Assembly: GCF_021502675.1 (NCBI RefSeq) | Contig: NZ_JAKFHA010000001.1 | Span: 125,400-189,399 of the forward strand | Direction: 5' to 3' | Source: Yinghuangia soli | GTDB taxonomy: Bacteria; Actinomycetota; Actinomycetes; Streptomycetales; Streptomycetaceae | Length of the DNA: 64,000 bases | Shown: piece after piece, positions 1 to 64,000 of the stretch | Position numbering within the stretch: position 1 is the first letter of the stretch | Layout: every line of letters begins with the position of its first letter | Notes under the pieces: generated by a model | What the model was told of the DNA's origin: nothing | The model's input: the letters and a program-made list of their open reading frames with translations, nothing else | Databases searched by the model: none | Program-made: the position numbers and the translations under genes

Positions 1-74
<74 letters not shown>

Positions 75-121
75 GCCGGGGGTCCTTCCTTCAGGTGGAG
101 TCGGGCTCGGATGTCACGCCG

Positions 122-2524
122 TCACGCCGCCGCGACGCGCTGCCGCGTCACCGCCGGCTCCAGGGCCAGTTCCAGCACCTCGCGGACGTCCGACACGGCG
201 TGGATGGTGAGCTCCTCGCGCACCGCAGCCGGGATGTCGTCCAGGTCGGGCTCGTTGCGCTTGGGCACCAGGATCGTGGTGATCCCGGCCCGGTGCGCGG
301 CGAGCGCCTTCTGCTTGACGCCGCCGATGGGCAGCACGCGCCCGGTCAGCGACACCTCGCCGGTCATGGCCACGTCGGACCGGACCGGACGCCCGGTCAG
401 GAGCGACACGAGTGCCGTCGTCATGGTGACGCCCGCGCTCGGCCCGTCCTTCGGCACCGCGCCGGCCGGCACGTGGATGTGCACGCCGCGGTCCTTCAGG
501 TCGCCGACCGGGAGTTCGAGCTCCACCCCGCGCGAGCGCAGGTAGGAGAGCGCGATCTGCGCGGACTCCTTCATGACGTCGCCCAGCTGGCCGGTGAGCG
601 TGACGCCGGTCGCGCCGGTCTCCGGGTCGGCGAGCGACGCCTCGATGTAGAGCACGTCGCCGCCCGCGCCGGTCACCGCGAGGCCGGTCGCCACGCCCGG
701 GACGGCGGTGCGCTGCTCCTCCTTGGCCAGCGAGGCCTCGGGGGTGTGGCGCGGCCGTCCGAGGTAGTCGACCAGGTCGAGGACGCCGACCTCGACCGGG
801 AATTCGACGTCGTCCAGGGCCTGCTTCGCGGCGATCTTGCGGAGCACGCGGGCGATCGCCCGTTCGAGCGTGCGCACGCCCGCCTCGCGGGTGTACTCGC
901 CGGCCAGCAGCCGCAGCGCGTCCTCGGTGAACGACACCTCGGTGGCGTCCAGGCCGGCCTTGTCCAGCTGCCGGGGCAGCAGGTGGTCGCGGGCGATGGT
1001 GACCTTCTCGTCCTCGGTGTAGCCGTCCAGGCGGACCAGCTCCATGCGGTCCAGGAGCGGCTCCGGGATGGCCTCCAGGACGTTGGCGGTGGCCAGGAAC
1101 ACCACGTCGGACAGGTCGAGTTCGACCTCCAGGTAGTGGTCGCGGAAGGTGTGGTTCTGGGCCGGGTCCAGGACCTCCAGGAGGGCCGCGGTCGGGTCGC
1201 CGCGGTAGTCGGAGCCGACCTTGTCGATCTCGTCGAGCAGGACGACGGGGTTCATGCTGCCCGCCTCCTTGATGGCGCGGACGATGCGGCCCGGCAGCGC
1301 GCCGACGTAGGTACGCCGGTGGCCGCGGATCTCCGCCTCGTCGCGTACGCCGCCGAGGGCGACGCGCACGAACTCGCGTCCCATCGCCTTCGCGACCGAC
1401 TCGCCCAGCGAGGTCTTGCCGACCCCGGGCGGGCCGACCAGGGCCAGCACGGCACCGGACCGGCGGCCGCCGATGACGCCCAGGCCGCGCTCCTCGCGGC
1501 GCTTGCGGACCGCCAGGTACTCGACGATGCGCTCCTTCACGTCGTCGAGGCCCGCGTGGTCGGCGTCCAGGACGGCGCGTGCCGCGGCGATGTCGTAGGA
1601 GTCCTCGGTGCGCTCGTTCCAGGGGATCTCCAGGACGGTGTCCAGCCAGGTGCGGATCCAGCCGGTCTCCGGCGAGGCGTCGGAGGCGTGTTCGAGCTTG
1701 TCGACCTCCTTGAGCGCGGCCTGCAGGACCTTCTCCGGCAGGTCGGCGGCCTCGACGCGGGCGCGGTAGTCCTCCTCCTCGCTGCCCGGCGTGCCGTTCA
1801 GCTCGCCGAGTTCCTTGCGGATCGCGGCCAGCTGCTGCTTGAGCAGGAACTCGCGCTGCGTCTTCTCCATGCCCTCCTGGACGTCCTTGCGGATCGTCTC
1901 GGCGACGTCGAGTTCGGCGAGGTGGTCGCGGGTCCAGCCGACGACCTTCTCCAGGCGCTCGGTCAGGTCGGTGGTCTGCAGCAGCTCGATCTTCTGGGAC
2001 TGCGACAGGTACGGCGCGTACCCGGCGTTGTCGGACAGCTCGCTCGCGTCCTCGATCTGCTGCACGAAGTCGACGACCTGCCAGGCGCCGCGCTTGCCGA
2101 GGATGGTGGTGACCAGCGCGCGGTACTCGCGGGCCAGCTCCTCGGCCCGCTCGTCGGCCGCGCCGTCCTCGACGACGGTGGCCTCGACCCACAGGGCCGC
2201 GCCGGGGCCGGTGGTCCCCGATCCGATGCGGGCGCGGGCGGTGCCGCGCACGACCACGGCCGATTCGCCGCTGGGCAGCCGGCCGATCTGCTCGATCACG
2301 CCGACCGTGCCGATCGCCGGGTAGTGGCCCTCGTCGCGGGGGACGAGGAGTACCTGCGCCTTGCCCTTCCCGGCCGGTATCCCGGGGAGCGCCCGGGCGG
2401 CGTCCACGGCGGCACGGGTCTCGGTGTCGTCCAACTCGAGCGGCACCGCCATGCCCGGCAGCACCACGATGTCGTCGAGGGGCAGGACCGGGAGGGTCAG
2501 GATGCCGGAGGTGGTGTCGCTCAT
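122..2524 (-). CDS. lon: ATP-dependent protease Lon (LonA, EC 3.4.21.53)
   Basis: Cytoplasmic AAA+ serine protease that unfolds and degrades misfolded and regulatory proteins. 800 residues, the usual LonA length. The N-terminal substrate domain spans about residues 8-200. The AAA+ module has Walker [10 protein letters not shown] near residue 364 and Walker [11 protein letters not shown]. The protease domain has the nucleophile in [10 protein letters not shown] (about residue 694) and the dyad lysine in [10 protein letters not shown] (about residue 736). The ATG at 2524 is chosen because AAGGGG lies at good spacing upstream and the protein then begins in the usual [15 protein letters not shown] region. 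The upstream half-sites (2536-2582) suggest heat-shock control by HspR, as known for streptomycete lon. All catalytic motifs are present. Confidence 0.97.
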
Positions 2525-2535
2525 GGTGGGTTCCC

Positions 2536-2582
2536 CTTGAGTCGTCGGTTCTCTTCCGTACGTTGCGCTGACCTGACTCAAG
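2536..2582 (-). promoter_or_regulatory. candidate HspR (HAIR-type) operator of lon
   Basis: The HspR consensus is CTTGAGT-N7-ACTCAAG. Here ACTCAAG at 2576-2582 is paired at exactly seven bases with GTTGCGC (2562-2568), a degenerate second arm matching 4 of 7. A perfect CTTGAGT also occurs at 2536-2542, so two perfect half-sites face each other 33 bases apart just ahead of the lon start codon. Seen: the half-sites. Inferred: HspR binding. Confidence 0.5.
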
Positions 2583-2803
2583 TAAGAAGAGCCCCGCAAC
2601 ATTCCCGCCCGCCCCGCGGATCTGATCGCTCACAGCGAACACGCTCCGACCAGGGCGTCTGCACCGAACAGATGTGCGCTTCGGCATGCCGGGGATCTTC
2701 GGCGGATTCCCCGGCGGCCGCGCATCCGGGCCGATACGGTTCCGTCTGGTCTGCGTCGTGCCGCTGCCCCGTGCCCGTCCGAAGCCTGGAGCCTGGAGTA
2801 CAG

Positions 2804-4234
2804 ATGGATCTTCTTCCCGGAGCCAATGCGGCCTTGCCGCACGGCCCTGTCGCGGTGGACGTGAGCTGGGGCGAGGGCGTGGGGCTCGACGTCTCGGCGC
2901 TGCTGCTCGGGTCGGCCGGGAAGGTCCGCGGTGATGCGGACATGGTGTTCTTCAACAACCCGGCGGCGGAGGCGGGCGCGGTGCGGTTCGTGCCGGCCGC
3001 CCGTGGTGCGCGTATCGAGATAGACCCCGCGGCGGTCCCGGACGGCGTGCAGCGCATCGCGATCGTGGCCGCGGTCGACGTCGCGGCACCGGCCGGCACG
3101 ACCCTCGCTGCGATCCGCGGCATCCGCGCCGCGACCACGGCCACGGGCGGCTCGGCCTCCTTCACGTTCGCACCGCCGCCACTGGACCGCGGCGAAACCG
3201 CGGCCGTGCTCGCCGAGGTGTACCGGCACGGCACGGGCTGGAAGGTGCGGGCGGTGGGCCAGGGGTACGCATCCGGGCTCGCGGGGGTGGCGGCGGACTT
3301 CGGGGTGGACGTGGCGGAGGAGGAGCCGAGTGCGCCGGCCGCGGTCGCGGCTCCGGAGCCGGCCCCGGTCGTGGCACCGGCTTTTCCGGCCCCGGCCTTT
3401 TCTTCCCCGGCTTTTCCTTCCCCGGCTTTTCCGTCGCCGACCTCTACTGCCCCGCCCGCGGCCGCTGCCGCGCCCGTACGAGTCCCGGCGCCCCCGGCCG
3501 CTCCTCCGGCGGGGGCCGCGCCCGTCCTGAGCAAAATCGACCTGAACAAGGCTGCGTCCGCCTCGATCTCCCTGGACAAGGGCGACCCGCAATGCGTCGT
3601 CACCGCCACCCTCGAGTGGGACGGCGGCAGCGACCGGCGGCGCGAACTCGGCGCGGATCTCGACCTCTACGCGCTGTTCATCCCGGCCGACCGGGTCGCC
3701 GGTGCCTCCCCGGCCACCATCGGCCGGCGCGTCGACGACCTCGAACTGTCCGAGCCGCAACAGGCCTGCGTCCTCATGGCCGAGATCGGTCCCGGCAACG
3801 GCACGGTCTACTGGAACAACCTCGGCAGCCTTCAGCAGCCGCCGTACGCCGCGCTCGACAAGGACCACGCGGTACCCGGCATCGAGACGATCCGCATCGC
3901 GCAGCCGGCCCGCCAGGGCTTCGTGCTCATCTGCGCCTACAGCGCGCTCGACAACGGGTCCGGCAGCTTCCGCAGTTTCGGCGTCCGGGCGGTGGTGTCC
4001 GACGGACGCGGCAATGCGGTGAACGCACCGCTGTACTCCGACAGCGAAGACTCCTACTGGGTCGCCATCGCGCTGGTGGACTTCACCGCCCCCGAGGGTG
4101 TGGCCATCCGGCACATCGAGGAGTACGGCGGCGGCTGGATGGAAGCACGGCCCGTCCTCTTCCCGGACGGAAGCTTCGCCATGGACGTCGGGCCGATCGA
4201 GTTCAAGGACGACGGCGACGGCTTCGCCTTCTAG
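2804..4234 (+). CDS. double TerD-domain stress protein
   Basis: 476 residues with two TerD-fold (calcium-binding stress / tellurium-resistance) regions. The first begins at residue 1 (MDLLPGANAALPHGPVAVDV, then WGEGVGLDVSALLL and MVFFNNPAAEAGAV) and ends near residue 175. A Pro/Ala-rich linker with repeated FPSPAF units covers about residues 185-245. The second runs from about residue 245 (KIDLNKAASASISLDKGD) to the end and holds GADLDLYALF, VYWNNLGS and the typical C-terminal IEEYGGGWMEARPVLFPDG. The ATG at 2804 is chosen because TerD proteins start at this strand. It is a lone gene divergent from lon. TerD proteins are linked to membrane and oxidative stress; its exact role is unknown. Confidence 0.85.
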   Translation: MDLLPGANAALPHGPVAVDVSWGEGVGLDVSALLLGSAGKVRGDADMVFFNNPAAEAGAVRFVPAARGARIEIDPAAVPDGVQRIAIVAAVDVAAPAGTTLAAIRGIRAATTATGGSASFTFAPPPLDRGETAAVLAEVYRHGTGWKVRAVGQGYASGLAGVAADFGVDVAEEEPSAPAAVAAPEPAPVVAPAFPAPAFSSPAFPSPAFPSPTSTAPPAAAAAPVRVPAPPAAPPAGAAPVLSKIDLNKAASASISLDKGDPQCVVTATLEWDGGSDRRRELGADLDLYALFIPADRVAGASPATIGRRVDDLELSEPQQACVLMAEIGPGNGTVYWNNLGSLQQPPYAALDKDHAVPGIETIRIAQPARQGFVLICAYSALDNGSGSFRSFGVRAVVSDGRGNAVNAPLYSDSEDSYWVAIALVDFTAPEGVAIRHIEEYGGGWMEARPVLFPDGSFAMDVGPIEFKDDGDGFAF

Positions 4235-4331
4235 GCCGGACCGGATGCCCCTTCCGGCCGCGACCGGTCGGCGGTAGACAGTTCGGGCTCCGGCCGACGG
4301 CCGAGGGAGCGGACGACGGAAGGGCACCGGT

Positions 4332-5057
4332 ATGCGACCGACAGGCGTCATCTTCGCCGCGCTGGACTGCGACGCGGACGTGATCGAGGACTGGAACCGC
4401 TGGTACGACCTCGAGCACACGCCGCCCAACCTGCTGCTCGACGGGGTGTTGCACAGCCGCCGCTACGTCGCCCCGCCCGGCCTGCACGCCGCGCGCCGGG
4501 CCGCCGAGGGCTCGCCGTTCGCCGGCGGGCGGTCGACCTTCCTCACCATCTACACGTTGATCGGCGACCCGCTTGCGGCGTTCCAGGGCATGACCGGATT
4601 GCGCGACCGCCTCGAGGCGGCGGGCCGCATGGCGTTCCCCGCCGACAAGAAGGCCGTTCGGGACGGGGACGTCTTCGTGTCGGCGGTGGCCGCCGGGGAC
4701 CCGGCGATCCGGCTGCCCGCCGAGGAGGTGCCGTTCGTCGGGCACACCGGTGTGCTCGTGGCGCAGCGCCGAGGCGGCGACGCCGAAGCCGCCGGGCGTG
4801 CGGAGCGGCTGGTGGCCGTCGACGGCGTCCACGCGGTGTGGAGTCTGACCTCGGCGATACGCGAAGGCCTTTCGCTGGACGTCGTGTTCGTCGAGGGCGA
4901 CGAGGCGGCGGTCGCCGCGCGGGTGCGCGAGGCCGAGCCGTACGGGCCGGACGTCGAGGTGCTCGTCGACGCGCCCTACCGGCTGATCGACGCCCTGCAG
5001 CAGCCGTGGGCGGACGAGATCCGGGCCTCGGACCTGCCCGCGAAGGTGGGCGGCTGA
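4332..5057 (+). CDS. hypothetical protein, possible dimeric alpha/beta-barrel fold
   Basis: 241 residues, no signal peptide or membrane segment. The N-terminal part (GVIFAALDCDADVIEDWNRW, then YDLEHTPPNLLL) resembles the small-ferredoxin fold of EthD-like or other dimeric alpha/beta-barrel proteins, where a W-Y-D-x-E-H motif is common. The second half (VPFVGHTGVLVAQRRGGDAE onward) could be a second copy of the same fold. It follows the TerD gene by 97 bases on the same strand. The fold assignment is inference and no enzymatic role can be assigned. Confidence 0.6.
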   Translation: MRPTGVIFAALDCDADVIEDWNRWYDLEHTPPNLLLDGVLHSRRYVAPPGLHAARRAAEGSPFAGGRSTFLTIYTLIGDPLAAFQGMTGLRDRLEAAGRMAFPADKKAVRDGDVFVSAVAAGDPAIRLPAEEVPFVGHTGVLVAQRRGGDAEAAGRAERLVAVDGVHAVWSLTSAIREGLSLDVVFVEGDEAAVAARVREAEPYGPDVEVLVDAPYRLIDALQQPWADEIRASDLPAKVGG

Positions 5058-5165
5058 TCCGGAGCGCCGATCCGGCGCGGCAGAGGCTGTGCGGGTCGGC
5101 CGGGCTCCCCTCCCGGCCGACCCGCCGCGCGGTGGCGTGTCCCCCCCTCCACCGCGGTCCGTCGC

Positions 5166-5603
5166 TCAGGCGATGATGCCGAGCTGCTGGAGGTGGGCCA
5201 CGTCGTCCCGGACGCCCCAGTGTTCGGCGATACGGCCGTCGGCGCCGAAGCGCATCCAGTGGATCTGCCGGAAGCGGAACGCCCGGCCGGTCGGCGCGTG
5301 GCCGAGGAACGGTCCGAGGTGGGTGCCCGCGTACCAGTTGCGCATGACCACCGTGTCGCCGTCCGCGGCCATGTCCTCGATCTCGGTGCGCCCGTCGGGG
5401 AACGCCGTGCGGAGCATCGCGACGAGTGCGTGCAGCGGCGCGATGCCGTCGCGGTGCCCGGGCGGTGCGGTGTGGTTGACGGCGTCGGGGGCGAACAGCT
5501 CGTCCAGGACCTCGGTCCGGCCCTGGTCGAAGGCCTCCGCATAGACCCTGCGCATCGCCGCCTTGTTGCGTTCCGCCTGTGCGGTCGTGCTCGTGGTTTC
5601 CAT
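5166..5603 (-). CDS. SnoaL-like / NTF2-fold ester-cyclase family protein
   Basis: 145 residues, the normal length for a single-domain SnoaL-like protein. Family hallmarks are an N-terminal helix (RNKAAMRRVYAEAFDQGRTE), LDELFAPDAVNHTAPPGHRD, a TAFPDGRTEIEDMAADGDTV strand, a R-x-W-x-G-T-H-x-G motif and a closing GRIAEHWGVRD strand. The ATG at 5603 gives this clean start. It is divergent from the LuxR gene at 5692 with 88 bases between them, so that regulator may act on it. The substrate is unknown. Confidence 0.85.
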   Translation of the reverse strand: METTSTTAQAERNKAAMRRVYAEAFDQGRTEVLDELFAPDAVNHTAPPGHRDGIAPLHALVAMLRTAFPDGRTEIEDMAADGDTVVMRNWYAGTHLGPFLGHAPTGRAFRFRQIHWMRFGADGRIAEHWGVRDDVAHLQQLGIIA

Positions 5604-5691
5604 GCCGATGACGCTAGGAGCGGTACGCGCGGCGGCCCATCCCAGAAACCGGGGATCCTGGCCGGCCGCGGCCCCGCATAGGCTTGGGGGC

Positions 5692-6903
5692 ATGTCCGAA
5701 TCGCCCCTCGAGCGCGCCCGCCGCGCGATCCTCCGCAGTTCGCACCGGGCCACCGGACTGGACGAGTTCCGCGCCGACGTCGATGCGGCGCTGCGTCCGC
5801 TGGTCGGCTGGGACGTGGCGGCGTGGTCGACCACCGACCCGGCGACGCTGCTCTTCACGAGCTGCGTGCTGATCGGCATGGACGAGGACCACGACGCCGA
5901 ACAGCGGCTCTTCGAGCTGGAGTTCCGTGCCGACGACGTAAACCGGATCCGCGATCTGGCCCCGGCCCGGGTACCCGCCGCGACGCTGCATGCGGCCACC
6001 GGCGGCGATCTCTCCCGCTCGGTGCGCTGGCGCGAACTGCTCGGCGCGCTCGGGGTCACCGACGAGCTGCGGGCAGTGTTCCGGGACCGCGAGGACTGCT
6101 GGGGCGCGTTGGCGGCATACCGGTTCGGCGGTCCGCCGTTCACTCCTGCGGACGTCGACCTGCTGGCCGCACTGTCGCCGGTGATCGCCGACGGGCTGCG
6201 CCGCGGCATGCTGCGCGACGCGGCTGCCGAGCCTCCCGGGCTGCCGGCGGGCTCCGATGCCCCGGGCGTCCTGGTGGCCGACGGCTCGGGTGCCGTGGCC
6301 GAGACGACCCCTCAGGCTGCGTACTGGCTCGCGCAGATCACGGGTGCGTCGGCGGTGGTGCCGTCGGTCATCCGCTCGGTCGCCGCGGCGGCCCGTGCGG
6401 CGGCCGCCGGGCGGGGCGACCAGCCTGCCCAGGCGCGGCTCCCGCGCCGGGACGGAGGCTGGCTGCTGCTGCACGGGTCGGCGCTGGACCCGGCCTCCCC
6501 AGGCGTCGGGGACTCAGCGGGCTCCGGCGCCGAGCCGCCGTCCCGTGTGGCGGTCGTCATCGAACCGGCCCGCCAGGTGCATCTGGCCGACGTCATGGTG
6601 CGGGCGTACGGTCTGACCGCGCGCGAGCGGGAGATCACCGAACAGGTCCTGCAAGGCCGGTCCACCCAGGACATCGCGGAGCGGCTGCACATCAGCCCGT
6701 ACACGGTGCAGGACCATCTCAAGTCGATCCTCGCCAAGGCGGACGTGTCCTCGCGCCGGGATCTCGTCGCCGAGTTGTTCGGCCGTCACTACGCCCCGGC
6801 CACGCGAGGCGGCGCGCTGCCGAGCCCGTACGGCTGGTACAACCCGTCGGCGGCGTCGGCGGCGTCGGCGGCTTCAGCCGACCCGGTTCAGCGCGTCGTG
6901 TAG
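5692..6903 (+). CDS. LuxR-family transcriptional regulator
   Basis: 403 residues. A C-terminal LuxR-type helix-turn-helix starts at about residue 307 with LTAREREITEQVLQGRSTQD, followed by IAERLHISPYTVQDHLKSIL. The N-terminal 300 residues have no receiver signature and look GAF-like (a region around PARVPAATLHAATGGDLSR and YRFGGPPFTPADVDLLAALS), as in stand-alone actinobacterial regulators that sense a small ligand. The tail carries an Ala-Ala-Ser repeat. The start at 5692 fits the divergent arrangement with the SnoaL-like gene. Its last 16 bases overlap the 3' end of the convergent zinc-ribbon gene. Confidence 0.88.
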   Translation: MSESPLERARRAILRSSHRATGLDEFRADVDAALRPLVGWDVAAWSTTDPATLLFTSCVLIGMDEDHDAEQRLFELEFRADDVNRIRDLAPARVPAATLHAATGGDLSRSVRWRELLGALGVTDELRAVFRDREDCWGALAAYRFGGPPFTPADVDLLAALSPVIADGLRRGMLRDAAAEPPGLPAGSDAPGVLVADGSGAVAETTPQAAYWLAQITGASAVVPSVIRSVAAAARAAAAGRGDQPAQARLPRRDGGWLLLHGSALDPASPGVGDSAGSGAEPPSRVAVVIEPARQVHLADVMVRAYGLTAREREITEQVLQGRSTQDIAERLHISPYTVQDHLKSILAKADVSSRRDLVAELFGRHYAPATRGGALPSPYGWYNPSAASAASAASADPVQRVV

Positions 6904-7205
6904 TAGACGTACCCGGCGAGCACCGCGAAGACGAGCAGGCTCGTGACCTTGCTGCGGATGCGCTGACCACGTGACATCGGAGCCTGAGGCGGCCCGTAGT
7001 ACTGCTGCTGCGCGTAACCGCCGTGGTCCGCGAAGCCGCCTGACCCGCCGCAGCTGGGGCACGGCTGCATCTGCTGCATGCGCCCGCCGCCCCCGCAGCC
7101 TCCGCAGGACAGGTCGCCGACGCCCTGTCCCGATCCGCCGCAGCCGTTGCATATGCCGTCCATCGGCAGCCATCCGCCGCCACCGCACGCCCCGCAGGTC
7201 CCCAC
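6888..7205 (-). CDS. small cysteine/glycine-rich zinc-finger membrane protein
   Basis: 105 residues. The first 60 hold four Cys-pair repeats of the DnaJ central-domain kind (CGACGGGG, CNGCGGSG, CGGCGGGG, CPSCGGSG), so two zinc ions could be bound. A Gln/Tyr/Gly-rich spacer follows, then a C-terminal transmembrane helix (VTSLLVFAVLAGYVYYT). No J-domain or peptidase is attached. The start is a GTG with AAAGG eight bases upstream; another in-frame GTG lies at 7214. The function is unknown; a chaperone-like or sensory role at the membrane is speculation. Confidence 0.75.
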   Translation of the reverse strand: MGTCGACGGGGWLPMDGICNGCGGSGQGVGDLSCGGCGGGGRMQQMQPCPSCGGSGGFADHGGYAQQQYYGPPQAPMSRGQRIRSKVTSLLVFAVLAGYVYYTTR

Positions 7206-7422
7206 CCCGGCCACCTTTCTCGACGTTCCCGGTCCCCGAGCCTGAACGACCGCGCGCACGAGGTCAACGGCCACCGCCGGGACAGTGGCCGCCTGCCGCT
7301 GCGGCCGATTGTCGGCGCCGGACAGTAGGGTCGAATGATCGCAAGCCCGGCAGGACGCGACTCGGACGACTGAACGACTCGGACGACTCGGACGACCCCC
7401 ATTGCACTCCGGAGGCGGCAGC

Positions 7423-8646
7423 ATGAGCACGGACGGGCTCTCCCGGTCCCGACTGGGCCGCGTGCGCGACGCGATGGCCAAGCACGTCGAGCAGGGTGCT
7501 CTGCCCGGTGCGGTGGGCGTGGTGGCGCGCGGCGACGACGTCTGGGTCGAGGCGGTCGGCAGCACGGCCTTCGACGGCGGCCGTCCGATGGCCCGCGACA
7601 CGATCTTCCGGATCGCGTCGATGTCCAAGCCGGTAACCGCCGTGGTGGCGCTCATGCTGGTCGAGGAGGCCGTGCTGCGCCTTGACGACCCGGTGGACGC
7701 ATTCCTGCCGGAGCTCGCCGACCGGCGGGTGCTCCGGTCGCTCGACGCGGACCCCGCCGACCCCGGCAATCTGATCGCCGCCGAACGCCCCATCACGCTC
7801 CGGGATTTGCTGACGTTCCGGCTCGGCTATGGCGCTCTGCTCGCGGCCCCCGGGACCTATCCGGTACAGAAGGCGCTGGCCGACGCGGGGTTGGCCCCGG
7901 GACCACCGAAGACCACACCGCCGAGCGGCCTCGACGACTGGCTCGCGCGGTTGGGCGGTCTGCCGCTGCTGCACCAGCCGGGCGCTTCGTGGCTGTACCA
8001 CACGGGCAGCACCGTCCTCGGCGCCCTGCTCGTCCGCGCCACCGGGACCGGGCTCGAAGAGCTGTACCAGGAAAGGCTGTTCCGCCCGCTCGGGATGACC
8101 GACACGGCGTTCCACGTGCCGCCGCACAAGCGCGACCGGCTGGCCACCGCCTACCGCCTCGACCGCGAGAGCGGTGTGCTCGTCCCGAGCGACCTCGCCG
8201 ACGCGTCGAGCAAGTGGGCCGACCCGCCCGCGTTCCCCGATGCAGGCGCCGATCTCGTCTCCACTGCCGACGACTTCCTCCGGTTCGGCCGCCTGCTGCT
8301 GGACAAGGGAACCTGCCCGGGCGGGCGCCTCCTGTCCCGTGCCTCGGTCGAGCTGATGACCCGGAACCACCTCACCCCCGCGCAGCAGTCCGGCGACCAC
8401 TACCTGGCCGGGCCGCCGGAATCCCGCGGCTGGGGGTTCGGCGTCTCCGTCGTCACCGCCCGGGACCAGCTGTACGCGACTCCGGGCCGGTACGGCTGGG
8501 AGGGCGGGATGGGCACGTCGTGGGCCGGCGACCCGGCCGAGGACGTGACGGGGATCCTGCTGGGCCAGGCGACGTTCGAGACCCCGGGCAGCGCAGCGTT
8601 GTACGAGGACTTCTGGAACACGGCGTACGCCGCCCTCGACGCCTGA
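7423..8646 (+). CDS. serine hydrolase, beta-lactamase/class C esterase family
   Basis: 407 residues with no signal peptide, so probably cytoplasmic. The nucleophile motif SMSK (S-x-x-K; S66, K69) sits in RIASMSKPVTAVVALMLVEE. The second motif region is WLYHTGSTVLGALL at about residue 190, and the C-terminal region GYGWEGGMGTSWAGDP replaces the KTG box, as in EstB-like esterases. The ATG at 7423 has GGAGG six to twelve bases upstream. The family includes esterases, D-aminopeptidases and lovastatin-synthesis acyltransferases, so the substrate cannot be stated. Confidence 0.88.
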   Translation: MSTDGLSRSRLGRVRDAMAKHVEQGALPGAVGVVARGDDVWVEAVGSTAFDGGRPMARDTIFRIASMSKPVTAVVALMLVEEAVLRLDDPVDAFLPELADRRVLRSLDADPADPGNLIAAERPITLRDLLTFRLGYGALLAAPGTYPVQKALADAGLAPGPPKTTPPSGLDDWLARLGGLPLLHQPGASWLYHTGSTVLGALLVRATGTGLEELYQERLFRPLGMTDTAFHVPPHKRDRLATAYRLDRESGVLVPSDLADASSKWADPPAFPDAGADLVSTADDFLRFGRLLLDKGTCPGGRLLSRASVELMTRNHLTPAQQSGDHYLAGPPESRGWGFGVSVVTARDQLYATPGRYGWEGGMGTSWAGDPAEDVTGILLGQATFETPGSAALYEDFWNTAYAALDA

Positions 8647-8699
8647 CCGCGCGGCAGCTTCCGGACCGGCGCGCGTCGGCGGACCGTCTGCAGCGATGG

Positions 8700-9605
8700 T
8701 CAGGAGCCCGCGGGCGGCAGGCTGCTCCGCGGCGGTTCGGCCCGTCGGATGCCGAGACCGGACAGAATGCGGCGGCGCTGGGCGGCGGTGAAGTCCTGCG
8801 GGGTGACGGGAGGATCGGTGTTCGGGGCGTGGCGCGCACGGGCTTCGCGGAGCCAGGCCCGGACGGCTTCCGCGGCTTCCATGGCGTGCTGGTCTTCCTC
8901 GGCGTGCTTGTCGGGGCCGGCCTGGCCGACCGCGGCTTCTGCGGTTCCCCCGGCCGCGGGCCCGGCAGCGGCCACGACGCCCGCGTCGATGCCCGTATCC
9001 ATGACGGTATCGAAGCCGGTATCGATGCGGATCTCGACGTATCCGCGCCTGGGCCGGGCCGTCCCGCTCGGACCGCTGCTGCGCGCGGCCTGCCAGACCT
9101 CGTCGTACATGCCGAGGTCCATGAACGACTCGCGCGTCGCCCGTGCGGCCAGGAAGTCGCGGCCGCGCCAGGTGCCGCGGGGTGCCGGTTCGCGGATCGC
9201 GTACGCGTCGACCCGCATGCCGTGGTGCACGCACCAGTCCTTGTCGGTCAGGTCGTACAGCGCGGCGACCTGCCCGGGGCCGAGCCGGTCGAAGGTGCCG
9301 GCGGCTATCAGGTACGTGACGTCGACGTCGTGCGGCTCGGGTGCCCCCGTGGTGAAACTGCCGCCGATCCACACTCGGGATATGCCGCCGATCTCCGCGG
9401 CCACCAGGCGGATGTGGCGCTGCCATTCGTCCCACAGCTCTTCGCGGACCGGACGTTCCGCGCCGGACGCGGCGTCGGATCCTGCCCCGGTTCCAGCGTC
9501 GGACGGCCCGGCGACGAATACCGCGTGCATCTCGGCGAGGGATGCGGTGTGCCGTCCGGGCGGCAGGAGTCCGCTCTCCGGGTCCGGCCACGGCAGGTGC
9601 GTCAC
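8700..9605 (-). CDS. nucleotidyltransferase-fold protein (DUF6932-like)
   Basis: 301 residues. A polymerase-beta-type nucleotidyltransferase signature is visible: IGGSFTTGAPEPHDVDVTYL, a G-G-S followed by D-x-D. Then come the Trp/His-rich core DKDWCVHHGMRVDAYAIREP and FLAARATRESFMDLGMYDEV. An acidic, repetitive segment (IDTGFDTVMDTGIDAG) and an Ala-rich stretch separate this from a C-terminal helix set. The start is GTG at 9605. It is divergent from the acetyltransferase gene at 9716. Such proteins occur in defence and toxin-antitoxin contexts, but no partner is adjacent here. Confidence 0.7.
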   Translation of the reverse strand: MTHLPWPDPESGLLPPGRHTASLAEMHAVFVAGPSDAGTGAGSDAASGAERPVREELWDEWQRHIRLVAAEIGGISRVWIGGSFTTGAPEPHDVDVTYLIAAGTFDRLGPGQVAALYDLTDKDWCVHHGMRVDAYAIREPAPRGTWRGRDFLAARATRESFMDLGMYDEVWQAARSSGPSGTARPRRGYVEIRIDTGFDTVMDTGIDAGVVAAAGPAAGGTAEAAVGQAGPDKHAEEDQHAMEAAEAVRAWLREARARHAPNTDPPVTPQDFTAAQRRRILSGLGIRRAEPPRSSLPPAGS

Positions 9606-9675
9606 GGCAGTTTCACCCCTTCTGTATCCCCCCGTACTGCTCCGCCGGGAATCTTCGCGGCCGCGAGCGGATTGC

Positions 9676-9688
9676 GATCTCTGAGATC
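9676..9688. promoter_or_regulatory. perfect 13-base palindrome in a divergent promoter region
   Basis: GATCTC-T-GAGATC lies between two divergent genes whose starts are at 9605 (-) and 9716 (+). A perfect 6-1-6 dyad in a 110-base intergenic region is a plausible operator for one or both genes. No regulator can be named. Confidence 0.35.
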
Positions 9689-9715
9689 TAACCCATTCCG
9701 ACAGGCGGAGGTGCC

Positions 9716-10396
9716 ATGAACGACCGGATCAGCGCAGCAGGATCCGCCGAGACCACCGACGACATTCCGGCGCTCGTCCGCGCGTGGGTCGAGGGCTGGG
9801 TGGTCTCGCGCGCGGCCGCGCCGCCGGTCGTCGAACCCTGGGGCTTCACCGTCGAGGTCGGCCTCGCCAAACAGGTCCGGCGGCATGTGCTGCCGTTCGC
9901 CGACGAAGCCGTGCTGCGCAAGCTCGTCGAGACGGCCGCGCCGCACACCTGGCTGAAGGTCTTCGCCGCCGAGGACGACCTGCGGGCGCTGCTCGCCCCC
10001 GGCTGGCGCTTCGACGACGCCGGGTACCTGATGTCGATCCCGCTCACCCCTGCCGAGGTCCGGGTGCCGGACGGCTACCGGGTCGCCTCGTGGACGCACG
10101 GCGGTCTCACCAAGGTCGTGGTGACCACGACCGGCGACGGCGAACTCGCGGCGCGCGGCCAGATCGGCGTCCCCGCCCCCGGCGCGCCGGCCGTCGCCGA
10201 CCAGATCGAGACGGTGCCCGGCCACCAGCGCCGCGGCCTGGGCAGCGTCGTGATGCGCAGCCTGCAGAACGCCGCCTGCGAGTCCGGCTCCCGCCTCGCC
10301 GTCCTCGGCGCCACCGACGACGGGCAGGCGCTGTACGGGCACCTGGGCTGGACCACGCATGCGCCGCTGACCGGGATCCTGTTCGACGGCGCGTGA
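9716..10396 (+). CDS. GNAT-family N-acetyltransferase
   Basis: 226 residues with a C-terminal GNAT domain. The acetyl-CoA motif A is QIETVPGHQRRGLGSVVMRS (Q/R-x-x-G-x-G/A), followed by the motif B helix and LGATDDGQALYGHLGW. The N-terminal half is less conserved. The ATG at 9716 is preceded by GGCGGAGG. It is divergent from the nucleotidyltransferase-fold gene, with a perfect palindrome between them. The acceptor substrate cannot be told from sequence. Confidence 0.85.
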   Translation: MNDRISAAGSAETTDDIPALVRAWVEGWVVSRAAAPPVVEPWGFTVEVGLAKQVRRHVLPFADEAVLRKLVETAAPHTWLKVFAAEDDLRALLAPGWRFDDAGYLMSIPLTPAEVRVPDGYRVASWTHGGLTKVVVTTTGDGELAARGQIGVPAPGAPAVADQIETVPGHQRRGLGSVVMRSLQNAACESGSRLAVLGATDDGQALYGHLGWTTHAPLTGILFDGA

Positions 10397-10423
10397 GCCC
10401 GCGGGGTGCGGGCGGCGCCGGGC

Positions 10424-10429
10424 TACAGT
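10424..10429 (+). promoter_or_regulatory. -10 box suggesting a leaderless transcript
   Basis: TACAGT ends nine bases before the GTG start at 10438, and no ribosome-binding sequence precedes that GTG. This is the spacing expected when transcription starts at the start codon, which is common in actinomycetes. It is a sequence-based inference only. Confidence 0.4.
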
Positions 10430-10437
10430 CTGCGACT

Positions 10438-11061
10438 GTGACCGGCACTGCTCCTCCCCCGCACTCCTCGCATTCCACGGGCTCCTCGCTCCCCGCCCGT
10501 CCTTCCGCCGACGACCTGCGGCAGCTCCTCGACGCGGGCGGTGTGGCGTACGCCCCCGGCCTCGAACCGGACGAACTGCGGGCGGTCGAGGAGGCGTACG
10601 GCATCGCCTTCGCCCCCGAGCACCGGTTGATGCTGGAAGCCGCGCTGCCCCTCGGTCCCGGTTGGCCGGATTGGCGCGACGGCGGCCCGGCCGCGCTGCG
10701 CATGCAGCTGGGCCTGCCCGCCGAGGGGGTGGTGTTCGACGTCGAGAACGCCGGCTTCTGGCCCGCGGCGTGGGGTGCCAGGCCCGCGCAGCGCAAGCAC
10801 GCGCTGAAGTCGGCCCGCTGGCATCTCGCGAAGGCCCCGCGCCTGGTCCCGGTGCACGGCAACTGCTACCTGCCGGGCATCGCGGACGCGTGGGGGCTGC
10901 CGGTGCTCGCGGTGCGGCGTACCGAGGTCGAGGTCCGCGGCGCTTCGCTGGCCGACTACCTCGGACGGGCTTTCGGGGCGCAGGATGTGGCCGGACTGCC
11001 GGTTCCCGCGGCGGCAGGCGCCCCTGAGGTCGAATTCTGGGGCGGCCTCGTCGCCGACTGA
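10438..11061 (+). CDS. SUKH-superfamily (SMI1/KNR4-like) protein
   Basis: 207 residues. Typical SUKH features are EEAYGIAFAPEHRLMLEAAL followed by PLGPGWPDWRDG (helix plus strand entering the fold) and the later PVHGNCYLPGIADAWGLPVL strand pair. The GTG at 10438 is the first start after the upstream gene and lacks a ribosome site. SUKH proteins include immunity proteins against contact-dependent and RHS toxins, and also housekeeping members. With no toxin beside it the role is open. It converges on the DUF1877 gene with a 13-base gap. Confidence 0.8.
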   Translation: MTGTAPPPHSSHSTGSSLPARPSADDLRQLLDAGGVAYAPGLEPDELRAVEEAYGIAFAPEHRLMLEAALPLGPGWPDWRDGGPAALRMQLGLPAEGVVFDVENAGFWPAAWGARPAQRKHALKSARWHLAKAPRLVPVHGNCYLPGIADAWGLPVLAVRRTEVEVRGASLADYLGRAFGAQDVAGLPVPAAAGAPEVEFWGGLVAD

Positions 11062-11074
11062 GGCAGCGGCCCGG

Positions 11075-11587
11075 TCAGTCGAGCCAGAGCAGCATCGCGT
11101 CGCCCGACTCCGCGGCCGCGCCGAAGTACACCACCAGGTCGTCGTACCAGGACCGCGGCCAGGCGAGCGGATCGTCCTCGCCATCGTCCGGGTCCCAATG
11201 GCCCGGGTAGACGTCGGCGCGCTTCAGCTCGGCCGGGTCCACGCCGCGGACGAGCGCGTCGTACGTCAGTTCGCCCAGCTCGGCGGCCGCCTCGCGCACC
11301 CGTTCGACGGGCAGGTAGTGCGGCTCGCCGTAGCCCCAGTCCTCGCCGGGGGCGAACGCGATCTCGCCGTGCACGACGTTGACCGGGAACCCGTACCGGT
11401 CGAACAGGAACTCCAGCGCACCCCACGCCTTGTACGTGGAGTAGTGCCGGGCCTCGCGCGTCGGCGGCTCGGCTTCCTCCTCGGCGTCGACGACCGCGTA
11501 CACCTCGTCGAGCGCCGCGGTCGGGTCGGCGATGGCTGTGGCCAGTTGCTCCGGGCTGACGCGCAAGTACCGACCGATCATGCTCAT
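11075..11587 (-). CDS. DUF1877 (YfbM-like) family protein
   Basis: 170 residues. The DUF1877 opening MSMIGRYLRVSPEQLATAIA is clear, followed by YSTYKAWGALEFLFDRYG and the GEDWGYGEPHYLPVERVREA segment in which the family places conserved Trp and Tyr residues. The first ATG (11587) is used because family members start with M-x-M-I-G. The family has no known function; Pfam members are found next to immunity-type genes at times, which is of interest beside the SUKH gene. Confidence 0.85.
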   Translation of the reverse strand: MSMIGRYLRVSPEQLATAIADPTAALDEVYAVVDAEEEAEPPTREARHYSTYKAWGALEFLFDRYGFPVNVVHGEIAFAPGEDWGYGEPHYLPVERVREAAAELGELTYDALVRGVDPAELKRADVYPGHWDPDDGEDDPLAWPRSWYDDLVVYFGAAAESGDAMLLWLD

Positions 11588-11661
11588 GCGCGCACTGTAG
11601 TTCGCACACCCGACATTCCCGGCCGGGCGCATTGCTCCGTGCCGGTGAATCGCCCGGCGGC

Positions 11662-11692
11662 TTGACCATGACACGGTGTCAGGCAGTGGAGT
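11662..11692 (+). promoter_or_regulatory. MerR-type promoter with dyad operator
   Basis: A TTGACC -35-like box (11662-11667) is followed by the perfect dyad TGACAC-G-GTGTCA (11669-11681). A weak -10-like TGGAGT (11687-11692) lies exactly 19 bases after the -35 box. A dyad inside an over-long 19-base spacer is the hallmark of MerR-controlled promoters. It sits directly before the MerR gene, so autoregulation is likely. The weak -10, overlapping the ribosome site, is the doubtful point. Confidence 0.5.
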
Positions 11693-11701
11693 GGAGGAGT
11701 C

Positions 11702-12544
11702 ATGTTCACCATCGGAGATTTCGCCCGGCACGGCCGCGTGTCCGTCCGCATGCTGCGGCACTACGACGCCCTCGGCCTCCTGCGCCCGACCCGTGTCGAT
11801 CCGTCGACCGGCTACCGGCACTACTCGGCCGCCCAACTTGCCCGCCTCAACCGCATCATCGCGCTCAAGGAACTCGGCTTCAGCCTCCAGCAGGTCGGGG
11901 CGATCCTCGACGACAAGGTCGACACCGAGGAGCTGCGCGGCATGCTGCGGCTGCGCCGTGCCGAGCTGGCCGCGTCGGTCGCTGCCGAGACCGCGCGGCT
12001 CGCCCAGGTCGAGGCGCGGCTCCGAACCATCGAGGAAGAAGGCCTCATGGCCACTGACGAGGTCGTCCTGAAGACCCTGCCCGCGGTCCGCGTCGCCGAA
12101 CTGACCACGACCGCGGAGAGCTACGAGCCGCAGCACATCGGACCGGCCGTGGGGCCGTTGTTCCAGGAGCTGTGCCGCCGCCTGGAGGCCGCCGGGATCC
12201 GGGGCTTCGGACCCGGCATCGCATACTACGAACCCGCGTCCGAGGGCGGTGCCGAGGTCCGGCCGGGTGACAGCGAGATCATCGTGCACGCCGCGATGAC
12301 CGTCGGCCCCGAGGTCGTGACCACGGCCGACTTCACCGTGGTGACGCTCCCCGAGGTCGAGGCGGCGACGATCGTGCACCGCGGGGCGATGCAGGACCTC
12401 ATGCCCACGATCCACAGCCTGGTGTCCTGGCTGGACGCAAGCGAGTACGTCTCGACCGGCTTCGCCCGCGAGCTGTACCTGGAGTGCCCGCCGGACGAGA
12501 ACGAATGGGTCACCGAACTGCAGGAGCCGGTGCGGAAGGCCTGA
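11702..12544 (+). CDS. MerR-family regulator with GyrI-like effector domain (BmrR/TipA type)
   Basis: 280 residues. The N-terminal MerR winged helix is MFTIGDFARHGRVSVRMLRH followed by YDALGLLRPTRVDPSTGYRH (residues 1-70). A dimerisation coiled coil spans about residues 75-120. A GyrI-like effector-binding domain runs from about residue 125 (VLKTLPAVRVAELTTTAESY) to the end and closes with ELYLECPPDENEWVTELQEP. The ATG at 11702 has GGAGG upstream. The effector domain is of the kind that binds hydrophobic drugs. The target may be only its own promoter, as no efflux gene is adjacent. Confidence 0.92.
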   Translation: MFTIGDFARHGRVSVRMLRHYDALGLLRPTRVDPSTGYRHYSAAQLARLNRIIALKELGFSLQQVGAILDDKVDTEELRGMLRLRRAELAASVAAETARLAQVEARLRTIEEEGLMATDEVVLKTLPAVRVAELTTTAESYEPQHIGPAVGPLFQELCRRLEAAGIRGFGPGIAYYEPASEGGAEVRPGDSEIIVHAAMTVGPEVVTTADFTVVTLPEVEAATIVHRGAMQDLMPTIHSLVSWLDASEYVSTGFARELYLECPPDENEWVTELQEPVRKA

Positions 12545-12595
12545 CAACGCCGACTCCCCCTCGCGTCCCGGCCTCCCCCCGCCTGGGACGAGAGC

Positions 12596-12637
12596 GCGGA
12601 GGGCAGGGGGACGCCGTCCGCGTCCCCTGCTCTCCGC
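12596..12637. terminator. stem-loop terminator between convergent genes
   Basis: A near-perfect inverted repeat (arms 12596-12614 and 12620-12637, with one mismatch and one bulge) and a five-base loop lie in the 124-base gap between the convergent MerR gene and the membrane protein gene. There is no U-tract, which is normal for actinomycete terminators. Confidence 0.55.
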
Positions 12638-12668
12638 CTTCGCCGCTCTCGGATACCCCTTCCTGGGA

Positions 12669-13694
12669 CTATCCGGCGGATGTCTCGATGTACGGGGCGT
12701 GCACCGGCAGCAGCACCTTGACCCGCGCCCCCGACTCCGCCGCGAAGTGCACGAGTGCGGCGGCCGCTGCGTCCGAACCACCGGCCAGTCCGGCCTGCAG
12801 GTCCGCTCCCGCGGTCAGCGAGACGACGAAGGCGCCGTTGCGTCCCATGGTCGGCGGATGCACCCAGGTCCCGTCGTACGGACCGCGGAGCAGGCCGACG
12901 AGCCCCTTGCCGAGGAACACCACCTCGGCCAACTCGCCCCAGGCCAGCGAGAATTCATCATCGCCATCGGTGACCCGGAAACCGTCCGCATCCATGTGGA
13001 AGGTCCCGGCCACGCCGTCCCGGTCGAGCCGCGGCGCCTCGATGCCCGTCTTCGGTACCTCGCCGGCGTGGTCGTACACGAAGTCCGCACCCGCGTGGTC
13101 CGGCACAGCCACGAAGCACGTCCCGGCCTCGACCAAACCCGCGGCCCCGGCGCCGCGGTCGGTCTCCCGGTCGCCCAGCTCGAGGTAGCCGTTCGACGGC
13201 GGCCCGACCAGCCGCGGCTCCGCACCGCCGGCCAAAGCGACGACCCCTGAAGTGCGGAAGTCCCCGGCGAACCACACCTGCCCGCCCTGCGCCTCGGCCA
13301 AGTACCTGCGCTTCCGGCTTGACCAGGGATTGCGGCCGAGCCGCATGACGGAGCCGTCCGCGGCCACCAACCGGGCCCGCCCGACCCCGTCGACATCGCG
13401 CGCAGCGTCCGCCGCCTGCTCGACGAACGTCACTTTCTGCCAGCCCAGTTCGTCCGCGATGCGCTGCACCGCGCGCGTGGTCGGCCGCGTCCCGCCGAAG
13501 CGCGTGATGAAGCGGTACGCCCCGGCGACCACGACCACCATGCCCACCGCCTTGACCCAGGCCGCGGAGCCGCCGACCGCGCTGATCGCCCCCATGAGGA
13601 CCAGGCTGCCGACCAGCGACCCCCAGGCCTCGGCAAGCCTGCGCCGCCGCGCCGCCTCTATGTCCGCCGGTGTCGGCGCTGCCCCGATGTCCAC
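12669..13694 (-). CDS. hypothetical two-helix membrane protein
   Basis: 341 residues with the GTG start at 13694, which has GGGAGG just upstream. Two adjacent hydrophobic stretches occur near residues 20-65 (LVGSLVLMGAISAVGGSAAW and AVGMVVVVAGAYRFI). The remaining 270 residues are cytosolic-looking beta-rich sequence with LVAADGSVMRLGRNPWSSRK and FAGDFRTSGVVALAGGAEPR, without a recognised domain. The frame stays open upstream to 13853 through a Gln-Asp/Gln-Glu repeat, but that part comes from a hexanucleotide-like repeat and is probably not translated. The function is unknown. Confidence 0.65.
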   Translation of the reverse strand: MDIGAAPTPADIEAARRRRLAEAWGSLVGSLVLMGAISAVGGSAAWVKAVGMVVVVAGAYRFITRFGGTRPTTRAVQRIADELGWQKVTFVEQAADAARDVDGVGRARLVAADGSVMRLGRNPWSSRKRRYLAEAQGGQVWFAGDFRTSGVVALAGGAEPRLVGPPSNGYLELGDRETDRGAGAAGLVEAGTCFVAVPDHAGADFVYDHAGEVPKTGIEAPRLDRDGVAGTFHMDADGFRVTDGDDEFSLAWGELAEVVFLGKGLVGLLRGPYDGTWVHPPTMGRNGAFVVSLTAGADLQAGLAGGSDAAAAALVHFAAESGARVKVLLPVHAPYIETSAG

Positions 13695-13699
13695 TACGC

Positions 13700-13772
13700 C
13701 TCCCGACCGCCCCGGGTCCTGCTCCTGATCCTGCTCCTGCTCCTGGCCCTGGTCCTGACCCTGATCACGCAA
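13700..13772. repeat. hexanucleotide-type low-complexity repeat (ctcctg/cctgat units)
   Basis: About ten imperfect copies of a six-base unit (CTGCTC, CTGATC, CTGGCC, CTGGTC) lie immediately upstream of the start at 13694. In frame it would encode alternating Gln-Asp and Gln-Glu. It may affect the choice of start codon of the - strand gene. Confidence 0.7.
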
Positions 13773-13921
13773 GCAATACACGGCCCCGCGACCCGGGGCA
13801 ACAGTCCGCTCGCGCCATCCGATCCGAGGGAAGTACCCAGGTATGAACCGCATTTACCGATATAGGGTCCGACCACCGAGCGTTTCGCCCGGGCCGGTCC
13901 TGCAACGGGGGAGCAAGGATC

Positions 13922-14809
13922 ATGATGCGACGCCCACCCGACCACGCGCGCCACCGCCCGTCCCGTACCCGGGCCGCCGCACTCCTCCTCGCCATGGCCC
14001 TCGTCCTCTCCGCCTGCACGTTCGGCTCGGCTCCGTCCCCCTCGGCCCAGGTCGGATACGCGATCGGCCCCATCAAGCTGTCCGTCGGCACGAACGGCGT
14101 CTCCGTCACCCTCGGCCGCAACTTCGTGACGCCGCTGGGGACCATCTCCTTCGACACTGGTCTCGGCTACAGCAAGTCGAAGAAGGACCCGGGTCTCGTG
14201 GTCGTCGTCCGGCAGACCCTCTCGGGCGTGCCCACCGACACCGCGTACGAGATCAAGGCCGACGAGAAGCTGCGCGTCACCGTCGCCGGCAAAGTCGTGC
14301 AGGAGATCGCCGAGAACTACATCCTCATCGAGGCCACGCCGGGCACCGAGATCGCCATCGAGCCCGCGTCCGGCAAGCCGCAAAGCCGCGCCCCATCGGC
14401 TGAACCTGCTTTCCCCTCAGCCAAGTTGCCCACCGCCTTCACTGGCGATTGGCACGGCACCACCCGTACCGCCGGCTCCCCCAACCGCGCCGACTTCACC
14501 GTCGCCATGCTCCTGAAGGGCGGCCCCGTCGGGGCAACCGTAGGCGACGTCCAGTCCACGTCCCCGGCCCGCGGCACCTGCGAGGCGAACCTGATCCTCG
14601 CCGCAACGGCCGTACACCCGGTCGAACGCAACCGCATCATCGTCGAGGTGGTCCCCGCCCGCTCCCAGGCCTGCGGCGCGCGGATGTGGTCGGTACTGAC
14701 CCTCACCGCCCGCGACACCATCACCATCGTCAGCTACCCGGACGCGCAGTCGGCCGACCGCCACACCCCGCTGCTGAGCACCGGCACCCTGATCCGCCGG
14801 CCCGGCTGA
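13922..14809 (+). CDS. secreted lipoprotein of unknown function
   Basis: 295 residues. The signal peptide has an Arg-rich start, the hydrophobic core AAALLLAMALVLSAC and a lipobox L-S-A-C placing the lipidated Cys near residue 37. The mature part has a beta-rich first region (GYAIGPIKLSVGTNGVSVTL) and a second region from about residue 165 (FTGDWHGTTRTAGSPNRADF) rich in beta strands with two Cys. GGGGGAGCAAGG precedes the ATG at 13922. Similar architecture is seen in actinomycete surface lipoproteins, but no function is assigned. It ends three bases before the convergent GNAT gene ends. Confidence 0.75.
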   Translation: MMRRPPDHARHRPSRTRAAALLLAMALVLSACTFGSAPSPSAQVGYAIGPIKLSVGTNGVSVTLGRNFVTPLGTISFDTGLGYSKSKKDPGLVVVVRQTLSGVPTDTAYEIKADEKLRVTVAGKVVQEIAENYILIEATPGTEIAIEPASGKPQSRAPSAEPAFPSAKLPTAFTGDWHGTTRTAGSPNRADFTVAMLLKGGPVGATVGDVQSTSPARGTCEANLILAATAVHPVERNRIIVEVVPARSQACGARMWSVLTLTARDTITIVSYPDAQSADRHTPLLSTGTLIRRPG

Positions 14810-14812
14810 CCA

Positions 14813-15775
14813 CTACTCCCAGGCCATGTGCAGCGCATGCTCGAACGCCCGGAACCCGGCCCGCTCGAAGGCCGCCGCCATGGGGACGTTGCCCAAATCC
14901 GTCGACGCCCGGATCCGCGGCACATCATCCTGCGCCGCGAGCACGCGCACGCCCTCCGCGACCACCTCGTCCACGTACCCGCGGCCCCGAAACGCCGGCA
15001 GCACGCCGATGTACGCCAGGATCGGGTTGTAGCTGTTCCGCGCCGCGACCACGAACCCGACCGGCTCGCCGCTCCCCGGCAAGGTCGCGACCCGCCACCA
15101 CTCCCGCGGAGTCGTGTACGCCGCGAACTCGTCCCGGAACTGCGCCTCGGCCGCTTCCCGCGCGGTCATCGTCTCCAGATCCGCCAAACTATGCGCATCC
15201 AGCGTCCCGTCCAGCACCTCGGTCATCATGCCGATCAACTCGGCGTCATCGCGCACCGCACGGAACTCCAGCCGCCCATCGGGCTCCCGCGTCCCCGCCT
15301 CCGGCGTCCAATCCAGCCGCAGCCGCTCAACCATCAACCGAGCCCCGGCCCGCTCCAGCACCGCCATGCGCTCCTCGACCCCGCGCCGCACCGCCGGCTC
15401 CGCCCGCCACCCGGGCTCCACGAACCGCACGTACCCGACCGGCGCCCCATCCCCCAGCACAGCCTTCGCCGCCACGTCATACAACGCCGCCGCAACCCCC
15501 ACCCGGTCGACGCCCTCCGCCGCATCGTCGACATCCAAGATGTCCAGCAGCACAGGCGCTTCCCCCGCCCGAGGCGCCCACCAGGCAACCCGAGCCAGCA
15601 CCCGCCCATCCCCGCCGAGCGCCACCCACATCCACTCAACCCGCCGCCGCCCCGCAGCGAGGTCGTCCGCCAACTCATGGTTCAACCCATAGGGCAACCC
15701 ACAAAAGAGCGCCACTTCCTCGGCTCCGACCAGGTGACGAACCACAACCCCGCCGACCAATTCCGGACCCCTCAT
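14813..15775 (-). CDS. GNAT-family N-acetyltransferase
   Basis: 320 residues with two GNAT-like halves. The C-terminal one is complete: VGFVVAARNSYNPILAYIGV, then LPAFRGRGYVDEVVAEGVRV (motif A R/Q-x-x-G-x-G) and ASTDLGNVPMAAAFERAGFR. The N-terminal half (HELADDLAAGRRRVEWMWVA, later VGYVRFVEPGWRAEP) looks like a degenerate copy. The layout matches tandem-GNAT proteins such as mycothiol-synthase-like enzymes, but the substrate is not predictable. The start is the ATG at 15775. Confidence 0.8.
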   Translation of the reverse strand: MRGPELVGGVVVRHLVGAEEVALFCGLPYGLNHELADDLAAGRRRVEWMWVALGGDGRVLARVAWWAPRAGEAPVLLDILDVDDAAEGVDRVGVAAALYDVAAKAVLGDGAPVGYVRFVEPGWRAEPAVRRGVEERMAVLERAGARLMVERLRLDWTPEAGTREPDGRLEFRAVRDDAELIGMMTEVLDGTLDAHSLADLETMTAREAAEAQFRDEFAAYTTPREWWRVATLPGSGEPVGFVVAARNSYNPILAYIGVLPAFRGRGYVDEVVAEGVRVLAAQDDVPRIRASTDLGNVPMAAAFERAGFRAFEHALHMAWE

Positions 15776-16074
15776 CCGCAGCTACTCCCGTAGATCGCCT
15801 CTGGTGTCCAGTCGACTGCCAACTGCGCAGCCCCCGGATACTCCCAGCACAGCACCGAACTGTGCCCATCCGACCTCGCGAAGGACGATTGCAGGCTGCG
15901 GCGGCCCGCGGCTCGAGTTCCTGATTCCGGACTGCCTCCCCCAACCGACGGGAATGGTCGCGAGGTCCACGCAGAAGTGCTGCCTGAAACGGTGACCGTC
16001 ACGCTCGGACCCCGTCCTCAGCGGATCGGCCGTAACCGTCGCGCACACGTAGCACGGCGCCGCAGCATGACGAG
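15776..16074. other. intergenic region, lower GC, possible gene remnant
   Basis: 299 bases with visibly lower GC than the surroundings. Several short - strand frames overlap here (for example one containing HFCVDLATIPVGWGRQSG), but none has a clear start, codon bias or recognisable domain. It lies downstream of the immunity gene, a place where displaced toxin or immunity fragments often collect. No gene is called. Confidence 0.4.
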
Positions 16075-16599
16075 TCAGGCAGGCAGTACAACCGCCCGCC
16101 ACAGCGAATGACGCCGACTTTTCACATCCGGGTCTTCGGACGCCACGGCATCGAGAAACAGGTGGCAACTCTCGTAGTAGTCGCCGCCGAGCTCGTCGTC
16201 CTCGATCTGCGAAACCCAATACCATCGCCAGGCAAAATCGACGAGCAGGCTCACCGATGAATTGATGTAATAGTTGTCCCGGTGCCAGCCGTCGGACGAC
16301 AGCCCCCACACTGCACCGGACGGGACATCCACCGCAATTTCAAGCCCGATCCAGGTTCCGAGCGAGAAATATGCGCGCCCCTGATCGCTGCACCTCGGCA
16401 CGACAGCCCGAGAAATGCAGGCATCAAAATTCACCCTGCCCATCACCGGAAGCCCCCAGCGCGCGAGTGACAGGCGGTCGATCTCGGGGATTTTCCACCC
16501 ACCCAGGGCCTCCGGATCCGGCAACGTCTGCTCCGCAGGGACAACCAGGTCGGCGAGAGGTCGCTTCAGCAAGTCAAGAACTTGCTCACATTTTCCCAC
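16075..16599 (-). CDS. SUKH-4-like immunity protein
   Basis: 174 residues, no signal peptide. The pattern is that of SUKH-4 immunity proteins: LARWGLPVMGRVNFD near the start, YFSLGTWIGLEIAVDVPSGA and VWGLSSDGWHRDNYYINSSV (the sequence before the conserved N-S-S), then a long helix SLLVDFAWRWYWVSQI. It lies 51 bases downstream of the RHS toxin gene on the same strand and shares its locally lower GC content, as expected for a cognate immunity gene that protects the producer from the C-terminal toxin. The start is GTG at 16599. Family assignment is from memory of the motif pattern; the position makes the role likely. Confidence 0.75.
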   Translation of the reverse strand: MGKCEQVLDLLKRPLADLVVPAEQTLPDPEALGGWKIPEIDRLSLARWGLPVMGRVNFDACISRAVVPRCSDQGRAYFSLGTWIGLEIAVDVPSGAVWGLSSDGWHRDNYYINSSVSLLVDFAWRWYWVSQIEDDELGGDYYESCHLFLDAVASEDPDVKSRRHSLWRAVVLPA

Positions 16600-16650
16600 T
16601 ACTCGCCGCCCTTCGATCCCGCCGAGCCATTGACGAGGGACCGCCTCACC

Positions 16651-19600
16651 TCAGCGTCGGCGCCCCTTCATGAATTTGAAGATACTGTCCTTGTCGGCGG
16701 TATAGCCGCCATTCAAACTGTACGAGACCTTGGCATTCTTGTAGACCGTGAGGAGCGCCCTGCAGTTCTGGCGAATCGGTCCACATGGTATCCGTTCACT
16801 GTAGATCCGCGTGACAGCCAGCGGATCAACTCCCCAACGCGCAAGCTCTTCAGCAATGACCACCTCCGCGTCCTTACCCTTGGGAATGTTCACGTTGACG
16901 TTGTGGAACAGTCCATCAGGCGTTTCGAACTCGAAGACGGCGACGTTCTGCCCTGCGCCGAGGTGTTCGTTTTCCAGGCGATACTCGACAGCCATCTCGG
17001 CAAGATCGCCTTCCCCCAAACCCACACGTTGGTACGCACTCGTCGGGTCGTCGTCTTCGCAATCCGGGTCGGATGCGCCGCCCGTGTTGTGGATGAGGGT
17101 GTCGGTGCCGGCTACGTCGACGTAGTAGGTGTGGATGCCGTCGACGGTGAGGTTGTGGACCTTGGCCTGGCCGGTCCACGCCTTGACGGCGGTGATCTGG
17201 ATCCACGTGCCGGACGAAGTGCGCAGCCATTGGCCGGGCTGGAGTTGGCCGGCGTCGAGCCATTCGTTCAGCTGCGGGACCCAGAAGGGGTGTCCCGCGG
17301 TGGCGGTGACGGTGCCGGTGGCCGAGCCCTTGTCGCCGTCGGTGTCGATGGTGATCTCGACGAGGTCCTTGAGGCCTTCGCCGACGATCGCGGCGGTGAC
17401 CTCGCGGATCTGGGTGATCCCGGTCTCGGGGTCGGTGGCCAGGACCTTGTCGCCGACCTTGACGTCACGGATCGGCTTGCGGGAACCGTCGGCCATCACG
17501 ACCGGGGTGTCACCGGTGAAGCTGTTGTCCGGAGGCAGACTGCCCCGCCTCGGGCACTGATCGGGTTCTTGCTGGTCGGGGCGGCGGTTCGGGGAGCCGT
17601 CGCTCTGGGGGGACTTGGTGGTGGGCACGTCCTTCGTGAACAGGTCCTGGGCGTGCTTGTCCGCGACCGTATTGGCGTTCTGCGCGGTGCCGGTCGTGCC
17701 CTTGGACGGGTCCCACGTGTTGTCGGCAGGACGCGCGACCACAGGCTTGGTCGGCGGCTTCGGGTCCGCCCGGGGCGGGTTCTTGCCGCCGTAGACGTTC
17801 TGCGGGACGACCGGCTTCGGCTTGACCGTCGGCTTCGGCTTGCCGGGGCCGGGCTTGCCGGGGCCGGGCTTCCCGGGGCCCGGCTTGCTCGGACCCGGGT
17901 TGCTCGGGCCGGGGTTGCCGCCGCCCGTCGGGCCGGTCGGCGGGGCCGGGTCCTGGGTTTGCGTCGGCGGGTTCTGCGGCTTCGGGCAGCCCGGAATGTT
18001 GGGGTTGGTCAGGCACGCCTTGCCTGGGCTCCTCGGAGACGGCGGCGGGGGCGGGCCGCTGCATTCACCGGAGCACGGCCCCGACGACGACTCTTCGTCG
18101 TCGAGCAGCTTCTTCAGGCGCTTGAGGGCCTTGAGCCCCTCTTTCGCCGCCTTCTGGACGCGGGCCCGGCACTTGGGGTCCTTGCCGCACTTCTTGATCA
18201 GGATCTTCACCAGCGCCGCGACCGCCAACCCGCAGAGCGGGCAGTGCCCGTCCGGGTCGGTGAGGTTCATCGGCTGGCCGTTGGCGTAGCCGTAGCGGTT
18301 GGACTGGATGGACGGGTTGGGGTTGAGCTGCCAGTCGTCACGGCTGGCGAAGTTGCCGGTGCCCGGGGTGTACCAGCGCGCGTGCATGTTCACCTCGCCG
18401 GTGGCCGGGTCGGTGTACGCGCCCTGGTAGCCGATCGACGACGAATCACCCTGCTGCGAGAGCTTGTTGCCGTACGGGTCGTACGCGGTGGAGCCGGCGA
18501 TCGTCTTGCCGTCCGCGGACAGCATCGCGATCAGGTCGTCATGCTGGTCGTTCCACGCCAAGCGCTTCTGACCGCCGCGGGTCATACCCAGCAGCGACCC
18601 GTCCGGGAGGCGGCTGAAGGTGTCGGTGCCGTCGGACGCCAGGTTGTTCGACATGCCCGCGTACGAGAAGCCCACGCTGCTGCGCGAGGAAACCCGGTCG
18701 AACGCGTCGTAGGCGTAGGTGACACTGCCGTCGCCGACCAGGCGGTCGAACGCATCGAATCGGAGCTGGCGGGTGTTGCCTGCGATGGTGCTCCCGGCCA
18801 GGGTGCCGCGCGCCGTGTAGGTGTACGTGTCCGGGCCGTCCGACAGCAGGCGGTTGCGCGCATCGTAGACCGCGGCGCGTCCGCCGTTCGAGGTGCGGTT
18901 GCCGGACGCGTCCCAGCCGTAAGCCACCGTGTTGGTGCCGTCGTTCCACGACGTCATGCGGTCGGCGAGGTCGTAGGCGTACGTGTTCTGCGTGGCGCCC
19001 GCGAGACCTGTCGTCTTCTTCGAGGTGAGCAAGTCGTCGTTGGAGTAGCCGTAGGTGACGGACGCGATCTCGGTCCCGCCGGACAGGATCCGGTCCGACT
19101 CCAGGCGCCCCCACGTGTCGTAGGTGTAGCGGCGGCCGTCGGCGGCAACACCGTTGTAGATCTCGGACTTGAGCTGTCCGGCGCCGTTGTACTCGTACGC
19201 CGCGGCGGTCCCTGTCACCGGGTCGACGGCCAGCGTCAGGTCGGAAGCCTGGTTGTAGGCGAAGGTGGCCGTGCCCGCGGCGTCGACCCGTGTGGTCAGC
19301 TGCCCGGCATAGTCGTAGGCGTAGGTGGCATTCCCGCCGGCACCGGACTGCGCGGTCATCAGGCCGCGGTCGTTCCACTGGTACGAGTTGTACTGCCCGC
19401 CCGGCGCGGATGCGGTGGAGATCCGGCCGGCCAGGTCATAGGTGAAGGCCTTGGCTTCGGTCGGGTTCCCGCCTCCGGTGCCGGTCTCCTGGAGCAGTTC
19501 GCCGAGCGCGGTGTAGGTGCGGTCGCGCACGACGCCGTCAGGGGCGGTCATCCGTACGACACGGCCCGCCGCATCGTAGGTGTTCGTCCAGGTGCGGTCC

Positions 19601-22600
19601 GCCAGGCCCGGATGGGCCGTGGTCGACGGCTCGATCGTGGACTCCGGGAGCCCCCACGGGTTGTAGGTGTAGTTGACGGGATTGCCTCGGCCGTCGCGCA
19701 TGAAGGTGCGCTGACCGGCGGCGTCGTAGCCGAAGCGGGTGGTGATCTGCTCGGTCGCCGAGACCTTCTCGACCAGCTCGGTCGGCTGCCCCAACGCGTC
19801 ATACGCATAGGTGCTCACGCTGCCGCGCGGGTCGGTGACCTGGGTGACGTTGCCGTCCGCGTCGTAGGCCAGCAGGGTGCTGCGGTTCAGCATCCCGTCG
19901 CTGTCGTACTGCTTGACCCGGGTCGTCCGGCCCAGCCGGTCGCGCGTGTTGACGTTCCACGTTCCGTCGAGGTTGTAGGCGTGTGTGACCTCGCCGAACG
20001 CGTTGTAGTCACTGGCGACGCCGCGGCCCAGCGGGTCCTTCTCGGAAAGGACGGCGCCCGCTGCGTCGTACGTCGCGCGCGACGTGCCGCCGTCCGGGGC
20101 GGTCACCGCGACCAAGTTGCCCGCGTAGTCGTAGGTGTAGCGGGTCGTGAGCGCCTGCACGGTCGGGTAGCGCTCGATGACCGTCGAGGTCAGCGGCCGG
20201 CCCAACTCGTCGTACGTCATCTCCGAACGTGCACCGGACGCGTCGACCGTGGCGAGCAGGTCGCCCGCCGGAGAGCTGAAGAAGCGCTCGGTGGTGGCGG
20301 GCTGGTTCGGCCGCGCCGGGCTGTGCCGCTCGGTGACCTGGCCGAGGTTGTCGTAGCGGTACGAGGTCACCTTGCCGAGCGGGTCGGTCTCGGTGAAGAC
20401 GCGGCCCAGCTCGTCGTACGCCGTCTTGGCGATCGGCACGATCGGTGTGGTGCCGCCCGGCGGGGTGTAGGAGGGGAGTTCGGCCTCGACCGGTCGGCCT
20501 GCCTTGTCGATGCGCACCTTGCTGGTACGCCCGTTCGGGTCGGTCGACTCGGTGTTCTCACCAAAGGCGTTGTAGCCGAGCACGCTGGTCGGGCGGCCGG
20601 CGGCGGACTGCTCGGAGTTCGCCGAGATGGCGACCGGCGGCGCCACGACGGCGACCACCCGGCCGAGTTCGTCGTACCGGTACGAGGTGGTGAACGCGGA
20701 GGGGTCGGCGCCGCTGGCGTTGCCGCGGGGCGTGGTCGTGTGCAGCACCAGGCCGCGCTGGTCGCGCTGGATGGTCGAGACGGCGTCGGCGACGGAGGCG
20801 TCGCCCTTGGCGGTCTGGCGAACCGCGCGGCCGACTGCGTCGTACGCGAACTCGGTGACGCGGCCCTCGCTCGGTCGGCCGACGCTGTCCGCCGTCATGC
20901 TGGTGACCCAGCCGTTGGCGTCGTAGGTCAGCGTGGTGCGTCGGCCGAGGTTCCCGGGGTCGAACAGTTCCGACGTCAGCAGGCTGCGGGCGTCGTACGT
21001 GCGCACGACGGTGTTGGTGCCGCCGGTGACCTGCCGGACGAGGTTGCCCACCCCGTCGTAGCTGTTCTGCTGCAGCACGATGTCCTGTGCGTTGCCCAGA
21101 TGGTCGCGCACCCCGAGTTGCCTGGCCTCGGCCAGCAGACCGTCGTCGTAGTACTTCATCGCGGTCGTGCGGCCCATGGCATCGGTCACCGAGGCGAGGC
21201 GCCCGCCGGGGTCGTACGCCCGCGATTCGAGCACCACGTCGCGCGGGGTGCCGGACGCATCGCCGTCCCAGCCGAGCACCTTCGTCTCGGCCAGTTGGCC
21301 GCGCGGGGTGTAGGCCAGTTGGGTGGTCGTGCCCTTGGCGTTGATCTGCTGGACGACCTGCCCGAAGGCGTCGTACAGGATCTTGGTGACCGCTCCTTCG
21401 GGATCGGTCAGCGTCCAGGGCCGGCCTTCCGGGTCGTACGCCACGGTCGAGGTCCGCGGCACTCCCCCACCGGTCAGGTCTTCCTGCGTCCCGGTCAGCG
21501 GCCGGCCGTCCTCGTCGTACGTACGCCGCTCGCGCGCGGTGTGCGTGACTCCGGTGACCTCGTTCTTGACGCCCGGACCGGTCACCGACACGACCCGGGA
21601 CATCCGGTCGTACTCGACCGTCGTGGTCACGCGCCGCGTGGAACCGGCCGGCAGTGTCTCGCCGGGCGTGCCGGCGACAACGGTCGAGACCTGGGTCTCG
21701 GTCGTCCGGCGCCCCAGCGCGTCGTACTGGTACTCGGTCCGCAGACCCGCGGCATCCTGCATCGCCGCCAAGTCGCCGTTCGCGTAGTACTGGTACGAGG
21801 TGACGCCGCCACCCGGCACCGTGATCGACTTCAGCAGCGCGGGCGGCACGGTTCCCCCGCCGACCGCGGCCTCGGTCCCGTCCGTGTACGCCCGGGTCGT
21901 GGTGTGCCCGCCGGGCGCGACGACCGTGACCGGCAAACCCTTGTCGTTGTAGGTGTACGCGGTCTTGTACGTGTTGTCCGTGGCGGTCGCCGAGCGCGCG
22001 TCGCGCTCAGCGGTCGGCTGGCCGTTGCGCGGGTCGAGCGGGTTGGCGTCGTTGTTGTAGTACTCGGTGTACGAGGTCCAGCACGAGTCCTGGTCGCGGC
22101 ACGACGTCCGCGAGACGGTATTGCCCAGTTCGTCGTGCCCGGTGATCAGGAAGTGGCCGTTGGGGTCGGTCACGGTGTGCAGCAGGCCCGCCGTGTCGTA
22201 CCCGTAGTTGGTCCTGCCGCCCGCGACGTCGTCGAGCTGCGCGAGGCGCATCCCATTGAGGACGTCGTAAGTGCGCCTCTCCACGCGGCCTGCCGGGTCG
22301 GTGACCTCGACGGTGGCGCCCAGTGCGGACGCCGTGGGTGCCACGTTCGCGGCGTAGTGCGCGGCGACGGTATCGGCCGTCAGCGGCTGCTCGTAGAAGG
22401 CGACCTCGTCGATGCCGCCCTTGAAGTGGCCGCGGATGTTGGTCGGCTTGGCCGGCCAGGCCACATCGTTGACCGCGCCCGCGCCGATGGTCACGTACGG
22501 GTCGACTGTGTAGCCCTGGGCGTTGCGTTCACCGGCCAGCGTGCCGTCCAGGTACAGGCGCTGCTTGTTGTTGGGAGCGTCGAAGGTCAATACGGCATGG

Positions 22601-25600
22601 TGCCAGCGCCCGTCGACCACAGTCCGATCTCGCGTGAGCGGTGTGGGCTGCCCGGTCCACACGAGTCCGTAGAGCTTGTGGTCGGTCCCCACGTAAAGCA
22701 TGGGTGTGGCAGGTGTGTTCGCCTGCGTGTACTCGAATTCCTGGGTCGAGTAGCTGAGCAGCACACCAGGGCCGTCGGCCTTGAACCACAGTTCGGTGGA
22801 GAACTGCGACTTGCCCGACAGTTGTCCCTTGGGCAGGCGGATGTACGACTTGGCGCCGTCGAAGCCCATGGCCGAGTTGTCGCCCGGGCCGAACGCCCCC
22901 GCGACGTTGCGCTTGGTGTACCAAGCGCCGCCCTCGTCGGTGGTGATCGGTTCCACGAGGCTGTGCACGAGCGGGCCGCCCCGCCCGTCCAGCGGCCAGT
23001 ACCCGACCGGCCCGGCGTTCTGGACCAATGCGCGGTACTCGACCGGGGCTTTGCCGAGGCCCGCGGCGTGCGCCTGAATGCTCGGCGCGTCGAGGGCCTT
23101 GCGGTAGACGGCGACTTCGTCGATGGTGCCGAGGAAGTAGCTCTTGCCGGGCTGCGCCCGGGGCCAATCCCCGGTGGTGCCGGCCCCGATGTACGTGCGC
23201 AGCGCCCGCTCGTGGAAGACGGGGCCCTGGGCGGTGCCGACCACGGCACCATCCAGGTAGAGCGTGTGTGTCTGGCCATCCGTGGTCAGGGCGACGTGGT
23301 GCCACTTATTGTCGTTCACCGGTTGCGCGGTGACGATCTGCGGCATCGCGACGGAGCTGTAGAACCTCCCGCGGAGTTTGCCGTCCAGGTCGACGTAGAG
23401 GGCGGGTATCCAGTCCTGTTGGACCGCATCCTCCATGGAATTCGACTGGTAGGCGAAGAGCACACCGGGGTTCTCGGTCTGGAACCACATTTCGACCGAT
23501 ACCTGCGACGAGCCGTGGACGAGGTCCTCGGGCAGCTCGACGTAGCTCTGCCCGGTGAACCACGGGGCGGCCTCGTTGGCGAGGGCGCCCTTCGAACTGC
23601 CCCAGGAGACGTTCTTGCTGGTGCCGTCGCCGCTCCCCACCCGCACCGCCTGCTGCGAGTGCACCTGCCCGCCGTCCGGCTCGTCCAGGCGCCAGTACGA
23701 CAGCGGCCCCGAGGACGCGACCTGCGCCCGGTAGCCTGCCCCCGCGCCCGTCCCGGTGGCCTTGCGGGAGGCGAAGTGCTCGACGACCGTGGCCTCGTCC
23801 AGCGGCCGGTGGTAGACCGCGACCTCGTCGATCGAGCCGTACAGCGAGGCGTACGGACCGCCGAGGCGGGACGGCCAGGAGTCCGCGATGACACCCGCGC
23901 CGATGGTGACGTACCGGTCCGGGATCGAGATCGGCGCCGCGCCGGTGCCGATCTTGCGGCCGTCCACGTACAGGGTCTGGCCGGTGCCGTCGCCGCTCAG
24001 TGCGGCGTGGTGCCACTTGCCGTCGAGGACCGAGAAGTCGGTGGTGATCGGGTTGATGCTGCCGTGCCAGAACTCGCCACGCAGCTTCCCATCGCCGCCC
24101 ACGTACAGGATGGGCGTGCCGGCGCTGTTGTAGTTGCCGTCGGTCACCTTGACCGGCGAGGTGCCGGCCAGGACGCCCGCGCCCTTCGCCTGGAACCACA
24201 GCTCCACGGAGAATTCCGTGCGGTTCGCGAAGAGGTACTCCGGCAGGTACATGTGCGACCGGAAGCCGTCGAAGCTCGCGGCCTTGTCGTCGTTGGGCGC
24301 GAAGGCGCCTTCCGCACCCAGTCCCACCCAGCCCAGCCAGGCGAGTTCGCTGCCGACGACGGCGTTCTTCAGGGTGCCGTTGGAGGTCTTCTCGCCGAGC
24401 CGCCAGTAGCCGCGCGGTGCCGCCGCCCACACATTCTGCTCGTACGCGGTCGACGCGCCGGTGTAGCCGGGCGTCCCGACCTTCCAGACGCCGCCGTTGC
24501 CGTCGATGACCTGCGAGACGCGGTCGGTGGCGTTGTCGTACGAGATCTGCGAGTACGTGCGGCCGGTCGGCAGCGTCACCTTGGACAGCTGGGACACGGA
24601 CCGGCCGGCACCCCAGTGCTCCTGGACCACCTGGGTGCTGAAGTCGCGGGTGTACAGCGCGACATCGTCGATCTCGCCCTCGAAGTAGCCCTTGGGGTCG
24701 TTCTCCCAGCGGCTCGGCCACGACGAGTTGCTGCCGCCGGCCCCGATGGTGGCGACCGGGTCGAACGCCGCGATCGTGCCGCTGCGCGACCCGACCTCGA
24801 CGCCGTCCAGGAACAGCGCCTGGGCATCGCCGGACGCGGTGATCACCGCGTGGTGCCACTGCCCGTCGTTGACCGCCTGCGCGGACACCATCGGGTCGAT
24901 CGAGCCGTGCCAGAACTGGCCGCGGAGCTTGCCGTCGGCGCCGACGTTGAGCACCGGCACGCCGTTGGTGGTGTGCTCCTGCTGTTCGAGCGGCTTGGTG
25001 CTGAGGCTGAAGAGGGTGCCGCCCTTGGTGGTACGGAACCACAGTTCGGCGGTGAAGTACGGGGTGCTGCGCTGCGGGTCGTCCGGCAGCTTCACGTACG
25101 AGTCGGTGCCGTTGAAGACCGCCGAGCCGTCCGTCGAGCCGCCGGGGCCCGCGGCGGCCGTGCCGGCCGTGTTCCAGGCGACCGCGGTGTCGGTGCCGAC
25201 GCGCTCGACGACCTCGCTCTTGACCTGGCCCGTCGGCGCGTCGCCCATCCGCCAGTACGACAGCGGGTTGTGGTCGACGACCGCGGTCCGGTAGAGCGAA
25301 CCGGACTGGTACTCGTACACCGTGCAGGCGGTGGCCGAGGTCGGCGGGCAGACCTTGACCAGCTTGTCGCCTTCGTACGTGTAGTCCCAGGCCGAGACCA
25401 CGTTGCCCGGCTGGACCGGGTCGGTCGCCGCCCGGGTGACGTGCGCGCCCGTCCAGGTGAAGTGCAGGGAGCGCCCGGACGCCGAGTCGGTGGCCTTGCT
25501 GAGCCGCCCGTCGGTGTACGTCAGGAGTTGCTCGCGGCCGCCGATGTCGCGGACCTTGACCAGGCGCCCGGCCTTGTCGAAGACGAATGTCGTCCCGGTC

Positions 25601-28497
25601 GCGTCGAGCAGCGTCCAGGCCACGACCTCGCGGGTGTAGAAGATCGCGCCGAACGGCCCGGCGATCTCGGTGTAGCTGAACTCGACCTTCAGCTCGGACG
25701 GGTCTCCCGGCGGCGGCGTGTACGAGCCGTCCGGGTTCCCGCCGAAGCGGCCTTGGCGGCCATCCGCGTAGGTGAGCAGCACATCGTCGGCTCGCGGGGA
25801 CTTGGATCCCAACTTGGCATACAGATTGCGGTATTGGACCTGGATGCGCATATCCCAACGGGACGCCCAGCCCGCACCGAACGCCGTGTCGACGCGCGGG
25901 TCGCGGCTGTTGTACGTGCGCTTGACCGCCAGCTCGGGGCCGGCCACCTGGACGGCGGCATCGGTCGCAGCGGTGGTGTAGTTGCCGACCTGGGCGTTGA
26001 ACTCGTGCCCGTCGGTGCCGGTCGCCAGGTGCGAGGTAATGGCGGGCTGCGGCGGCTGGGTGGAGAACAGGTGCGCCGGCGGTTCGCCGCTTCCCGCGTT
26101 GCGGTCGCCGACGTACGCGTACCAGGCGTACGTCTCGCCCCACTCGAGGTTCCACGACGACGGGACGCGCCAGGACGTGGGGAGCCCCCAGCCCGAGTCG
26201 CGGCAGTTCACCTTCGTGTCGTCGCCGACGACATCGCAGACCACGTACTTGAAGTCCAGCCCCATGCCGGGCCAGTTGTCCGGGTCGTGCCCTTCGGCCC
26301 GCAGGACCGGGGTGAGCGTGGTGAACACCTGGCCGCTGTTCGGCCAGCGCGCGTCCAGCCACGGCGCGATGTTCGGCGCGCCGATCCCGACGGCCGGGCC
26401 GAGGTCGACGCCCTGCCACGAGAACCTGGTCGTGCCGTAGTGGTCCATGTCGAACCGGATGACATACGAACCCGCGGGCAGCGCCTTGATGGTCGCGTCC
26501 AGGGTGACCGTGCCGCCGGGCGGCACATCGTGCGGCATGTTCGTCCACGCGCTGTACGTGTTGGTGACGTCCTGCCCCGCTGCGGTCCAAATGCTGTACG
26601 TCAGCCTGAAGTTGTTGGTGGGCGTCCAGGTGTACGCGCTGCGGTTCGTGACGGTGACGCGCATGGCGCCGTCCTGGTTCGCGAGCACATCGCGGACCAT
26701 CTGGCCGGTCTGGTACGTCGCTCCGTACGGCGTGTGGGTGATCGTCAGGTACGGCTTGCCGCCCGGGTAGTTGTTGCTCCCGAACTGCTTCCAGCCGAAA
26801 CTGTCGGTCTCCGAAGCGCGCACGCTCAGGCCGTAGTTCGGTGCGCCGTTGACCCAGCCCTGCACCAGGTCGCGGCCGGCCAGGCCGAGGTCGATGCCCT
26901 CCCACGCCGCATCGCCGCACGGGTAGCTCGTGCTGCCTTCCGGGCGCCAGCCGTGCGCGAAGCTCTTCGTCGCCAGCGCGCCGCCGACCGCCGGCCCCGG
27001 GTACGTCTTGAGGGTGGTCGCATTCCACGGAGCGGTGACGGCGTGGATGGTGACCGGCTTGGGCTTGCACGAGTACGCCCAGGTGTTGAACAGCGAGAGC
27101 TGCACGCCCTGGATGTAGTGCTTGGACAGCTGCGAGGACACGTTCGGGAAGGCCAGGTACGACATGGCACGTGTCGTACCGCCGTCGTGCGTGCCGACCT
27201 TGAGGACGGTGTCCGAGGAGAAGTTGGTCGAGCTGTTCCGGCGCACGTAGGTCGAAGCGGACGTGTCGATGTTCACCGTCGGGTCGACTCGGACCGGGAA
27301 GACGCGCTTGGGGTCGGCCAGCCAGGCCTGGTCGATGACGACCTTGAGGGACTGGCCGCCGCCGGGGCGGTCCACGATTTCGAACCGCACGCCGTCGGAG
27401 AACGCGCCGTCGCCCGAACCGGGATCGAAGGAGGAGTCCTCCATCCAGCCCTTCGGGGTCCGGGCGCGCTCGGTGCCGGCCGCGTCGAAGAAGACGACGT
27501 CGCCGTCCGCGATCTTCGCGGTGAGCCCGGCCAGGTGCAGCGGGAAGACCCATTCGGTGGGCGCCGCCGCCGAGTTGAGGACCAGGGTCTCCTTGATGGC
27601 GGTGCTGCCGGCGTGGAACTCGATGTCCGCGCCGGGGCGGACGTCCTTGTAGGTGATGCGGTTGCCGTCGACCTGACCGGGGGCTGCCGCGGCGCCTTCC
27701 ACGCCGTAGGAGATGCCGAGGCCGTCGAAGGGGCCGAGTGCGGCGATGGACGGAGCGTCGGCAGTGGCGCCGAAGGCGACGGGGGTCTCGCCGAGCTTGG
27801 TCTGCCAGCCGGCCTGCGCGGATGCGGATGCGGGGGCCTGGGCGGCCGGGGCCTTCGCATCGGGCTTCGCTTTCCCGGACGGGTTCGCGGGTGCGTTCGC
27901 GGCCACCAGGGTGGTGTCGATCGGCTTCCAAGTGCCGTCCGCCACCTTGACGTTGACGGGCTCTTCGTACTGCTTGGTGGTGAAAGAGCCGTCGGCGTTG
28001 GCGAACGTCACCGAGGTCTCGGTGGCCTGCTCCGGGAGTTCCTTGCTGGTCGCCGGGTCGAAGCCGGTCCGGCCCGCCCTGACGTCGACCTTGGGCGCCT
28101 CGCCGTCGCTCAGGGCCCGAACGGTGGTCCTGGGCGCGGCACCCTTCACAGGGTTCTGCGGCCCGGACTTGACGCCCTCGTCCGCGGGCAGCTGGCCCGG
28201 GGCGACACCCGGCCGACCGCCGCCTTCGGTATCCGAGGAGGTCGCGTCGGACTTGGCGTCGTGCCCGCGGCCGTCCGCCGAACCGGCGCGCTGCTGCGGT
28301 GTCTTCGGCGCACCAGGGGTGCCCGGGGTCCACGGCCGTGCGCTTGCGGAGTTCGCGGATGCGGAGGTCGCCAGGGCGGCGCCCTCGGTGGTGACGGTGA
28401 AGGCGAAAGCGACGAGGCTGGCGACGGCGATCCGCCGTTTCGCCTGGCGGCTCGTCATGAACCGCACGTACCACGAACCACGACGGCCGACAGGCAC
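16651..28497 (-). CDS. giant secreted RHS/YD-repeat polymorphic toxin with Hint and deaminase-like tip
   Basis: 3948 residues. Signal peptide with hydrophobic core VASLVAFAFTV; DNRLRE-type domain about 410-590; start of the RHS shell (DUF6531-like) about 836-880; four LamG/concanavalin-like domains between about 1110 and 2050, each with a YWRL/YWPL and FNGTDSYVKLP-like signature; YD repeats about 2070-3320; RHS core (MHARWYTPGTGNFASRDDW) near 3360; Gly-Lys-Pro linker about 3525-3560; Hint module about 3657-3800 starting SFTGDTPVVMADG and ending LIHN; toxin 3805-3948. The toxin holds D3876-A-E3878 and P-C3905-x6-C3912 in the context IYSERIPCGPIRQNC, the zinc-binding layout of the nucleic-acid deaminase superfamily (closest to XOO_2897-like toxins in my memory). 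The RHS shell should encapsulate the toxin and Hint should release it. GGGGG lies seven bases before the GTG start; an ATG at 28458 is the alternative. Confidence 0.93.
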   Translation of the reverse strand: MPVGRRGSWYVRFMTSRQAKRRIAVASLVAFAFTVTTEGAALATSASANSASARPWTPGTPGAPKTPQQRAGSADGRGHDAKSDATSSDTEGGGRPGVAPGQLPADEGVKSGPQNPVKGAAPRTTVRALSDGEAPKVDVRAGRTGFDPATSKELPEQATETSVTFANADGSFTTKQYEEPVNVKVADGTWKPIDTTLVAANAPANPSGKAKPDAKAPAAQAPASASAQAGWQTKLGETPVAFGATADAPSIAALGPFDGLGISYGVEGAAAAPGQVDGNRITYKDVRPGADIEFHAGSTAIKETLVLNSAAAPTEWVFPLHLAGLTAKIADGDVVFFDAAGTERARTPKGWMEDSSFDPGSGDGAFSDGVRFEIVDRPGGGQSLKVVIDQAWLADPKRVFPVRVDPTVNIDTSASTYVRRNSSTNFSSDTVLKVGTHDGGTTRAMSYLAFPNVSSQLSKHYIQGVQLSLFNTWAYSCKPKPVTIHAVTAPWNATTLKTYPGPAVGGALATKSFAHGWRPEGSTSYPCGDAAWEGIDLGLAGRDLVQGWVNGAPNYGLSVRASETDSFGWKQFGSNNYPGGKPYLTITHTPYGATYQTGQMVRDVLANQDGAMRVTVTNRSAYTWTPTNNFRLTYSIWTAAGQDVTNTYSAWTNMPHDVPPGGTVTLDATIKALPAGSYVIRFDMDHYGTTRFSWQGVDLGPAVGIGAPNIAPWLDARWPNSGQVFTTLTPVLRAEGHDPDNWPGMGLDFKYVVCDVVGDDTKVNCRDSGWGLPTSWRVPSSWNLEWGETYAWYAYVGDRNAGSGEPPAHLFSTQPPQPAITSHLATGTDGHEFNAQVGNYTTAATDAAVQVAGPELAVKRTYNSRDPRVDTAFGAGWASRWDMRIQVQYRNLYAKLGSKSPRADDVLLTYADGRQGRFGGNPDGSYTPPPGDPSELKVEFSYTEIAGPFGAIFYTREVVAWTLLDATGTTFVFDKAGRLVKVRDIGGREQLLTYTDGRLSKATDSASGRSLHFTWTGAHVTRAATDPVQPGNVVSAWDYTYEGDKLVKVCPPTSATACTVYEYQSGSLYRTAVVDHNPLSYWRMGDAPTGQVKSEVVERVGTDTAVAWNTAGTAAAGPGGSTDGSAVFNGTDSYVKLPDDPQRSTPYFTAELWFRTTKGGTLFSLSTKPLEQQEHTTNGVPVLNVGADGKLRGQFWHGSIDPMVSAQAVNDGQWHHAVITASGDAQALFLDGVEVGSRSGTIAAFDPVATIGAGGSNSSWPSRWENDPKGYFEGEIDDVALYTRDFSTQVVQEHWGAGRSVSQLSKVTLPTGRTYSQISYDNATDRVSQVIDGNGGVWKVGTPGYTGASTAYEQNVWAAAPRGYWRLGEKTSNGTLKNAVVGSELAWLGWVGLGAEGAFAPNDDKAASFDGFRSHMYLPEYLFANRTEFSVELWFQAKGAGVLAGTSPVKVTDGNYNSAGTPILYVGGDGKLRGEFWHGSINPITTDFSVLDGKWHHAALSGDGTGQTLYVDGRKIGTGAAPISIPDRYVTIGAGVIADSWPSRLGGPYASLYGSIDEVAVYHRPLDEATVVEHFASRKATGTGAGAGYRAQVASSGPLSYWRLDEPDGGQVHSQQAVRVGSGDGTSKNVSWGSSKGALANEAAPWFTGQSYVELPEDLVHGSSQVSVEMWFQTENPGVLFAYQSNSMEDAVQQDWIPALYVDLDGKLRGRFYSSVAMPQIVTAQPVNDNKWHHVALTTDGQTHTLYLDGAVVGTAQGPVFHERALRTYIGAGTTGDWPRAQPGKSYFLGTIDEVAVYRKALDAPSIQAHAAGLGKAPVEYRALVQNAGPVGYWPLDGRGGPLVHSLVEPITTDEGGAWYTKRNVAGAFGPGDNSAMGFDGAKSYIRLPKGQLSGKSQFSTELWFKADGPGVLLSYSTQEFEYTQANTPATPMLYVGTDHKLYGLVWTGQPTPLTRDRTVVDGRWHHAVLTFDAPNNKQRLYLDGTLAGERNAQGYTVDPYVTIGAGAVNDVAWPAKPTNIRGHFKGGIDEVAFYEQPLTADTVAAHYAANVAPTASALGATVEVTDPAGRVERRTYDVLNGMRLAQLDDVAGGRTNYGYDTAGLLHTVTDPNGHFLITGHDELGNTVSRTSCRDQDSCWTSYTEYYNNDANPLDPRNGQPTAERDARSATATDNTYKTAYTYNDKGLPVTVVAPGGHTTTRAYTDGTEAAVGGGTVPPALLKSITVPGGGVTSYQYYANGDLAAMQDAAGLRTEYQYDALGRRTTETQVSTVVAGTPGETLPAGSTRRVTTTVEYDRMSRVVSVTGPGVKNEVTGVTHTARERRTYDEDGRPLTGTQEDLTGGGVPRTSTVAYDPEGRPWTLTDPEGAVTKILYDAFGQVVQQINAKGTTTQLAYTPRGQLAETKVLGWDGDASGTPRDVVLESRAYDPGGRLASVTDAMGRTTAMKYYDDGLLAEARQLGVRDHLGNAQDIVLQQNSYDGVGNLVRQVTGGTNTVVRTYDARSLLTSELFDPGNLGRRTTLTYDANGWVTSMTADSVGRPSEGRVTEFAYDAVGRAVRQTAKGDASVADAVSTIQRDQRGLVLHTTTPRGNASGADPSAFTTSYRYDELGRVVAVVAPPVAISANSEQSAAGRPTSVLGYNAFGENTESTDPNGRTSKVRIDKAGRPVEAELPSYTPPGGTTPIVPIAKTAYDELGRVFTETDPLGKVTSYRYDNLGQVTERHSPARPNQPATTERFFSSPAGDLLATVDASGARSEMTYDELGRPLTSTVIERYPTVQALTTRYTYDYAGNLVAVTAPDGGTSRATYDAAGAVLSEKDPLGRGVASDYNAFGEVTHAYNLDGTWNVNTRDRLGRTTRVKQYDSDGMLNRSTLLAYDADGNVTQVTDPRGSVSTYAYDALGQPTELVEKVSATEQITTRFGYDAAGQRTFMRDGRGNPVNYTYNPWGLPESTIEPSTTAHPGLADRTWTNTYDAAGRVVRMTAPDGVVRDRTYTALGELLQETGTGGGNPTEAKAFTYDLAGRISTASAPGGQYNSYQWNDRGLMTAQSGAGGNATYAYDYAGQLTTRVDAAGTATFAYNQASDLTLAVDPVTGTAAAYEYNGAGQLKSEIYNGVAADGRRYTYDTWGRLESDRILSGGTEIASVTYGYSNDDLLTSKKTTGLAGATQNTYAYDLADRMTSWNDGTNTVAYGWDASGNRTSNGGRAAVYDARNRLLSDGPDTYTYTARGTLAGSTIAGNTRQLRFDAFDRLVGDGSVTYAYDAFDRVSSRSSVGFSYAGMSNNLASDGTDTFSRLPDGSLLGMTRGGQKRLAWNDQHDDLIAMLSADGKTIAGSTAYDPYGNKLSQQGDSSSIGYQGAYTDPATGEVNMHARWYTPGTGNFASRDDWQLNPNPSIQSNRYGYANGQPMNLTDPDGHCPLCGLAVAALVKILIKKCGKDPKCRARVQKAAKEGLKALKRLKKLLDDEESSSGPCSGECSGPPPPPSPRSPGKACLTNPNIPGCPKPQNPPTQTQDPAPPTGPTGGGNPGPSNPGPSKPGPGKPGPGKPGPGKPKPTVKPKPVVPQNVYGGKNPPRADPKPPTKPVVARPADNTWDPSKGTTGTAQNANTVADKHAQDLFTKDVPTTKSPQSDGSPNRRPDQQEPDQCPRRGSLPPDNSFTGDTPVVMADGSRKPIRDVKVGDKVLATDPETGITQIREVTAAIVGEGLKDLVEITIDTDGDKGSATGTVTATAGHPFWVPQLNEWLDAGQLQPGQWLRTSSGTWIQITAVKAWTGQAKVHNLTVDGIHTYYVDVAGTDTLIHNTGGASDPDCEDDDPTSAYQRVGLGEGDLAEMAVEYRLENEHLGAGQNVAVFEFETPDGLFHNVNVNIPKGKDAEVVIAEELARWGVDPLAVTRIYSERIPCGPIRQNCRALLTVYKNAKVSYSLNGGYTADKDSIFKFMKGRRR

Positions 28498-28535
28498 GAC
28501 GCAACCCCCGTTGGATCAAAGCTTCTTGAAGATCA

Positions 28536-28572
28536 CGTCGGGTTGTATCGGTGACCTTGTCGACATGACAAG
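28536..28572 (-). promoter_or_regulatory. candidate promoter and dyad upstream of the RHS toxin gene
   Basis: On the - strand TTGTCA (28571-28566) and ATACAA (28548-28543) are separated by 17 bases, about 45 bases before the GTG start. The -35 region overlaps an inverted repeat CTTGTC-GACAT-GACAAG (28556-28572), a possible regulator site. This is inference from spacing only. Confidence 0.35.
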
Positions 28573-28818
28573 AGACAGGGCGAGCCGAGTTAACTGAATC
28601 ACACACGCAACTCTCGCCAAGGGATCCCAAAGCAGGACAACGAGTTGGGTTGAACGGCGCGCACATCGACAAGTCGCGGCGACGACTCCACAGTGCGCCG
28701 CGACGGCTCGTCGAGCAACATGAGCGAACTTCTCGTGGCCACAACGGCGTTGCGGGACGATTCCCGCAGTCCGACGCCCGCCCGAGGCGTTCGATGTGCG
28801 GGATTCTTCCCGCACATG

Positions 28819-28859
28819 GAAAGTCCCCCGCCCGGCGTGTTCTCGGGCGGGGGACTTTC
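28819..28859. terminator. strong stem-loop terminator after the ssu operon
   Basis: A perfect 16-base inverted repeat (arms 28819-28834 and 28844-28859) with a nine-base loop. It lies about 165 bases beyond the stop codon of the ABC ATPase gene and 320 bases before the RHS start, so it would separate the two - strand units. No U-tract. Confidence 0.75.
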
Positions 28860-29024
28860 GGTGCGGAGCCCGGGCGTCGCGGGGCCGGGCAGAACTCCGC
28901 GGTCCGTCAGGCCGGAGGACCTGTCGGCAGCCTGCCATGACCCCGAGGCGCGGTATTGGAGATTTCCGACATGTGAGGGGAAGGCCAAGTCTCCCTCATT
29001 GATCCTGAGTTGCTTCCCTTCGCC

Positions 29025-29861
29025 TCAGGATGTTGCCGTGTTGCGCAAGGATGCGGCGAGTTCGCCGCGCAGGCGGGCGAATTCGGCTGTGCCGCGGAGA
29101 GCGGCTACGTCCGTGGTCGGTTCGCGGGGCAGGGGTACGGCGATCTCCTCCACGATGCGTCCCGGCCCGGCAGCCATGACCAGGACGCGGGAGCCGAGCA
29201 GGATGGCTTCCTCGGCCGAGTGGGTGACGAACAGGACCGTCGTGCCGGTACGGGATGCGAGGGTGCGGACCTCTTCTTGCAGGTGTTCGCGGGTGAGTGC
29301 GTCCAGGGCCGCGAACGGCTCGTCGAGGAGCAGGAGTTCGGGCTCCCCCGCCAGCGCACGGGCGATGGCGACGCGCTGCTGCTGGCCGCCGGAGAGTTCC
29401 CAGGTGCGGCGGTGCTCCATGCCGGACAGGCCGACCTGGGAGAGGAGTTCGGCGGTTCGGGCGGCCCGGGCGTCGCGCGGTACGCCGTGCCGGGCGAGGG
29501 CGAAGGCCAGGTTGCCGCCGACGGTGCGCCACGGGAACAGCCGCGGCTGCTGGAACACGACGCCGGTCCCCCGCCCGGGGGTCGGTGCCTCGCCGTGCGT
29601 CGTGGCGGTGCCTTCGGCGGGTCGCTCGAAACCCGCCACGATGCGCAGCAGGGTCGTCTTGCCGCAGCCGGACGGGCCTACCAGGACGACGAATTCGCCG
29701 CGGTCGAGGGTGAGGGAGACGTCGGAGACCGCGGTCACGGGTGCCCGCCCGCGCCGACCGCGCCGGGCGTCCCCGTACCGGACGGTGATCCGGTCGAGGA
29801 CGACGGCGTGGGCGGCGCGGGCCTCGGTGGCCGCGGTCGTGCTGCTGTCAGCCGGCGGCAC
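29025..29861 (-). CDS. ssuB: aliphatic sulfonate ABC transporter, ATP-binding protein
   Basis: 278 residues, complete nucleotide-binding domain. Walker A GPSGCGKTT, Q-loop in GVVFQQPRLFPW, signature LSGGQQQRVAIARAL, Walker B LLLLDEPFAALD and switch His in VLFVTHSAEEA. The sequence resembles SsuB/TauB of the nitrate/sulfonate/taurine transporter family. The GTG start at 29861 overlaps the binding-protein gene by 14 bases. It is the last gene of the operon and energises import through SsuC. Sulfonate specificity is inferred from the ssuD gene and the leader peptide. Confidence 0.9.
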   Translation of the reverse strand: MPPADSSTTAATEARAAHAVVLDRITVRYGDARRGRRGRAPVTAVSDVSLTLDRGEFVVLVGPSGCGKTTLLRIVAGFERPAEGTATTHGEAPTPGRGTGVVFQQPRLFPWRTVGGNLAFALARHGVPRDARAARTAELLSQVGLSGMEHRRTWELSGGQQQRVAIARALAGEPELLLLDEPFAALDALTREHLQEEVRTLASRTGTTVLFVTHSAEEAILLGSRVLVMAAGPGRIVEEIAVPLPREPTTDVAALRGTAEFARLRGELAASLRNTATS

Positions 29862-30918
29862 GGGCGAGTTCCTCGACGGCGAGCGCCTGCGCGAAGACCG
29901 AGGCGTCCGGCACCGCGTCGACCTTCTGCTGGCTCTTGAGGAAGACGGCCGCGTCGCGCAGGTTCTCGGCGAGCTTGCCCGGCGCCCCGGGCTTGCCGAG
30001 GTACTCGGGCCCGGTCTGCTCGGCGGCGGTCAGCAGTACCAGCTGCTTGAGCTGGGTGAGCGCTTGCTCCGGGGTCAGGTTCAGCTGCCGGCCGATCGCC
30101 TGTGCGGCCTGCTCGGGGCTGTTTTTGGCCAGCTTGACGGCCTGGTCTTGGACCTTGATCCACGCGGTGACGATGTCCGGGTAGGCCTTGGCGAACTTGT
30201 CGGTGACGATCCCGAGGTCGGCGGTGCGCTTGCCCTGCTCGGCGAGCTGCCGGCTGGTGATCAGGACCTTGCCGTCCTTCTCCAGTTCGCTGAGGGTCGG
30301 GGTCCAGGTGTACGCCGCGTCGATGTCGCCGCGCTTCCAGGCCGCCAGGGCGTCCTGCGGCTGCAGGTCGATGACGTTCACCTTGGTCGCGTCGACCCCG
30401 GCGGACTGGAAGGCCGCGAGAAGCGAGTAGTGCGCGGTCGACCCGAACGGCGTGGCGACCTTCTTCCCGACCAGCTGCTTGATGTCGGTGATGCCGCCGC
30501 GCGCGACCAACGCCTCGTTGTCGCCGATCAGATCGTGGATCCAGACCACCTTGTACGGGATGTTCAGCGGTGCGGAGAGCCCCTTGGTCACAGGGCTGGA
30601 TCCGGCCAGGCCGAAGTCCACGGCCCCCGCGATGACGGCCGTGTTGACGTCGCCGCCGGAGTCGAACTTCACCCACTTCACGTCGGCGTTCGGCAGCGCG
30701 TTCTCCAGCAGGCGCTGGTCCTTCACGATGAGGTCGGCGTTGGGTATCTCCTGGTACGCGATCCGCACGGTGGTTCTCTTCCCACCGTCGCCGGCGGCGT
30801 TGCCGGCACTGCCGTCCTTGTCGTCGCTGCCGCACGCGGACGCGGTCAGGGCGAGGACGGCCGCGGCGGCGACTCCGAGGGCACGGCGCCGGGTGATACG
30901 GGCAGGGCGAAGGGACAT
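29848..30918 (-). CDS. ssuA: sulfonate/taurine-binding lipoprotein of the ABC transporter
   Basis: 356 residues. N-terminal signal with twin Arg and a lipobox (LALTASAC, lipidated Cys near residue 29). The mature protein is an NMT1/SsuA-type type II periplasmic-binding fold: TVRIAYQEIPNADLIVKDQ, VDFGLAGSSPVTKGLSAPLN, KKVATPFGSTAHYSLLAAF and ALAAWKRGDIDAAYTWTPTL. The last motif resembles taurine-binding TauA, so taurine may be a ligand. It captures the sulfonate outside the cell and delivers it to SsuC. Confidence 0.88.
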   Translation of the reverse strand: MSLRPARITRRRALGVAAAAVLALTASACGSDDKDGSAGNAAGDGGKRTTVRIAYQEIPNADLIVKDQRLLENALPNADVKWVKFDSGGDVNTAVIAGAVDFGLAGSSPVTKGLSAPLNIPYKVVWIHDLIGDNEALVARGGITDIKQLVGKKVATPFGSTAHYSLLAAFQSAGVDATKVNVIDLQPQDALAAWKRGDIDAAYTWTPTLSELEKDGKVLITSRQLAEQGKRTADLGIVTDKFAKAYPDIVTAWIKVQDQAVKLAKNSPEQAAQAIGRQLNLTPEQALTQLKQLVLLTAAEQTGPEYLGKPGAPGKLAENLRDAAVFLKSQQKVDAVPDASVFAQALAVEELARAAG

Positions 30919-31000
30919 GGCTACTCCTGGAGATGTGCGAAAGGGAATGGCGGGACGGGTCAGCAGCGGTCGCGAGGCGCGTCGGCGGTACAGGTGCGCG

Positions 31001-31921
31001 TCATGCGCGGCCGCGCCACGGGACCAGGACGCGTTCGAGCGCCTTCATCAGGGCGTCGAGGACGATGCCGGAAAGGCCGATGGCGATGATCCCGACGATC
31101 ACCACCGAGGTCTGGTTGTAGCGCTGGGCGTCGCGGATCATGCCGCCGATGCCCGGTACGCCGTTGATGGTCTCGGCGGCGACGACCGAGGTGTACGCGA
31201 CGCCCACGGCGATGCGGATGCCGGTGAGGATCTCCGGGAGCGCGGACGGGAGCACCACGCCGCCAAGCAGCGGCAGCCGTCCGGCGCCCAAGGCCTTGGC
31301 GGCTTCGACGAGGTCACCGGGGACACCACGCACCGCGGCTGCGGTCGACGCGGCGATGGGCGGCATCGCGGCGATCACGAGCAGCCAGATCTTGGGCGAC
31401 TCGTCGATGCCGAACCAGATGACGAGCAGGCTGAGGTACGCGAGCGGCGGGAGCGTCCGCAGGAACGTCACCGCGGGTTCCAGGACGACCGCGACGGGCC
31501 GGACCGCACCGATGGCGACGCCGAGCGGGACCCCGAACACGACCGCGTACCCGACCCCGATACCGATCCGGCGCAGACTCACGGCGAGATGCTCGATGAG
31601 CAGGTGGTCGCCGTAGCCGCGGACGCCGTCGTGCACGGTCGAGGCGAGGATGAACTGGTGCCACACCTCGCCGGGCGAGGGCACCAACACGCGCGGCCAT
31701 ACCTCCAGAACGACGACCAGTTGCCAGGCGCCGAGCAGGACGGCGAGGGCGACGAGGCGGAGCGCCGTCCAGCGCAGGGCCGCGAAACGAAGGGGGTTGC
31801 GGTTTCGGGGCTTGGACGTCGCGGGGTCGGCCTTCAGCGGCGGGACTTCCTCGGACGAGCCCGAGGCCGTCGACGATGCCACTGGCGCAAGTTCCGGATC
31901 CGCGGGCGCGGCCGTGCTCAC
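31001..31921 (-). CDS. ssuC: aliphatic sulfonate ABC transporter permease
   Basis: 306 residues. A cytosolic Ser/Ala/Pro-rich N-terminus of about 50 residues is followed by six hydrophobic segments and the permease EAA loop (EAAKALGAGRLPLLGGVVLP), typical of SsuC/TauC. The GTG start overlaps the stop of ssuD by four bases (GTGA at 31918-31921), so translation is probably coupled. It forms the membrane channel with SsuB. Confidence 0.9.
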   Translation of the reverse strand: MSTAAPADPELAPVASSTASGSSEEVPPLKADPATSKPRNRNPLRFAALRWTALRLVALAVLLGAWQLVVVLEVWPRVLVPSPGEVWHQFILASTVHDGVRGYGDHLLIEHLAVSLRRIGIGVGYAVVFGVPLGVAIGAVRPVAVVLEPAVTFLRTLPPLAYLSLLVIWFGIDESPKIWLLVIAAMPPIAASTAAAVRGVPGDLVEAAKALGAGRLPLLGGVVLPSALPEILTGIRIAVGVAYTSVVAAETINGVPGIGGMIRDAQRYNQTSVVIVGIIAIGLSGIVLDALMKALERVLVPWRGRA

Positions 31922-33159
31922 GCTCGGCCGCCTTCCTGCGCCGCCGCCTGGGCCGCCGACTCCGATTCCGGCGCCGACTCCGATGCCGCCTGCAGCGGCC
32001 CAGACCCCGGCTTCGGCTCCGGACCAGATTCCGGCTGAGCCGCGGCCGTCTCCGCCGCGACCAGTGCCCGTACCCGCGGGACGACCTCCTCCCCCACCCG
32101 GTACGCCTCCTCCAGGTGCGGGTACCCCGACAGCACGAACTCCTCGATCCCCAGCGCCTGGTACTCCGCCAGCCGGGCCGCGACCTCGTCGTGCGAACCG
32201 ACCAGCGCCGTGCCCGCGCCTTCACGGACCAGGCCGATTCCTGCCCACAAGTTCGGTGCGACGATGAAGTCCCGTGCCGTTCCGGTCAATTCACCGCCGT
32301 GCAGGGCCGCCATCCGAGCCTGGCCGGTCGAGTCCATCGCGGCGAAGCGCGCCTGGCTCGCGCGTACCGCCTCCGGGTCGAAGCCCGCGAAGATGCGGTC
32401 AGCCTCCTCCCAGGCCTGCTCGGACGTGTCGCGCGCGATGATGTGCAGGCGCAGCCCGTAGCGCAGCGTGCGCCCCTCGGCGCGGGCCCCGGCCCGCAGC
32501 CGGGCGAGGCGTTCGGCGATGCCGGACGGCGTTTCGCCCCAGAGGAGTTGCACGTCGGCACGGCGGGCCGCCACCGCCTCGGCGGCCGGGGAGGCGCCGC
32601 CGAAGTACAGCGGTACGGGGTGCTCGGTGGCGGGGTCCACGAGCTGTGCGTTCTCCAGTTGGACGTGGTCGCCCGCGAAGTCGACGCGCTTGCCGTCGAG
32701 AAGGTCGCGCAGCACCGCCATCACTTCGTCGGTCCGGGCGTACCGCGCGTCGTGGGGCAGCCGGTCGCCGTACGCGCGCTGCTCGGCGGGGTCTCCGCCG
32801 GTGACGACGTTGAGGCGCAGCCGTCCGTTCGCGAAGCGCCGGAAAGCGTCCGCCTGTTGGGCCAGCAGGGTGGGGCTGCTGAAGCCGGCCCGGAAGGCCA
32901 CCAGGAAGCCGATGGACCGGGTGTGCTGGGTCAGCGCGGCGGACAGGATCCAGGGGTCGACGCAGCCGAGGCCCACCGGAGTGAGCAGCGACGCGAAGCC
33001 GGCCTGCTCGGCGGCGCGGGCGACCTGTCCGAGGTAGCCGATGTCGGCAGGTCGGCGTACAGCGGCGCCGGTGCGGCCCTGGACGGCGGTGACGCCGCCG
33101 GGATCGCGGCCGTCGCCGCCGGTGGGCAGGAACCAGTGGAAGAGCGGTGAAGCGGGCAT
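31918..33159 (-). CDS. ssuD: FMNH2-dependent alkanesulfonate monooxygenase
   Basis: 413 residues, a luciferase-like TIM barrel. It splits alkanesulfonates to sulfite and an aldehyde with FMNH2 and O2, supplying sulfur under sulfate limitation. Residues matching E. coli SsuD are visible: the active-site Cys in LTPVGLGCVDPW, Asn in LRLNVVTGGDP, Arg and His in YGLRLHIIARDT, and Tyr in LSGYPHLEEAYRVGEEV. The C-terminus is extended by about 40 low-complexity residues rich in Pro, Glu, Ser and Ala. The ATG at 33159 is preferred over a TTG at 33174. An FMN reductase (SsuE) gene is not in this window. Confidence 0.92.
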   Translation of the reverse strand: MPASPLFHWFLPTGGDGRDPGGVTAVQGRTGAAVRRPADIGYLGQVARAAEQAGFASLLTPVGLGCVDPWILSAALTQHTRSIGFLVAFRAGFSSPTLLAQQADAFRRFANGRLRLNVVTGGDPAEQRAYGDRLPHDARYARTDEVMAVLRDLLDGKRVDFAGDHVQLENAQLVDPATEHPVPLYFGGASPAAEAVAARRADVQLLWGETPSGIAERLARLRAGARAEGRTLRYGLRLHIIARDTSEQAWEEADRIFAGFDPEAVRASQARFAAMDSTGQARMAALHGGELTGTARDFIVAPNLWAGIGLVREGAGTALVGSHDEVAARLAEYQALGIEEFVLSGYPHLEEAYRVGEEVVPRVRALVAAETAAAQPESGPEPKPGSGPLQAASESAPESESAAQAAAQEGGRA

Positions 33160-33284
33160 GCGAAGGAACCCCAAAGCCGAAGACTGAAGGCTGCCGCCGC
33201 GGCGGCGGACCGCGGATCCCGTAGCGCCTACGCGGACACAAGCGCAGGGACTCGGACACGCAGGAGCGTGGGATCAGCAAGAGG

Positions 33285-33308
33285 CGAACGCCGTACTCGC
33301 GGCGTTCG
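33285..33308 (-). promoter_or_regulatory. hairpin in the ssuD leader, candidate attenuator
   Basis: Perfect nine-base arms CGAACGCCG and CGGCGTTCG enclose a six-base loop. It lies between the leader peptide gene (33356-33445) and the ssuD start at 33159, where an attenuation or ribosome-stalling switch would be expected. A second self-complementary GC stretch is at 33193-33206. The mechanism is inferred. Confidence 0.45.
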
Positions 33309-33355
33309 TCAGAAGTGTGGTCGGCGGCAACCGTTCGCCCGGGAGGCGGTCGGTG

Positions 33356-33445
33356 TCACGCGGCCGACGCGGCTCCGGCCGGACATGCCATCGTCGCGAC
33401 ACGCATCAGATCCACGTGAAGTCGCGACACAAGGACAAGGGCCAT
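33356..33445 (-). CDS. sulfur-pathway leader peptide (RLHVDL type)
   Basis: 29 residues, MALVLVSRLHVDLMRVATMA followed by CPAGAASAA. Small peptides with the core S-R-L-H-V-D-L and a Cys near the C-terminus precede cysteine and sulfur assimilation genes in many actinobacteria and are thought to sense cysteine through ribosome stalling. It lies 196 bases upstream of ssuD on the same strand, with a hairpin in between. The match to the family core is the evidence; the ribosome site is weak. It independently supports a sulfur role for the operon. Confidence 0.8.
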   Translation of the reverse strand: MALVLVSRLHVDLMRVATMACPAGAASAA

Positions 33446-33753
33446 GCCGTCATCGTGACGACGCGGCACGCAGCGCGGCAACCCCATCTCGGATGGTGGT
33501 ACCGATGTGTACGAGTTGTTGCATCCGCATTGCCGGACAAGGGATTTCGCCTGATTCCGCGCCGCTTGCGCAGCGGCTCCGAGCCGACGACGCATCGGCC
33601 CCGAGCCGAGCCCGAGCCGAATTCAGGCCGCTGCACCCGCCTGGTGCCGAGCCGACTTCAGACCGGCTTCAGCCCCACTTCAGCCCGACTCCAGCCCGAC
33701 TCCAGCCCGACTACGGATCGGCTTCCACTCGACTCCCGCCGACTACCAGCCGA
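33446..33753. other. intergenic region with short direct repeats
   Basis: 308 bases between the leader peptide and the HdeD-like gene. 33650-33755 contains imperfect tandem units of about 11 bases (variants of CAGCCCGACTC and CGGCTTC). No gene is supported; the promoter of the ssu operon should lie near its left end. Confidence 0.5.
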
Positions 33754-34701
33754 CTACCGCCCCTGCCCGCCTTCCTCGTCCCCGCGTCCGCGCCGCCCCC
33801 GCTCGAAGGACTTCCGGAGCGTGTCCGGCCCCTTGTCCGCGGTCCACTCGGCCGTCGACGGATCGCCGCCGTTCGTCTCGCCCGGACCGTCGCGCCATGC
33901 AGCACCGCCCGCGAGCTCCTCGGACTCGGCCTCGATGTCCGCGTCGGACGGGCGCGTACCGACCGGCCCGCCGGCCGGGTCCACCGGTACCCCGGAATCG
34001 GACCTGACCGCCGCGGCACCCGTGGCCGCCCCCTTCGCCGCAGCCGCCCCCGTCGCTGCCGCGCCGGCCGCCCCCGCACTCGCGGCCGCGCCCGCGTCCG
34101 CCGTACGGACCATGTCGACGATGCGGCGTCCGGTGATGCCGAGGCTGACCATGCTCAGGCCGTCGAACAGCAGCGCGAGCGAGATGAAAGTGCCGATCAC
34201 GTACCGGCTGCTGCTCGGCCATTCGGCAAGCACCAGCAGACCCAGGACCAGGTCGATGACACCGACGACGATCGTCCACGTCATGCGCGCCGACATGCTC
34301 GCGATACCGCCGACCACCCGGAAGAGCCCGGCCGTGAGCAGCAGGAATGCGACGAAGAGCGTCAGCGCCGTGGCGGCCGCCTCGGGGCGCCGCATCAGCA
34401 CCACACCGGCCGCGATGTTGAGCGCGGCCACGGCCACCGTCAGCCAGAAGGCGCTGGCCTCCTTGCGCGACTGGATCGCCTGGAAGAGCCCGACGACGCC
34501 GCCGATCAGCAGCAGCCACGCGTACAGGATCATCGTCGTGAGCGTCGCGGTGGCGGCATAAATGAGGCCGACGATGCCGGCGAGCACCAGGATGACACCC
34601 AGGAACACCAGGACGCCGAATCCGAACCCGCTGCCGCTCACCGGTACGTCGGTCGGCTCCGTGCTGCGATGCCGCGGCCCGCTGCTGCTCCTGCTGGCCA
34701 T
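33754..34701 (-). CDS. HdeD-family (DUF308) membrane protein
   Basis: 315 residues. Six hydrophobic helices in the first 190 residues, with the DUF308 pattern (VFLGVILVLAGIVGLIYAAT, ILYAWLLLIGGVVGLFQAI, ALNIAAGVVLMRRPEAAATA, VVGVIDLVLGLLVLAEWP). A long Ala/Gly-rich then acidic cytosolic tail of about 120 residues is added. HdeD is tied to acid resistance in E. coli; the role in actinomycetes is unknown. The ATG at 34701 is used. Confidence 0.85.
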   Translation of the reverse strand: MASRSSSGPRHRSTEPTDVPVSGSGFGFGVLVFLGVILVLAGIVGLIYAATATLTTMILYAWLLLIGGVVGLFQAIQSRKEASAFWLTVAVAALNIAAGVVLMRRPEAAATALTLFVAFLLLTAGLFRVVGGIASMSARMTWTIVVGVIDLVLGLLVLAEWPSSSRYVIGTFISLALLFDGLSMVSLGITGRRIVDMVRTADAGAAASAGAAGAAATGAAAAKGAATGAAAVRSDSGVPVDPAGGPVGTRPSDADIEAESEELAGGAAWRDGPGETNGGDPSTAEWTADKGPDTLRKSFERGRRGRGDEEGGQGR

Positions 34702-35085
34702 GACTGCCGCTCCCTCGCTCGCGTCGGTCAGGTGACCCCGGCGCGCGCCAACTCCACCCGCCCGGGTCGCTGCGCTCTGCGTGTACCCGATCGCCGAAGA
34801 GATACCCGCCCGATCCGCCGCTCAGTACCTCTCTCGCTCCGATGCCGGTACTCCGAACACGCTGCCGAACGCTACGGCGAGCCCCCGGCGCGGCGGACTC
34901 GTCCGAGACGGGGTACGGCCGTCATCAGGCCCAGGAGGGGGCATCCCGACTGAAAAGCCGGACGAGCGCGACGAACGGCACCGCTCGTCCGTCCCCGTCG
35001 GCTCTGCTCAGAAGGCCGTTTCGCTGCCCGTCCCCATCGGCTTTGCTCAGAAGGCCGTCTCGTCGCCTGTCCCCATCGGCTTTGC
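34702..35085. other. intergenic region, contains the 39-base repeats
   Basis: 384 bases between the HdeD-like gene start and the acyl-CoA ligase stop. Apart from the tandem repeats and the probable promoter of the HdeD-like gene, nothing is recognised. Confidence 0.6.
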
Positions 35086-35109
35086 TCAGAAGCCCGTCCC
35101 GTTGCCCGT
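34988..35109. repeat. three tandem copies of a 39-base unit over a stop codon
   Basis: The unit contains CCCCATCGGCTTTGCTCAGA; the TGCTCAGA core recurs at a spacing of exactly 39 bases (CTCAGAAG starts at 35007, 35046 and 35085). The stop codon of the acyl-CoA ligase gene (35086-35088) is in the right-hand copy, so the other copies lie 3' of the gene and repeat the same stop. In another - strand frame the array reads as a 13-residue repeat (DGLLSKADGDGQR-like). Confidence 0.85.
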
Positions 35110-36957
35110 CCCCGGGGGGAGGGCTGCCGGGCCGCTGCCCGGGTCGCGGCCGAAGAAGCCGCCGCCGCCGGCCGGTAGGGCCATACGCGGTACGGCCACC
35201 GGGGCGCGGGTCTGTTCCACGATGGCGCCCACCGGGTCCGGAAGGCCCAGGAAGTGGCGGCGCAGGCGGTGCTTTTCCACGCGGTGGTTCGGCGTCCGCG
35301 GCATGCGGACCACGACGCGGATGTGAGCGGGGCGCATGTACGGAGGCAGGGACTGGCCGCACCACGCTTGCAGGGCGTCGCGGTCGAGCAGGCGTCCCGG
35401 GTCGGGTTCGACGTACAGCACGATGTCGTCGTCCTGGCGGCCGTCCAGCGAGACGCCGAAGACCGCGCAGATGGCGATGTCCGGGTGCTGATTGACCAGG
35501 TCTTCGATGTGGTACGCCGAGATGTTCTCGCCGCGCATGCGGATGCGGTCCTGCACGCGGTCGACGAAGTGCAGCAGACCGTCCTCCGTGCTGCGCACGA
35601 CCGCATCGCCGGTGTGCAGCCACAGGTTGCGGGTGGCCTCGGCGGTGCTGAGTGCGTCGTTCAGGTACTCCTGGACGACGAGTCCGGGCAGGTGCGGGCG
35701 TACCGCGAGCTCGCCGACGACGCCGGGGCCGACGCGGCGGTCGTACTCGTCGAGCACCGCGACCTCGAGGAACGGCAGCGGTGCGCCGAGCAGTCCCTTG
35801 CGCGGGACGGCCTGCCCGGGGACGACCGGGACGCGGTAGTGCGAGCAGACCCGGGTGACCTGCTCGTGCGTCAGGCCGCGCTGGAGCGGGACGGGGGTGC
35901 CGGCGCCTTCGCCCAGTTCCTCGATGACGACGGCGACCGGCATGCCGGTCTCGATCTGGCCGTACGAGGCGATCACGTAGTCGATGCCGAAGCGGCGCGC
36001 GAAGTCGGCGTGGGTGGCGGGCAGCGGGTGGAGCCACACCTTGGCGAGGGCGTTCTCGGCGTCCCCGGGGCGCTCCGGGGCGCTGGTGAGCCACGGAACG
36101 GCGGCGTCGGTCAGGACGGCGGTGCTGGCGCCGGTGGCGGTGATGCGGGACCAGAACTCGCCGGGGTGGAAGCGGTCCCACAGCGTCACCATCGACCCGG
36201 TCCACGCGGCGCGCGCGACGCCCGCGAAGGCGCCGAGGATGGTGTGCATCGGGAGGTCGTTGTAGACGACGTCGTCCGGCGTGGTGAGGCGACGCAGCAA
36301 GAACGTCGACTGGGCTATGTAGCGGTGGCAGAGCACGACGGCCTTGGGGCGGCCGGTATTGCCGGGGGTGTGCACGATCGCCGCGATGTCCTCGGGGGCC
36401 GCGCCGTACTGCGGGGGCAGCGCGCGGGCGAGGAAGTGCGCGTACGGCACCTCGGGGAAGCCGTGCGGGGGCAGGACGCCGACCGAGTCGTGGACGGTGA
36501 CGGGCGGGGCGTACGGGAGGTGGCGGCGTACCAGTTCGAGGGACGACAGGCCCATGCGCTCGGTGACGATGATCGCGGGGGCGATGGTGGTCAGCTGGTC
36601 GAGCAGCGGCTGGCCGATGAGGTCGGGGTCGACCGGGCAGAAGATGGCGCCGGCCTTCCAGATGCCGAACATCCACAGCGCGGCGGCGTACGGGCTGCGG
36701 CAGTGCACGGCGACGCGGTCGCCGCGGCCGATGCCGAGGGCCTCGAGGTTTCCGGCGATGGTGTCGGTGGCGCGGCGGGCCTCGGCGTAGCTGAGGTCGA
36801 GGCCGTGCTCGCCGTAGTGGATGAACACCCGCAAAGGGGTGCGAACCGACCATGCGTCGAGCGCTTCGGTGACCGGCTCGCCGTCGACGGCGAGTTCGGC
36901 GGCGAGCGTGTCGAGAAGGGCGGCTCCGCCGGTGGCGCCCGTGCTGGGAGTCGTCAC
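35086..36957 (-). CDS. acyl-CoA ligase-like AMP-binding protein (CaiC/FadD type)
   Basis: 623 residues, ANL-superfamily fold. A N-terminal domain with YGEHGLDLSYAEARRATDTI and a C-terminal domain with NLWLHTGDAV, VDRVQDRIRMRGENIS and MPRTPNHRVEKHRLRRHF are visible. Key motifs are altered: the phosphate loop is HTPGNTGRPK instead of TSGTTGxPK, the adenine motif is ASYGQIETG, and the residue aligning with the catalytic C-terminal Lys appears to be Arg (NHRVEK). The closest relatives are probably crotonobetaine/carnitine-CoA ligases. It is divergent from an acyl-CoA dehydrogenase pair, which suggests a shared lipid or side-chain degradation pathway. Activity may be modified or weak. Confidence 0.82.
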   Translation of the reverse strand: MTTPSTGATGGAALLDTLAAELAVDGEPVTEALDAWSVRTPLRVFIHYGEHGLDLSYAEARRATDTIAGNLEALGIGRGDRVAVHCRSPYAAALWMFGIWKAGAIFCPVDPDLIGQPLLDQLTTIAPAIIVTERMGLSSLELVRRHLPYAPPVTVHDSVGVLPPHGFPEVPYAHFLARALPPQYGAAPEDIAAIVHTPGNTGRPKAVVLCHRYIAQSTFLLRRLTTPDDVVYNDLPMHTILGAFAGVARAAWTGSMVTLWDRFHPGEFWSRITATGASTAVLTDAAVPWLTSAPERPGDAENALAKVWLHPLPATHADFARRFGIDYVIASYGQIETGMPVAVVIEELGEGAGTPVPLQRGLTHEQVTRVCSHYRVPVVPGQAVPRKGLLGAPLPFLEVAVLDEYDRRVGPGVVGELAVRPHLPGLVVQEYLNDALSTAEATRNLWLHTGDAVVRSTEDGLLHFVDRVQDRIRMRGENISAYHIEDLVNQHPDIAICAVFGVSLDGRQDDDIVLYVEPDPGRLLDRDALQAWCGQSLPPYMRPAHIRVVVRMPRTPNHRVEKHRLRRHFLGLPDPVGAIVEQTRAPVAVPRMALPAGGGGFFGRDPGSGPAALPPGTGNGTGF

Positions 36958-37585
36958 TGATTGCTGTCCTCACGGAGCGCGGTCCCGGTTGGTCCAGGCC
37001 GCGTGAATCGATGATCTCTATGTATCGATGTTCCGGTGCCGTGCGCAGTGGAGGGGGAGCGTATCGCGTTGCGCCGGGGAGTGGTGGCGGGCCCGCCGAA
37101 GTGCGCGGACGGCTGCCCTGCGGGGGCTTGCGGGGAGGGCATGGAGGAACCGGTTCTTCTTTTGGGGCGGTGGCGCCTGGCGGGGCTGCGGTGCTGGGTC
37201 GCGCGGCTGCGCGGCCGGGAGTACGCCTGGGCCTCGCGCTCTCGCGGGACGCAGCACGCATCCCGCGCAGCGCTGTGCCATGGGCCGAGGACCGCCCGGG
37301 AAACACCCGGGCTGGTGCCGTTACCAACCGACGACGCGTACTTGACGCGTACTTGAGGGCCGACACAAGAGCGCCCCTGACCGCACCGGCGCGCTGGCTC
37401 GGCCTCGCACCCGAGCGGACGCCGCCGCCCTGCCCGGCCTCATCTCTCCGAGCCCACCCGCACCCCGCACCCGTACGCCGGCTTCACGTCCGTCCCCAAG
37501 CCCGAAGGTGGATGCCCACAGCGCTGACGGCGTCCCCTTCCGCTCGTTGATCGGTGTACCTAGCATCGGCCGTGCGGATTGCTGT

Positions 37586-37598
37586 TGACGGGCAGTCA
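37586..37598. promoter_or_regulatory. TGAC-N5-GTCA palindrome upstream of the dehydrogenase operon
   Basis: TGAC-GGGCA-GTCA; on the other strand TGAC-TGCCC-GTCA, which differs at only two central bases from TGAC-TATCC-GTCA in front of the SnoaL/MFS pair at 57283-57295. A TetR-like site is a reasonable guess. Confidence 0.4.
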
Positions 37599-37615
37599 GT
37601 AACTCTTGACCAAGT

Positions 37616-37630
37616 CCGGACCCGGTCCGG
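37616..37630. promoter_or_regulatory. perfect 15-base palindrome before the dehydrogenase start
   Basis: CCGGACC-C-GGTCCGG, a perfect 7-1-7 dyad directly after a TTGACC -35-like box (37606-37611) and 20 bases before the start codon. Its position would let a bound repressor block transcription. Confidence 0.45.
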
Positions 37631-37649
37631 GCGAAGGAGGCATGTCACC

Positions 37650-38858
37650 TTGCCCCAGAATTCAGGTGCCACCGGCGTCACCGCCGAGGAGATTCGCACC
37701 CGGGTACGCGAACTGGCCGCGGCACACGATCCGGCGACCACCGACCACGTGGAGTTCCTCGGCCACCGCTTCGACGCCGGCTTGGCCTGGGTGCACTTCC
37801 CGGTCGGCTGCGGCGGCCTCGGCGCCCCGCGCGCGCTGCAGCAGGTCGCCGAGCAGGAACTCGCCGCCGCGGGCGCGAAGCCGGCCAACGTCTACCGCAA
37901 CCCGATCGGCCTGGGCATGGGCGCCCCGACCGTCGCCGTGCACGGAACGGAGGAGCAGCGCTCCCGTCTGCTTCGTCCGCTGTGGACCGGCGAAGAGGTC
38001 TGGTGCCAGCTGTTCAGCGAGCCGGGCGCGGGCTCCGACCTCGCCGGCCTTGCGACACGTGCCGTACGCGACGGCGACGACTGGATCGTCAACGGCCAGA
38101 AAGTGTGGACGTCCTTCGCCCACAAGGCTCGCTGGGCGATGCTGCTGGCCCGTACCGACCCGGACCTCCCCAAGCACCAGGGCCTCACCTACTTCTTCCT
38201 CGACATGTCCCTCCCGGGCGTCGAGGTGCGTCCGCTCCGCCAGGCGACCGGCCAGGCCGAGTTCAACGAGGTCTTCCTGACCGACGTCCGCATCCCCGAC
38301 TCGATGCGCGCCGACGAGGTCGGCAAGGGCTGGACGGTCTCCAACACCACGCTCATGAACGAGCGCGTCGCGATCGGCGGCGGAGCGTCCCCTCGCGAAG
38401 GCGGGGTCATCTCCCCGGTCGCCGCGCTCTGGCGCTCCCGCCCCGAGGTCCGCACCCCCGCCCTCCACGACCAGGTCATGAAGGCCTGGGTCGAGGCCGA
38501 GGTCGCCCGCCTCGCCAACGCCCGCATCGGCCAGCAACTCGCCGCGGGCAAGCCGGGCCCCGAGGGCTCCGCGGCCAAGATCTCGTTCGCCCGCATCAAC
38601 CAGGAGACCACGCGCCTCTGGCTGGAACTGAGCGGCGAGGACGGCCTGACGTACGACGACTGGACGATGCGCCGCGTCGACCTGGGCGGCTCCGACGGCG
38701 GTCGTTCGGCGGGCTACTACTACCTGCGCGCGAAGGGCAACTCGATCGAAGGCGGCACAACGGAGATCCTGCGCGGCGTCATCGCCGACCGCGTACTCGA
38801 ACTCCCGCGCGAGCCGCGTACCGACACGAAGCTGCCCTGGAAGGAGATCCCCCGGTGA
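37650..38858 (+). CDS. acyl-CoA dehydrogenase, catalytic-type subunit (FadE29-like)
   Basis: 402 residues. FAD and substrate motifs include WCQLFSEPGAGSDLAGLATR, WIVNGQKVWTSFAHKARWAM and GLTYFFLDMSLPGVEVRPLR. The C-terminal IEGGTTEILRGVIADRVLEL carries the Glu of the catalytic-base region. The start is a TTG at 37650 with GGAGG nine bases upstream; a closer ATG is in another frame. Its stop overlaps the next acyl-CoA dehydrogenase gene by four bases. Such adjacent unlike pairs form alpha2-beta2 enzymes acting on steroid or other bulky acyl-CoA side chains in actinobacteria. The substrate here is not known. Confidence 0.88.
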   Translation: MPQNSGATGVTAEEIRTRVRELAAAHDPATTDHVEFLGHRFDAGLAWVHFPVGCGGLGAPRALQQVAEQELAAAGAKPANVYRNPIGLGMGAPTVAVHGTEEQRSRLLRPLWTGEEVWCQLFSEPGAGSDLAGLATRAVRDGDDWIVNGQKVWTSFAHKARWAMLLARTDPDLPKHQGLTYFFLDMSLPGVEVRPLRQATGQAEFNEVFLTDVRIPDSMRADEVGKGWTVSNTTLMNERVAIGGGASPREGGVISPVAALWRSRPEVRTPALHDQVMKAWVEAEVARLANARIGQQLAAGKPGPEGSAAKISFARINQETTRLWLELSGEDGLTYDDWTMRRVDLGGSDGGRSAGYYYLRAKGNSIEGGTTEILRGVIADRVLELPREPRTDTKLPWKEIPR

Positions 38859-39994
38859 CCGACATCCCCTCGCTGCTCTACACGGACGTCGAAGACGACC
38901 TGCGCGCCACCCTCCGAGGTCTCCTCGCCGACCGCTGCCCGTGGTCCGACGTCCTGGCCCGCGTCGACACCGACGAGCCTTACGACGAGTCCCTCTGGAA
39001 GTCGGTCGCCGAAGACCTGGGCCTCGCCGGCCTCCTGATCCCCGAGTCCCTCGGCGGCGCCGGCGCCACCGCCCGCGAAGCGGCAGTAACCCTCGAAGAG
39101 TTGGCCCGCGCGGTAGCCCCCATCCCGTACTACCCCAGCGCCATCCTGGCCACGACGGCCCTGACGGCCTCCCCCGCCTCCGAGGCCCGCGACAACGCCC
39201 TCCCCGCCCTCGCCGCGGGCACGGCCATCGCCACCCTCACCATCCCGGCAACCACGGCCCCCGGCGCCGAGTTCCCGGCCTCGATCACCGGGTCTCTCGA
39301 CGCCAACGGCCAACTCCACCTCACCGGAGCAGCCACCACGGTCCTGGCCGCCGACCGGGCCGACCTCCTCGTCGTCCCCGTCCTCATCGACGGCGAGCCC
39401 CACCTCGCGCTGGTCGACGCAACGGCCCCCGGCCTCACCCGAACCCGCGCCACCACCCTCGACGCCACACGCCCGGTAGGCACCATCACCCTGGACGGCG
39501 TCCCTGCCACGGCAATCGCCGACCCCACCCAGGCCCCCGCGGCTCTCGCCCACGCCCTCGTCACCGGCGCCGCCCTCCTCGCCTCCGAGCAACTGGGCGT
39601 AGCCGAAAGGTCGTTGGAAGAAACCGTCACCTACCTCAAGACCCGCCACCAATTCGGCCGCCCCATCGGCTCGTACCAGGCCCTCCGCCACCGGGCAGCC
39701 GACCTGTGGGCCGACATCGCCGCCGCCAGGGCCACCGCCCGCTACGCCGCAGCCGCCCTCGCGGAGGGTTCGGACGACGCCCCCATCGCCGCATCCCTCG
39801 CCCAGGCCTACTGCAGCGACGTTGCAGTCCACGCCGCCGAAGAATGCGTCCAAATGCACGGCGGCATCGGCTTCACCTGGGAACACCCGGCCCACCTCTA
39901 CCTGAAGCGAGCCATGTCCCTGAGCCTCCTCCAGGGCACCCCCACCCACCACCGAGCAGCTCTCGGTGGTCTGGTGAACCTCCCTTCGGCCTGA
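38855..39994 (+). CDS. acyl-CoA dehydrogenase, partner subunit
   Basis: 379 residues. N-terminal helical domain (SLWKSVAEDLGLAGLLIPES), degenerate middle domain, C-terminal KTRHQFGRPIGSYQALRHRA and VQMHGGIGFTWEHPAHLYLK, all typical of the second member of FadE pairs. The position that carries the catalytic Glu in standard enzymes reads LLQGTPTHHR, with Gln, so this subunit is probably structural or FAD-contributing. Start GTG in a GTGA overlap with the previous gene, hence translationally coupled. The Ala/Thr-rich middle is compatible with relaxed selection there. Confidence 0.88.
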   Translation: MTDIPSLLYTDVEDDLRATLRGLLADRCPWSDVLARVDTDEPYDESLWKSVAEDLGLAGLLIPESLGGAGATAREAAVTLEELARAVAPIPYYPSAILATTALTASPASEARDNALPALAAGTAIATLTIPATTAPGAEFPASITGSLDANGQLHLTGAATTVLAADRADLLVVPVLIDGEPHLALVDATAPGLTRTRATTLDATRPVGTITLDGVPATAIADPTQAPAALAHALVTGAALLASEQLGVAERSLEETVTYLKTRHQFGRPIGSYQALRHRAADLWADIAAARATARYAAAALAEGSDDAPIAASLAQAYCSDVAVHAAEECVQMHGGIGFTWEHPAHLYLKRAMSLSLLQGTPTHHRAALGGLVNLPSA

Positions 39995-40000
39995 AAGCCC

Positions 40001-40065
40001 CCGAGCGGGGGGGCCGGGGGGGGCGGGGGGCGGGGGGGGGCGCCGTGGCACCCCCGCCCCCGCTC
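40001..40065. other. G-run tract with quadruplex potential and hairpin
   Basis: Four G-runs of 7, 8, 6 and 9 bases (40007-40013, 40016-40023, 40025-40030, 40032-40040) follow the dehydrogenase stop, and a C-rich arm (40051-40061) could pair with the last runs. It may act as a terminator, a G-quadruplex, or both. Confidence 0.7.
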
Positions 40066-40115
40066 ACTCCTCGGCCTCTGCCCACGCGCTTACACCCCGT
40101 CGCAGAATCCGGAAA

Positions 40116-40709
40116 TCACGACGACCGCACTTCGCCCGTCCAGGCATTTATCCCCAGTCCACGGAGACGGAGACGCTCCTTGTGGCTGATGAAGCGCGCA
40201 GTCGTCTTCCCCCAAATCGGCAGACCGTCAAGGCAGTCATCGGAAAGCTGCGCATTCAAAACCTTCAGGAGAAATTCGGCCATGCCAACTTCGTAGACAG
40301 ACCATTGGACGTCATTCTCGCGCCATACGACGACAGGCCAAGTACTCAAGTCGTCATCCGACGTAAGCCAGCAATAGATGTTGGCGAACCCGTCGACCCC
40401 CCAGGCAACCAGCGATTGTCGGTCCTCATCACCGAGGCCCTCGGGACCGCCTTCCTCGTCCCAGTTCCCGCGAGCATTCAGAGTCTCTTCGGACATCCGA
40501 CCAGAAGGCCGGCCCGGGTCCATTTGATCGGGGACAAGTATCACCAGAAATCGATCGATCGACCCGGGGCCGAAATGGTCCATGAAGTCCCGAAAGTCAC
40601 CGGGGAGATAGCGGCCTGTCGTAGTGTCGACAGGATGCCAATCGATTGGTTCGGGGGATCCACCAAGCGGCGGCATCAGAGCCAGCAAAGTTGCCACCGA
40701 TTCATCCAT
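40116..40709 (-). CDS. SUKH (SMI1/KNR4) immunity-type protein
   Basis: 197 residues. The SUKH signature is YLPGDFRDFMDHFGPGSIDR followed by FLVILVPDQ, then the mid-strand SLVAWGVDGFANIYCWLTSD, WPVVVWRENDVQWSVYEVGM and the closing helix AEFLLKVLNAQL. The ATG at 40709 with GGAG seven bases upstream is chosen over a GTG at 40745. It is the last of four consecutive SUKH genes. Such arrays are known to protect against a variety of toxins delivered by neighbours. Its GC content is lower than that of the flanks. Confidence 0.85.
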   Translation of the reverse strand: MDESVATLLALMPPLGGSPEPIDWHPVDTTTGRYLPGDFRDFMDHFGPGSIDRFLVILVPDQMDPGRPSGRMSEETLNARGNWDEEGGPEGLGDEDRQSLVAWGVDGFANIYCWLTSDDDLSTWPVVVWRENDVQWSVYEVGMAEFLLKVLNAQLSDDCLDGLPIWGKTTARFISHKERLRLRGLGINAWTGEVRSS

Positions 40710-40747
40710 ACGCCCACTCCGATCCAGTATCGGGAACCGCACCACGG

Positions 40748-41311
40748 CTACTCCCCGAGGAGACGCGCCAAGTTCTGCGTCGCGGAAACGTATGATGTGC
40801 TCTCGGGAAAGACGCTCCTATAGAAGGGCCGATCCAAGCTCCCCGAAAGCAACAGCAGCAAAAACTCGGAAAATCCGCAGGGATACTCTTCCCAATCGTC
40901 AAAATGACGACTGTAGACCACAGTGGTCCAGCCCTGGGGATCGTCCCCCAGACACCTCCAGAAGCAATAGTCACCATCCTCGGTGCACCCCCAAAGAACA
41001 ACGCCTCCGACCTTGGACTCCAACGCCACCGGAAACCCGGCCCGACTCCCCGGGACAACCGACGCCAGCGCGGAGAGCACGTCCCGATTGCTTCTCACAA
41101 TGCCGCTCACACCATTCCGGAAGCGAGGGCCGAGGATCATCAGGTATTCGTCGATAATGCCCTCACCGTAGCACGCTAAGAATTCACGGTAATCAGGCGG
41201 AAGAACCGATCCGAAATGCTCCTCCGCCGATCTCCACTCAGCATCCTTCGCCAGGTCCGGAGCCGAAGGCGGCGGCATCAAAGCTGCGATCTCATGCAAC
41301 TTGCCGACCAC
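40748..41311 (-). CDS. SUKH (SMI1/KNR4) immunity-type protein
   Basis: 187 residues. Core SUKH motif VLPPDYREFLACYGEGIIDE followed by YLMILGPRF, then VVLWGCTEDGDYCFWRCLGD, WTTVVYSRHFDDWEEYPCGF and the terminal SEFLLLLLSGSL helix. The GTG at 41311 has GAAGGGA nine bases upstream and is preferred; the frame is open to a TTG at 41362. It lies 38 bases upstream of the next SUKH gene and shares the same layout with only partial sequence similarity, consistent with divergence after duplication or separate acquisition. Confidence 0.85.
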   Translation of the reverse strand: MVGKLHEIAALMPPPSAPDLAKDAEWRSAEEHFGSVLPPDYREFLACYGEGIIDEYLMILGPRFRNGVSGIVRSNRDVLSALASVVPGSRAGFPVALESKVGGVVLWGCTEDGDYCFWRCLGDDPQGWTTVVYSRHFDDWEEYPCGFSEFLLLLLSGSLDRPFYRSVFPESTSYVSATQNLARLLGE

Positions 41312-41389
41312 TGAAACGATTCCCTTCGTCGGTTCCGACGATTTCCACGAATCCAGGATCAAAATCCAGGCCGCCTGATCGACTCATTG

Positions 41390-41920
41390 CTACGGATACG
41401 CCAGAACGCAAGGGCTGTCTGAGGAGAACCCCTGAGGTAGGCCAACTGCGGGGATCGAACCGTCGAAGAGGCCGACCAGGAAGCTGAGCAGTCCGCCGTC
41501 GAATTCCCACCAATCGTTGTTCGCGGTATTGACCACTACAGTCCATGCTTCCGGAGACTCCGCCGTCTTCCAGTAGAAGGAATCCCCTTGGTTCGAGCTG
41601 CCCCAAGGCGGCAGACCACCCGATTCCGGAAAAGCTACATATCCTTCCGTATCGCCATCATCGACAAAGTCACGAAGAATATCCAGATCGCGGCCGCAGC
41701 TCTCCAGGCGCTTCGCTTCCTCGCCAGGCCGAGGCACCTGAACGAGCAACAGGTCGTCGAATTCGACGGACGGATAGAGTTCGCCGAACTCCTTGTAGTC
41801 AGCCGGGAGAGTGCCCCACTGGGATTCCAGGACATGCCACGCCATCTGAACCCGCTGCGGCCTCCGCGCCGCTCGCAGCGCCGCAACGACCGACTCGAGT
41901 TCACCGATCAAGCTCTGCAT
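41390..41920 (-). CDS. SUKH (SMI1/KNR4) immunity-type protein
   Basis: 176 residues. SUKH motif TLPADYKEFGELYPSVEFDD followed by LLLVQVPRP, mid-strand YVAFPESGGLPPWGSSNQGD with SFYWKTAESPEAWTVVV, and the final helix LSFLVGLFDGSI. The ATG at 41920 is used; upstream sequence in the same frame (to 42016) overlaps the next gene and is Arg/Ser-rich. Third in the four-gene array. Confidence 0.85.
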   Translation of the reverse strand: MQSLIGELESVVAALRAARRPQRVQMAWHVLESQWGTLPADYKEFGELYPSVEFDDLLLVQVPRPGEEAKRLESCGRDLDILRDFVDDGDTEGYVAFPESGGLPPWGSSNQGDSFYWKTAESPEAWTVVVNTANNDWWEFDGGLLSFLVGLFDGSIPAVGLPQGFSSDSPCVLAYP

Positions 41921-41973
41921 TGCCCACTCTCTTTCGCCCGAAGAGCTCCGTACGCCGCCTGGACTGGCCCGAC

Positions 41974-42549
41974 TCAGCCGGACATCGGGAATTGCTCGTC
42001 CCAGTCCGCGTCCCACGGGACTTCCTCACCCCAGGACCGGGTGATCGGCATGAAGGATGGCGCCATCTCTCCGACATTCAGACTGAACATCCCCATGTCG
42101 GCCCCCGAAGCGATCTTGAAGACGAACTCGGTGGTGCTCATGTCGAAGCGGTGCCAATCCGGTTCGTCCTCCGTGCGGCCCAGGATCGACCAGTTCCCCT
42201 GGTCCCCCGGGAGCCAATAGAACGAGTCACCGGCCTCGGAAGCGCCCATCGGCAGGATGCCACCGTCGGACGGATAGGTCGGATACGGGGCAAACATGCT
42301 CCGGTACATCGGGTTGCCCATGAGACTGCCGAACGACTCGACTTGTCGGACGAGTCCGGCTCCCGTGTCCGGCACGAAGACGGCCAAGTAGTTGTTGAAC
42401 ACGCCGGCGCCGAAGACGTCCGCGAAGGCCTTGTAGTCCTGCGGGAGGTCGAGGCCGAGCTCGGCTTCGACTGCGGCCCAATCCGCCGGACCGCGCGCCT
42501 CCGGGACCCTTCCCACGAGCGAAACCAACTGCCCCAGCCAGTCGTTCAT
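41974..42549 (-). CDS. SUKH (SMI1/KNR4) immunity-type protein
   Basis: 191 residues. SUKH motif DLPQDYKAFADVFGAGVFNN followed by YLAVFVPDTG, then ILPMGASEAGDSFYWLPGDQ, WSILGRTEDEPDWHRFDMST and the helix TEFVFKIASG. First gene of the - strand array; 53 bases separate it from the next. The order and spacing suggest one transcript of four immunity-type genes. No toxin gene adjoins the array. Confidence 0.85.
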   Translation of the reverse strand: MNDWLGQLVSLVGRVPEARGPADWAAVEAELGLDLPQDYKAFADVFGAGVFNNYLAVFVPDTGAGLVRQVESFGSLMGNPMYRSMFAPYPTYPSDGGILPMGASEAGDSFYWLPGDQGNWSILGRTEDEPDWHRFDMSTTEFVFKIASGADMGMFSLNVGEMAPSFMPITRSWGEEVPWDADWDEQFPMSG

Positions 42550-42609
42550 CTACTCGCCTTGCTCCCATCGGAGATGGATTCCGGCTTCGACCTTGCCGGC
42601 CACCTTGAT

Positions 42610-42790
42610 ACGCGATGACGGTGACATCCGCTGAGCCGCCCGGGAGCGACGCCGGGGCGGCCTCCCGTTGCGGACACGACGGCGTCGACGAGGGACAGGC
42701 CACGACCCAGACCTCACCGTCGGCCGTACGGCAGAGGAACTCGGCCATCCCGCAGTCGTACACGCAAAGTTGCATGCCGTCTACCGACCC
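42610..42790 (-). pseudogene. remnant of a fifth SUKH gene
   Basis: A - strand frame contains MQLCVYDCGMAEFLCRTADG followed by EVWVV, which matches the VYEVGMAEFL-type C-terminal strand and helix of the SUKH gene at 40116. The preceding SUKH core is missing and the frame afterwards runs into unrelated sequence. This looks like a truncated, decayed copy beside the live array. The limits are approximate. Confidence 0.4.
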
Positions 42791-42854
42791 CAGATGATGC
42801 CCGGCCGGCGGTCCGGATCGAGGCCGGATGGGCGGTCCAAGTTGGGGACGGCGG

Positions 42855-43376
42855 TCAGTTGTAGCCGTCGATCCAGACTCGTACGAGGCCGTTTTCGGGT
42901 GGGCCGATGCTGACGCCGATCATGATGTAGCCGTTCGGCTCGCGCTGGGTGTGTTTGCCGCCGGTGACGGATTCCGGATCGGGGCCGACGCCGTACTGGG
43001 CGAAGCCGGCGAGGCCGGAGTTCTGGGTGCCGGGTTCGAGCGGGAGCCTGATGTGGTTCGCCGTCAGGTATGCCTCCAACTCGGCTTCGGGCATGCGGAA
43101 GCTGAGCAGGACGATGTCGTCCTGGAATCCCGCGATGTACGCCCAGGTGGCGTCCGTGGCGTTCGCAGGGATGGTCACGTCGATGCGTGCGGCGGCCTGC
43201 GGCAGGGGTACGTCGATCTTCTTTTGGCCGGGCAGGCGTTCTTCCGCTTGGTTCGCTGCTCCCTGTGTGGCAAGTGAGCAGGCGTACAGGCCGAGGGGCA
43301 GCATTACCAGGGCTGCGGCAGCGATCGCGAGCCACCAGCGTCGGCGTACGCGGGGCCGGCCGAGGTCAGGGTGCAT
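42855..43376 (-). CDS. hypothetical membrane-anchored or lipid-anchored protein
   Basis: 173 residues. A basic N-terminus and one hydrophobic stretch (WWLAIAAAALVMLPLGLYAC) end in a Cys that could be a lipobox, though the preceding residues are not ideal. The outside part is beta-rich (IDVTIPANATDATWAYIAGF, LLSFRMPEAELEAYLTANHI) and closes with VSIGPPENGLVRVWIDGYN. Similar short proteins are frequent in streptomycetes; no function is known. ATG at 43376. Confidence 0.7.
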   Translation of the reverse strand: MHPDLGRPRVRRRWWLAIAAAALVMLPLGLYACSLATQGAANQAEERLPGQKKIDVPLPQAAARIDVTIPANATDATWAYIAGFQDDIVLLSFRMPEAELEAYLTANHIRLPLEPGTQNSGLAGFAQYGVGPDPESVTGGKHTQREPNGYIMIGVSIGPPENGLVRVWIDGYN

Positions 43377-43514
43377 GAGTGCGTCCGCTCATGCGGTTGT
43401 GGTGCAGAGGACAGCAAGGCGATCGCGCTGCGTGCTGCTGGCGGTGGCGGTGGCGTGGATGCCGTACTCCCGTGTGGGGCGGGTTCGGTGGGGTGTGGCC
43501 ATTCTGCCGTTCGG

Positions 43515-43985
43515 CTACTCGGGGTCTTCCTCGGGGAGCATTCCGCTGGCTCGCGCTATGGCATCGAGTTCGGCCTGGTCGCGGCTGCGTTCGGCGGCCT
43601 TGCGGTCCAGGCTGTCGCGCATCGCCGCGAGGCGTTCGGGGTCGGCGGCGGTATCCGGCGGGACGAGGGTCTGGGCGCCCTTGACATGGGCGCCGTCGCC
43701 GAGGTCGACCACCACGTGGTCGGCGCGGTCTTCGTGGCCGGAGGCGAGGGCGCCCATCAGGCCCATGATGACGAGGACTTCCCGTTGGACTTCGGGCGTG
43801 AAGAGCGCTCGTTCCTCGTCGTCCATATGGATCTTGATGGTGCCTCCGCCGTTCTCCGCCCAGAGTTTGAGCACGTCCCGGAGGAGTTCGTACTGCGCCT
43901 CGGGCATGCGGATCCGGAGCGATTCGACGTAGAGGGACAGCCGTTGCTTCGCGAACTCCGCGGGGTCGTCCACTTCGTCGTCCAT
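43515..43985 (-). CDS. hypothetical protein, acidic and helical
   Basis: 156 residues with no recognised domain. Helical first half (EFAKQRLSLYVESLRIRMPE), a central strand GGGTIKIHMDDEERALFTPE, and a charged C-terminus with ERLAAMRDSLDRKAAERSRD that may form a coiled coil. Soluble, no signal. A short acidic open frame just upstream (44142-43990, another frame, beginning MIHDPDMSTVWNGVQDEGP) might be a frameshifted N-terminal part or a separate small gene. The function is unknown. Confidence 0.6.
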   Translation of the reverse strand: MDDEVDDPAEFAKQRLSLYVESLRIRMPEAQYELLRDVLKLWAENGGGTIKIHMDDEERALFTPEVQREVLVIMGLMGALASGHEDRADHVVVDLGDGAHVKGAQTLVPPDTAADPERLAAMRDSLDRKAAERSRDQAELDAIARASGMLPEEDPE

Positions 43986-44350
43986 GTGGACCAGCGTGCC
44001 CGAGTGGGGACGCGGTGCCTATTGCTTCGATGTCCCGGCTGGACTCGGGGAGAGCGTCGGCGGGGTAAGCGGAGGCCGGGACGGTGGGGCCTTCGTCCTG
44101 GACGCCGTTCCAGACCGTGGACATGTCGGGATCGTGGATCATTCCCAGTTCGGTGCACGGACCGGAGGCGTGTCGAGGGCGCGCCGGTGAGCAGTTCGCA
44201 CGTCAGGAGCTCCGCAGTCCAAGCCGTCTCGGCGCTCCCGAAGGAGGCAAGGAGATCTCAAACGAAGTGGCTTATGGATGCGCGAAGTTACGGGCACAAC
44301 TGGCAGCTCACGAGGCCCAGGCAGACGCCCGGGAGTTCAGATCGCCGAGC
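43986..44350. other. intergenic region, no firm gene
   Basis: 365 bases. The left half carries the promoter region of the - strand gene at 43985 and a short open - strand frame. The right half (44228-44350) is open in the frame of the DUF5753-like stub and may be decayed coding sequence. Confidence 0.45.
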
Positions 44351-44485
44351 ATGACCGATGCTGCCTACATTGGGAGCGTCGATGATGTCACGCTGCAAGC
44401 AAGGGCGTTCGACTACTTGCGCGCTCGCGCTCTCGATCCGGACGCGTCCCGCCGGATCGCTTTGAAGGCGATCAAGGAGTTCTGA
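44351..44485 (+). pseudogene. C-terminal stub of a DUF5753 (Scr1-type) HTH regulator
   Basis: 44 residues from MTDAAYIGSVDDVTLQARAF to the stop at 44485. It resembles the last part of DUF5753: a pattern F-D-x-L-R-A-x-A-L-x-P-x-x-S followed by a terminal I-K-E-F helix. The helix-turn-helix and most of DUF5753 are absent. It abuts the DUF397 gene with a one-base overlap (TGATG), the usual place of the complete regulator, so a deletion in the ancestor is likely. The frame remains open to 44228 but without similarity. Confidence 0.5.
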
Positions 44486-44673
44486 TGCGCATAGCCGACT
44501 CTGAACGGAATTGGCACGGGAGCAGTTACAGCAACGCGCACGGCGGTCAGTGCGTCGAGGTGGCTCTCGGGATGGGGACGACAGCGTTCCGGGACTCGAA
44601 AGAGCGTGGGCGCGGTGTGGTCCTGGTACCGCGGGCTGCCTGGGTGACGCTGGTGGTCGGGGTACGAGCCTAG
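44485..44673 (+). CDS. DUF397 family protein
   Basis: 62 residues. The family pattern is complete: N-W-H-G-S-S-Y-S-N-A, GGQCVEVALG, FRDSKERGRGVVLVPRAAW and VTLVVGVRA. DUF397 proteins normally pair with an upstream HTH/DUF5753 regulator, acting as its antagonist in streptomycete development and as part of toxin-antitoxin-like modules. The ATG overlaps the stop of the regulator stub by one base. Without an intact partner it may be an orphan or act on paralogues elsewhere. Confidence 0.88.
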   Translation: MRIADSERNWHGSSYSNAHGGQCVEVALGMGTTAFRDSKERGRGVVLVPRAAWVTLVVGVRA

Positions 44674-44782
44674 GTCTGGTGGACCCAGGCTCCGGCGGGT
44701 GATGGGTGACGAGCGGGGTTCGCGTCAGGGTGGGGGCACCGCGGAAGAGCGGGAGCCACTCGGACTCGAACGGGAGCCTCAC

Positions 44783-45094
44783 ATGTCGGAGAAGACCACC
44801 ACCAAGACGCTGATCCTGAACGTCGAGCTGCGGGCGCTGCCGGAAGCCGCGGATCAGGTTCGGGAGACCCTGGACGCTCTGACCGGGCCCAGTCGTGCGG
44901 AAGCCGGGTGTCGCGGCTATCAGCAGTACGTCGATCCGTACGATCCCACCCGCTTCTCGATCATCGAGGAGTGGGACGACCAGGCCGCCCTCGACTACCA
45001 CTTCACGACCGAGCACTTCCTCATCGCGAAGAAGGTCCTGGACGTCGCGCTGGCGGAGCCGTTCCGGCTGCGCTTCCTGGAGGACCGCAGCTAA
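44783..45094 (+). CDS. antibiotic biosynthesis monooxygenase (ABM) domain protein
   Basis: 103 residues, a single ABM ferredoxin-like domain. Family pattern: ILNVELRALPEAADQVRETL, SRAEAGCRGYQQYVDPYDPT, FSIIEEWDDQAALDYHFTTE and F(L)IAKKVLDV. Such cofactor-free proteins oxidise quinones or act on small reactive compounds as dimers. The ATG at 44783 has GGGAG seven bases upstream. It is followed on the same strand by the aspT gene, 160 bases away; a link is not evident. Confidence 0.88.
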   Translation: MSEKTTTKTLILNVELRALPEAADQVRETLDALTGPSRAEAGCRGYQQYVDPYDPTRFSIIEEWDDQAALDYHFTTEHFLIAKKVLDVALAEPFRLRFLEDRS

Positions 45095-45254
45095 GCCCCA
45101 GGAGGGACGGCGGTCCGGTGGTCCGTGGCAGGGCTGCCGGGCCGCCGCATCGGAGTCGGGCGTCACTCGTTCGGCTGGTGGCGCGGGGCGGGGTCGGGCG
45201 CAGGGCAGTGTGATGCTGACGCAGTGGATTTGCTGCGTTTTGCGGAGGCCTGTC

Positions 45255-46937
45255 TTGCTCAATCTCCTGAGGGAGAACGCCGTCCTGGCGTTGTTCGCTT
45301 GTCTCGCGTTGGGCTATTTGGTCGGCAAGTTACGCGTCGGACCGATCACCCTCGGCGGCATCTGCGGCACGCTGATCGTGTCGATGCTGATCGGCGCGCA
45401 GCACGTGAGTGTGAACGCCGACGTCAAGAACGTGGCGTTCGCGCTGTTCATCTTCTCGCTGGGGTACATCGCCGGCCCCGGCTTCGTGGCGAATCTGAAT
45501 GCCAAGGGGCTGCGCTTCGGCGTGCTGTCCATCATGGAAGCCGTCGTGGTGGTGGTCATCGCAGTGGTGATCACGAAGGTCGGCGGCCTGGACGTCGGTA
45601 CGGGGGCCGGCATCCTGGCCGGCGCCGCCACCGAATCCGCGGTCGTCGGCACCGCGCAAGAGGCCATCACCGAGCTGTCCGGCATCACCGAGCAGCAGGC
45701 GACGCAGTTGCAGGCGCACGTGGCCACGGCCTACTCGGTCTGTTACCTGTTCGGCCTCATCACCATCGTGCTGCTGACCAGCCAGCTCTTCCCTCGGCTG
45801 ATGAAGATCAACCTGGCCGACGCGAGCCGCGAGCTGTGGCACAAGATGCGCGGGGGAGACGCAACGCTGGAGGAAGGCCAGGAGGCGTCCATGCCTGCCC
45901 TGGTCGGCCGGACGTACGAGGTGGCCGTCGGTGACGGGGCCACGGTCCAGACCTTGGAAGAGTCCGTCCAGCTGCACGCGTCGATCGAAGGGGTCAAGCG
46001 CGGCACGAAGGTGCTGACCGTCTCCCCCGAGCTGAAGCTGCGCACCGGCGACCGGGTGCTGGTGGTGGGCAAGCGCGAGGGCGTCATGGGCATCGGCGAG
46101 AGCCTGGGCCCGGAGACCTCGGGCGTCCCCGGCATCGAAAGCCCCCTGACAGTCAGGGAGTTGGTGCTCACCGAGAAGAAGCTGGCCGGGCAGACGGTCG
46201 CCGCGGTGAACAAGGCGTACCCGGTGGAGACCGAGGGCGTCTACCTGACCGGCCTGCAGCGGGTGGGCCAGGATCTGCCCGCCTCCGGGGAGACCGAGCT
46301 GCACCACGGCGACACTCTGACGGTGGTCGGTACGGCATCCAAGGTCGACCGGTTCCAGAAGAAGTTCGGGGCGAAGGTACGCACCGAGAGCGCCGACTGG
46401 GTGTACATCGGCTTCGGCATCTGCCTGGGCGTACTCCTCGGCCAGATCGTCGTGCACATCGGCGACGCGAATCTGACGTTGGGAACGGGCGGCGGCTGCC
46501 TGATCTCGGGCCTGGTCTTCGGGTGGTTCCGGTCCACGCAGCCGACGTTCGGCGCGTACCCGCCGGTCGCCGCGCAGACCATGAAGGATCTCGGGCTGGC
46601 GATGTTCATCGCGGTCACCGGCCTGGCCGCGGGCCCGGACGCCGGTCCGCTGCTGAAGCAGTACCCGCTGCTTCTGCCGCTGTCCGGCATCGCGATGGTG
46701 GTGATCCCGGCGTTCCTCGGCCTGTGGATCGGCCGGAAGTTCCTCAAGATCGACAAGCCGATCCTGATCGGCGCGATCGCCGGCCAGCAGTGCTCGACTC
46801 CGGCGATCACCGCGGTGACCAACACCGCGAACAGCAGCGTGCCGATGCTGGGCTACACGATCACGTACACACTCTCGAACTTCCTGCTGCCGCTGACGGG
46901 GCCGATCTTCGTCGGGATCATCGGCCTGCAGACGTAG
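45255..46937 (+). CDS. aspT: aspartate:alanine exchanger, AspT/YidE/YbjL family
   Basis: 560 residues with the family's plan: about five membrane helices (AVLALFACLALGYLVG onward), a cytosolic loop with two RCK_C/TrkA-C-like domains (residues about 215-380, e.g. IEGVKRGTKVLTVSPELKLR and GETELHHGDTLTVVG), then about five more helices with the repeated AspT motif (LGTGGGCLISGLVFGWFRST, LGLAMFIAVTGLAAGP, AGQQCSTPAITAVTN). In known cases it swaps aspartate for alanine, gaining a proton-motive force together with AspD. The TTG start at 45255 has GGAGG six bases upstream and fits the family N-terminus. Convergent to the aspD gene. Confidence 0.9.
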   Translation: MLNLLRENAVLALFACLALGYLVGKLRVGPITLGGICGTLIVSMLIGAQHVSVNADVKNVAFALFIFSLGYIAGPGFVANLNAKGLRFGVLSIMEAVVVVVIAVVITKVGGLDVGTGAGILAGAATESAVVGTAQEAITELSGITEQQATQLQAHVATAYSVCYLFGLITIVLLTSQLFPRLMKINLADASRELWHKMRGGDATLEEGQEASMPALVGRTYEVAVGDGATVQTLEESVQLHASIEGVKRGTKVLTVSPELKLRTGDRVLVVGKREGVMGIGESLGPETSGVPGIESPLTVRELVLTEKKLAGQTVAAVNKAYPVETEGVYLTGLQRVGQDLPASGETELHHGDTLTVVGTASKVDRFQKKFGAKVRTESADWVYIGFGICLGVLLGQIVVHIGDANLTLGTGGGCLISGLVFGWFRSTQPTFGAYPPVAAQTMKDLGLAMFIAVTGLAAGPDAGPLLKQYPLLLPLSGIAMVVIPAFLGLWIGRKFLKIDKPILIGAIAGQQCSTPAITAVTNTANSSVPMLGYTITYTLSNFLLPLTGPIFVGIIGLQT

Positions 46938-46967
46938 GAGAAGAAGGACGGACCGGGTACGGGAATG

Positions 46968-47002
46968 GCGAAAGGCGCCCTGGGATCCAGGGCGCCTTTC
47001 GC
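46968..47002. terminator. bidirectional terminator between aspT and aspD
   Basis: A perfect 16-base inverted repeat (46968-46983 and 46987-47002) with a three-base loop (GAT) sits between the two convergent stops at 46937 and 47025. It can serve both transcripts. Confidence 0.85.
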
Positions 47003-47024
47003 GGTCACGAGCGCGGGGGCAAGC

Positions 47025-48704
47025 TCACCCCCCGTTCCCGCCCGGCCTCCCCGCGTCCACCCACTCCTGGTGGTAGTCGTCGAAGATCCGCCGCACATGG
47101 TGGCCGATCTTCAAGTAGTCGAGGTCGTCCAGGTTCGCGAGCGACGCGCGGATCGACCACTCCGGCCCGTCGAACCCGCCGCCGTTGAGCAGCACCACCG
47201 ACGTCTGCTCGGCGAGCCGGAACAGTGCGTCGACCGGTTCGTAGTTGGCCTCCAGGTACTTGGCGAAGGCCGCGCCGTACTCGCGCTTCGCCTGGGCCAT
47301 CAGGTCCAGTTCGATGTAGTAGCAGGCGCGCTTCGGGTCGTCGTTGATCGTCATCCCGGAGCCCTCGAGCAGCAGCCCGAGCCGCCGCCGCACGGTCTCC
47401 TGCAGGAGCTGCTTGTACGCCTGCCCCTCCTCCAGCAGCCCGAACAGCGAGAACAGCGCCATCTGCACCTGCTGCGGCAGGCTCAGCCCGGCCGTGTGGT
47501 TCAGTGCGACCTGCCGCGAGTCGGCGACCATGCGGTCGATGAACTTCAGGGCCCCCGGGTCGAGCGTCAGCGTCCCGTAGCGCTTCGCGAGGCGGGCCTT
47601 CTCAGCGTCCGGCAGGGCCGCGATCAGCTCGTCGATGACGTTGTCGTCGTGGATGCCGATGACGCCGACCCGCCAGCCCGTCGCACCGAAGTGCTTGGAG
47701 TACGAGTAGACCAGGATGGTGTTGCGCGGCAGGTCCGCGGCGATGGTCCGGAAGCCGTCCACGAACGTCCCGTACACGTCGTCCGTCACCACAATCAGGT
47801 TCGGGTTCTGGTCCCGGACGATCCCGGCCATCTGCGCCGCAACCCGCTCGGACAGCGCGAGCGAGGGCGGGTTGCTCGGGTTGACCAGGCACACCATCTT
47901 GATCGACGGGTCGGCCAGCTTGGCGACCTCCGACTCCGGATACCGCCACTCGCGCACGCCGTCCTCGGCAAAGAGGTCGGCCTTGATCTCCACCACGTCG
48001 AAGGCGTACGTGTCGAGTTCGGGGATCTCGATGTACGGGGTGAACACCGGCACCATCAGCGCGATCCGGTCGCCGCGCGCCAGGATCCCGTTCTTCATCA
48101 GCGAGTCGAAGACGTAGCACATCGCCGCCGTGCCGCCCTCGGTCGCGAACAGGCTGAGGTGGTTGCCGGCCGCCGCCTTGCCGTCGAAGACCTCCTGGTG
48201 GAGGTAGGTCCGGATGACCTGCTCGGTGCAGGTCAGGATGCGGTCCGGCACCGGGTAGTTGTCGCCGATGTACGCGTCCACCAGCTCGTGCACCCACGTG
48301 TCCGGGTCGAAGCCGAGCGTGTCGATGCCGTAGCGGATGCACTTGTGCAGCATCTCGACCCCGACGAGCCCGGGGTTCGCGGTACGGAACGCCTCGAACC
48401 GCGCCGCGGCCCCCGGCACCGCGGGCATCCCGCCCAGGTCGTCGGCCGTCCACACCCGCCGGCTCTCCCCCAGCGCGAAGTGCCCGAGCGCGAGGAACGC
48501 CTCGCGCGGCCCGGTGGCGATCCAGTTCGGATTGCCCCGGCCCGCGTTGAGCATCTGCTGCGCCGCCTGGTGCTTCTGCTTGTCCTCGGCACCTGCCGCG
48601 GCCGCATGCGCCTCGGCGAGCTTGATGAACTCGGCCTTCAGCTCGAAAGGGCTCAGGGCTGCGAGGCTGCGCATCTTGTCGCGGCTGTAGGTGGCCTTGG
48701 GCAC
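47025..48704 (-). CDS. aspD: aspartate 4-decarboxylase / aspartate aminotransferase (AspD, EC 4.1.1.12)
   Basis: 559 residues, PLP fold type I. It converts L-aspartate to L-alanine and CO2, with some transaminase activity. Motifs: FELKAEFIKLAE at the N-terminus, GRGNPNWIATGPREAFLALG, the ligand region VCLVNPSNPPSLALSERV, VTDDVYGTF and the PLP-binding Lys in LVYSYSKHFGATGWRVG. Length and the N-terminal extension fit AspD rather than ordinary aminotransferases. GTG at 48704 with GAGGAG seven bases upstream. With AspT it forms an aspartate/alanine exchange cycle that consumes a proton inside and stores energy or raises pH. Confidence 0.93.
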   Translation of the reverse strand: MPKATYSRDKMRSLAALSPFELKAEFIKLAEAHAAAAGAEDKQKHQAAQQMLNAGRGNPNWIATGPREAFLALGHFALGESRRVWTADDLGGMPAVPGAAARFEAFRTANPGLVGVEMLHKCIRYGIDTLGFDPDTWVHELVDAYIGDNYPVPDRILTCTEQVIRTYLHQEVFDGKAAAGNHLSLFATEGGTAAMCYVFDSLMKNGILARGDRIALMVPVFTPYIEIPELDTYAFDVVEIKADLFAEDGVREWRYPESEVAKLADPSIKMVCLVNPSNPPSLALSERVAAQMAGIVRDQNPNLIVVTDDVYGTFVDGFRTIAADLPRNTILVYSYSKHFGATGWRVGVIGIHDDNVIDELIAALPDAEKARLAKRYGTLTLDPGALKFIDRMVADSRQVALNHTAGLSLPQQVQMALFSLFGLLEEGQAYKQLLQETVRRRLGLLLEGSGMTINDDPKRACYYIELDLMAQAKREYGAAFAKYLEANYEPVDALFRLAEQTSVVLLNGGGFDGPEWSIRASLANLDDLDYLKIGHHVRRIFDDYHQEWVDAGRPGGNGG

Positions 48705-48834
48705 GGCACGGCTCCTCTGGGACAGGGACGGTCGGCACCGTGTACCCCGGAATCGGCATCCGTAATGTGCCGCGACCAGGGCCTCCGCGGCCGGCGCGGC
48801 GTGTCCCGCGGCGATCATCGGGTAGGGGCCTGGT

Positions 48835-49134
48835 ATGACCCGGATACCTCGGGACCAGAGGCGTGGGACCGAACCCGACGACGCCGTGACGGACCTGCCG
48901 TTGCGGCGGATCCTGTCGCGGCTGGCCCTGGTCGCGGGTGTGGTGGCAGCGGTCGGCTGCTCGTGGGCGGCGGCGGTGTCCGAGGCGCATCAAGGGGTGT
49001 GGATCTTCGCGGCGGTGATGTCGGCGGCCACGGCCATCGTGGCGGCCGTCGACCTCGGCGTGATCCGGCATCGGATGGAAGCACGCCGGAACAGGCCCGG
49101 AGGCAGCGGCTCCGGACGGTTCGTCGCGCACTGA
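48835..49134 (+). CDS. small membrane protein (DUF6343-like)
   Basis: 99 residues. The segment GTEPDDAVTDLPLRRILSRL resembles the G-T-E-P...LRLR start of DUF6343 proteins, followed by two transmembrane helices (ALVAGVVAAVGCSWAAAV and VWIFAAVMSAATAIVAAVDL) and a basic tail. ATG at 48835 with GTAGGGG upstream. Divergent from aspD. The function is unknown and family assignment is tentative. Confidence 0.65.
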   Translation: MTRIPRDQRRGTEPDDAVTDLPLRRILSRLALVAGVVAAVGCSWAAAVSEAHQGVWIFAAVMSAATAIVAAVDLGVIRHRMEARRNRPGGSGSGRFVAH

Positions 49135-49477
49135 CACCCAGAGCCGCGCACGCGTACCGGCACCCCAGGGGCAGGGGCCGTGCACGCGTAGCGGCAGCCC
49201 AGGGGCAGGGCCGTACCCGCGTACCCATGAACCCCGAGCCGTACCAGGACGCCGACCCCTGGACCAAGCCGGTGACAACCTGCCGCCGCCCGAGCGAATC
49301 CCCTCACCCGGGCGGCCCCATCGGCGCTACCCCACGACGATTTGCGCGGTTTGTCCAGGTGTCTGCCGCACCCGCCGCGGCACCCGCAGGAGAACGGAGT
49401 CACCCTGGGCGAACAGATCCCCTGAGGCGTGTCAGCGGTATTCCGGTAGCTGCCGGCCTTCGCGCCGCGGCCGGTGG
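49135..49477. other. intergenic region with direct repeats
   Basis: 343 bases between two small convergent genes. Beyond the 34-base repeats nothing is recognised; a + strand frame from ATG 49227 overlaps the next gene and is not supported. Confidence 0.55.
49140..49225. repeat. degenerate direct repeats of about 34 bases
   Basis: CGCGTACCGGCACCCCAGGG-type units start at about 49151 and 49185, with a shorter third at 49218. They share the core CAGGGGCAGGG. Confidence 0.65.
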
Positions 49478-49651
49478 TCAGGCCAGCATGGCGACGACCA
49501 TCACCACGGCGAAGAGCAGCACACCGGCGAGTACGGCCAGCACGGTCACCAGCAGCCACGGCATCGGATTGCGGCGCGGTCCCGCCGCTTCCACCGTGCC
49601 GCCGGAGCCCTGCGCGTACTCGGGCCCCTCGGCCACCGGGTCTTGTGACAC
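49478..49651 (-). CDS. small tail-anchored membrane protein
   Basis: 57 residues, soluble SQDPVAEGPEYAQGSGGTVE, then PRRNPMPWLLVTVLAVLAGV and a second part LLFAVVMVVAMLA of one long hydrophobic helix ending at the C-terminus. GTG at 49651 has GGGGAGG six bases upstream, a strong ribosome site. Similar proteins are widespread and unnamed in streptomycetes. Confidence 0.75.
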   Translation of the reverse strand: MSQDPVAEGPEYAQGSGGTVEAAGPRRNPMPWLLVTVLAVLAGVLLFAVVMVVAMLA

Positions 49652-50062
49652 GGACGTCCTCCCCGCATAGGTCCCCACAACGGCAATGCCCACCCAGCCT
49701 GTCACCCGGGCGGGCCGCCGTGCATCGGTCCTGCGGAGGAATCGGGGAAATACCGGTGCTTGTCCCGGAGTCCCACCCGGAACGCATCGGCGCTCCCCCG
49801 CCTCCTCCCGTCCAGAACCGGTTGACGGGTCCAGCGGAAGATCGGCCGAAGATCAGCGGAGGATCCGCAGCCGGCGCCCACCCGGCCTGCGGCGGCCGGC
49901 ACCCACCCGGCCCGCCCGTGTCGTGCCCGTGGCACGCGCGTACGCACGCACCCACACGTCCGTGCGCGCAGTCGCGGCCGAGAGCAGCGGCGGCCGGCCG
50001 CGACCCTGTCAGCAGGGTCGCGGCCGGCCGTTGTCGCGCTGTGCGTGCCGCTGCGGCGACGG
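49652..50062. other. intergenic region, no supported gene
   Basis: 411 bases. It contains repeated CACCCGGCC-type units near 49865-49915 and the strong stem-loop at 49991-50030. Nothing else is recognised. Confidence 0.6.
49991..50030. terminator. strong terminator after the liv-type operon
   Basis: A perfect 18-base inverted repeat (49991-50008 and 50013-50030) with a four-base loop TCAG, 32 bases beyond the stop of the last gene (50063, - strand). Confidence 0.85.
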
Positions 50063-51586
50063 TCAGACCGTCGGCGGCTGCCCGCCGCCCTGCTGCTGGC
50101 TCGTGGCGATGAGCCGGGCCAGCCAGAAGCGCAGGAAGTTCGACAGCGAGTAGCGGATGAACAGCGCCATGCCCGCGATCGAGATCGTGATGCCGACCAA
50201 GCCGACCACGATGGCGTCGTTCTGGGTCAGTTCGAGGCGCGTGGTGTGCGCCATGATGTACGCCCCGAGGGCGGTACCGATGCCCGCCACCAGCAGCGCG
50301 ACGCCCAGCCACATGAGCTGCTTGTCGATCGCCGTGTTGGGCGCCTTGATGCGCAGGCCCGCGACCTCCTGGGCCAGCTCGCCCGACCGCGGTCCGCCGG
50401 CCGGCGGCAGTGCGGGCGGCGGGGGCGTGCTGCCCTCAAGGGCGACCGGGGTGCCCGCCGGAACGGTGGGCGGAACACCGGCGGTGTTCGTGCTCATGGG
50501 TTCACCTCGTGTCTCGCCTCGTGACGTACCTGACGTGCCTGCCGTACCTGACGTGCCTTCGGTGCCTGCTTCTTTCGCCATGCTGATCTGGCCGGCCGTG
50601 CCCGCCGCGCCTTCCGCCGACTCCCCGTCGGAGGACGCGGCCGCCTGCTCGCCGCCCAGGTACGCGGTGACCCGGTCGGACCCGGAGCCGGATCCCGAAC
50701 CGACCGCCGGCAGGACGACCGTGCTGTCGCTGCTGCCGTCCGCGCCGCCGCTGCTCTGCGCCGGGACCGCGGGCAGGAGCAGCGTCGCCGCAGTGCCCGC
50801 GGACTGCGGAGGCGGCTCCGACTCGGGGTCCTCGCCGCCGCCACCGCCGCCGCCCAGGTACGCGCTGTGCAGCCCGGACGCGATCTGCTGCGGCGTCCCC
50901 ACCGCGGTGATGCGCCCGCCGGTCATGACCGCCGCGAGGTCGGCGACCCCGAGTGCGGTCTGCGCGAACTGCTCGACGAGGAGCACCGTCACCCCGGTGC
51001 CGGCGATGCGGGCGACGATCTCGAAGAGCTGCTCGACGACCAGCGGTGCCAGGCCCATGGACAGTTCGTCGATGAGCAGCACCGCCGGATCGGTGGCGAT
51101 GGCCCGGGCCATGGCGAGCATCTGCTGCTCGCCGCCGGACATCGTGCCGGCCGCCTGGCGGCGCCGTTCCTTGAGCCTGGGGAAGATCGGGAAGACGCGT
51201 TCCTCGATCTCGGAGCGCGACACCCCCCGGTAGCTGGCCATCCACAGGTTCTCGGAGACGGTGAGATTGGGGAAGACCCCGCGCCCTTCCGGAATGCTGC
51301 ACAGCCCCAGCCGGGCCAGGTCGACCGGTGCGGCGCCGGTGACGCAGCGCCCGGCGAGCCAGATGTCGCCGCCGCTGGGGGCGTGCAGGCCGGACGCGAC
51401 CTTGAGCATGGTGGTCTTGCCGGCCCCGTTGGGCCCCAGGACCGCCAGCACCGAGCCGGCCGGCACCGCGAGGTCGACGCCGTGCAGCACTTCGACCTGC
51501 TCGTACGCTGCCTTGATGCCGCGCAGTTCGAGCAGCGGCGGGGCGGCGGCCGGGCCGGGGACGGGGAGTTCGAGCGTCAGTGTCAT
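50063..51586 (-). CDS. livF: branched-chain amino-acid ABC transporter ATPase fused to a membrane domain (LivF-like)
   Basis: 507 residues. Residues about 18-250 are a LivF-type ATPase: Walker A GPNGAGKTT, CSIPEGRGVFPNLTVSENLW, signature MSGGEQQMLAMARA, Walker B VLLIDELSMGLAP and VLLVEQFAQTA. A low-complexity linker (Gly, Ser, Thr, Glu) follows, then from about residue 364 a segment MSTNTAGVPPTVPAGTPVAL and two transmembrane helices (LMWLGVALLVAGIGTALGAY and AIVVGLVGITISIAGMALFI). The second part has its own ATG (50497) with GAGGTGA upstream, so it may also be made separately. ATG at 51586 overlaps the livG stop by four bases. Confidence 0.85.
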   Translation of the reverse strand: MTLTLELPVPGPAAAPPLLELRGIKAAYEQVEVLHGVDLAVPAGSVLAVLGPNGAGKTTMLKVASGLHAPSGGDIWLAGRCVTGAAPVDLARLGLCSIPEGRGVFPNLTVSENLWMASYRGVSRSEIEERVFPIFPRLKERRRQAAGTMSGGEQQMLAMARAIATDPAVLLIDELSMGLAPLVVEQLFEIVARIAGTGVTVLLVEQFAQTALGVADLAAVMTGGRITAVGTPQQIASGLHSAYLGGGGGGGEDPESEPPPQSAGTAATLLLPAVPAQSSGGADGSSDSTVVLPAVGSGSGSGSDRVTAYLGGEQAAASSDGESAEGAAGTAGQISMAKEAGTEGTSGTAGTSGTSRGETRGEPMSTNTAGVPPTVPAGTPVALEGSTPPPPALPPAGGPRSGELAQEVAGLRIKAPNTAIDKQLMWLGVALLVAGIGTALGAYIMAHTTRLELTQNDAIVVGLVGITISIAGMALFIRYSLSNFLRFWLARLIATSQQQGGGQPPTV

Positions 51587-52362
51587 CGCGACACCCCCAG
51601 CGCGTCGTCGGGATCGGCCAGGACGGCGGGGTCGAGGTCGTCGTCGACTTCGCCCAGGTAGGCCGCCCGCACGGCCGGGTCCGCCTGGATCTGCGCGCAG
51701 GTGCCCTGCGCGAGCTTCTTGCCGAAGTCGAGCACGTGGAGTTCGTCGCACACCGACATGACCAGGTCCATGTCGTGCTCGACGAGCAGCACCGCGACGC
51801 CCTCGTCGGCGACTTCGCGCAGCACGCGGGAGAAGTCGGCGGTCTCGGACTCGTCCTGCCCGGACGCCGGTTCGTCGAGCAGCAGGACGCGCGGCCGGCA
51901 GGCCAGCGAGCGGGCCAGTTCGACCATGCGGCCCTGCCCGGTGGGCAGCGAGTCCGCGCGGACTTCGGCGATGGCCCCGAGGTTGAGGCGCTCGATGAGC
52001 TTCTCGGTGGTCGGTGCGGCGCGCTCCGCGGTGCGGTGCCGGCGCTTGAACTGGGCTGCCGCGACGTGGATGTTCTCGCGGACCGTGAGCGATCCGAAGA
52101 GCTCCAGCCGCTGGAAGGTGCGCGCCATGCCGCGCCTGGCCCGCTTGTACGGGGCCAGCTTGCTGATGTCGCGGCCGTCCAGTTCGACCTTGCCGGCGTG
52201 CGGGGCCTGCAGGCCGGTGATGACGTTGAACATCGTGGTCTTGCCGGCGCCGTTGGGTCCGATCAGTCCGGTGATCTGCCCGTTGAGGGCCCGGAGGCTG
52301 ATGTTGTCGAGGGCGGTGTGGCCGCCGAACCGGACCGTGACGTCCCTGACCTCAAGCCCCAT
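51583..52362 (-). CDS. livG: branched-chain amino-acid-type ABC transporter ATPase (LivG-like)
   Basis: 259 residues. Walker A GPNGAGKTT, QRLELFGSLTVRENIHVAAA, an atypical signature LPTGQGRMVELARSLA where LSxGQ is usual, Walker B VLLLDEPASGQD and switch His in VLLVEHDMDLV. ATG at 52362 with GGGAGG five bases upstream; it overlaps the permease gene by 11 bases. Together with LivF-like it would drive the fused permease. Confidence 0.9.
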   Translation of the reverse strand: MGLEVRDVTVRFGGHTALDNISLRALNGQITGLIGPNGAGKTTMFNVITGLQAPHAGKVELDGRDISKLAPYKRARRGMARTFQRLELFGSLTVRENIHVAAAQFKRRHRTAERAAPTTEKLIERLNLGAIAEVRADSLPTGQGRMVELARSLACRPRVLLLDEPASGQDESETADFSRVLREVADEGVAVLLVEHDMDLVMSVCDELHVLDFGKKLAQGTCAQIQADPAVRAAYLGEVDDDLDPAVLADPDDALGVSR

Positions 52363-54577
52363 GGCGGCCTCCCGAGACGGCGGTTGCACCTGCGCCGTTC
52401 ACGGCGACGGCGGTGAGCGGCGGAAGTCCGAGGGTACGGTCCAGCGCCTCGATGTCGGCAGGGGTGAACGGCTTGCTGAGGCCGAGTTGCTCGGGCGGCG
52501 CGGTCATGCCCTCGGGCAGGACGTCGCTGCCGGTCTGCTTGCCGACCTTCTCCGATTCCAGGCCGCGGGCCACCGACGAGATGGCGGCCAGGGCCACGCC
52601 GATGGCGATGACCATGGCGTAGTTGCCCACCAGATCGGCTTCGCGGGCCACGAACGCAAGCACCACCAGCGCGCTGCCCGCCGCCATGACCGCCGGGTAT
52701 TTGAGCGCCGGATCCCACTTGGGCCGGAGTTGCGCGGCGATCATGCCGTTCGGGTTGCGGCCGAGCGCGATTCCGTTGAGGCCGATGAGGATCGTGGTCA
52801 GCTGCACGTAGTCCGGGAAGAGGTTCGTCATCAGCGGGGTGCCCAGCAGCATGGCGGTGAACAGGGCGCCGCCGGGCGAGTTGAGGCCGGCGATGACCAT
52901 CGACATGAGGATGGAAAGGCCCGCGAAGAACTCGAACTGGGTGGCGCTGACCGACTTGGTGGCCCCTGCCAGGATGCCGCCGCCGACGCCTGCGATGGCC
53001 GCCGACGTGGCGAACACCGCGAGGGTGGTGAGCTTGTGGTTCATGCCGAGCGTGGCGCAGGCGGCCGGGCTGTCCTTGAGGGCGAGCAGGCGCTTGCCGA
53101 ACTCGCCGCGCCGGATGGCCACCACCAGCAGGCTGCACAGGGCGAAAGCGACGCCGCCGAAGATGAAGTACGCGCGGTCGCTGTCGATGCTCACCCAGGG
53201 CAGGTCGTAGCGCTCGACGTTCAGGGTGCCGCCCTTGAAGATGTGGAACGTGGTGTCGCCCCACGTCCACTTGGGCAGCAGGTAGATCCATCTGTCCAAG
53301 GCGACCGCGAATGCGGCGGTGGCCAAGGCGAGATAGATGCCGGACAGGCGCAGTGCGGGCAGTGCGACGATCGCCCCGATGAAGGCGCACAGCAGGGCCG
53401 CGTAGACCAGGCCCATGAGGCTGCCGTCGCCGCCCCAGTGCGCCACCGCGATGGCGCCGATGCCGGCGAAGCTCAGCTGCGCCAGGGAGAGTTGGCCGGC
53501 GTAGCCGACCAGCGGGATCATCGACAGCGCGATGATGCCCATGCCCCACATCTTGGTGCTGCTGAACAGGTCGATCGGGTCCATCGTGCGGGCTGCGACG
53601 ACCGATCCGAACACGACGGCGGCCGCGAAGATCAGACTGCCGGACCAGGTCGGCCGCTTGGCGATCTCGCGGGTGCGGGAGGCCGCGTGGCCGCGCAGTT
53701 GCGACTGCGGCATGAGCAGCAGCGCCACGAACAGCACCGCGACCGGGACCACGGCGACGAAGCCGCTCAGGTACGGCTGGGCCGTCTCCCACTTGGGCAC
53801 GTAGCCGATGGCGTAGTCGTTGGCGAGGCCGATGACGAGCGCGCCGACGAAGGTCATCGGCAGGCTGCGCAGCCGTCCGATGACCGCCGCCGCGTACGCG
53901 TTGATGATCAGCAGGGTGAGCGGCAGCGGGCTGAGCGACAGCTTGGGGGCCACCAGGATGCCCGCCACCGCGGCGAGCATGGTGCCGATGGCCCAGGCCA
54001 TCATGCCCGGCACTTCGGGGCGCGAGCCGTTGAGGACGGCCAGCGAGCGGTCGTCCACGGTGGCGCGCATGGCGACGCCGGACCGGGTGCGGGTGAGCAG
54101 GATCCACAGCCCGATGGCGACCAGGAGTGCCACCGCGAGTGTGGTGACGTCGCTGTACGGCACGCGTACGCCGAGCACTTCGACGACGTGGCCTTGGAAG
54201 AACGGTGTGATCGTGCGGTTCTTGTTGGGGTCCCAGATCCACAGCACCGCCGCGACCAGGGACAAGAGGATGGCCACGGTGACCATCAGCTTGGTGGCCT
54301 GCGAGGTGCCTTCCAGGCGCCGCATGATCACCAGGTGCATCAGCGCCCCGAACAGCGGGGCGAGCAGCAGCAGGACCACGGCCAGGGCCAGCAGGACCGG
54401 CCAGCCCCAGCCGTAGTGCAGCTGCCAGTAGGTGAAGGCCGCGAACATTCCGGTGGCGCCGTGCGCCATGTTGAAGATGCCCGTGGTGGTGTACGTCAGG
54501 GTCAGGCCGCCGGCGGTGATCGCGTAGATCCCGCCGGTGGCCAGACCGCTGATGGTGAACGTCAGGAACTCTTTCAC
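52352..54577 (-). CDS. fused LivH-LivM permease of a branched-chain amino-acid-type ABC transporter
   Basis: 741 residues. Residues 1-290 are LivH-like (GLATGGIYAITAGGLTLTYT, FNMAHGATGMFAAF, RTRSGVAMRATVDDRSLAVL). Residues about 310-640 are LivM-like (LVGYAGQLSLAQLSFAGIGA, LRLSGIYLALATAAFAVALD, FGKRLLALKDSPAACATLGM). About 100 further residues form a small membrane and cytosolic tail. In most bacteria these are two proteins; fused forms are known in actinobacteria. The start is GTG at 54577 with GGAGGGG close upstream. Confidence 0.92.
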   Translation of the reverse strand: MKEFLTFTISGLATGGIYAITAGGLTLTYTTTGIFNMAHGATGMFAAFTYWQLHYGWGWPVLLALAVVLLLLAPLFGALMHLVIMRRLEGTSQATKLMVTVAILLSLVAAVLWIWDPNKNRTITPFFQGHVVEVLGVRVPYSDVTTLAVALLVAIGLWILLTRTRSGVAMRATVDDRSLAVLNGSRPEVPGMMAWAIGTMLAAVAGILVAPKLSLSPLPLTLLIINAYAAAVIGRLRSLPMTFVGALVIGLANDYAIGYVPKWETAQPYLSGFVAVVPVAVLFVALLLMPQSQLRGHAASRTREIAKRPTWSGSLIFAAAVVFGSVVAARTMDPIDLFSSTKMWGMGIIALSMIPLVGYAGQLSLAQLSFAGIGAIAVAHWGGDGSLMGLVYAALLCAFIGAIVALPALRLSGIYLALATAAFAVALDRWIYLLPKWTWGDTTFHIFKGGTLNVERYDLPWVSIDSDRAYFIFGGVAFALCSLLVVAIRRGEFGKRLLALKDSPAACATLGMNHKLTTLAVFATSAAIAGVGGGILAGATKSVSATQFEFFAGLSILMSMVIAGLNSPGGALFTAMLLGTPLMTNLFPDYVQLTTILIGLNGIALGRNPNGMIAAQLRPKWDPALKYPAVMAAGSALVVLAFVAREADLVGNYAMVIAIGVALAAISSVARGLESEKVGKQTGSDVLPEGMTAPPEQLGLSKPFTPADIEALDRTLGLPPLTAVAVNGAGATAVSGGRHGA

Positions 54578-54639
54578 GCACCCCTCCGTGGGCGGATCAG
54601 GTGGACGTCCGAGCGGATGTCACCGCGGATCGGGTGGCG

Positions 54640-56055
54640 TCAGGAGTAGGTCTGGTCGAGCGTGACGGTGTTGTCCGACGAGCAGTTGAAGATCGCGTCG
54701 GTACTGGGCTTGGTGACTTCCTTGTCCACCTGGAACCCGTCCTTGCCGAGCTTCAGCAGCGAGAAGCAGGGGTTGGCGTCCATCTCGGTCAGCGGTCCGA
54801 CGGTGTTGGGCGCGAAGAGGCCGCCCGCCGTCCAGTCCTTGACCTTGGACTTCTCCAGCACGCACTCCACCGTGACGTCCGCACCGCAGGCCTTCACGGC
54901 CTGGGCCCACAGCAGCCAGGCGTTCAGCCCGGAGTAGTGGAAGTAGACGAGGCGGGCGTCCTTCTTCTTGGTGTGGAAGAGCTGCACCGCGAGGTCGGCG
55001 ACCGGCTTGTCCTTGGCGGCTTCCTGCGGCCAGAAGGTGGTGTAGACGAAGAAGTCGCTGTCCACGAGCCCGTCGGCGGCAGCCTGCACGTTCGCCGCGT
55101 GGTAGGCCGACTGGTCGGAGAGAATCACCTTCGGCGCCCAGCCGGCGTTCTGCATCTCCTGGAACAGCGGGGTCGCGTTGACCGCGAACACACCGGCGCT
55201 GACCAGGATCTGGACGTCCGCGGCCTTCATGGACTCGACGAACGCGCGCCAGGTGGCGCCGATGGGCGGGGAGAGCTGCTTGGAGACGATGGTCCCGCCG
55301 GCCTTCTGGATGGCGTCCTCGTAGCGGTCCGCGACCGGCTTGAGGGAGTCCAACTCCTGGCCGAGGATGCCGACCTTGCCCTTGAGGTCGGGGTACTTCT
55401 CGAAGAGCGCCTTGTACGGGCCGACCGGGCCGCGGTTCGCCGGGATGCCGCCGGGTTGCACCTGCAGCGGGGCGTTGATCGCCTTGGTGGTGACCAGGTA
55501 GCCGGGGATCTGGCCGAGGTTGCAGCCCAGTCGCGGCTCGACGGAGGCGTCGTCCAGCGGGTTGCCGCCGCCGACCGACATGAAGTCTTCCTGGCACGCC
55601 GCTGCCGTCGCCGCCGCAGCTTCGAAGAGCTTTCCGTCGCGCTTGTCGACCTTGATCTTGCGGCCGTTGATGCCGCCCTGGCCGTTGCACCAGTCGGCGA
55701 ACGCCTCGCCCATGTCCCAGAACTCCTGGCCGAGGCCGGGCTGCGCCGGGTTGTTGGCGTCGGCCATGGTGGCGACCTTGATCTCCGTCTCGGAGACGCC
55801 GCGCACCTGCTGCGAGGCCGGCTTCTGGTCGGCCGGCTTGGCGCTGCACAGGCCCTTCAGGTCACCGAAGTCGCCCGCGGCCAACTGCGTGTTGGTGGGC
55901 TTGGGGTTGTTCCCCGGCAGGACGCCGCCGCCCCCACCGCCGCCCTCGGCCACCCGCATGTCCCCGGATCGGCTGCAGGCCGCGACGAACAGCAACGGCA
56001 CCACCATGCCCACTGCCCATCGCCGCGCCATACGCCCAGCGAAAATTGACGCCAT
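54640..56055 (-). CDS. ABC transporter substrate-binding lipoprotein (branched-chain amino-acid/amide type)
   Basis: 471 residues. Signal peptide MASIFAGRMARRWAVGMVVP with lipobox LLFVAACS, a Gly-rich spacer, then a Leu/Ile/Val-binding type I fold: VSETEIKVATMADANNPAQP, WCNGQGGINGRKIKVDKRDG, KVGILGQELDSLKPVADRYE, NAGWAPKVILSDQSAY. Several Cys pairs suggest disulfides. ATG at 56055 with GGGAGGG upstream. First gene of the four-gene operon. The ligand is not predictable; this family also binds amides and aromatic compounds. Confidence 0.9.
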   Translation of the reverse strand: MASIFAGRMARRWAVGMVVPLLFVAACSRSGDMRVAEGGGGGGGVLPGNNPKPTNTQLAAGDFGDLKGLCSAKPADQKPASQQVRGVSETEIKVATMADANNPAQPGLGQEFWDMGEAFADWCNGQGGINGRKIKVDKRDGKLFEAAAATAAACQEDFMSVGGGNPLDDASVEPRLGCNLGQIPGYLVTTKAINAPLQVQPGGIPANRGPVGPYKALFEKYPDLKGKVGILGQELDSLKPVADRYEDAIQKAGGTIVSKQLSPPIGATWRAFVESMKAADVQILVSAGVFAVNATPLFQEMQNAGWAPKVILSDQSAYHAANVQAAADGLVDSDFFVYTTFWPQEAAKDKPVADLAVQLFHTKKKDARLVYFHYSGLNAWLLWAQAVKACGADVTVECVLEKSKVKDWTAGGLFAPNTVGPLTEMDANPCFSLLKLGKDGFQVDKEVTKPSTDAIFNCSSDNTVTLDQTYS

Positions 56056-56433
56056 CGGCCCTCCCGACACTTGTGTCCGCTGACCGGACGCAAGTTGTCC
56101 TGGTCGGCATTCGTCGTGCTGCGGTGCTTTGGTGCTCAAGTACTGAAGTGCTTTGGTGCTCGGTGCTTTTGTGCTCGACAGCTGTTGGTGCTGAGGTGCT
56201 CAAGTTGCTCGACTTGCCCAAGTGCGCACGTGCTTGTGCACCGCCCGGAACACGATCGAGTCGTGTGTCGACGACTAGGAGGTGTCGGGAGCGGCGATAG
56301 GGTCCGGAGATGCCATCAGACAATGGACCATGGAGCGATGGCCGGGACACTAACGGCGAGCTGACGAGGGTGCAAGAGCCGTCCCACCGGCAAAAAGTGC
56401 CGGTCGGATAACGCTTGGCGGAAGGGCGACGAC
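56056..56433. other. divergent intergenic region with AT-richer direct repeats
   Basis: 378 bases between the binding-protein gene and the spermidine-synthase-like gene. 56110-56215 is less GC-rich than its surroundings and contains repeated GTGCTTTGGTGCTC-like units. It should hold both promoters. No gene is supported. Confidence 0.6.
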
Positions 56434-57135
56434 ATGCCGGTGAAGCGAGAAGGCGACAATTTGACGAGCACCGTCGTCGACCGTGTCGCGACCGCGAACG
56501 GCGAGCTGGTCCTGCGCCGCGACGGCGCGCACTTCGAGATCATCAGCAACGGCACCTTCCTGATGGACACGCGGGACGGGACGTCCGAGCGGCTGCTCGT
56601 CCGGGCGGCCGTCGCGGCGCTGCCGGGAACCGGCCTGCGGGTGCTCGTCGGCGGGCTCGGCGTGGGTTTCTCGCTCGGCGAGGCGGCCGCGCACCCCGCG
56701 GTCGGGCACGTCACGGTGGTGGAGCGCGAGGCCCCGGTCATCGCCTGGCAGCGCGGGCCGCTGGCGCCCTTCTCCGGGCATGCGCTGTACGACCCCAAGG
56801 TCGAGGTGCGGCAGGCGGATCTGGTCGCCTGGGCGCACGATTCCGGGGCGTCCGGAGGCCATGAGGCCGTGGAGACGTTCGACGCGCTGTGCCTGGACAT
56901 CGACAACGGCCCCGATTGGACCGTCACCGACTCCAACCGCTCCCTCTACGGCGAGGCCGGCCTGCGCGCCCTGCGCCGCCGCCTGGCGCCCGGCGGCGTG
57001 CTCGCGGTCTGGAGTGCCGCGGCCAGCCCGGAGTTCGAGAAGCGGCTCGGCACGGTGTTCGCACGCGTGCAAGTGGAGGAGATCCCGGTACGCGTCCCGC
57101 GCGGCGTGCCCGACGTCGTCTACCTGGCGTCCTGA
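56434..57135 (+). CDS. spermidine-synthase-like SAM-fold protein
   Basis: 233 residues, a Rossmann-like methyltransferase fold resembling SpeE: LRVLVGGLGVGFSLGEAAAH (nucleotide loop), VTVVEREAPVIAWQRG, YDPKVEVRQADLVAW, FDALCLDIDNGPDWTVTDSN and LAPGGVLAVWSAAASPEFE. It lacks the N-terminal tetramerisation domain of true spermidine synthases, so it may be a methyltransferase-like or aminopropyl-transferase-like enzyme with another substrate. ATG at 56434. The stop lies in a 15-base tandem repeat. Confidence 0.82.
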   Translation: MPVKREGDNLTSTVVDRVATANGELVLRRDGAHFEIISNGTFLMDTRDGTSERLLVRAAVAALPGTGLRVLVGGLGVGFSLGEAAAHPAVGHVTVVEREAPVIAWQRGPLAPFSGHALYDPKVEVRQADLVAWAHDSGASGGHEAVETFDALCLDIDNGPDWTVTDSNRSLYGEAGLRALRRRLAPGGVLAVWSAAASPEFEKRLGTVFARVQVEEIPVRVPRGVPDVVYLAS

Positions 57136-57171
57136 CCCCGGGCGTCCTGACCCCGGGCGTCCTGACCCCGC
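57128..57171. repeat. three tandem 15-base units over the stop codon
   Basis: CGTCCTGACCCCGGG occurs twice exactly (57128-57142, 57143-57157) and a third time nearly complete (57158-57171). The TGA stop of the upstream gene (57133-57135) is in the first copy and is repeated in frame by the others, since 15 is a multiple of three. Confidence 0.9.
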
Positions 57172-57282
57172 GTCAGCCACCCGTCCTGTTGTCCGGGGTG
57201 GCGAACGACACCTTGCTTGTTGCCACCTGGTGACGATCTTGTTTCCCCTCGTTTGCGCAGGTCAGGACTGCATTTCATATGC

Positions 57283-57295
57283 TGACTATCCGTCA
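57283..57295. promoter_or_regulatory. TGAC-N5-GTCA palindrome upstream of the SnoaL/MFS pair
   Basis: TGAC-TATCC-GTCA (extended to CTGAC...GTCAG at 57282-57296), 68 bases before the start at 57364, in an AT-richer stretch with TATGCT just before it. A TetR-like repressor site is a reasonable guess, given the efflux pump downstream. Confidence 0.45.
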
Positions 57296-57363
57296 GGGAA
57301 AACTTGTGTGAGTCCTCTAACTCATGTCAGCATGCGATGAAAGGGCGACGTACGAGGGGACGG

Positions 57364-57837
57364 ATGCACATGGGCACGGCGACGGGCGCGGAACCGGGGT
57401 ACATCGCGGACCGGCTCGCACTGCGCGACCTGGTCGAGACGTACGCGCAGGGCGCGGACCGGCGCCGCCCCGAGCAGGTCGCGTCCCTCTTCCTCCCCGA
57501 AGGGCGCCTGGTGGTCGAACGCGACCCGGGCGCCGAGCCGATCGTCCGCACCGGCCCCGCGCAGATCGCCAAGGCGATGACCGGCCTGGACCGCTACATC
57601 GCGACCATGCACGTGGTGGCCAACCAGCTCGTGGCCATCGACGGCGACCGCGCCGAGGCCGAGACCTACTGCACCGCGCACCACATCTACGACGACGAGT
57701 CCGGCGTGCGCCGCGACCGCGTGATGGCGGTCCGCTACGAGGATGTCTACGTCCGCACCCCCGACGGCTGGCGCATCGAGACCCGCAGGCTCAACTGCGA
57801 CTGGGTCGAGGACCGGCCGCTGACGATCGCGTCGTGA
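57364..57837 (+). CDS. SnoaL-like / NTF2-fold protein (SnoaL_4 type)
   Basis: 157 residues. Pattern ADRLALRDLVETYAQGADRR, then VASLFLPEGRLVVERDPGAE, MHVVANQLVAIDGDRAEAET, YCTAHHIY and WRIETRRLNCDWVEDRPLT. It fits the SnoaL_4 subgroup, often found with steroid, lipid or aromatic degradation genes and with scytalone-dehydratase-like folds. ATG at 57364; a second ATG at 57370 is possible. Its stop overlaps the MFS start by four bases, so the two are made together. Confidence 0.87.
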   Translation: MHMGTATGAEPGYIADRLALRDLVETYAQGADRRRPEQVASLFLPEGRLVVERDPGAEPIVRTGPAQIAKAMTGLDRYIATMHVVANQLVAIDGDRAEAETYCTAHHIYDDESGVRRDRVMAVRYEDVYVRTPDGWRIETRRLNCDWVEDRPLTIAS

Positions 57838-59495
57838 GCGGCGCCGACCAGGGCGGCAGTACGAAGGCGCCGGACGGCAAGGAGTCGGCCGACTCCCCCG
57901 GACCGCGCGCCGCACGGCGCAGCAGCCCCACCCTCATCCTCGCCGCGCTCTCTTTTGCGGCGACCGCCATCGCGGTCATGCAGACAGTGGTCACCCCGAT
58001 CCTGCCGCAACTACAGGGCAGCCTCGGGGTGTCCAGCTCGGCCATCGCCTGGGTGCTGACCGGCAACCTGCTCGCCGCCGCGGTCGCCACGCCGCTCATC
58101 GGACGGCTCGGCGACCTGCGCGGCAAGAAGCGCTACCTGCTCATCTCGCTCGGCGCGGTGGCGGCCGGCTCTGTGCTGGCCGCGGTGACCACGTCGTACC
58201 CGATGCTGGTCGCCGGGCGCGTGCTCCAGGGCCTCGGCGGCGGTGTCGTTCCGCTCGCGCTCAGCGTCGTACGCGACGAGTTCCCCCGGCACCGCACTGC
58301 GGGCAGCATCGCGGTCATCGGCGCGACGATCAGCGTGGGCTCGACATTCGGCTCGGTGATGACCGGCCTCATCGCCGACCGCTGGGACTACCACCTGCTG
58401 TTCTGGCTCTCCGCTCTGGTCTCGGCGATCTCCATCGCGCTGGTGTGGGCGGTCGTGCCGGACAGCAGTGCGCCCGCTAAGCCCGGCAAGGTCGACATGC
58501 TCGGCGCACTGACGCTGTCCGGCTGGCTGGCCGCGCTGCTCGCCGCGGTCAGCGAGGGCAGCCGGTCCGGCTGGGGTGCGCCGCTGGTGGTCGGCGGGTT
58601 CGCCGCGGCCGTGCTGCTGTTCGCGCTGTGGATCTGGTGGGCCCTGCGCTGCCCCGAACCCCTCGTCGACCTGCGGGTCATGACGCGGCGTCCGGTCCTG
58701 CTCGCGGGCCTGTCCGGGATGCTCACCGGCATGGCGATGTACGGCTCGGGCCTGCTCTTCGCGCCGTTCTTGCAGTCCCCCGAGTCGCGCGGCTACGGCT
58801 TCGGCACGACCGTGCTGGCCGCTTCGCTCTACATGCTCCCCGGCGCGCTGGGGAACCTGGCCGCGGCGCCGGTCGCGGGCCGCATGATCAACCGCTACGG
58901 CCCGAAGCCCGCGCTGATCCTCGGGCCGCTGCTCAGCGCGGTGAGCTTCGCGGTGCTGATGCCGCTGACCGGGCATGTGTGGGCGTTCTCGCTGGTGTTC
59001 ACGCTCTTCGGCTTCGGCCTCGGGCTGGGGTTCGCGGCGATGCCGGCGACCGTCAACGCGAACGTCCCGGCGAGCATGACCGGCGTCGCCAACGGCATGA
59101 ACGCGGTGCTGCGCACCATCGGCGGCGCGGTCGGCGCGGCAGTCCTGGGCGCGATCCTGACCGCGGTGACCCTGGACGGTTCCGGGTCCGCCGCGACCGG
59201 CGAGGTCCCGAGCCTGACCGCGTATCAGATCTGCTTCGGGCTGCTCGCGGTCGCCTGCGTGATCAGCGCGGTGATCGCCTGGGCCGTCCCGGCCCCGGGC
59301 AGCGGCCAGGCCGCGGCGGCAGCGGAGGTACGGCCGGACGCCGCACCCGACGCCTTCCAGCAGGCCGCGGCCGCGGTCGGCCGCACGGGGACGCCGTCCC
59401 TGGGCGACCCGGCCGCTCCGGGTCCGGCGTCCTCGTCGCCTTCATCCACATCCTCGTCCTCGTCCTCGTCCGGCCGTCCGGCCCACGGCGGCTGA
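57834..59495 (+). CDS. MFS drug exporter, DHA2 (14-helix) family
   Basis: 553 residues. Fourteen hydrophobic segments; MFS loop motif GRLGDLRGKKRYLL, helix TM5 signature VIGATISVGSTFGSVMTGL (antiporter motif C-like), and GRVLQGLGGGVVPLALSVVR. The cytosolic tail is Ala, Pro and Ser rich and ends in a Ser run encoded by TCC/TCG repeats. GTG start in a GTGA overlap with the SnoaL-like gene. It probably exports a hydrophobic compound by proton exchange; the substrate is unknown. Confidence 0.9.
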   Translation: MSGADQGGSTKAPDGKESADSPGPRAARRSSPTLILAALSFAATAIAVMQTVVTPILPQLQGSLGVSSSAIAWVLTGNLLAAAVATPLIGRLGDLRGKKRYLLISLGAVAAGSVLAAVTTSYPMLVAGRVLQGLGGGVVPLALSVVRDEFPRHRTAGSIAVIGATISVGSTFGSVMTGLIADRWDYHLLFWLSALVSAISIALVWAVVPDSSAPAKPGKVDMLGALTLSGWLAALLAAVSEGSRSGWGAPLVVGGFAAAVLLFALWIWWALRCPEPLVDLRVMTRRPVLLAGLSGMLTGMAMYGSGLLFAPFLQSPESRGYGFGTTVLAASLYMLPGALGNLAAAPVAGRMINRYGPKPALILGPLLSAVSFAVLMPLTGHVWAFSLVFTLFGFGLGLGFAAMPATVNANVPASMTGVANGMNAVLRTIGGAVGAAVLGAILTAVTLDGSGSAATGEVPSLTAYQICFGLLAVACVISAVIAWAVPAPGSGQAAAAAEVRPDAAPDAFQQAAAAVGRTGTPSLGDPAAPGPASSSPSSTSSSSSSSGRPAHGG

Positions 59496-59543
59496 CCGGC
59501 CGTCACGCCCGGGACGGCCGGTGCCCCTTGCCCTGCGGGCGGC

Positions 59544-60638
59544 CTACAGCGGCCAGGGCCCAGGCCCCGGGCGCTTGGCCGCCGGGTCGACGACGCGCAC
59601 GACCGGGGTGGGGTCCTGGCCCTGCTGCGTGACGATCGCCAGGGCCTTGCCGTCCTCCGACCAGGCCAGTCCGCGTTCGAGGAGGCGCTCGCCGCGGGGC
59701 AGCCGGAGGCTGACCGGCGGGCGGCTCGCGTCCGGTGCGTGGAGGAAGACCGATGCCTTGTCCGGGCCTGCGGTGCGGACGCCCATGGCCAGCCACTTGC
59801 CGTCCGGCGAGGTTCCGACGGAGTTCGGGGACTGGCCGGTAGGCCAGGCGCCGGAGCTGCGCATCTCGCGGTCCGCGGTGAAGGCGTCGACGCTGCTCTG
59901 CGACCCTGCGGCGGTGTAGAAGAGCCGGCCGTCCGCGGCGACGGCGAGGTCGTTGAGGTTGCTCCCGCCGCGGTTCTCGCGGCCGTCCTCGACGAGCTTG
60001 CCGCCCTCGACGCGGTAGAGGCGCACGTTCACGGGACTGATGTGCGGCTGGCTCGCGACGATGCGGGCGGCTGCCCCGTCGCCGCCCTCGGCGAGCAGCG
60101 GAGCGCGCTCGAAGCGCCGCTGGTCGGTTTCGGGCTTGGCGGGGTCGACGGCCTGGTGGCCGTAGCTCGCCACCGCCGGTTCGACGGAGGTGTCCAGCCG
60201 CCCGATCTCCCCGCTCCAGGCGTCGCATCCGTAGCCGAACCACACGTCGGTGCCGGTGCGGACGAGGTGTGTCGGGCAGCTGTGCGCGTTCAGCCGGTAG
60301 CGGGCCCGCTCGGTGAGCGTCGCGGTGTCGATCGCGGAGATGGCGTCCCCGGCGGCGAGGGCGACGTAGAGAGTCGAGCCGTCTGCGCTGAGCACCATGC
60401 CGGATGCCCCGAACTGGCCGTCCAGGACCGTCTTCCCGCGCCCGTCGAACCCGACGGAGACCACCTGATTGGCGGACGCCCCGGAGGAGTAGTAGACGCG
60501 CTTGTTCGCGCTGTCGACCACGACATCGCCGACGTCGCCGACCTGCGCGGCCGACGGGAGCGTCGCCGCACCGACAGCCGGAACTCCCAGGAGAGACAGG
60601 CCGATCACTGCACCGGCCAGCCGAATCTTCACCGCCAT
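59544..60638 (-). CDS. secreted YncE/TolB-like beta-propeller protein
   Basis: 364 residues. Signal peptide MAVKIRLAGAVIGLSLLGVP with a likely cut after AVGAA. Repeated beta-propeller blades of the type VGDVVVDSANKRVYYSSGAS, GMVLSADGSTLYVALAAGDA, LNDLAVAADGRLFYTAAGSQ and NSVGTSPDGKWLAMGVRTAG. ATG at 60638 has GGGAG upstream. It follows the second RHS toxin/immunity pair on the same strand, with 60 bases between. Surface propellers accompany RHS genes in some streptomycetes, but a functional tie is not shown. Confidence 0.8.
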   Translation of the reverse strand: MAVKIRLAGAVIGLSLLGVPAVGAATLPSAAQVGDVGDVVVDSANKRVYYSSGASANQVVSVGFDGRGKTVLDGQFGASGMVLSADGSTLYVALAAGDAISAIDTATLTERARYRLNAHSCPTHLVRTGTDVWFGYGCDAWSGEIGRLDTSVEPAVASYGHQAVDPAKPETDQRRFERAPLLAEGGDGAAARIVASQPHISPVNVRLYRVEGGKLVEDGRENRGGSNLNDLAVAADGRLFYTAAGSQSSVDAFTADREMRSSGAWPTGQSPNSVGTSPDGKWLAMGVRTAGPDKASVFLHAPDASRPPVSLRLPRGERLLERGLAWSEDGKALAIVTQQGQDPTPVVRVVDPAAKRPGPGPWPL

Positions 60639-60698
60639 CGAACGCTCCCAGCTGGAGAAAGTAAAGGAGGACGTGCGCACTTCGTGCACCGCGCCGTA

Positions 60699-61133
60699 CT
60701 AGCCGCGGAGGATCAAGGTCGAGCCGTCCCGGGGCATCCCCGACCGGTCGCTCTCCGGCGTTTCGCGGTGCGTCCAGACGCTGAATCCGACGCAGGCGAC
60801 GAAGCTGTCGTCCGCCTCGGGATCGAGCAGCAGGCAGCGGAGACGGTCGGTGCAGTCGCTCCGGATCCCGGCGAACCTCGCTATTTCCCGGGCGAGTTCA
60901 TGGCCGGCCTCACGCAGGGCGATGCCTTCGTACGTCGTCTTGAGCTTCATGCCGACGACGCCGAAGAAGGTCGCCTCGACGACCTCGCCCGCGGGCACCC
61001 GGTCGACGCTGCGCAGGGTGAGCTCCGAATGCCCGACCTGGTAGCGCCACGGGCGGATCCGGCGCGGCAGGTGGAGCGGGAGGCCGGTCGCCGCCCGGCC
61101 GCCGGGTTCAGGATCCGAAGGGATTGGCGACAC
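60699..61133 (-). CDS. candidate immunity protein for the second RHS toxin
   Basis: 144 residues, no signal peptide or known domain. Central region TLRSVDRVPAGEVVEATFFG, then KLKTTYEGIALREAGHELAR and VACVGFSVWTHRETPESD. The frame opens at GTG 61133, which overlaps the 3' end of the RHS gene by 26 bases; a later start is possible because the first 25 residues are Pro/Arg-rich. Position, orientation and small size are those of immunity genes. The assignment rests on context, not on similarity. Confidence 0.6.
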   Translation of the reverse strand: MSPIPSDPEPGGRAATGLPLHLPRRIRPWRYQVGHSELTLRSVDRVPAGEVVEATFFGVVGMKLKTTYEGIALREAGHELAREIARFAGIRSDCTDRLRCLLLDPEADDSFVACVGFSVWTHRETPESDRSGMPRDGSTLILRG

Positions 61134-64000
61134 TGCCCTGCCCCCGTCGGTAGAAGGTCACACGGTCCCACGAGCCCGGATTGTCCCTGATGAGGCTCAG
61201 CTCCCACGCGGTGACGTGCTCGCCGTCCCGGGGATCGTGGCGGGCACCGATCCGGGCCGCGGCCACCGGGTCGTCGATGCCGTCGAGATTGAAGTGGATC
61301 TTGGTACGTCCGTCCTTCACGTACCCCTTCAGCTCGTTCACCCAGTCATCGCCGCCGGACGGCCAGTGCTTGTACGACTTCGCCTTCTTGGAATCGGCGA
61401 AGTCCATCAGGTACATCGGGTCGTCGTCGTACGAGCTCAGCCCGAGGGCGATGGACTCGCAGCCGTCCGAGTTGTGGACGAGGACCGGCGTCGCGCCCGC
61501 GACCACGTAGTACGTGTGGAAGTCGGCGACCGTCAGGTTGTGGACGCGTTGCGAAGCCGACTGCCCGGCGACCGCCGTCACCTGGACATACGTGCCGGCC
61601 CCCGTGCGCAGCAGCTGCCCCGCACGCAGTTCGCTCGCGGGCAGCCACCTCCGCAAGTCCTCGACCCAGAAGGGGTGGTTCCCGGTGGCGGTGACCGCGG
61701 CCGTCGCCTCGCCCGAGGGGCCGTCGGTGTCCACGTGGACCGTGACGAGGTCCTTCGGGCCCTCGCTCGTGATGCCCGCGGTCACCGCGCGCGAGCCGGC
61801 GGCGCCCGTCTCCGGGTCGGCGGCCGCCACCTTGTCGCCCGGGCGGACCTCCTCGATCGGCTTCGCGCTGCCGTCCGCCATCAGCACCGGCGTACCGGGG
61901 ACGAAACTGCTCCGCCGCGCGCACGAACCGCCTTGCGGCTTCGGGGCGGACACGGCCGGCTTCGCCTTCGCCGGGCCTCGCCTCTTGCCGCCGATGCCGA
62001 TCAGCGGGACCTCGGCCAGCGGGATGTCGAGGCGCTCCGACAGCTGCGCCTGGAGTTCCTCGGCGGTCAGGTCCTTGATCTCGTCCTTGAGGACGTCCTT
62101 GATCTCCTGCTTGAACTCGCGCTTGACCTCCTTGAACGCGAGCTTCCCGTACTTCGCCGCCTTCGCCGCCGTGGCCGCGTACCCGATGCCGGGGACCGCA
62201 GAGGCCAGCGACAGTGCCGCGTCCTCGTAGTTGCCTTCGGCCGCGTACCAGGCCGCGTTGGCGACGTCGGCGACCTCGCCGACGAACGGGATGGTGCCGA
62301 CCACGTCCAGCACGGCGTGCCCGAGCGCGGCCCAGAAGTGGCCGTCGATCTCGATGTTGGAGACCGGGTTGCCGCCCGCGAAGGAGTAGCGGTTGGTGCT
62401 CCACGGGTCGGTGCCGAGGTTGAGGTCGGCGAGGGCCCCGTTGTACATGTCGCGCGACAGGAACTGGTTGCGGCCCGGGCTGTAGCCGCGGAATCCCATG
62501 TCGTAGGTCTGCGAACCGCCGTCCCAACGCATGGAGTTGAAGCGGTACGAGTTGAACGCCTCGCCGCCTCCGCCGCCGCCCGGGTCGGAGGGCTTGTCGG
62601 GGCCGCTGAAGGCCTTGGGGTCGTCGCTGCCGTACGCGGTGTAGCCGTAGGTGGCCTTGGTGTCGCCGTTGCGGTCGGTGACGGCTTCCACGTCCGCGTG
62701 CGGGCCATAGCCGAAGTACGTGGTCTCCTTGGTCTTGTCGGAGTCCGACTTCGGCTTGGTCTGCGAGAGCCGCTCGCCGAACGGCCCGTACTCGTACTCG
62801 GCCTTGACCTCGTCGCCGGTCTTCTCGCTGACGACTTCCTTGCCGAGGCCCAGGTACTCGAACTCGGTCGTCTTCGCCGGCCCCGCGGCCGGGTCGGTCG
62901 TGCTCCGGGTGCGGCGGTCCAGCGGGTCGTAGACCGTGCTGGTGACGGTCGGTTCGCCGCTGCCCGGCGAGGCCCAGGCCCGGTGCTCGGTGACCCGGTC
63001 GAAGCCGTCGTACGTGTAGTTCTCGCTGGCCTTGCCGTTCTGCGTGATGCGGCTCAGCCGGCCGAAGGGGTCGTACGTGTAGGCGAACGCGCCGCCCGCG
63101 TCCTGGACCGTGGACGACACGAGCCGGTTGCGGTCGTACGTGTACTCGGTCTTCTTCTTGGCCACGACCTGCCGGGTCACGTTGTTGGCGGCGTCGTGCT
63201 CGTATTCCTCGGTGGTGTCCTCACCGCCGGAGGTCTTGGCGACCTTCTCGATCCGGTTCCGCGGGTCGTACATGAACACCGAGGTGCGGTCGAGGAATTC
63301 GCCCTTCTTGTCGGCGTTCATCGTGCGCGCCTCGTCGCGCGCCCGGTTGCCGTCGGTGTCGTACGAGATCTCGTGGCGGGCGACCAGTTCCCCGCCGGAC
63401 TTCTTCTCCTCGGTGGTGAAGGTCAGCCCGTCGAGGTGGTACGTGTTGGCGACCTTGTTGCCGTTGGCCTTGACCTGGGTTTCGAGGCGGCCGAGGAGGT
63501 CCCACGTGAAGGTCGTCGTCTGCGGTTTCGCGTCCGGGCCGCGCCCCGGGGTGGTGGCCTCGAGGGCCAGACCGCGGGGGTCGTAGGCGTACGTCGACTC
63601 CTCGCCGTCGCGGGTGCGCTTGAGCAGGTTGCCGTTCTCGTCGTAGCCGTAGGCGGTGGTGTGCGCGGGCTCGTTGCCGCCCTGGAACTCCTTGACCTGG
63701 GAGGGGCGTCCGAGCGGGTCGTAGCCGGTTTCGAAGCGGCTGCCCGGACCGTCCTGCGTCCGGTCGGCCACCTCGGTCTGATTGCCTTCGGCGTCGTAGC
63801 GGTACGCGAATTCGTGCGCAGGCGGCTCCGCGACGCGACCCGCGCGGGCTGTCGCGACCACCCGTACCGCGTCCGCGACCAGGTCGCCGTCGGCGCCGTC
63901 CGCGGTGAGGGTGATGCGGGCGTCGCGGTCCTGCGGCAGCTTGAAGGTGCCGAGCGGGACCCACTGGCCGCGTTCCTTCCGCTCCTCCAGGCCCTGGAGC
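61108..64000 (-). CDS. second RHS/YD-repeat toxin with Hint module (5' end outside window)
   Basis: 964 codons visible; the frame is open to the window edge. The first visible residues (ERGQWVPLGTF, LVADAVRVVATA) look like a golvesin-type domain. YD repeats follow (FAYRYDAEGNQTEVADRTQD; FAYTYDPFGRLSRITQNGKA), then the RHS core (YDMGFRGYSPGRNQFLSRDM and NRYSFAGGNPVSNIEIDGH), a helical pretoxin region with EDAALSLASAVPGIGYAATA, a Hint domain (SFVPGTPVLMADGSAKPIEE to TPVLVHN) and a C-terminal toxin of about 120 residues with TKIHFNLDGIDDP and AWELSLIRDNPGSWDRVTFY. The toxin resembles what I recall as polymorphic toxin type 27; this is uncertain. Downstream is an overlapping immunity candidate. 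Confidence 0.9.
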   Translation of the reverse strand, partial: LQGLEERKERGQWVPLGTFKLPQDRDARITLTADGADGDLVADAVRVVATARAGRVAEPPAHEFAYRYDAEGNQTEVADRTQDGPGSRFETGYDPLGRPSQVKEFQGGNEPAHTTAYGYDENGNLLKRTRDGEESTYAYDPRGLALEATTPGRGPDAKPQTTTFTWDLLGRLETQVKANGNKVANTYHLDGLTFTTEEKKSGGELVARHEISYDTDGNRARDEARTMNADKKGEFLDRTSVFMYDPRNRIEKVAKTSGGEDTTEEYEHDAANNVTRQVVAKKKTEYTYDRNRLVSSTVQDAGGAFAYTYDPFGRLSRITQNGKASENYTYDGFDRVTEHRAWASPGSGEPTVTSTVYDPLDRRTRSTTDPAAGPAKTTEFEYLGLGKEVVSEKTGDEVKAEYEYGPFGERLSQTKPKSDSDKTKETTYFGYGPHADVEAVTDRNGDTKATYGYTAYGSDDPKAFSGPDKPSDPGGGGGGEAFNSYRFNSMRWDGGSQTYDMGFRGYSPGRNQFLSRDMYNGALADLNLGTDPWSTNRYSFAGGNPVSNIEIDGHFWAALGHAVLDVVGTIPFVGEVADVANAAWYAAEGNYEDAALSLASAVPGIGYAATAAKAAKYGKLAFKEVKREFKQEIKDVLKDEIKDLTAEELQAQLSERLDIPLAEVPLIGIGGKRRGPAKAKPAVSAPKPQGGSCARRSSFVPGTPVLMADGSAKPIEEVRPGDKVAAADPETGAAGSRAVTAGITSEGPKDLVTVHVDTDGPSGEATAAVTATGNHPFWVEDLRRWLPASELRAGQLLRTGAGTYVQVTAVAGQSASQRVHNLTVADFHTYYVVAGATPVLVHNSDGCESIALGLSSYDDDPMYLMDFADSKKAKSYKHWPSGGDDWVNELKGYVKDGRTKIHFNLDGIDDPVAAARIGARHDPRDGEHVTAWELSLIRDNPGSWDRVTFYRRGQGSVANPFGS

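Follow-up and report, generated by a model that had tools for sequence, protein, structure and literature searches.

The window, a 64,000-nucleotide stretch of a Yinghuangia soli contig, harbors on its reverse strand a gene for an RHS/YD-repeat polymorphic toxin (positions 16651..28497 (−)). Read from the first GTG, the gene encodes 3,948 amino acids and contains no internal stop across its 3,948 codons. Judged from the sequence, M14 is a likelier start than this GTG and would give a typical Sec signal peptide (MTSRQAKRRIAVASLVAFAFTVTTEGAALA). Profile searches identified 20 RHS_repeat stretches, four Laminin_G_3 domains, DUF6531, DNRLRE and Rhs_assc_core. The four Laminin_G_3 (concanavalin-like lectin) repeats are located at residues about 1100-2070 (window about 22300-25200 (−)) and possibly bind surface sugars. 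The repeat body is followed by a PT-HINT module (17086..17493 (−), residues about 3669-3804), which matches PF07591 with an E value of 1.5e-16 in the whole-protein search and ends in LIHN. Residues 3805-3948 form the C-terminal toxin tip (16651..17085 (−)), and a gene for a 174-amino-acid SUKH-4 immunity protein (16075..16599 (−)) is positioned 51 bp downstream of the toxin stop. With a long repeat body, a HINT module, a variable C-terminal tip and an adjacent immunity gene, the locus has the make-up of an RHS-HINT polymorphic toxin. It is another member of an already described kind, with an XOO_2897-type deaminase tip and SUKH immunity.

The initial annotation had proposed a secreted deaminase toxin at the end of the RHS protein, and a Pfam profile search of the tip supports this, with the XOO_2897 type as the match. 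The tip matches PF14440 (XOO_2897-like deaminase) with an E value of 1.9e-11 and 44.4 bits, above the curated cut-off of 27. The match covers residues 49-134 of the tip fragment and profile positions 2-88 of 101. Apart from PF14440, no Pfam family was matched by residues 3805-3948 at E values up to 1; NCBIfam yielded no match for the tip or the immunity protein, and a PDB sequence search yielded no relative of either. The residues on which the proposal was built (LIHN at 3801-3804, D3876, E3878, C3905 and C3912) proved to be placed exactly when the translation was checked. D3876-A3877-E3878 (16864..16872 (−)), the predicted first zinc ligand and catalytic Glu, aligns column for column with the HxE of the family, which reads H-[SPA]-E in the relatives, and D-A-E fits the published toxin-deaminase range [HCD]xE with its catalytic Glu. 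C3905-x6-C3912 (16762..16785 (−)) provides the predicted second and third zinc ligands, and both Cys residues are invariant in the alignment with relatives. They belong to the motif YSERIPC-x6-C, in which two Cys follow Y-[ST]-E as is expected of XOO_2897-like proteins.

Structure prediction points in the same direction, with deaminases as the best fold matches. An AlphaFold model of the tip, computed from nine aligned sequences (pLDDT 75.5, pTM 0.74), shows the order helix, two strands, helix, strand, helix, strand, helix, as expected of the deaminase fold. In the model D3876 (D72 of the tip) is positioned just ahead of the second helix, where a deaminase would carry it, while C3905 (C101) lies just ahead of the third helix and C3912 (C108) within it, again a deaminase-like placement. 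Confidence is lower at the Cys loop, with a pLDDT of about 62. A Foldseek search with the model returned APOBEC3H first, with a best E value of 1.8e-3, and DddA was also among the matches, all of which had E values > 0.001. After structural re-alignment, blasticidin S deaminase (2z3g) was the best match (Z 8.8, rmsd 2.9 over 90 residues), followed by cytidine deaminases at Z values of about 7 to 8.4, and deaminase-superfamily proteins made up nearly all of the top 50 chains. Unrelated proteins can also reach Z values of 7 to 8. The predicted deaminase fold is regarded as firmly assigned because the match list is uniformly composed of deaminases and the PF14440 profile match is independent of it.

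The proposal of a SUKH-4-like gene beside the toxin also held. The downstream protein matches PF14435 (SUKH-4) with an E value of 5.4e-10 and 40.1 bits against a cut-off of 25.5, and the match is near full length (profile positions 4-176 of 179). Its model (pLDDT 85.6) gave weak structural matches, mainly to SMI1/KNR4, Syd or other immunity proteins, among them YobK (Z 5.8), FBXO3 (5.3), Tdi1 (4.6) and Knr4 (4.5). SUKH proteins are paired with XOO2897 deaminases in the literature, where RHS and HINT are also listed as partners of toxin deaminases (PMC3482391).

A bacterial genome scan with a three-sequence alignment identified eight relatives of the tip in actinobacterial genomes of Streptomyces, Promicromonospora and Actinospica, with 27-36% identity; a scan of genome contigs with the tip protein alone found none. 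All eight relatives match PF14440. In seven of them a SUKH-4 gene lies directly downstream of the tip, and PF14435 is matched by all seven of these proteins as well as by that of the window. Where enough sequence is available, several of the tips are seen by eye to come after a Hint-like stretch in a long open reading frame. The toxin-immunity pair of the window is thus a further example of a recurring arrangement. Tips from Streptomyces calidiresistens (L094), Promicromonospora sukumoe (L095), three Streptomyces sp. (L096-L098), Actinospica durhamensis (L099) and Streptomyces fructofermentans (L100) share with it the PF14440 domain, the preceding Hint where sequence is available, C-x6-C, YSER and the SUKH-4 gene directly downstream. 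However, they carry H-S-E where the window tip has D-A-E, and a loop His before the last Cys where the window tip has Gln. Searches of plasmid and phage proteins with the window tip, of plasmids with the immunity protein and of viral contigs for relatives yielded no matches. The relatives' tips matched three Streptomyces plasmids, with one protein annotated as 'nucleic acid/nucleotide deaminase domain-containing protein'.

PF14440 matches occur in 285 of 294 sampled genomes of the order, mostly in an open reading frame of roughly 800-1100 amino acids. At one such locus (L002:1-2472) the PF14440 domain retains His-Glu-Cys-Cys and is fused to a SUKH-4 domain. The gene, near-core in Streptomyces, joins a deaminase and an immunity-type domain. 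In the genome that contains the window, the toxin tip is the sole PF14440 match.

The tip and the immunity gene stand out by a foreign base composition. G+C content and GC3 are 58% and 69% in the tip and 61% and 70% in the immunity gene, against corresponding values of 70% and 93% for the RHS body, all of whose 244 windows lie above the tip. Similar RHS proteins in the genome of a congener carry unrelated tips followed by other SMI1/KNR4-like genes, the types being assigned by eye. Because of this low G+C and GC3 and the other tips in the congener, the sequences fit an exchangeable toxin-immunity cassette. A second patch of low G+C at 40116-41362 (−) harbors two SUKH-type genes with SUKH_6/SUKH_5 matches, which may confer immunity to the toxin of another locus.

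The zinc site was compared with sampled PF14440 domains, mostly from Streptomycetaceae. His, Glu, Cys and Cys occupy the four site columns in 113 of 123 distinct domains, and Asp-Glu-Cys-Cys is found in the window tip alone. Counted by alignment column among the 115 distinct domains that retain both Cys, the first ligand is His in 114 and Asp, encoded by GAC, only in the window tip. The initial annotation had regarded both this Asp and the C-x6-C spacing as unusual. The spacing is not longer than usual: Cys spacings in the sample range from 2 to 12, and x6 is the commonest (78 of 147 matches, redundancy included, a share swollen by the near-universal Streptomyces gene). It also occurs in seven of the eight closest relatives, and a long spacing as a novelty of the tip is ruled out. 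The claim for Asp stands in part. It is rare in the PF14440 family, yet it is not new to the deaminase superfamily, because a survey of toxin deaminases gives the ligand range [HCD]xE and 'occasionally D' for one subfamily (PMC3482391). That Asp or the spacing alters target or activity of the tip is speculation. Seven Streptomyces paralogues among the 123 domains (L049, L081, L082, L083, L087, L089 and L090) have lost all zinc ligands and kept the rest of the domain; Pro replaces His, and Ser/Gly/Ala and Thr/Pro replace the two Cys. From their sequences these paralogues are apparent pseudo-deaminases.

We consider it probable, at roughly 80%, that the locus encodes an exported RHS carrier from which HINT releases a zinc deaminase acting on the nucleic acid of rivals, with SUKH-4 protecting the producer and toxin and immunity gene forming an exchangeable cassette. 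The steps are modeled on other toxin deaminases (PMC7901873, PMC11062931, PMC3482391). The RHS protein would leave the producer cell by export, and self-cleavage of PT-HINT after LIHN probably frees the last ~144 residues. The freed tip would adopt the fold of a zinc-dependent deaminase, with D3876, C3905 and C3912 as metal ligands and E3878 as the proton shuttle. Its most likely target would be cytosine, or possibly adenine, in nucleic acid of competing bacteria; the UmbC1 deaminase toxin of Streptomyces causes C-G to T-A mutations (PMC11062931). As suggested by linkage, the SUKH-4 protein would bind and neutralize the tip, thereby shielding the producer. In the literature library that was searched, there was no biochemical or activity study of an XOO_2897-type toxin.

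The main rival to an active nucleic-acid deaminase takes the Asp as a sign of a weakened or dead enzyme that has lost its His, perhaps through a CAC to GAC point mutation, in a toxin that is decaying while carrier and immunity gene are intact. The confinement of Asp to one domain in 115 agrees with such decay, as does the Gln two residues ahead of the second Cys, where the closest C-x6-C relatives have His; the ligand-less Streptomyces paralogues demonstrate that ligand loss does occur in the family. However, the site keeps its Glu and both Cys, the YSER motif is preserved, neither the 3,948-codon frame nor the immunity gene is broken, and Asp is a listed ligand of other toxin deaminases (PMC3482391); a decaying toxin is judged unlikely. 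It is possible, and put forward tentatively, that the tip is an active XOO_2897-type deaminase whose Asp-Cys-Cys zinc site differs in metal affinity, rate or base preference from its His-Cys-Cys relatives.

A substrate other than nucleic acid, namely a nucleoside or similar small molecule, is suggested by blasticidin S and cytidine deaminases being the best structural matches. Yet fold matches are a poor guide to substrate, and DNA is the substrate of the toxin deaminases that have been tested (DddA, SsdA, a BaDTF3 member and UmbC1; PMC7901873, PMC11062931); we judge this reading decidedly improbable. It is very improbable that an error in sequencing or assembly turned a true His into the Asp; in favor of this reading, the two codons are one base apart and no other domain in the sample has the variant. 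Genome scans found no second strain with this tip, and the whole genome also has Asp at residue 3876, but it is the same assembly as the window.

Among described systems, the sce3516-like toxin deaminases (PMC3482391) resemble the locus in their HxE with occasional DxE, their RHS and HINT carriers and their SUKH immunity. They are set apart by description, as they have CxxC, whereas the window tip has C-x6-C and PF14440 as its sole Pfam match. DddA, SsdA and UmbC1 correspond to the predicted way of working, each being a secreted antibacterial tip that has a deaminase fold and is paired with an immunity protein. However, they belong to other subfamilies and carriers and their DNA-mutating activity has been measured (PMC7901873, PMC11062931), whereas the activity of the window tip is a prediction. 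DNA base editors derive from toxin deaminases, which also cause mutagenesis among competing bacteria, and a natural Asp-for-His variant would probe the importance of the first zinc ligand.

What the first reader, a model, noticed from the sequence alone, without database searches (positions are those of the whole stretch)
59544..64000. Second RHS-Hint toxin locus with an unrelated tip and an overlapping immunity candidate
A second RHS gene carries a similar Hint module (SFVPGTPVLMADG versus SFTGDTPVVMADG) but a different C-terminal domain, and its stop codon lies inside the start of the next gene (26-base overlap). Two such loci about 33 kb apart suggest a toxin-rich region, perhaps exchanging tips by recombination through the Hint segment. 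The immunity candidate has no recognisable family.
Basis: partly seen in the sequence, partly recalled or inferred. Interest (0 to 1): 0.7.

Follow-up and report, generated by a model that had tools for sequence, protein, structure and literature searches.

The report
RHS toxin tip with paired immunity
This is the end of a large secreted bacterial weapon protein and, overlapping it, the gene that probably protects the producer from it; the pair recurs across actinobacteria and belongs beside a barely studied toxin family (Ntox27) for which the founding survey listed no immunity protein.

Summary
A 2,068-aa minus-strand RHS protein (its C-terminal 963 aa lie in the window) carries a PT-HINT domain and a 120-aa tip unlike that of the first RHS locus, an XOO_2897-like deaminase. 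Its stop codon overlaps a 144-aa gene by 26 bases. Neither half matches Pfam or NCBIfam. Profile comparison makes the tip a divergent sister of Ntox27 (PF15531; P 2.5e-14), and the neighbour family also flanks bona fide Ntox27 tips (P 2.2e-18); the 2012 survey listed no immunity protein for Ntox27. The same cassette rides on ALF-repeat (umbrella-type) proteins. Across tip plus Ntox27 only Thr87 and Glu90 are invariant, with no conserved His, Lys or Arg. The model (pLDDT 93) most resembles TIR/SEFIR, deoxyribosyltransferase and CD38-like domains, but weakly. I tentatively favour Glu-dependent N-glycosidase (NAD-type) chemistry over the earlier RNase guess. Recent tip exchange between the two window loci is not supported.

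The parts
61108..64000 (-). C-terminal 963 aa of a 2,068-aa RHS-HINT polymorphic toxin (gene continues about 3.3 kb beyond the window)
61468..61881 (-). PT-HINT domain (PF07591) immediately before the tip
   Evidence: residues 707-844 of the window part, E 1.4e-18
61111..61470 (-). 120-aa toxin tip, divergent sister of Ntox27
   Evidence: no family; relatives; hhalign to Ntox27 set, P 2.5e-14; model pLDDT 93.0
61201..61212 (-). TAWE codons of the tip; Thr87 and Glu90 are invariant in 31 of 31 sequences; Glu90 is the candidate catalytic residue
   Evidence: one search places Glu90 in helix 86-95 between strands 57-61 and 104-108; pocket geometry was not inspected
60699..61133 (-). 144-aa immunity candidate, beta-rich, family not in Pfam or NCBIfam
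61108..61133 (-). 26-base overlap of toxin end and immunity start
   Evidence: overlaps of about 23 bases in relatives

Best explanation
An RHS-HINT polymorphic toxin with its cognate immunity gene. The long RHS protein is exported, the RHS repeats shelter the C-terminal tip, HINT cuts after ...LVHN and frees a 120-aa enzyme that acts in the cytoplasm of a competing bacterium. The overlapping 144-aa gene is made together with it and its product binds and blocks the tip in the producer and its kin. The tip is a divergent sister of Ntox27. Its chemistry is most likely Glu90-dependent cleavage of an N-glycosidic bond (NAD(P)+ or another nucleotide) on a compact TIR/deoxyribosyltransferase-like fold. 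Shown here: anatomy, conserved linkage, homology to Ntox27, invariant Thr and Glu. Inferred from the families: export, HINT release, neutralisation. Tentative: fold relationship and substrate. I put toxin plus cognate immunity at about 0.93 and N-glycosidase chemistry at about 0.4; the score below is for the whole statement.
For: Tip and neighbour searched separately hit the same places in 10 of 14 tip genomes; 11 of 12 named loci keep the neighbour. Tip and neighbour divergence correlate, Mantel r 0.63, P 0.0002 over 24 pairs, more than tip and HINT, 0.62 against 0.37 over 14 loci. Tip profile to Ntox27 profile P 2.5e-14; neighbour profile to proteins next to Ntox27 P 2.2e-18. Only Thr87 and Glu90 invariant in 31 sequences, best His column 39%, best Lys/Arg column 61%. 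After realignment the first 21 PDB entries, Z 6.8 to 4.3, are all SEFIR/TIR, deoxyribosyltransferase/DNPH1/Rcl or CD38-like cyclase domains. NAD(P)+-depleting tips with blocking immunity partners are established elsewhere (PMC12605009, PMC12356396).
Against: Foldseek finds no significant structural match (best E 0.36); Z below 8 can be a common arrangement. Profile comparison with TIR_2 and deoxyribosyltransferase sets is no better than with response regulator and resolvase controls. PDB sequence search gives only noise. Zhang et al. 2012 tabulated Ntox27 as a predicted RNase. No toxicity, cleavage or neutralisation has been measured.
Confidence: 0.45

Rival explanations
1. Same toxin-immunity system, but the tip is a metal-independent ribonuclease, as Zhang et al. 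2012 tabulated Ntox27; it would cut tRNA, rRNA or mRNA of the target cell.
For: Ntox27 is listed under predicted metal-independent RNase toxins (PMC3482391); RNases are common among such tips.
Against: No His, Lys or Arg column is conserved across tip and Ntox27 sequences; the listed structural neighbours are not RNase folds except PIN-type rows at Z 3.3-3.5.
Confidence: 0.3
2. Same toxin-immunity system, but the tip has another Glu-dependent activity, for example ADP-ribosyl transfer or modification of a protein or nucleic acid, on a generic alpha/beta fold.
For: Only a Thr and a Glu are invariant; structural similarity is too weak to fix the chemistry.
Against: No specific match to a transferase family was found.
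Confidence: 0.2
3. The 144-aa gene is not an immunity gene but an accessory or an unrelated passenger that travels with the tip.
For: Neutralisation has not been tested; the family is not in curated libraries.
Against: It follows the tip across different carriers (RHS-HINT and ALF repeat), diverges with the tip more than the HINT does, and is kept intact beside tip remnants in G332 and G358, as orphan immunity genes are.
Confidence: 0.05

Closest known systems
Ntox27 (PF15531), polymorphic toxin type 27
   Same: Profile match over 110 columns, shared LG, LDG and TxWE motifs, C-terminal position after RHS/HINT, and the same downstream protein family
   Different: Below detection by the PF15531 model; lacks the RxW motif given for Ntox27; shorter between the first strand and the LDG motif
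Umbrella toxin protein UmbC (ALF-repeat polymorphic toxins, PMC11062931)
   Same: Relatives of the tip in Streptomyces orinoci (L049) and Kutzneria (L054) are the tips of ALF-repeat proteins, with the immunity homologue downstream
   Different: The window protein is an RHS-HINT protein without ALF repeats
TIR/SEFIR, nucleoside deoxyribosyltransferase and CD38-like NAD(P)+-consuming domains
   Same: Similar compact alpha/beta arrangement with one invariant Glu in the helix after a central strand
   Different: No significant sequence or Foldseek similarity; activity untested

Membership tests
RHS-HINT polymorphic toxin system | RHS repeats followed by a pretoxin HINT domain and a variable C-terminal tip | tested here: met
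   RHS 3.9e-78, PT-HINT 5.4e-18; different tips on the genome's other RHS-HINT proteins
RHS-HINT polymorphic toxin system | Immunity gene directly downstream, conserved with the tip | tested here: met
RHS-HINT polymorphic toxin system | Toxicity of the tip and its neutralisation by the neighbour | not testable with these tools
   needs experiment
Ntox27 (PF15531) | Score above the curated model cut-off | tested here: not met
   no match at E up to 1 and 10; search of the own genome within: none
Ntox27 (PF15531) | Conserved D and E | tested here: met
   Asp63 aligned with LDG Asp (28 of 31), Glu90 (31 of 31)
Ntox27 (PF15531) | RxW motif | tested here: not met
   the tip has GSW there; Trp101 is not invariant among its relatives
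Ntox27 (PF15531) | Alpha+beta fold and ALF/RHS/HINT carriers | tested here: met
   description in PMC3482391
TIR / nucleoside deoxyribosyltransferase-like N-glycosidases | Shared fold | tested here: inconclusive
   best Z 6.8, rmsd 3.6, 106 residues; Foldseek best E 0.36
TIR / nucleoside deoxyribosyltransferase-like N-glycosidases | Invariant catalytic Glu in the helix after a central strand | tested here: inconclusive
   Glu90 invariant and in such a helix; superposition on catalytic residues not possible without coordinates
TIR / nucleoside deoxyribosyltransferase-like N-glycosidases | Detectable profile similarity | tested here: not met
   no better than control families
TIR / nucleoside deoxyribosyltransferase-like N-glycosidases | Cleavage of NAD(P)+ or a nucleoside | not testable with these tools
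   needs experiment

The most novel reading that the evidence does not exclude
Ntox27 and this sister family are NAD(P)+ or nucleotide N-glycosidases of the TIR/deoxyribosyltransferase type rather than RNases, and the neighbouring beta-rich family is their dedicated immunity family, used on both RHS and umbrella toxin carriers.
Probability: 0.35. Interest if true: 0.6.

Novelty: new variant of a known kind. Interest (0 to 1): 0.42.

Why it matters
It gives Ntox27-type tips, found in several actinobacterial families, a candidate immunity family where the founding survey listed none; it links RHS and umbrella toxins through one shared cassette; and it offers a single-residue test (E90A plus NAD(P)+ measurement) that separates NAD-type chemistry from the older RNase guess.

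Tried and rejected
Direct family scans of tip and neighbour in Pfam and NCBIfam gave nothing useful, apart from one relative that passes the Ntox27 cut-off, so relatives had to supply the link. PDB sequence search with both profiles gave only noise. Viral contigs hold no relative of the tip and plasmids no match to tip or neighbour, so a phage or plasmid origin has no support here. Profile comparison with TIR_2, deoxyribosyltransferase, response regulator and resolvase sets did not discriminate. No barnase/EndoU/RelE-like fold was among the listed structural matches, which excludes nothing. The best PDB match of the immunity model is an uncharacterised Neisseria gonorrhoeae protein, 5v77, Z 6.5, 87 residues, rmsd 3.5; its function is unknown to me. 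Recent recombination between the two Hint segments was looked for and not found. A first correlation script failed on its motif patterns, and the next picked up too few HINTs; it was redone.

Full report
What is there. The minus strand carries, in order of transcription, an RHS gene that runs off the window, an overlapping 144-aa gene, and a beta-propeller-like gene that I do not count as part of the system. In the assembly the RHS frame is 2,071 codons long, and a start gives a 2,068-aa protein with a hydrophobic N-terminal segment, weak DUF6531, eleven RHS stretches, Golvesin_C and PT-HINT. The last 120 residues after ...TPVLVHN are the tip. The toxin stop (61110-61108) lies inside the start of the next gene (GTG at 61133): 26 bases of overlap. 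The first RHS locus of the window has a different tip, an XOO_2897-like deaminase (PF14440, E 9.7e-11).

Is the pair real. I searched 394 genomes of the same taxonomic family with the tip and, separately, with the neighbour. The tip was found in 14 genomes (some of the matches weak or broken); in 10 of them the neighbour search hits directly downstream on the same strand (G000, G089, G158, G193, G216, G332, G355, G358, G369, G380). A scan of named genomes gave 12 loci in Streptomyces, Actinokineospora, Actinoplanes, Nocardiopsis, Saccharothrix, Kutzneria, Actinomadura, Kitasatospora and Catenulispora (at least the two Kitasatospora loci, L058 and L059, are the same places as G089 and G158). 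Eleven have an intact homologue of the neighbour downstream; in the twelfth (L055) I found only broken frames. Overlaps of about 23 bases between toxin end and immunity start recur. Divergence of tip and neighbour is correlated across 24 pairs (Mantel r 0.63, P 0.0002), more than tip with HINT (0.62 against 0.37 over 14 loci). In G332 and G358 only 29 to 50 residues of a tip are matched beside an intact neighbour, the pattern of orphan immunity genes.

What family. Tip and neighbour match nothing in Pfam or NCBIfam. One relative reached by the tip search, L028, passes the PF15531 Ntox27 cut-off. Profile-profile comparison of 12 tips with 14 Ntox27-type sequences gives probability 98.3% and P 2.5e-14 over 110 columns. 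Independent searches with the Ntox27 model land beside members of the neighbour family in G049, G141 and G145, and proteins downstream of strong Ntox27 hits form one family with the window's immunity protein (P 2.2e-18; sequences). A few Ntox27 tips have a different downstream protein (L075, L069 and others), so the association is common, not universal. The survey that defined Ntox27 (PMC3482391) gives it as alpha+beta with D, E and RxW, under predicted metal-independent RNases, with ALF, RHS and HINT carriers, and lists no immunity protein. The tip keeps D and E but not RxW, and misses the model cut-off, so I call it a sister of Ntox27, not a member.

How it may work. Across 31 sequences only Thr87 and Glu90 are invariant; Leu9-Gly10, Leu62-Asp63-Gly64 and Trp89 are nearly so; the best His column is 39% and the best Lys/Arg column 61%. 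That speaks against a metal-independent RNase, which usually needs His or basic residues (general knowledge). The AlphaFold2 model is confident (pLDDT 93.0, pTM 0.86). Foldseek finds nothing significant (best E 0.36), but after realignment the first 21 PDB entries, Z 6.8 to 4.3, are all SEFIR/TIR, nucleoside deoxyribosyltransferase/DNPH1/Rcl or CD38-like cyclase domains. In the viral library the first row and several others are deoxyribosyltransferases and one is a TIR protein, all insignificant. Glu90 is in the helix that follows a central strand, as the catalytic Glu of TIR and deoxyribosyltransferase enzymes is (my knowledge). Sequence profiles do not support this relation, and Z below 8 can be a common arrangement, so I hold the N-glycosidase reading at about 0.4. 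NAD(P)+-depleting tips with blocking immunity partners are established in other polymorphic toxins (PMC12605009, PMC12356396), and a new TIR-like NADase family was recently recognised by distant similarity to TIR and deoxyribosyltransferase domains and a conserved Glu (PMC13174449).

Mobility. The same cassette sits on RHS-HINT proteins and on ALF-repeat proteins of Streptomyces orinoci (ALF E 6.4e-81) and Kutzneria (1.9e-27), the repeat found in UmbC of the umbrella toxins (PMC11062931); the S. orinoci locus also has a nearby protein that looks trypsin-like (by eye). The window's HINT is 41-54% identical to other HINTs whatever their tip. Between the two window loci the HINT DNA is 69% identical over 394 bp without long exact blocks, so a recent exchange between them is not indicated.

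Limits. Export route, HINT cleavage, toxicity and neutralisation are inferred from the families. I had no coordinates of the models, no joint model of the pair, and no experiment. The counts include some loci found in both collections, and related genomes are not independent.

Noticed in passing
window 16651-28497 (-): The first RHS protein of the window (3,948 aa) ends in an XOO_2897-like deaminase tip (PF14440, E 9.7e-11).
   Followed up: partly
window 59544-60689 (-): A beta-propeller-like protein with a signal-like N-terminus lies directly downstream of the immunity gene; only sub-threshold Pfam and NCBIfam matches.
   Followed up: no
L012 3-6200 (contig C11 of the window's genome): A third RHS-HINT protein of this genome (HINT 53% identical) with yet another tip, beginning ACERFTDEYLYRGVAQGHWEYENASKG, family not determined.
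   Followed up: no
L025 (G332) and L024 (G358): Intact immunity homologues beside only a short C-terminal remnant of the tip, as orphan immunity genes are.
   Followed up: partly
L049 2536-6757: Streptomyces orinoci ALF-repeat (umbrella-type) protein carries a 65-66% identical tip and the immunity homologue; a trypsin-like protein lies nearby.
   Followed up: partly
L075 and L027, downstream of the tips: These Ntox27-type tips are followed by a different, longer protein that looks like one shared family, perhaps an alternative immunity family.
   Followed up: no
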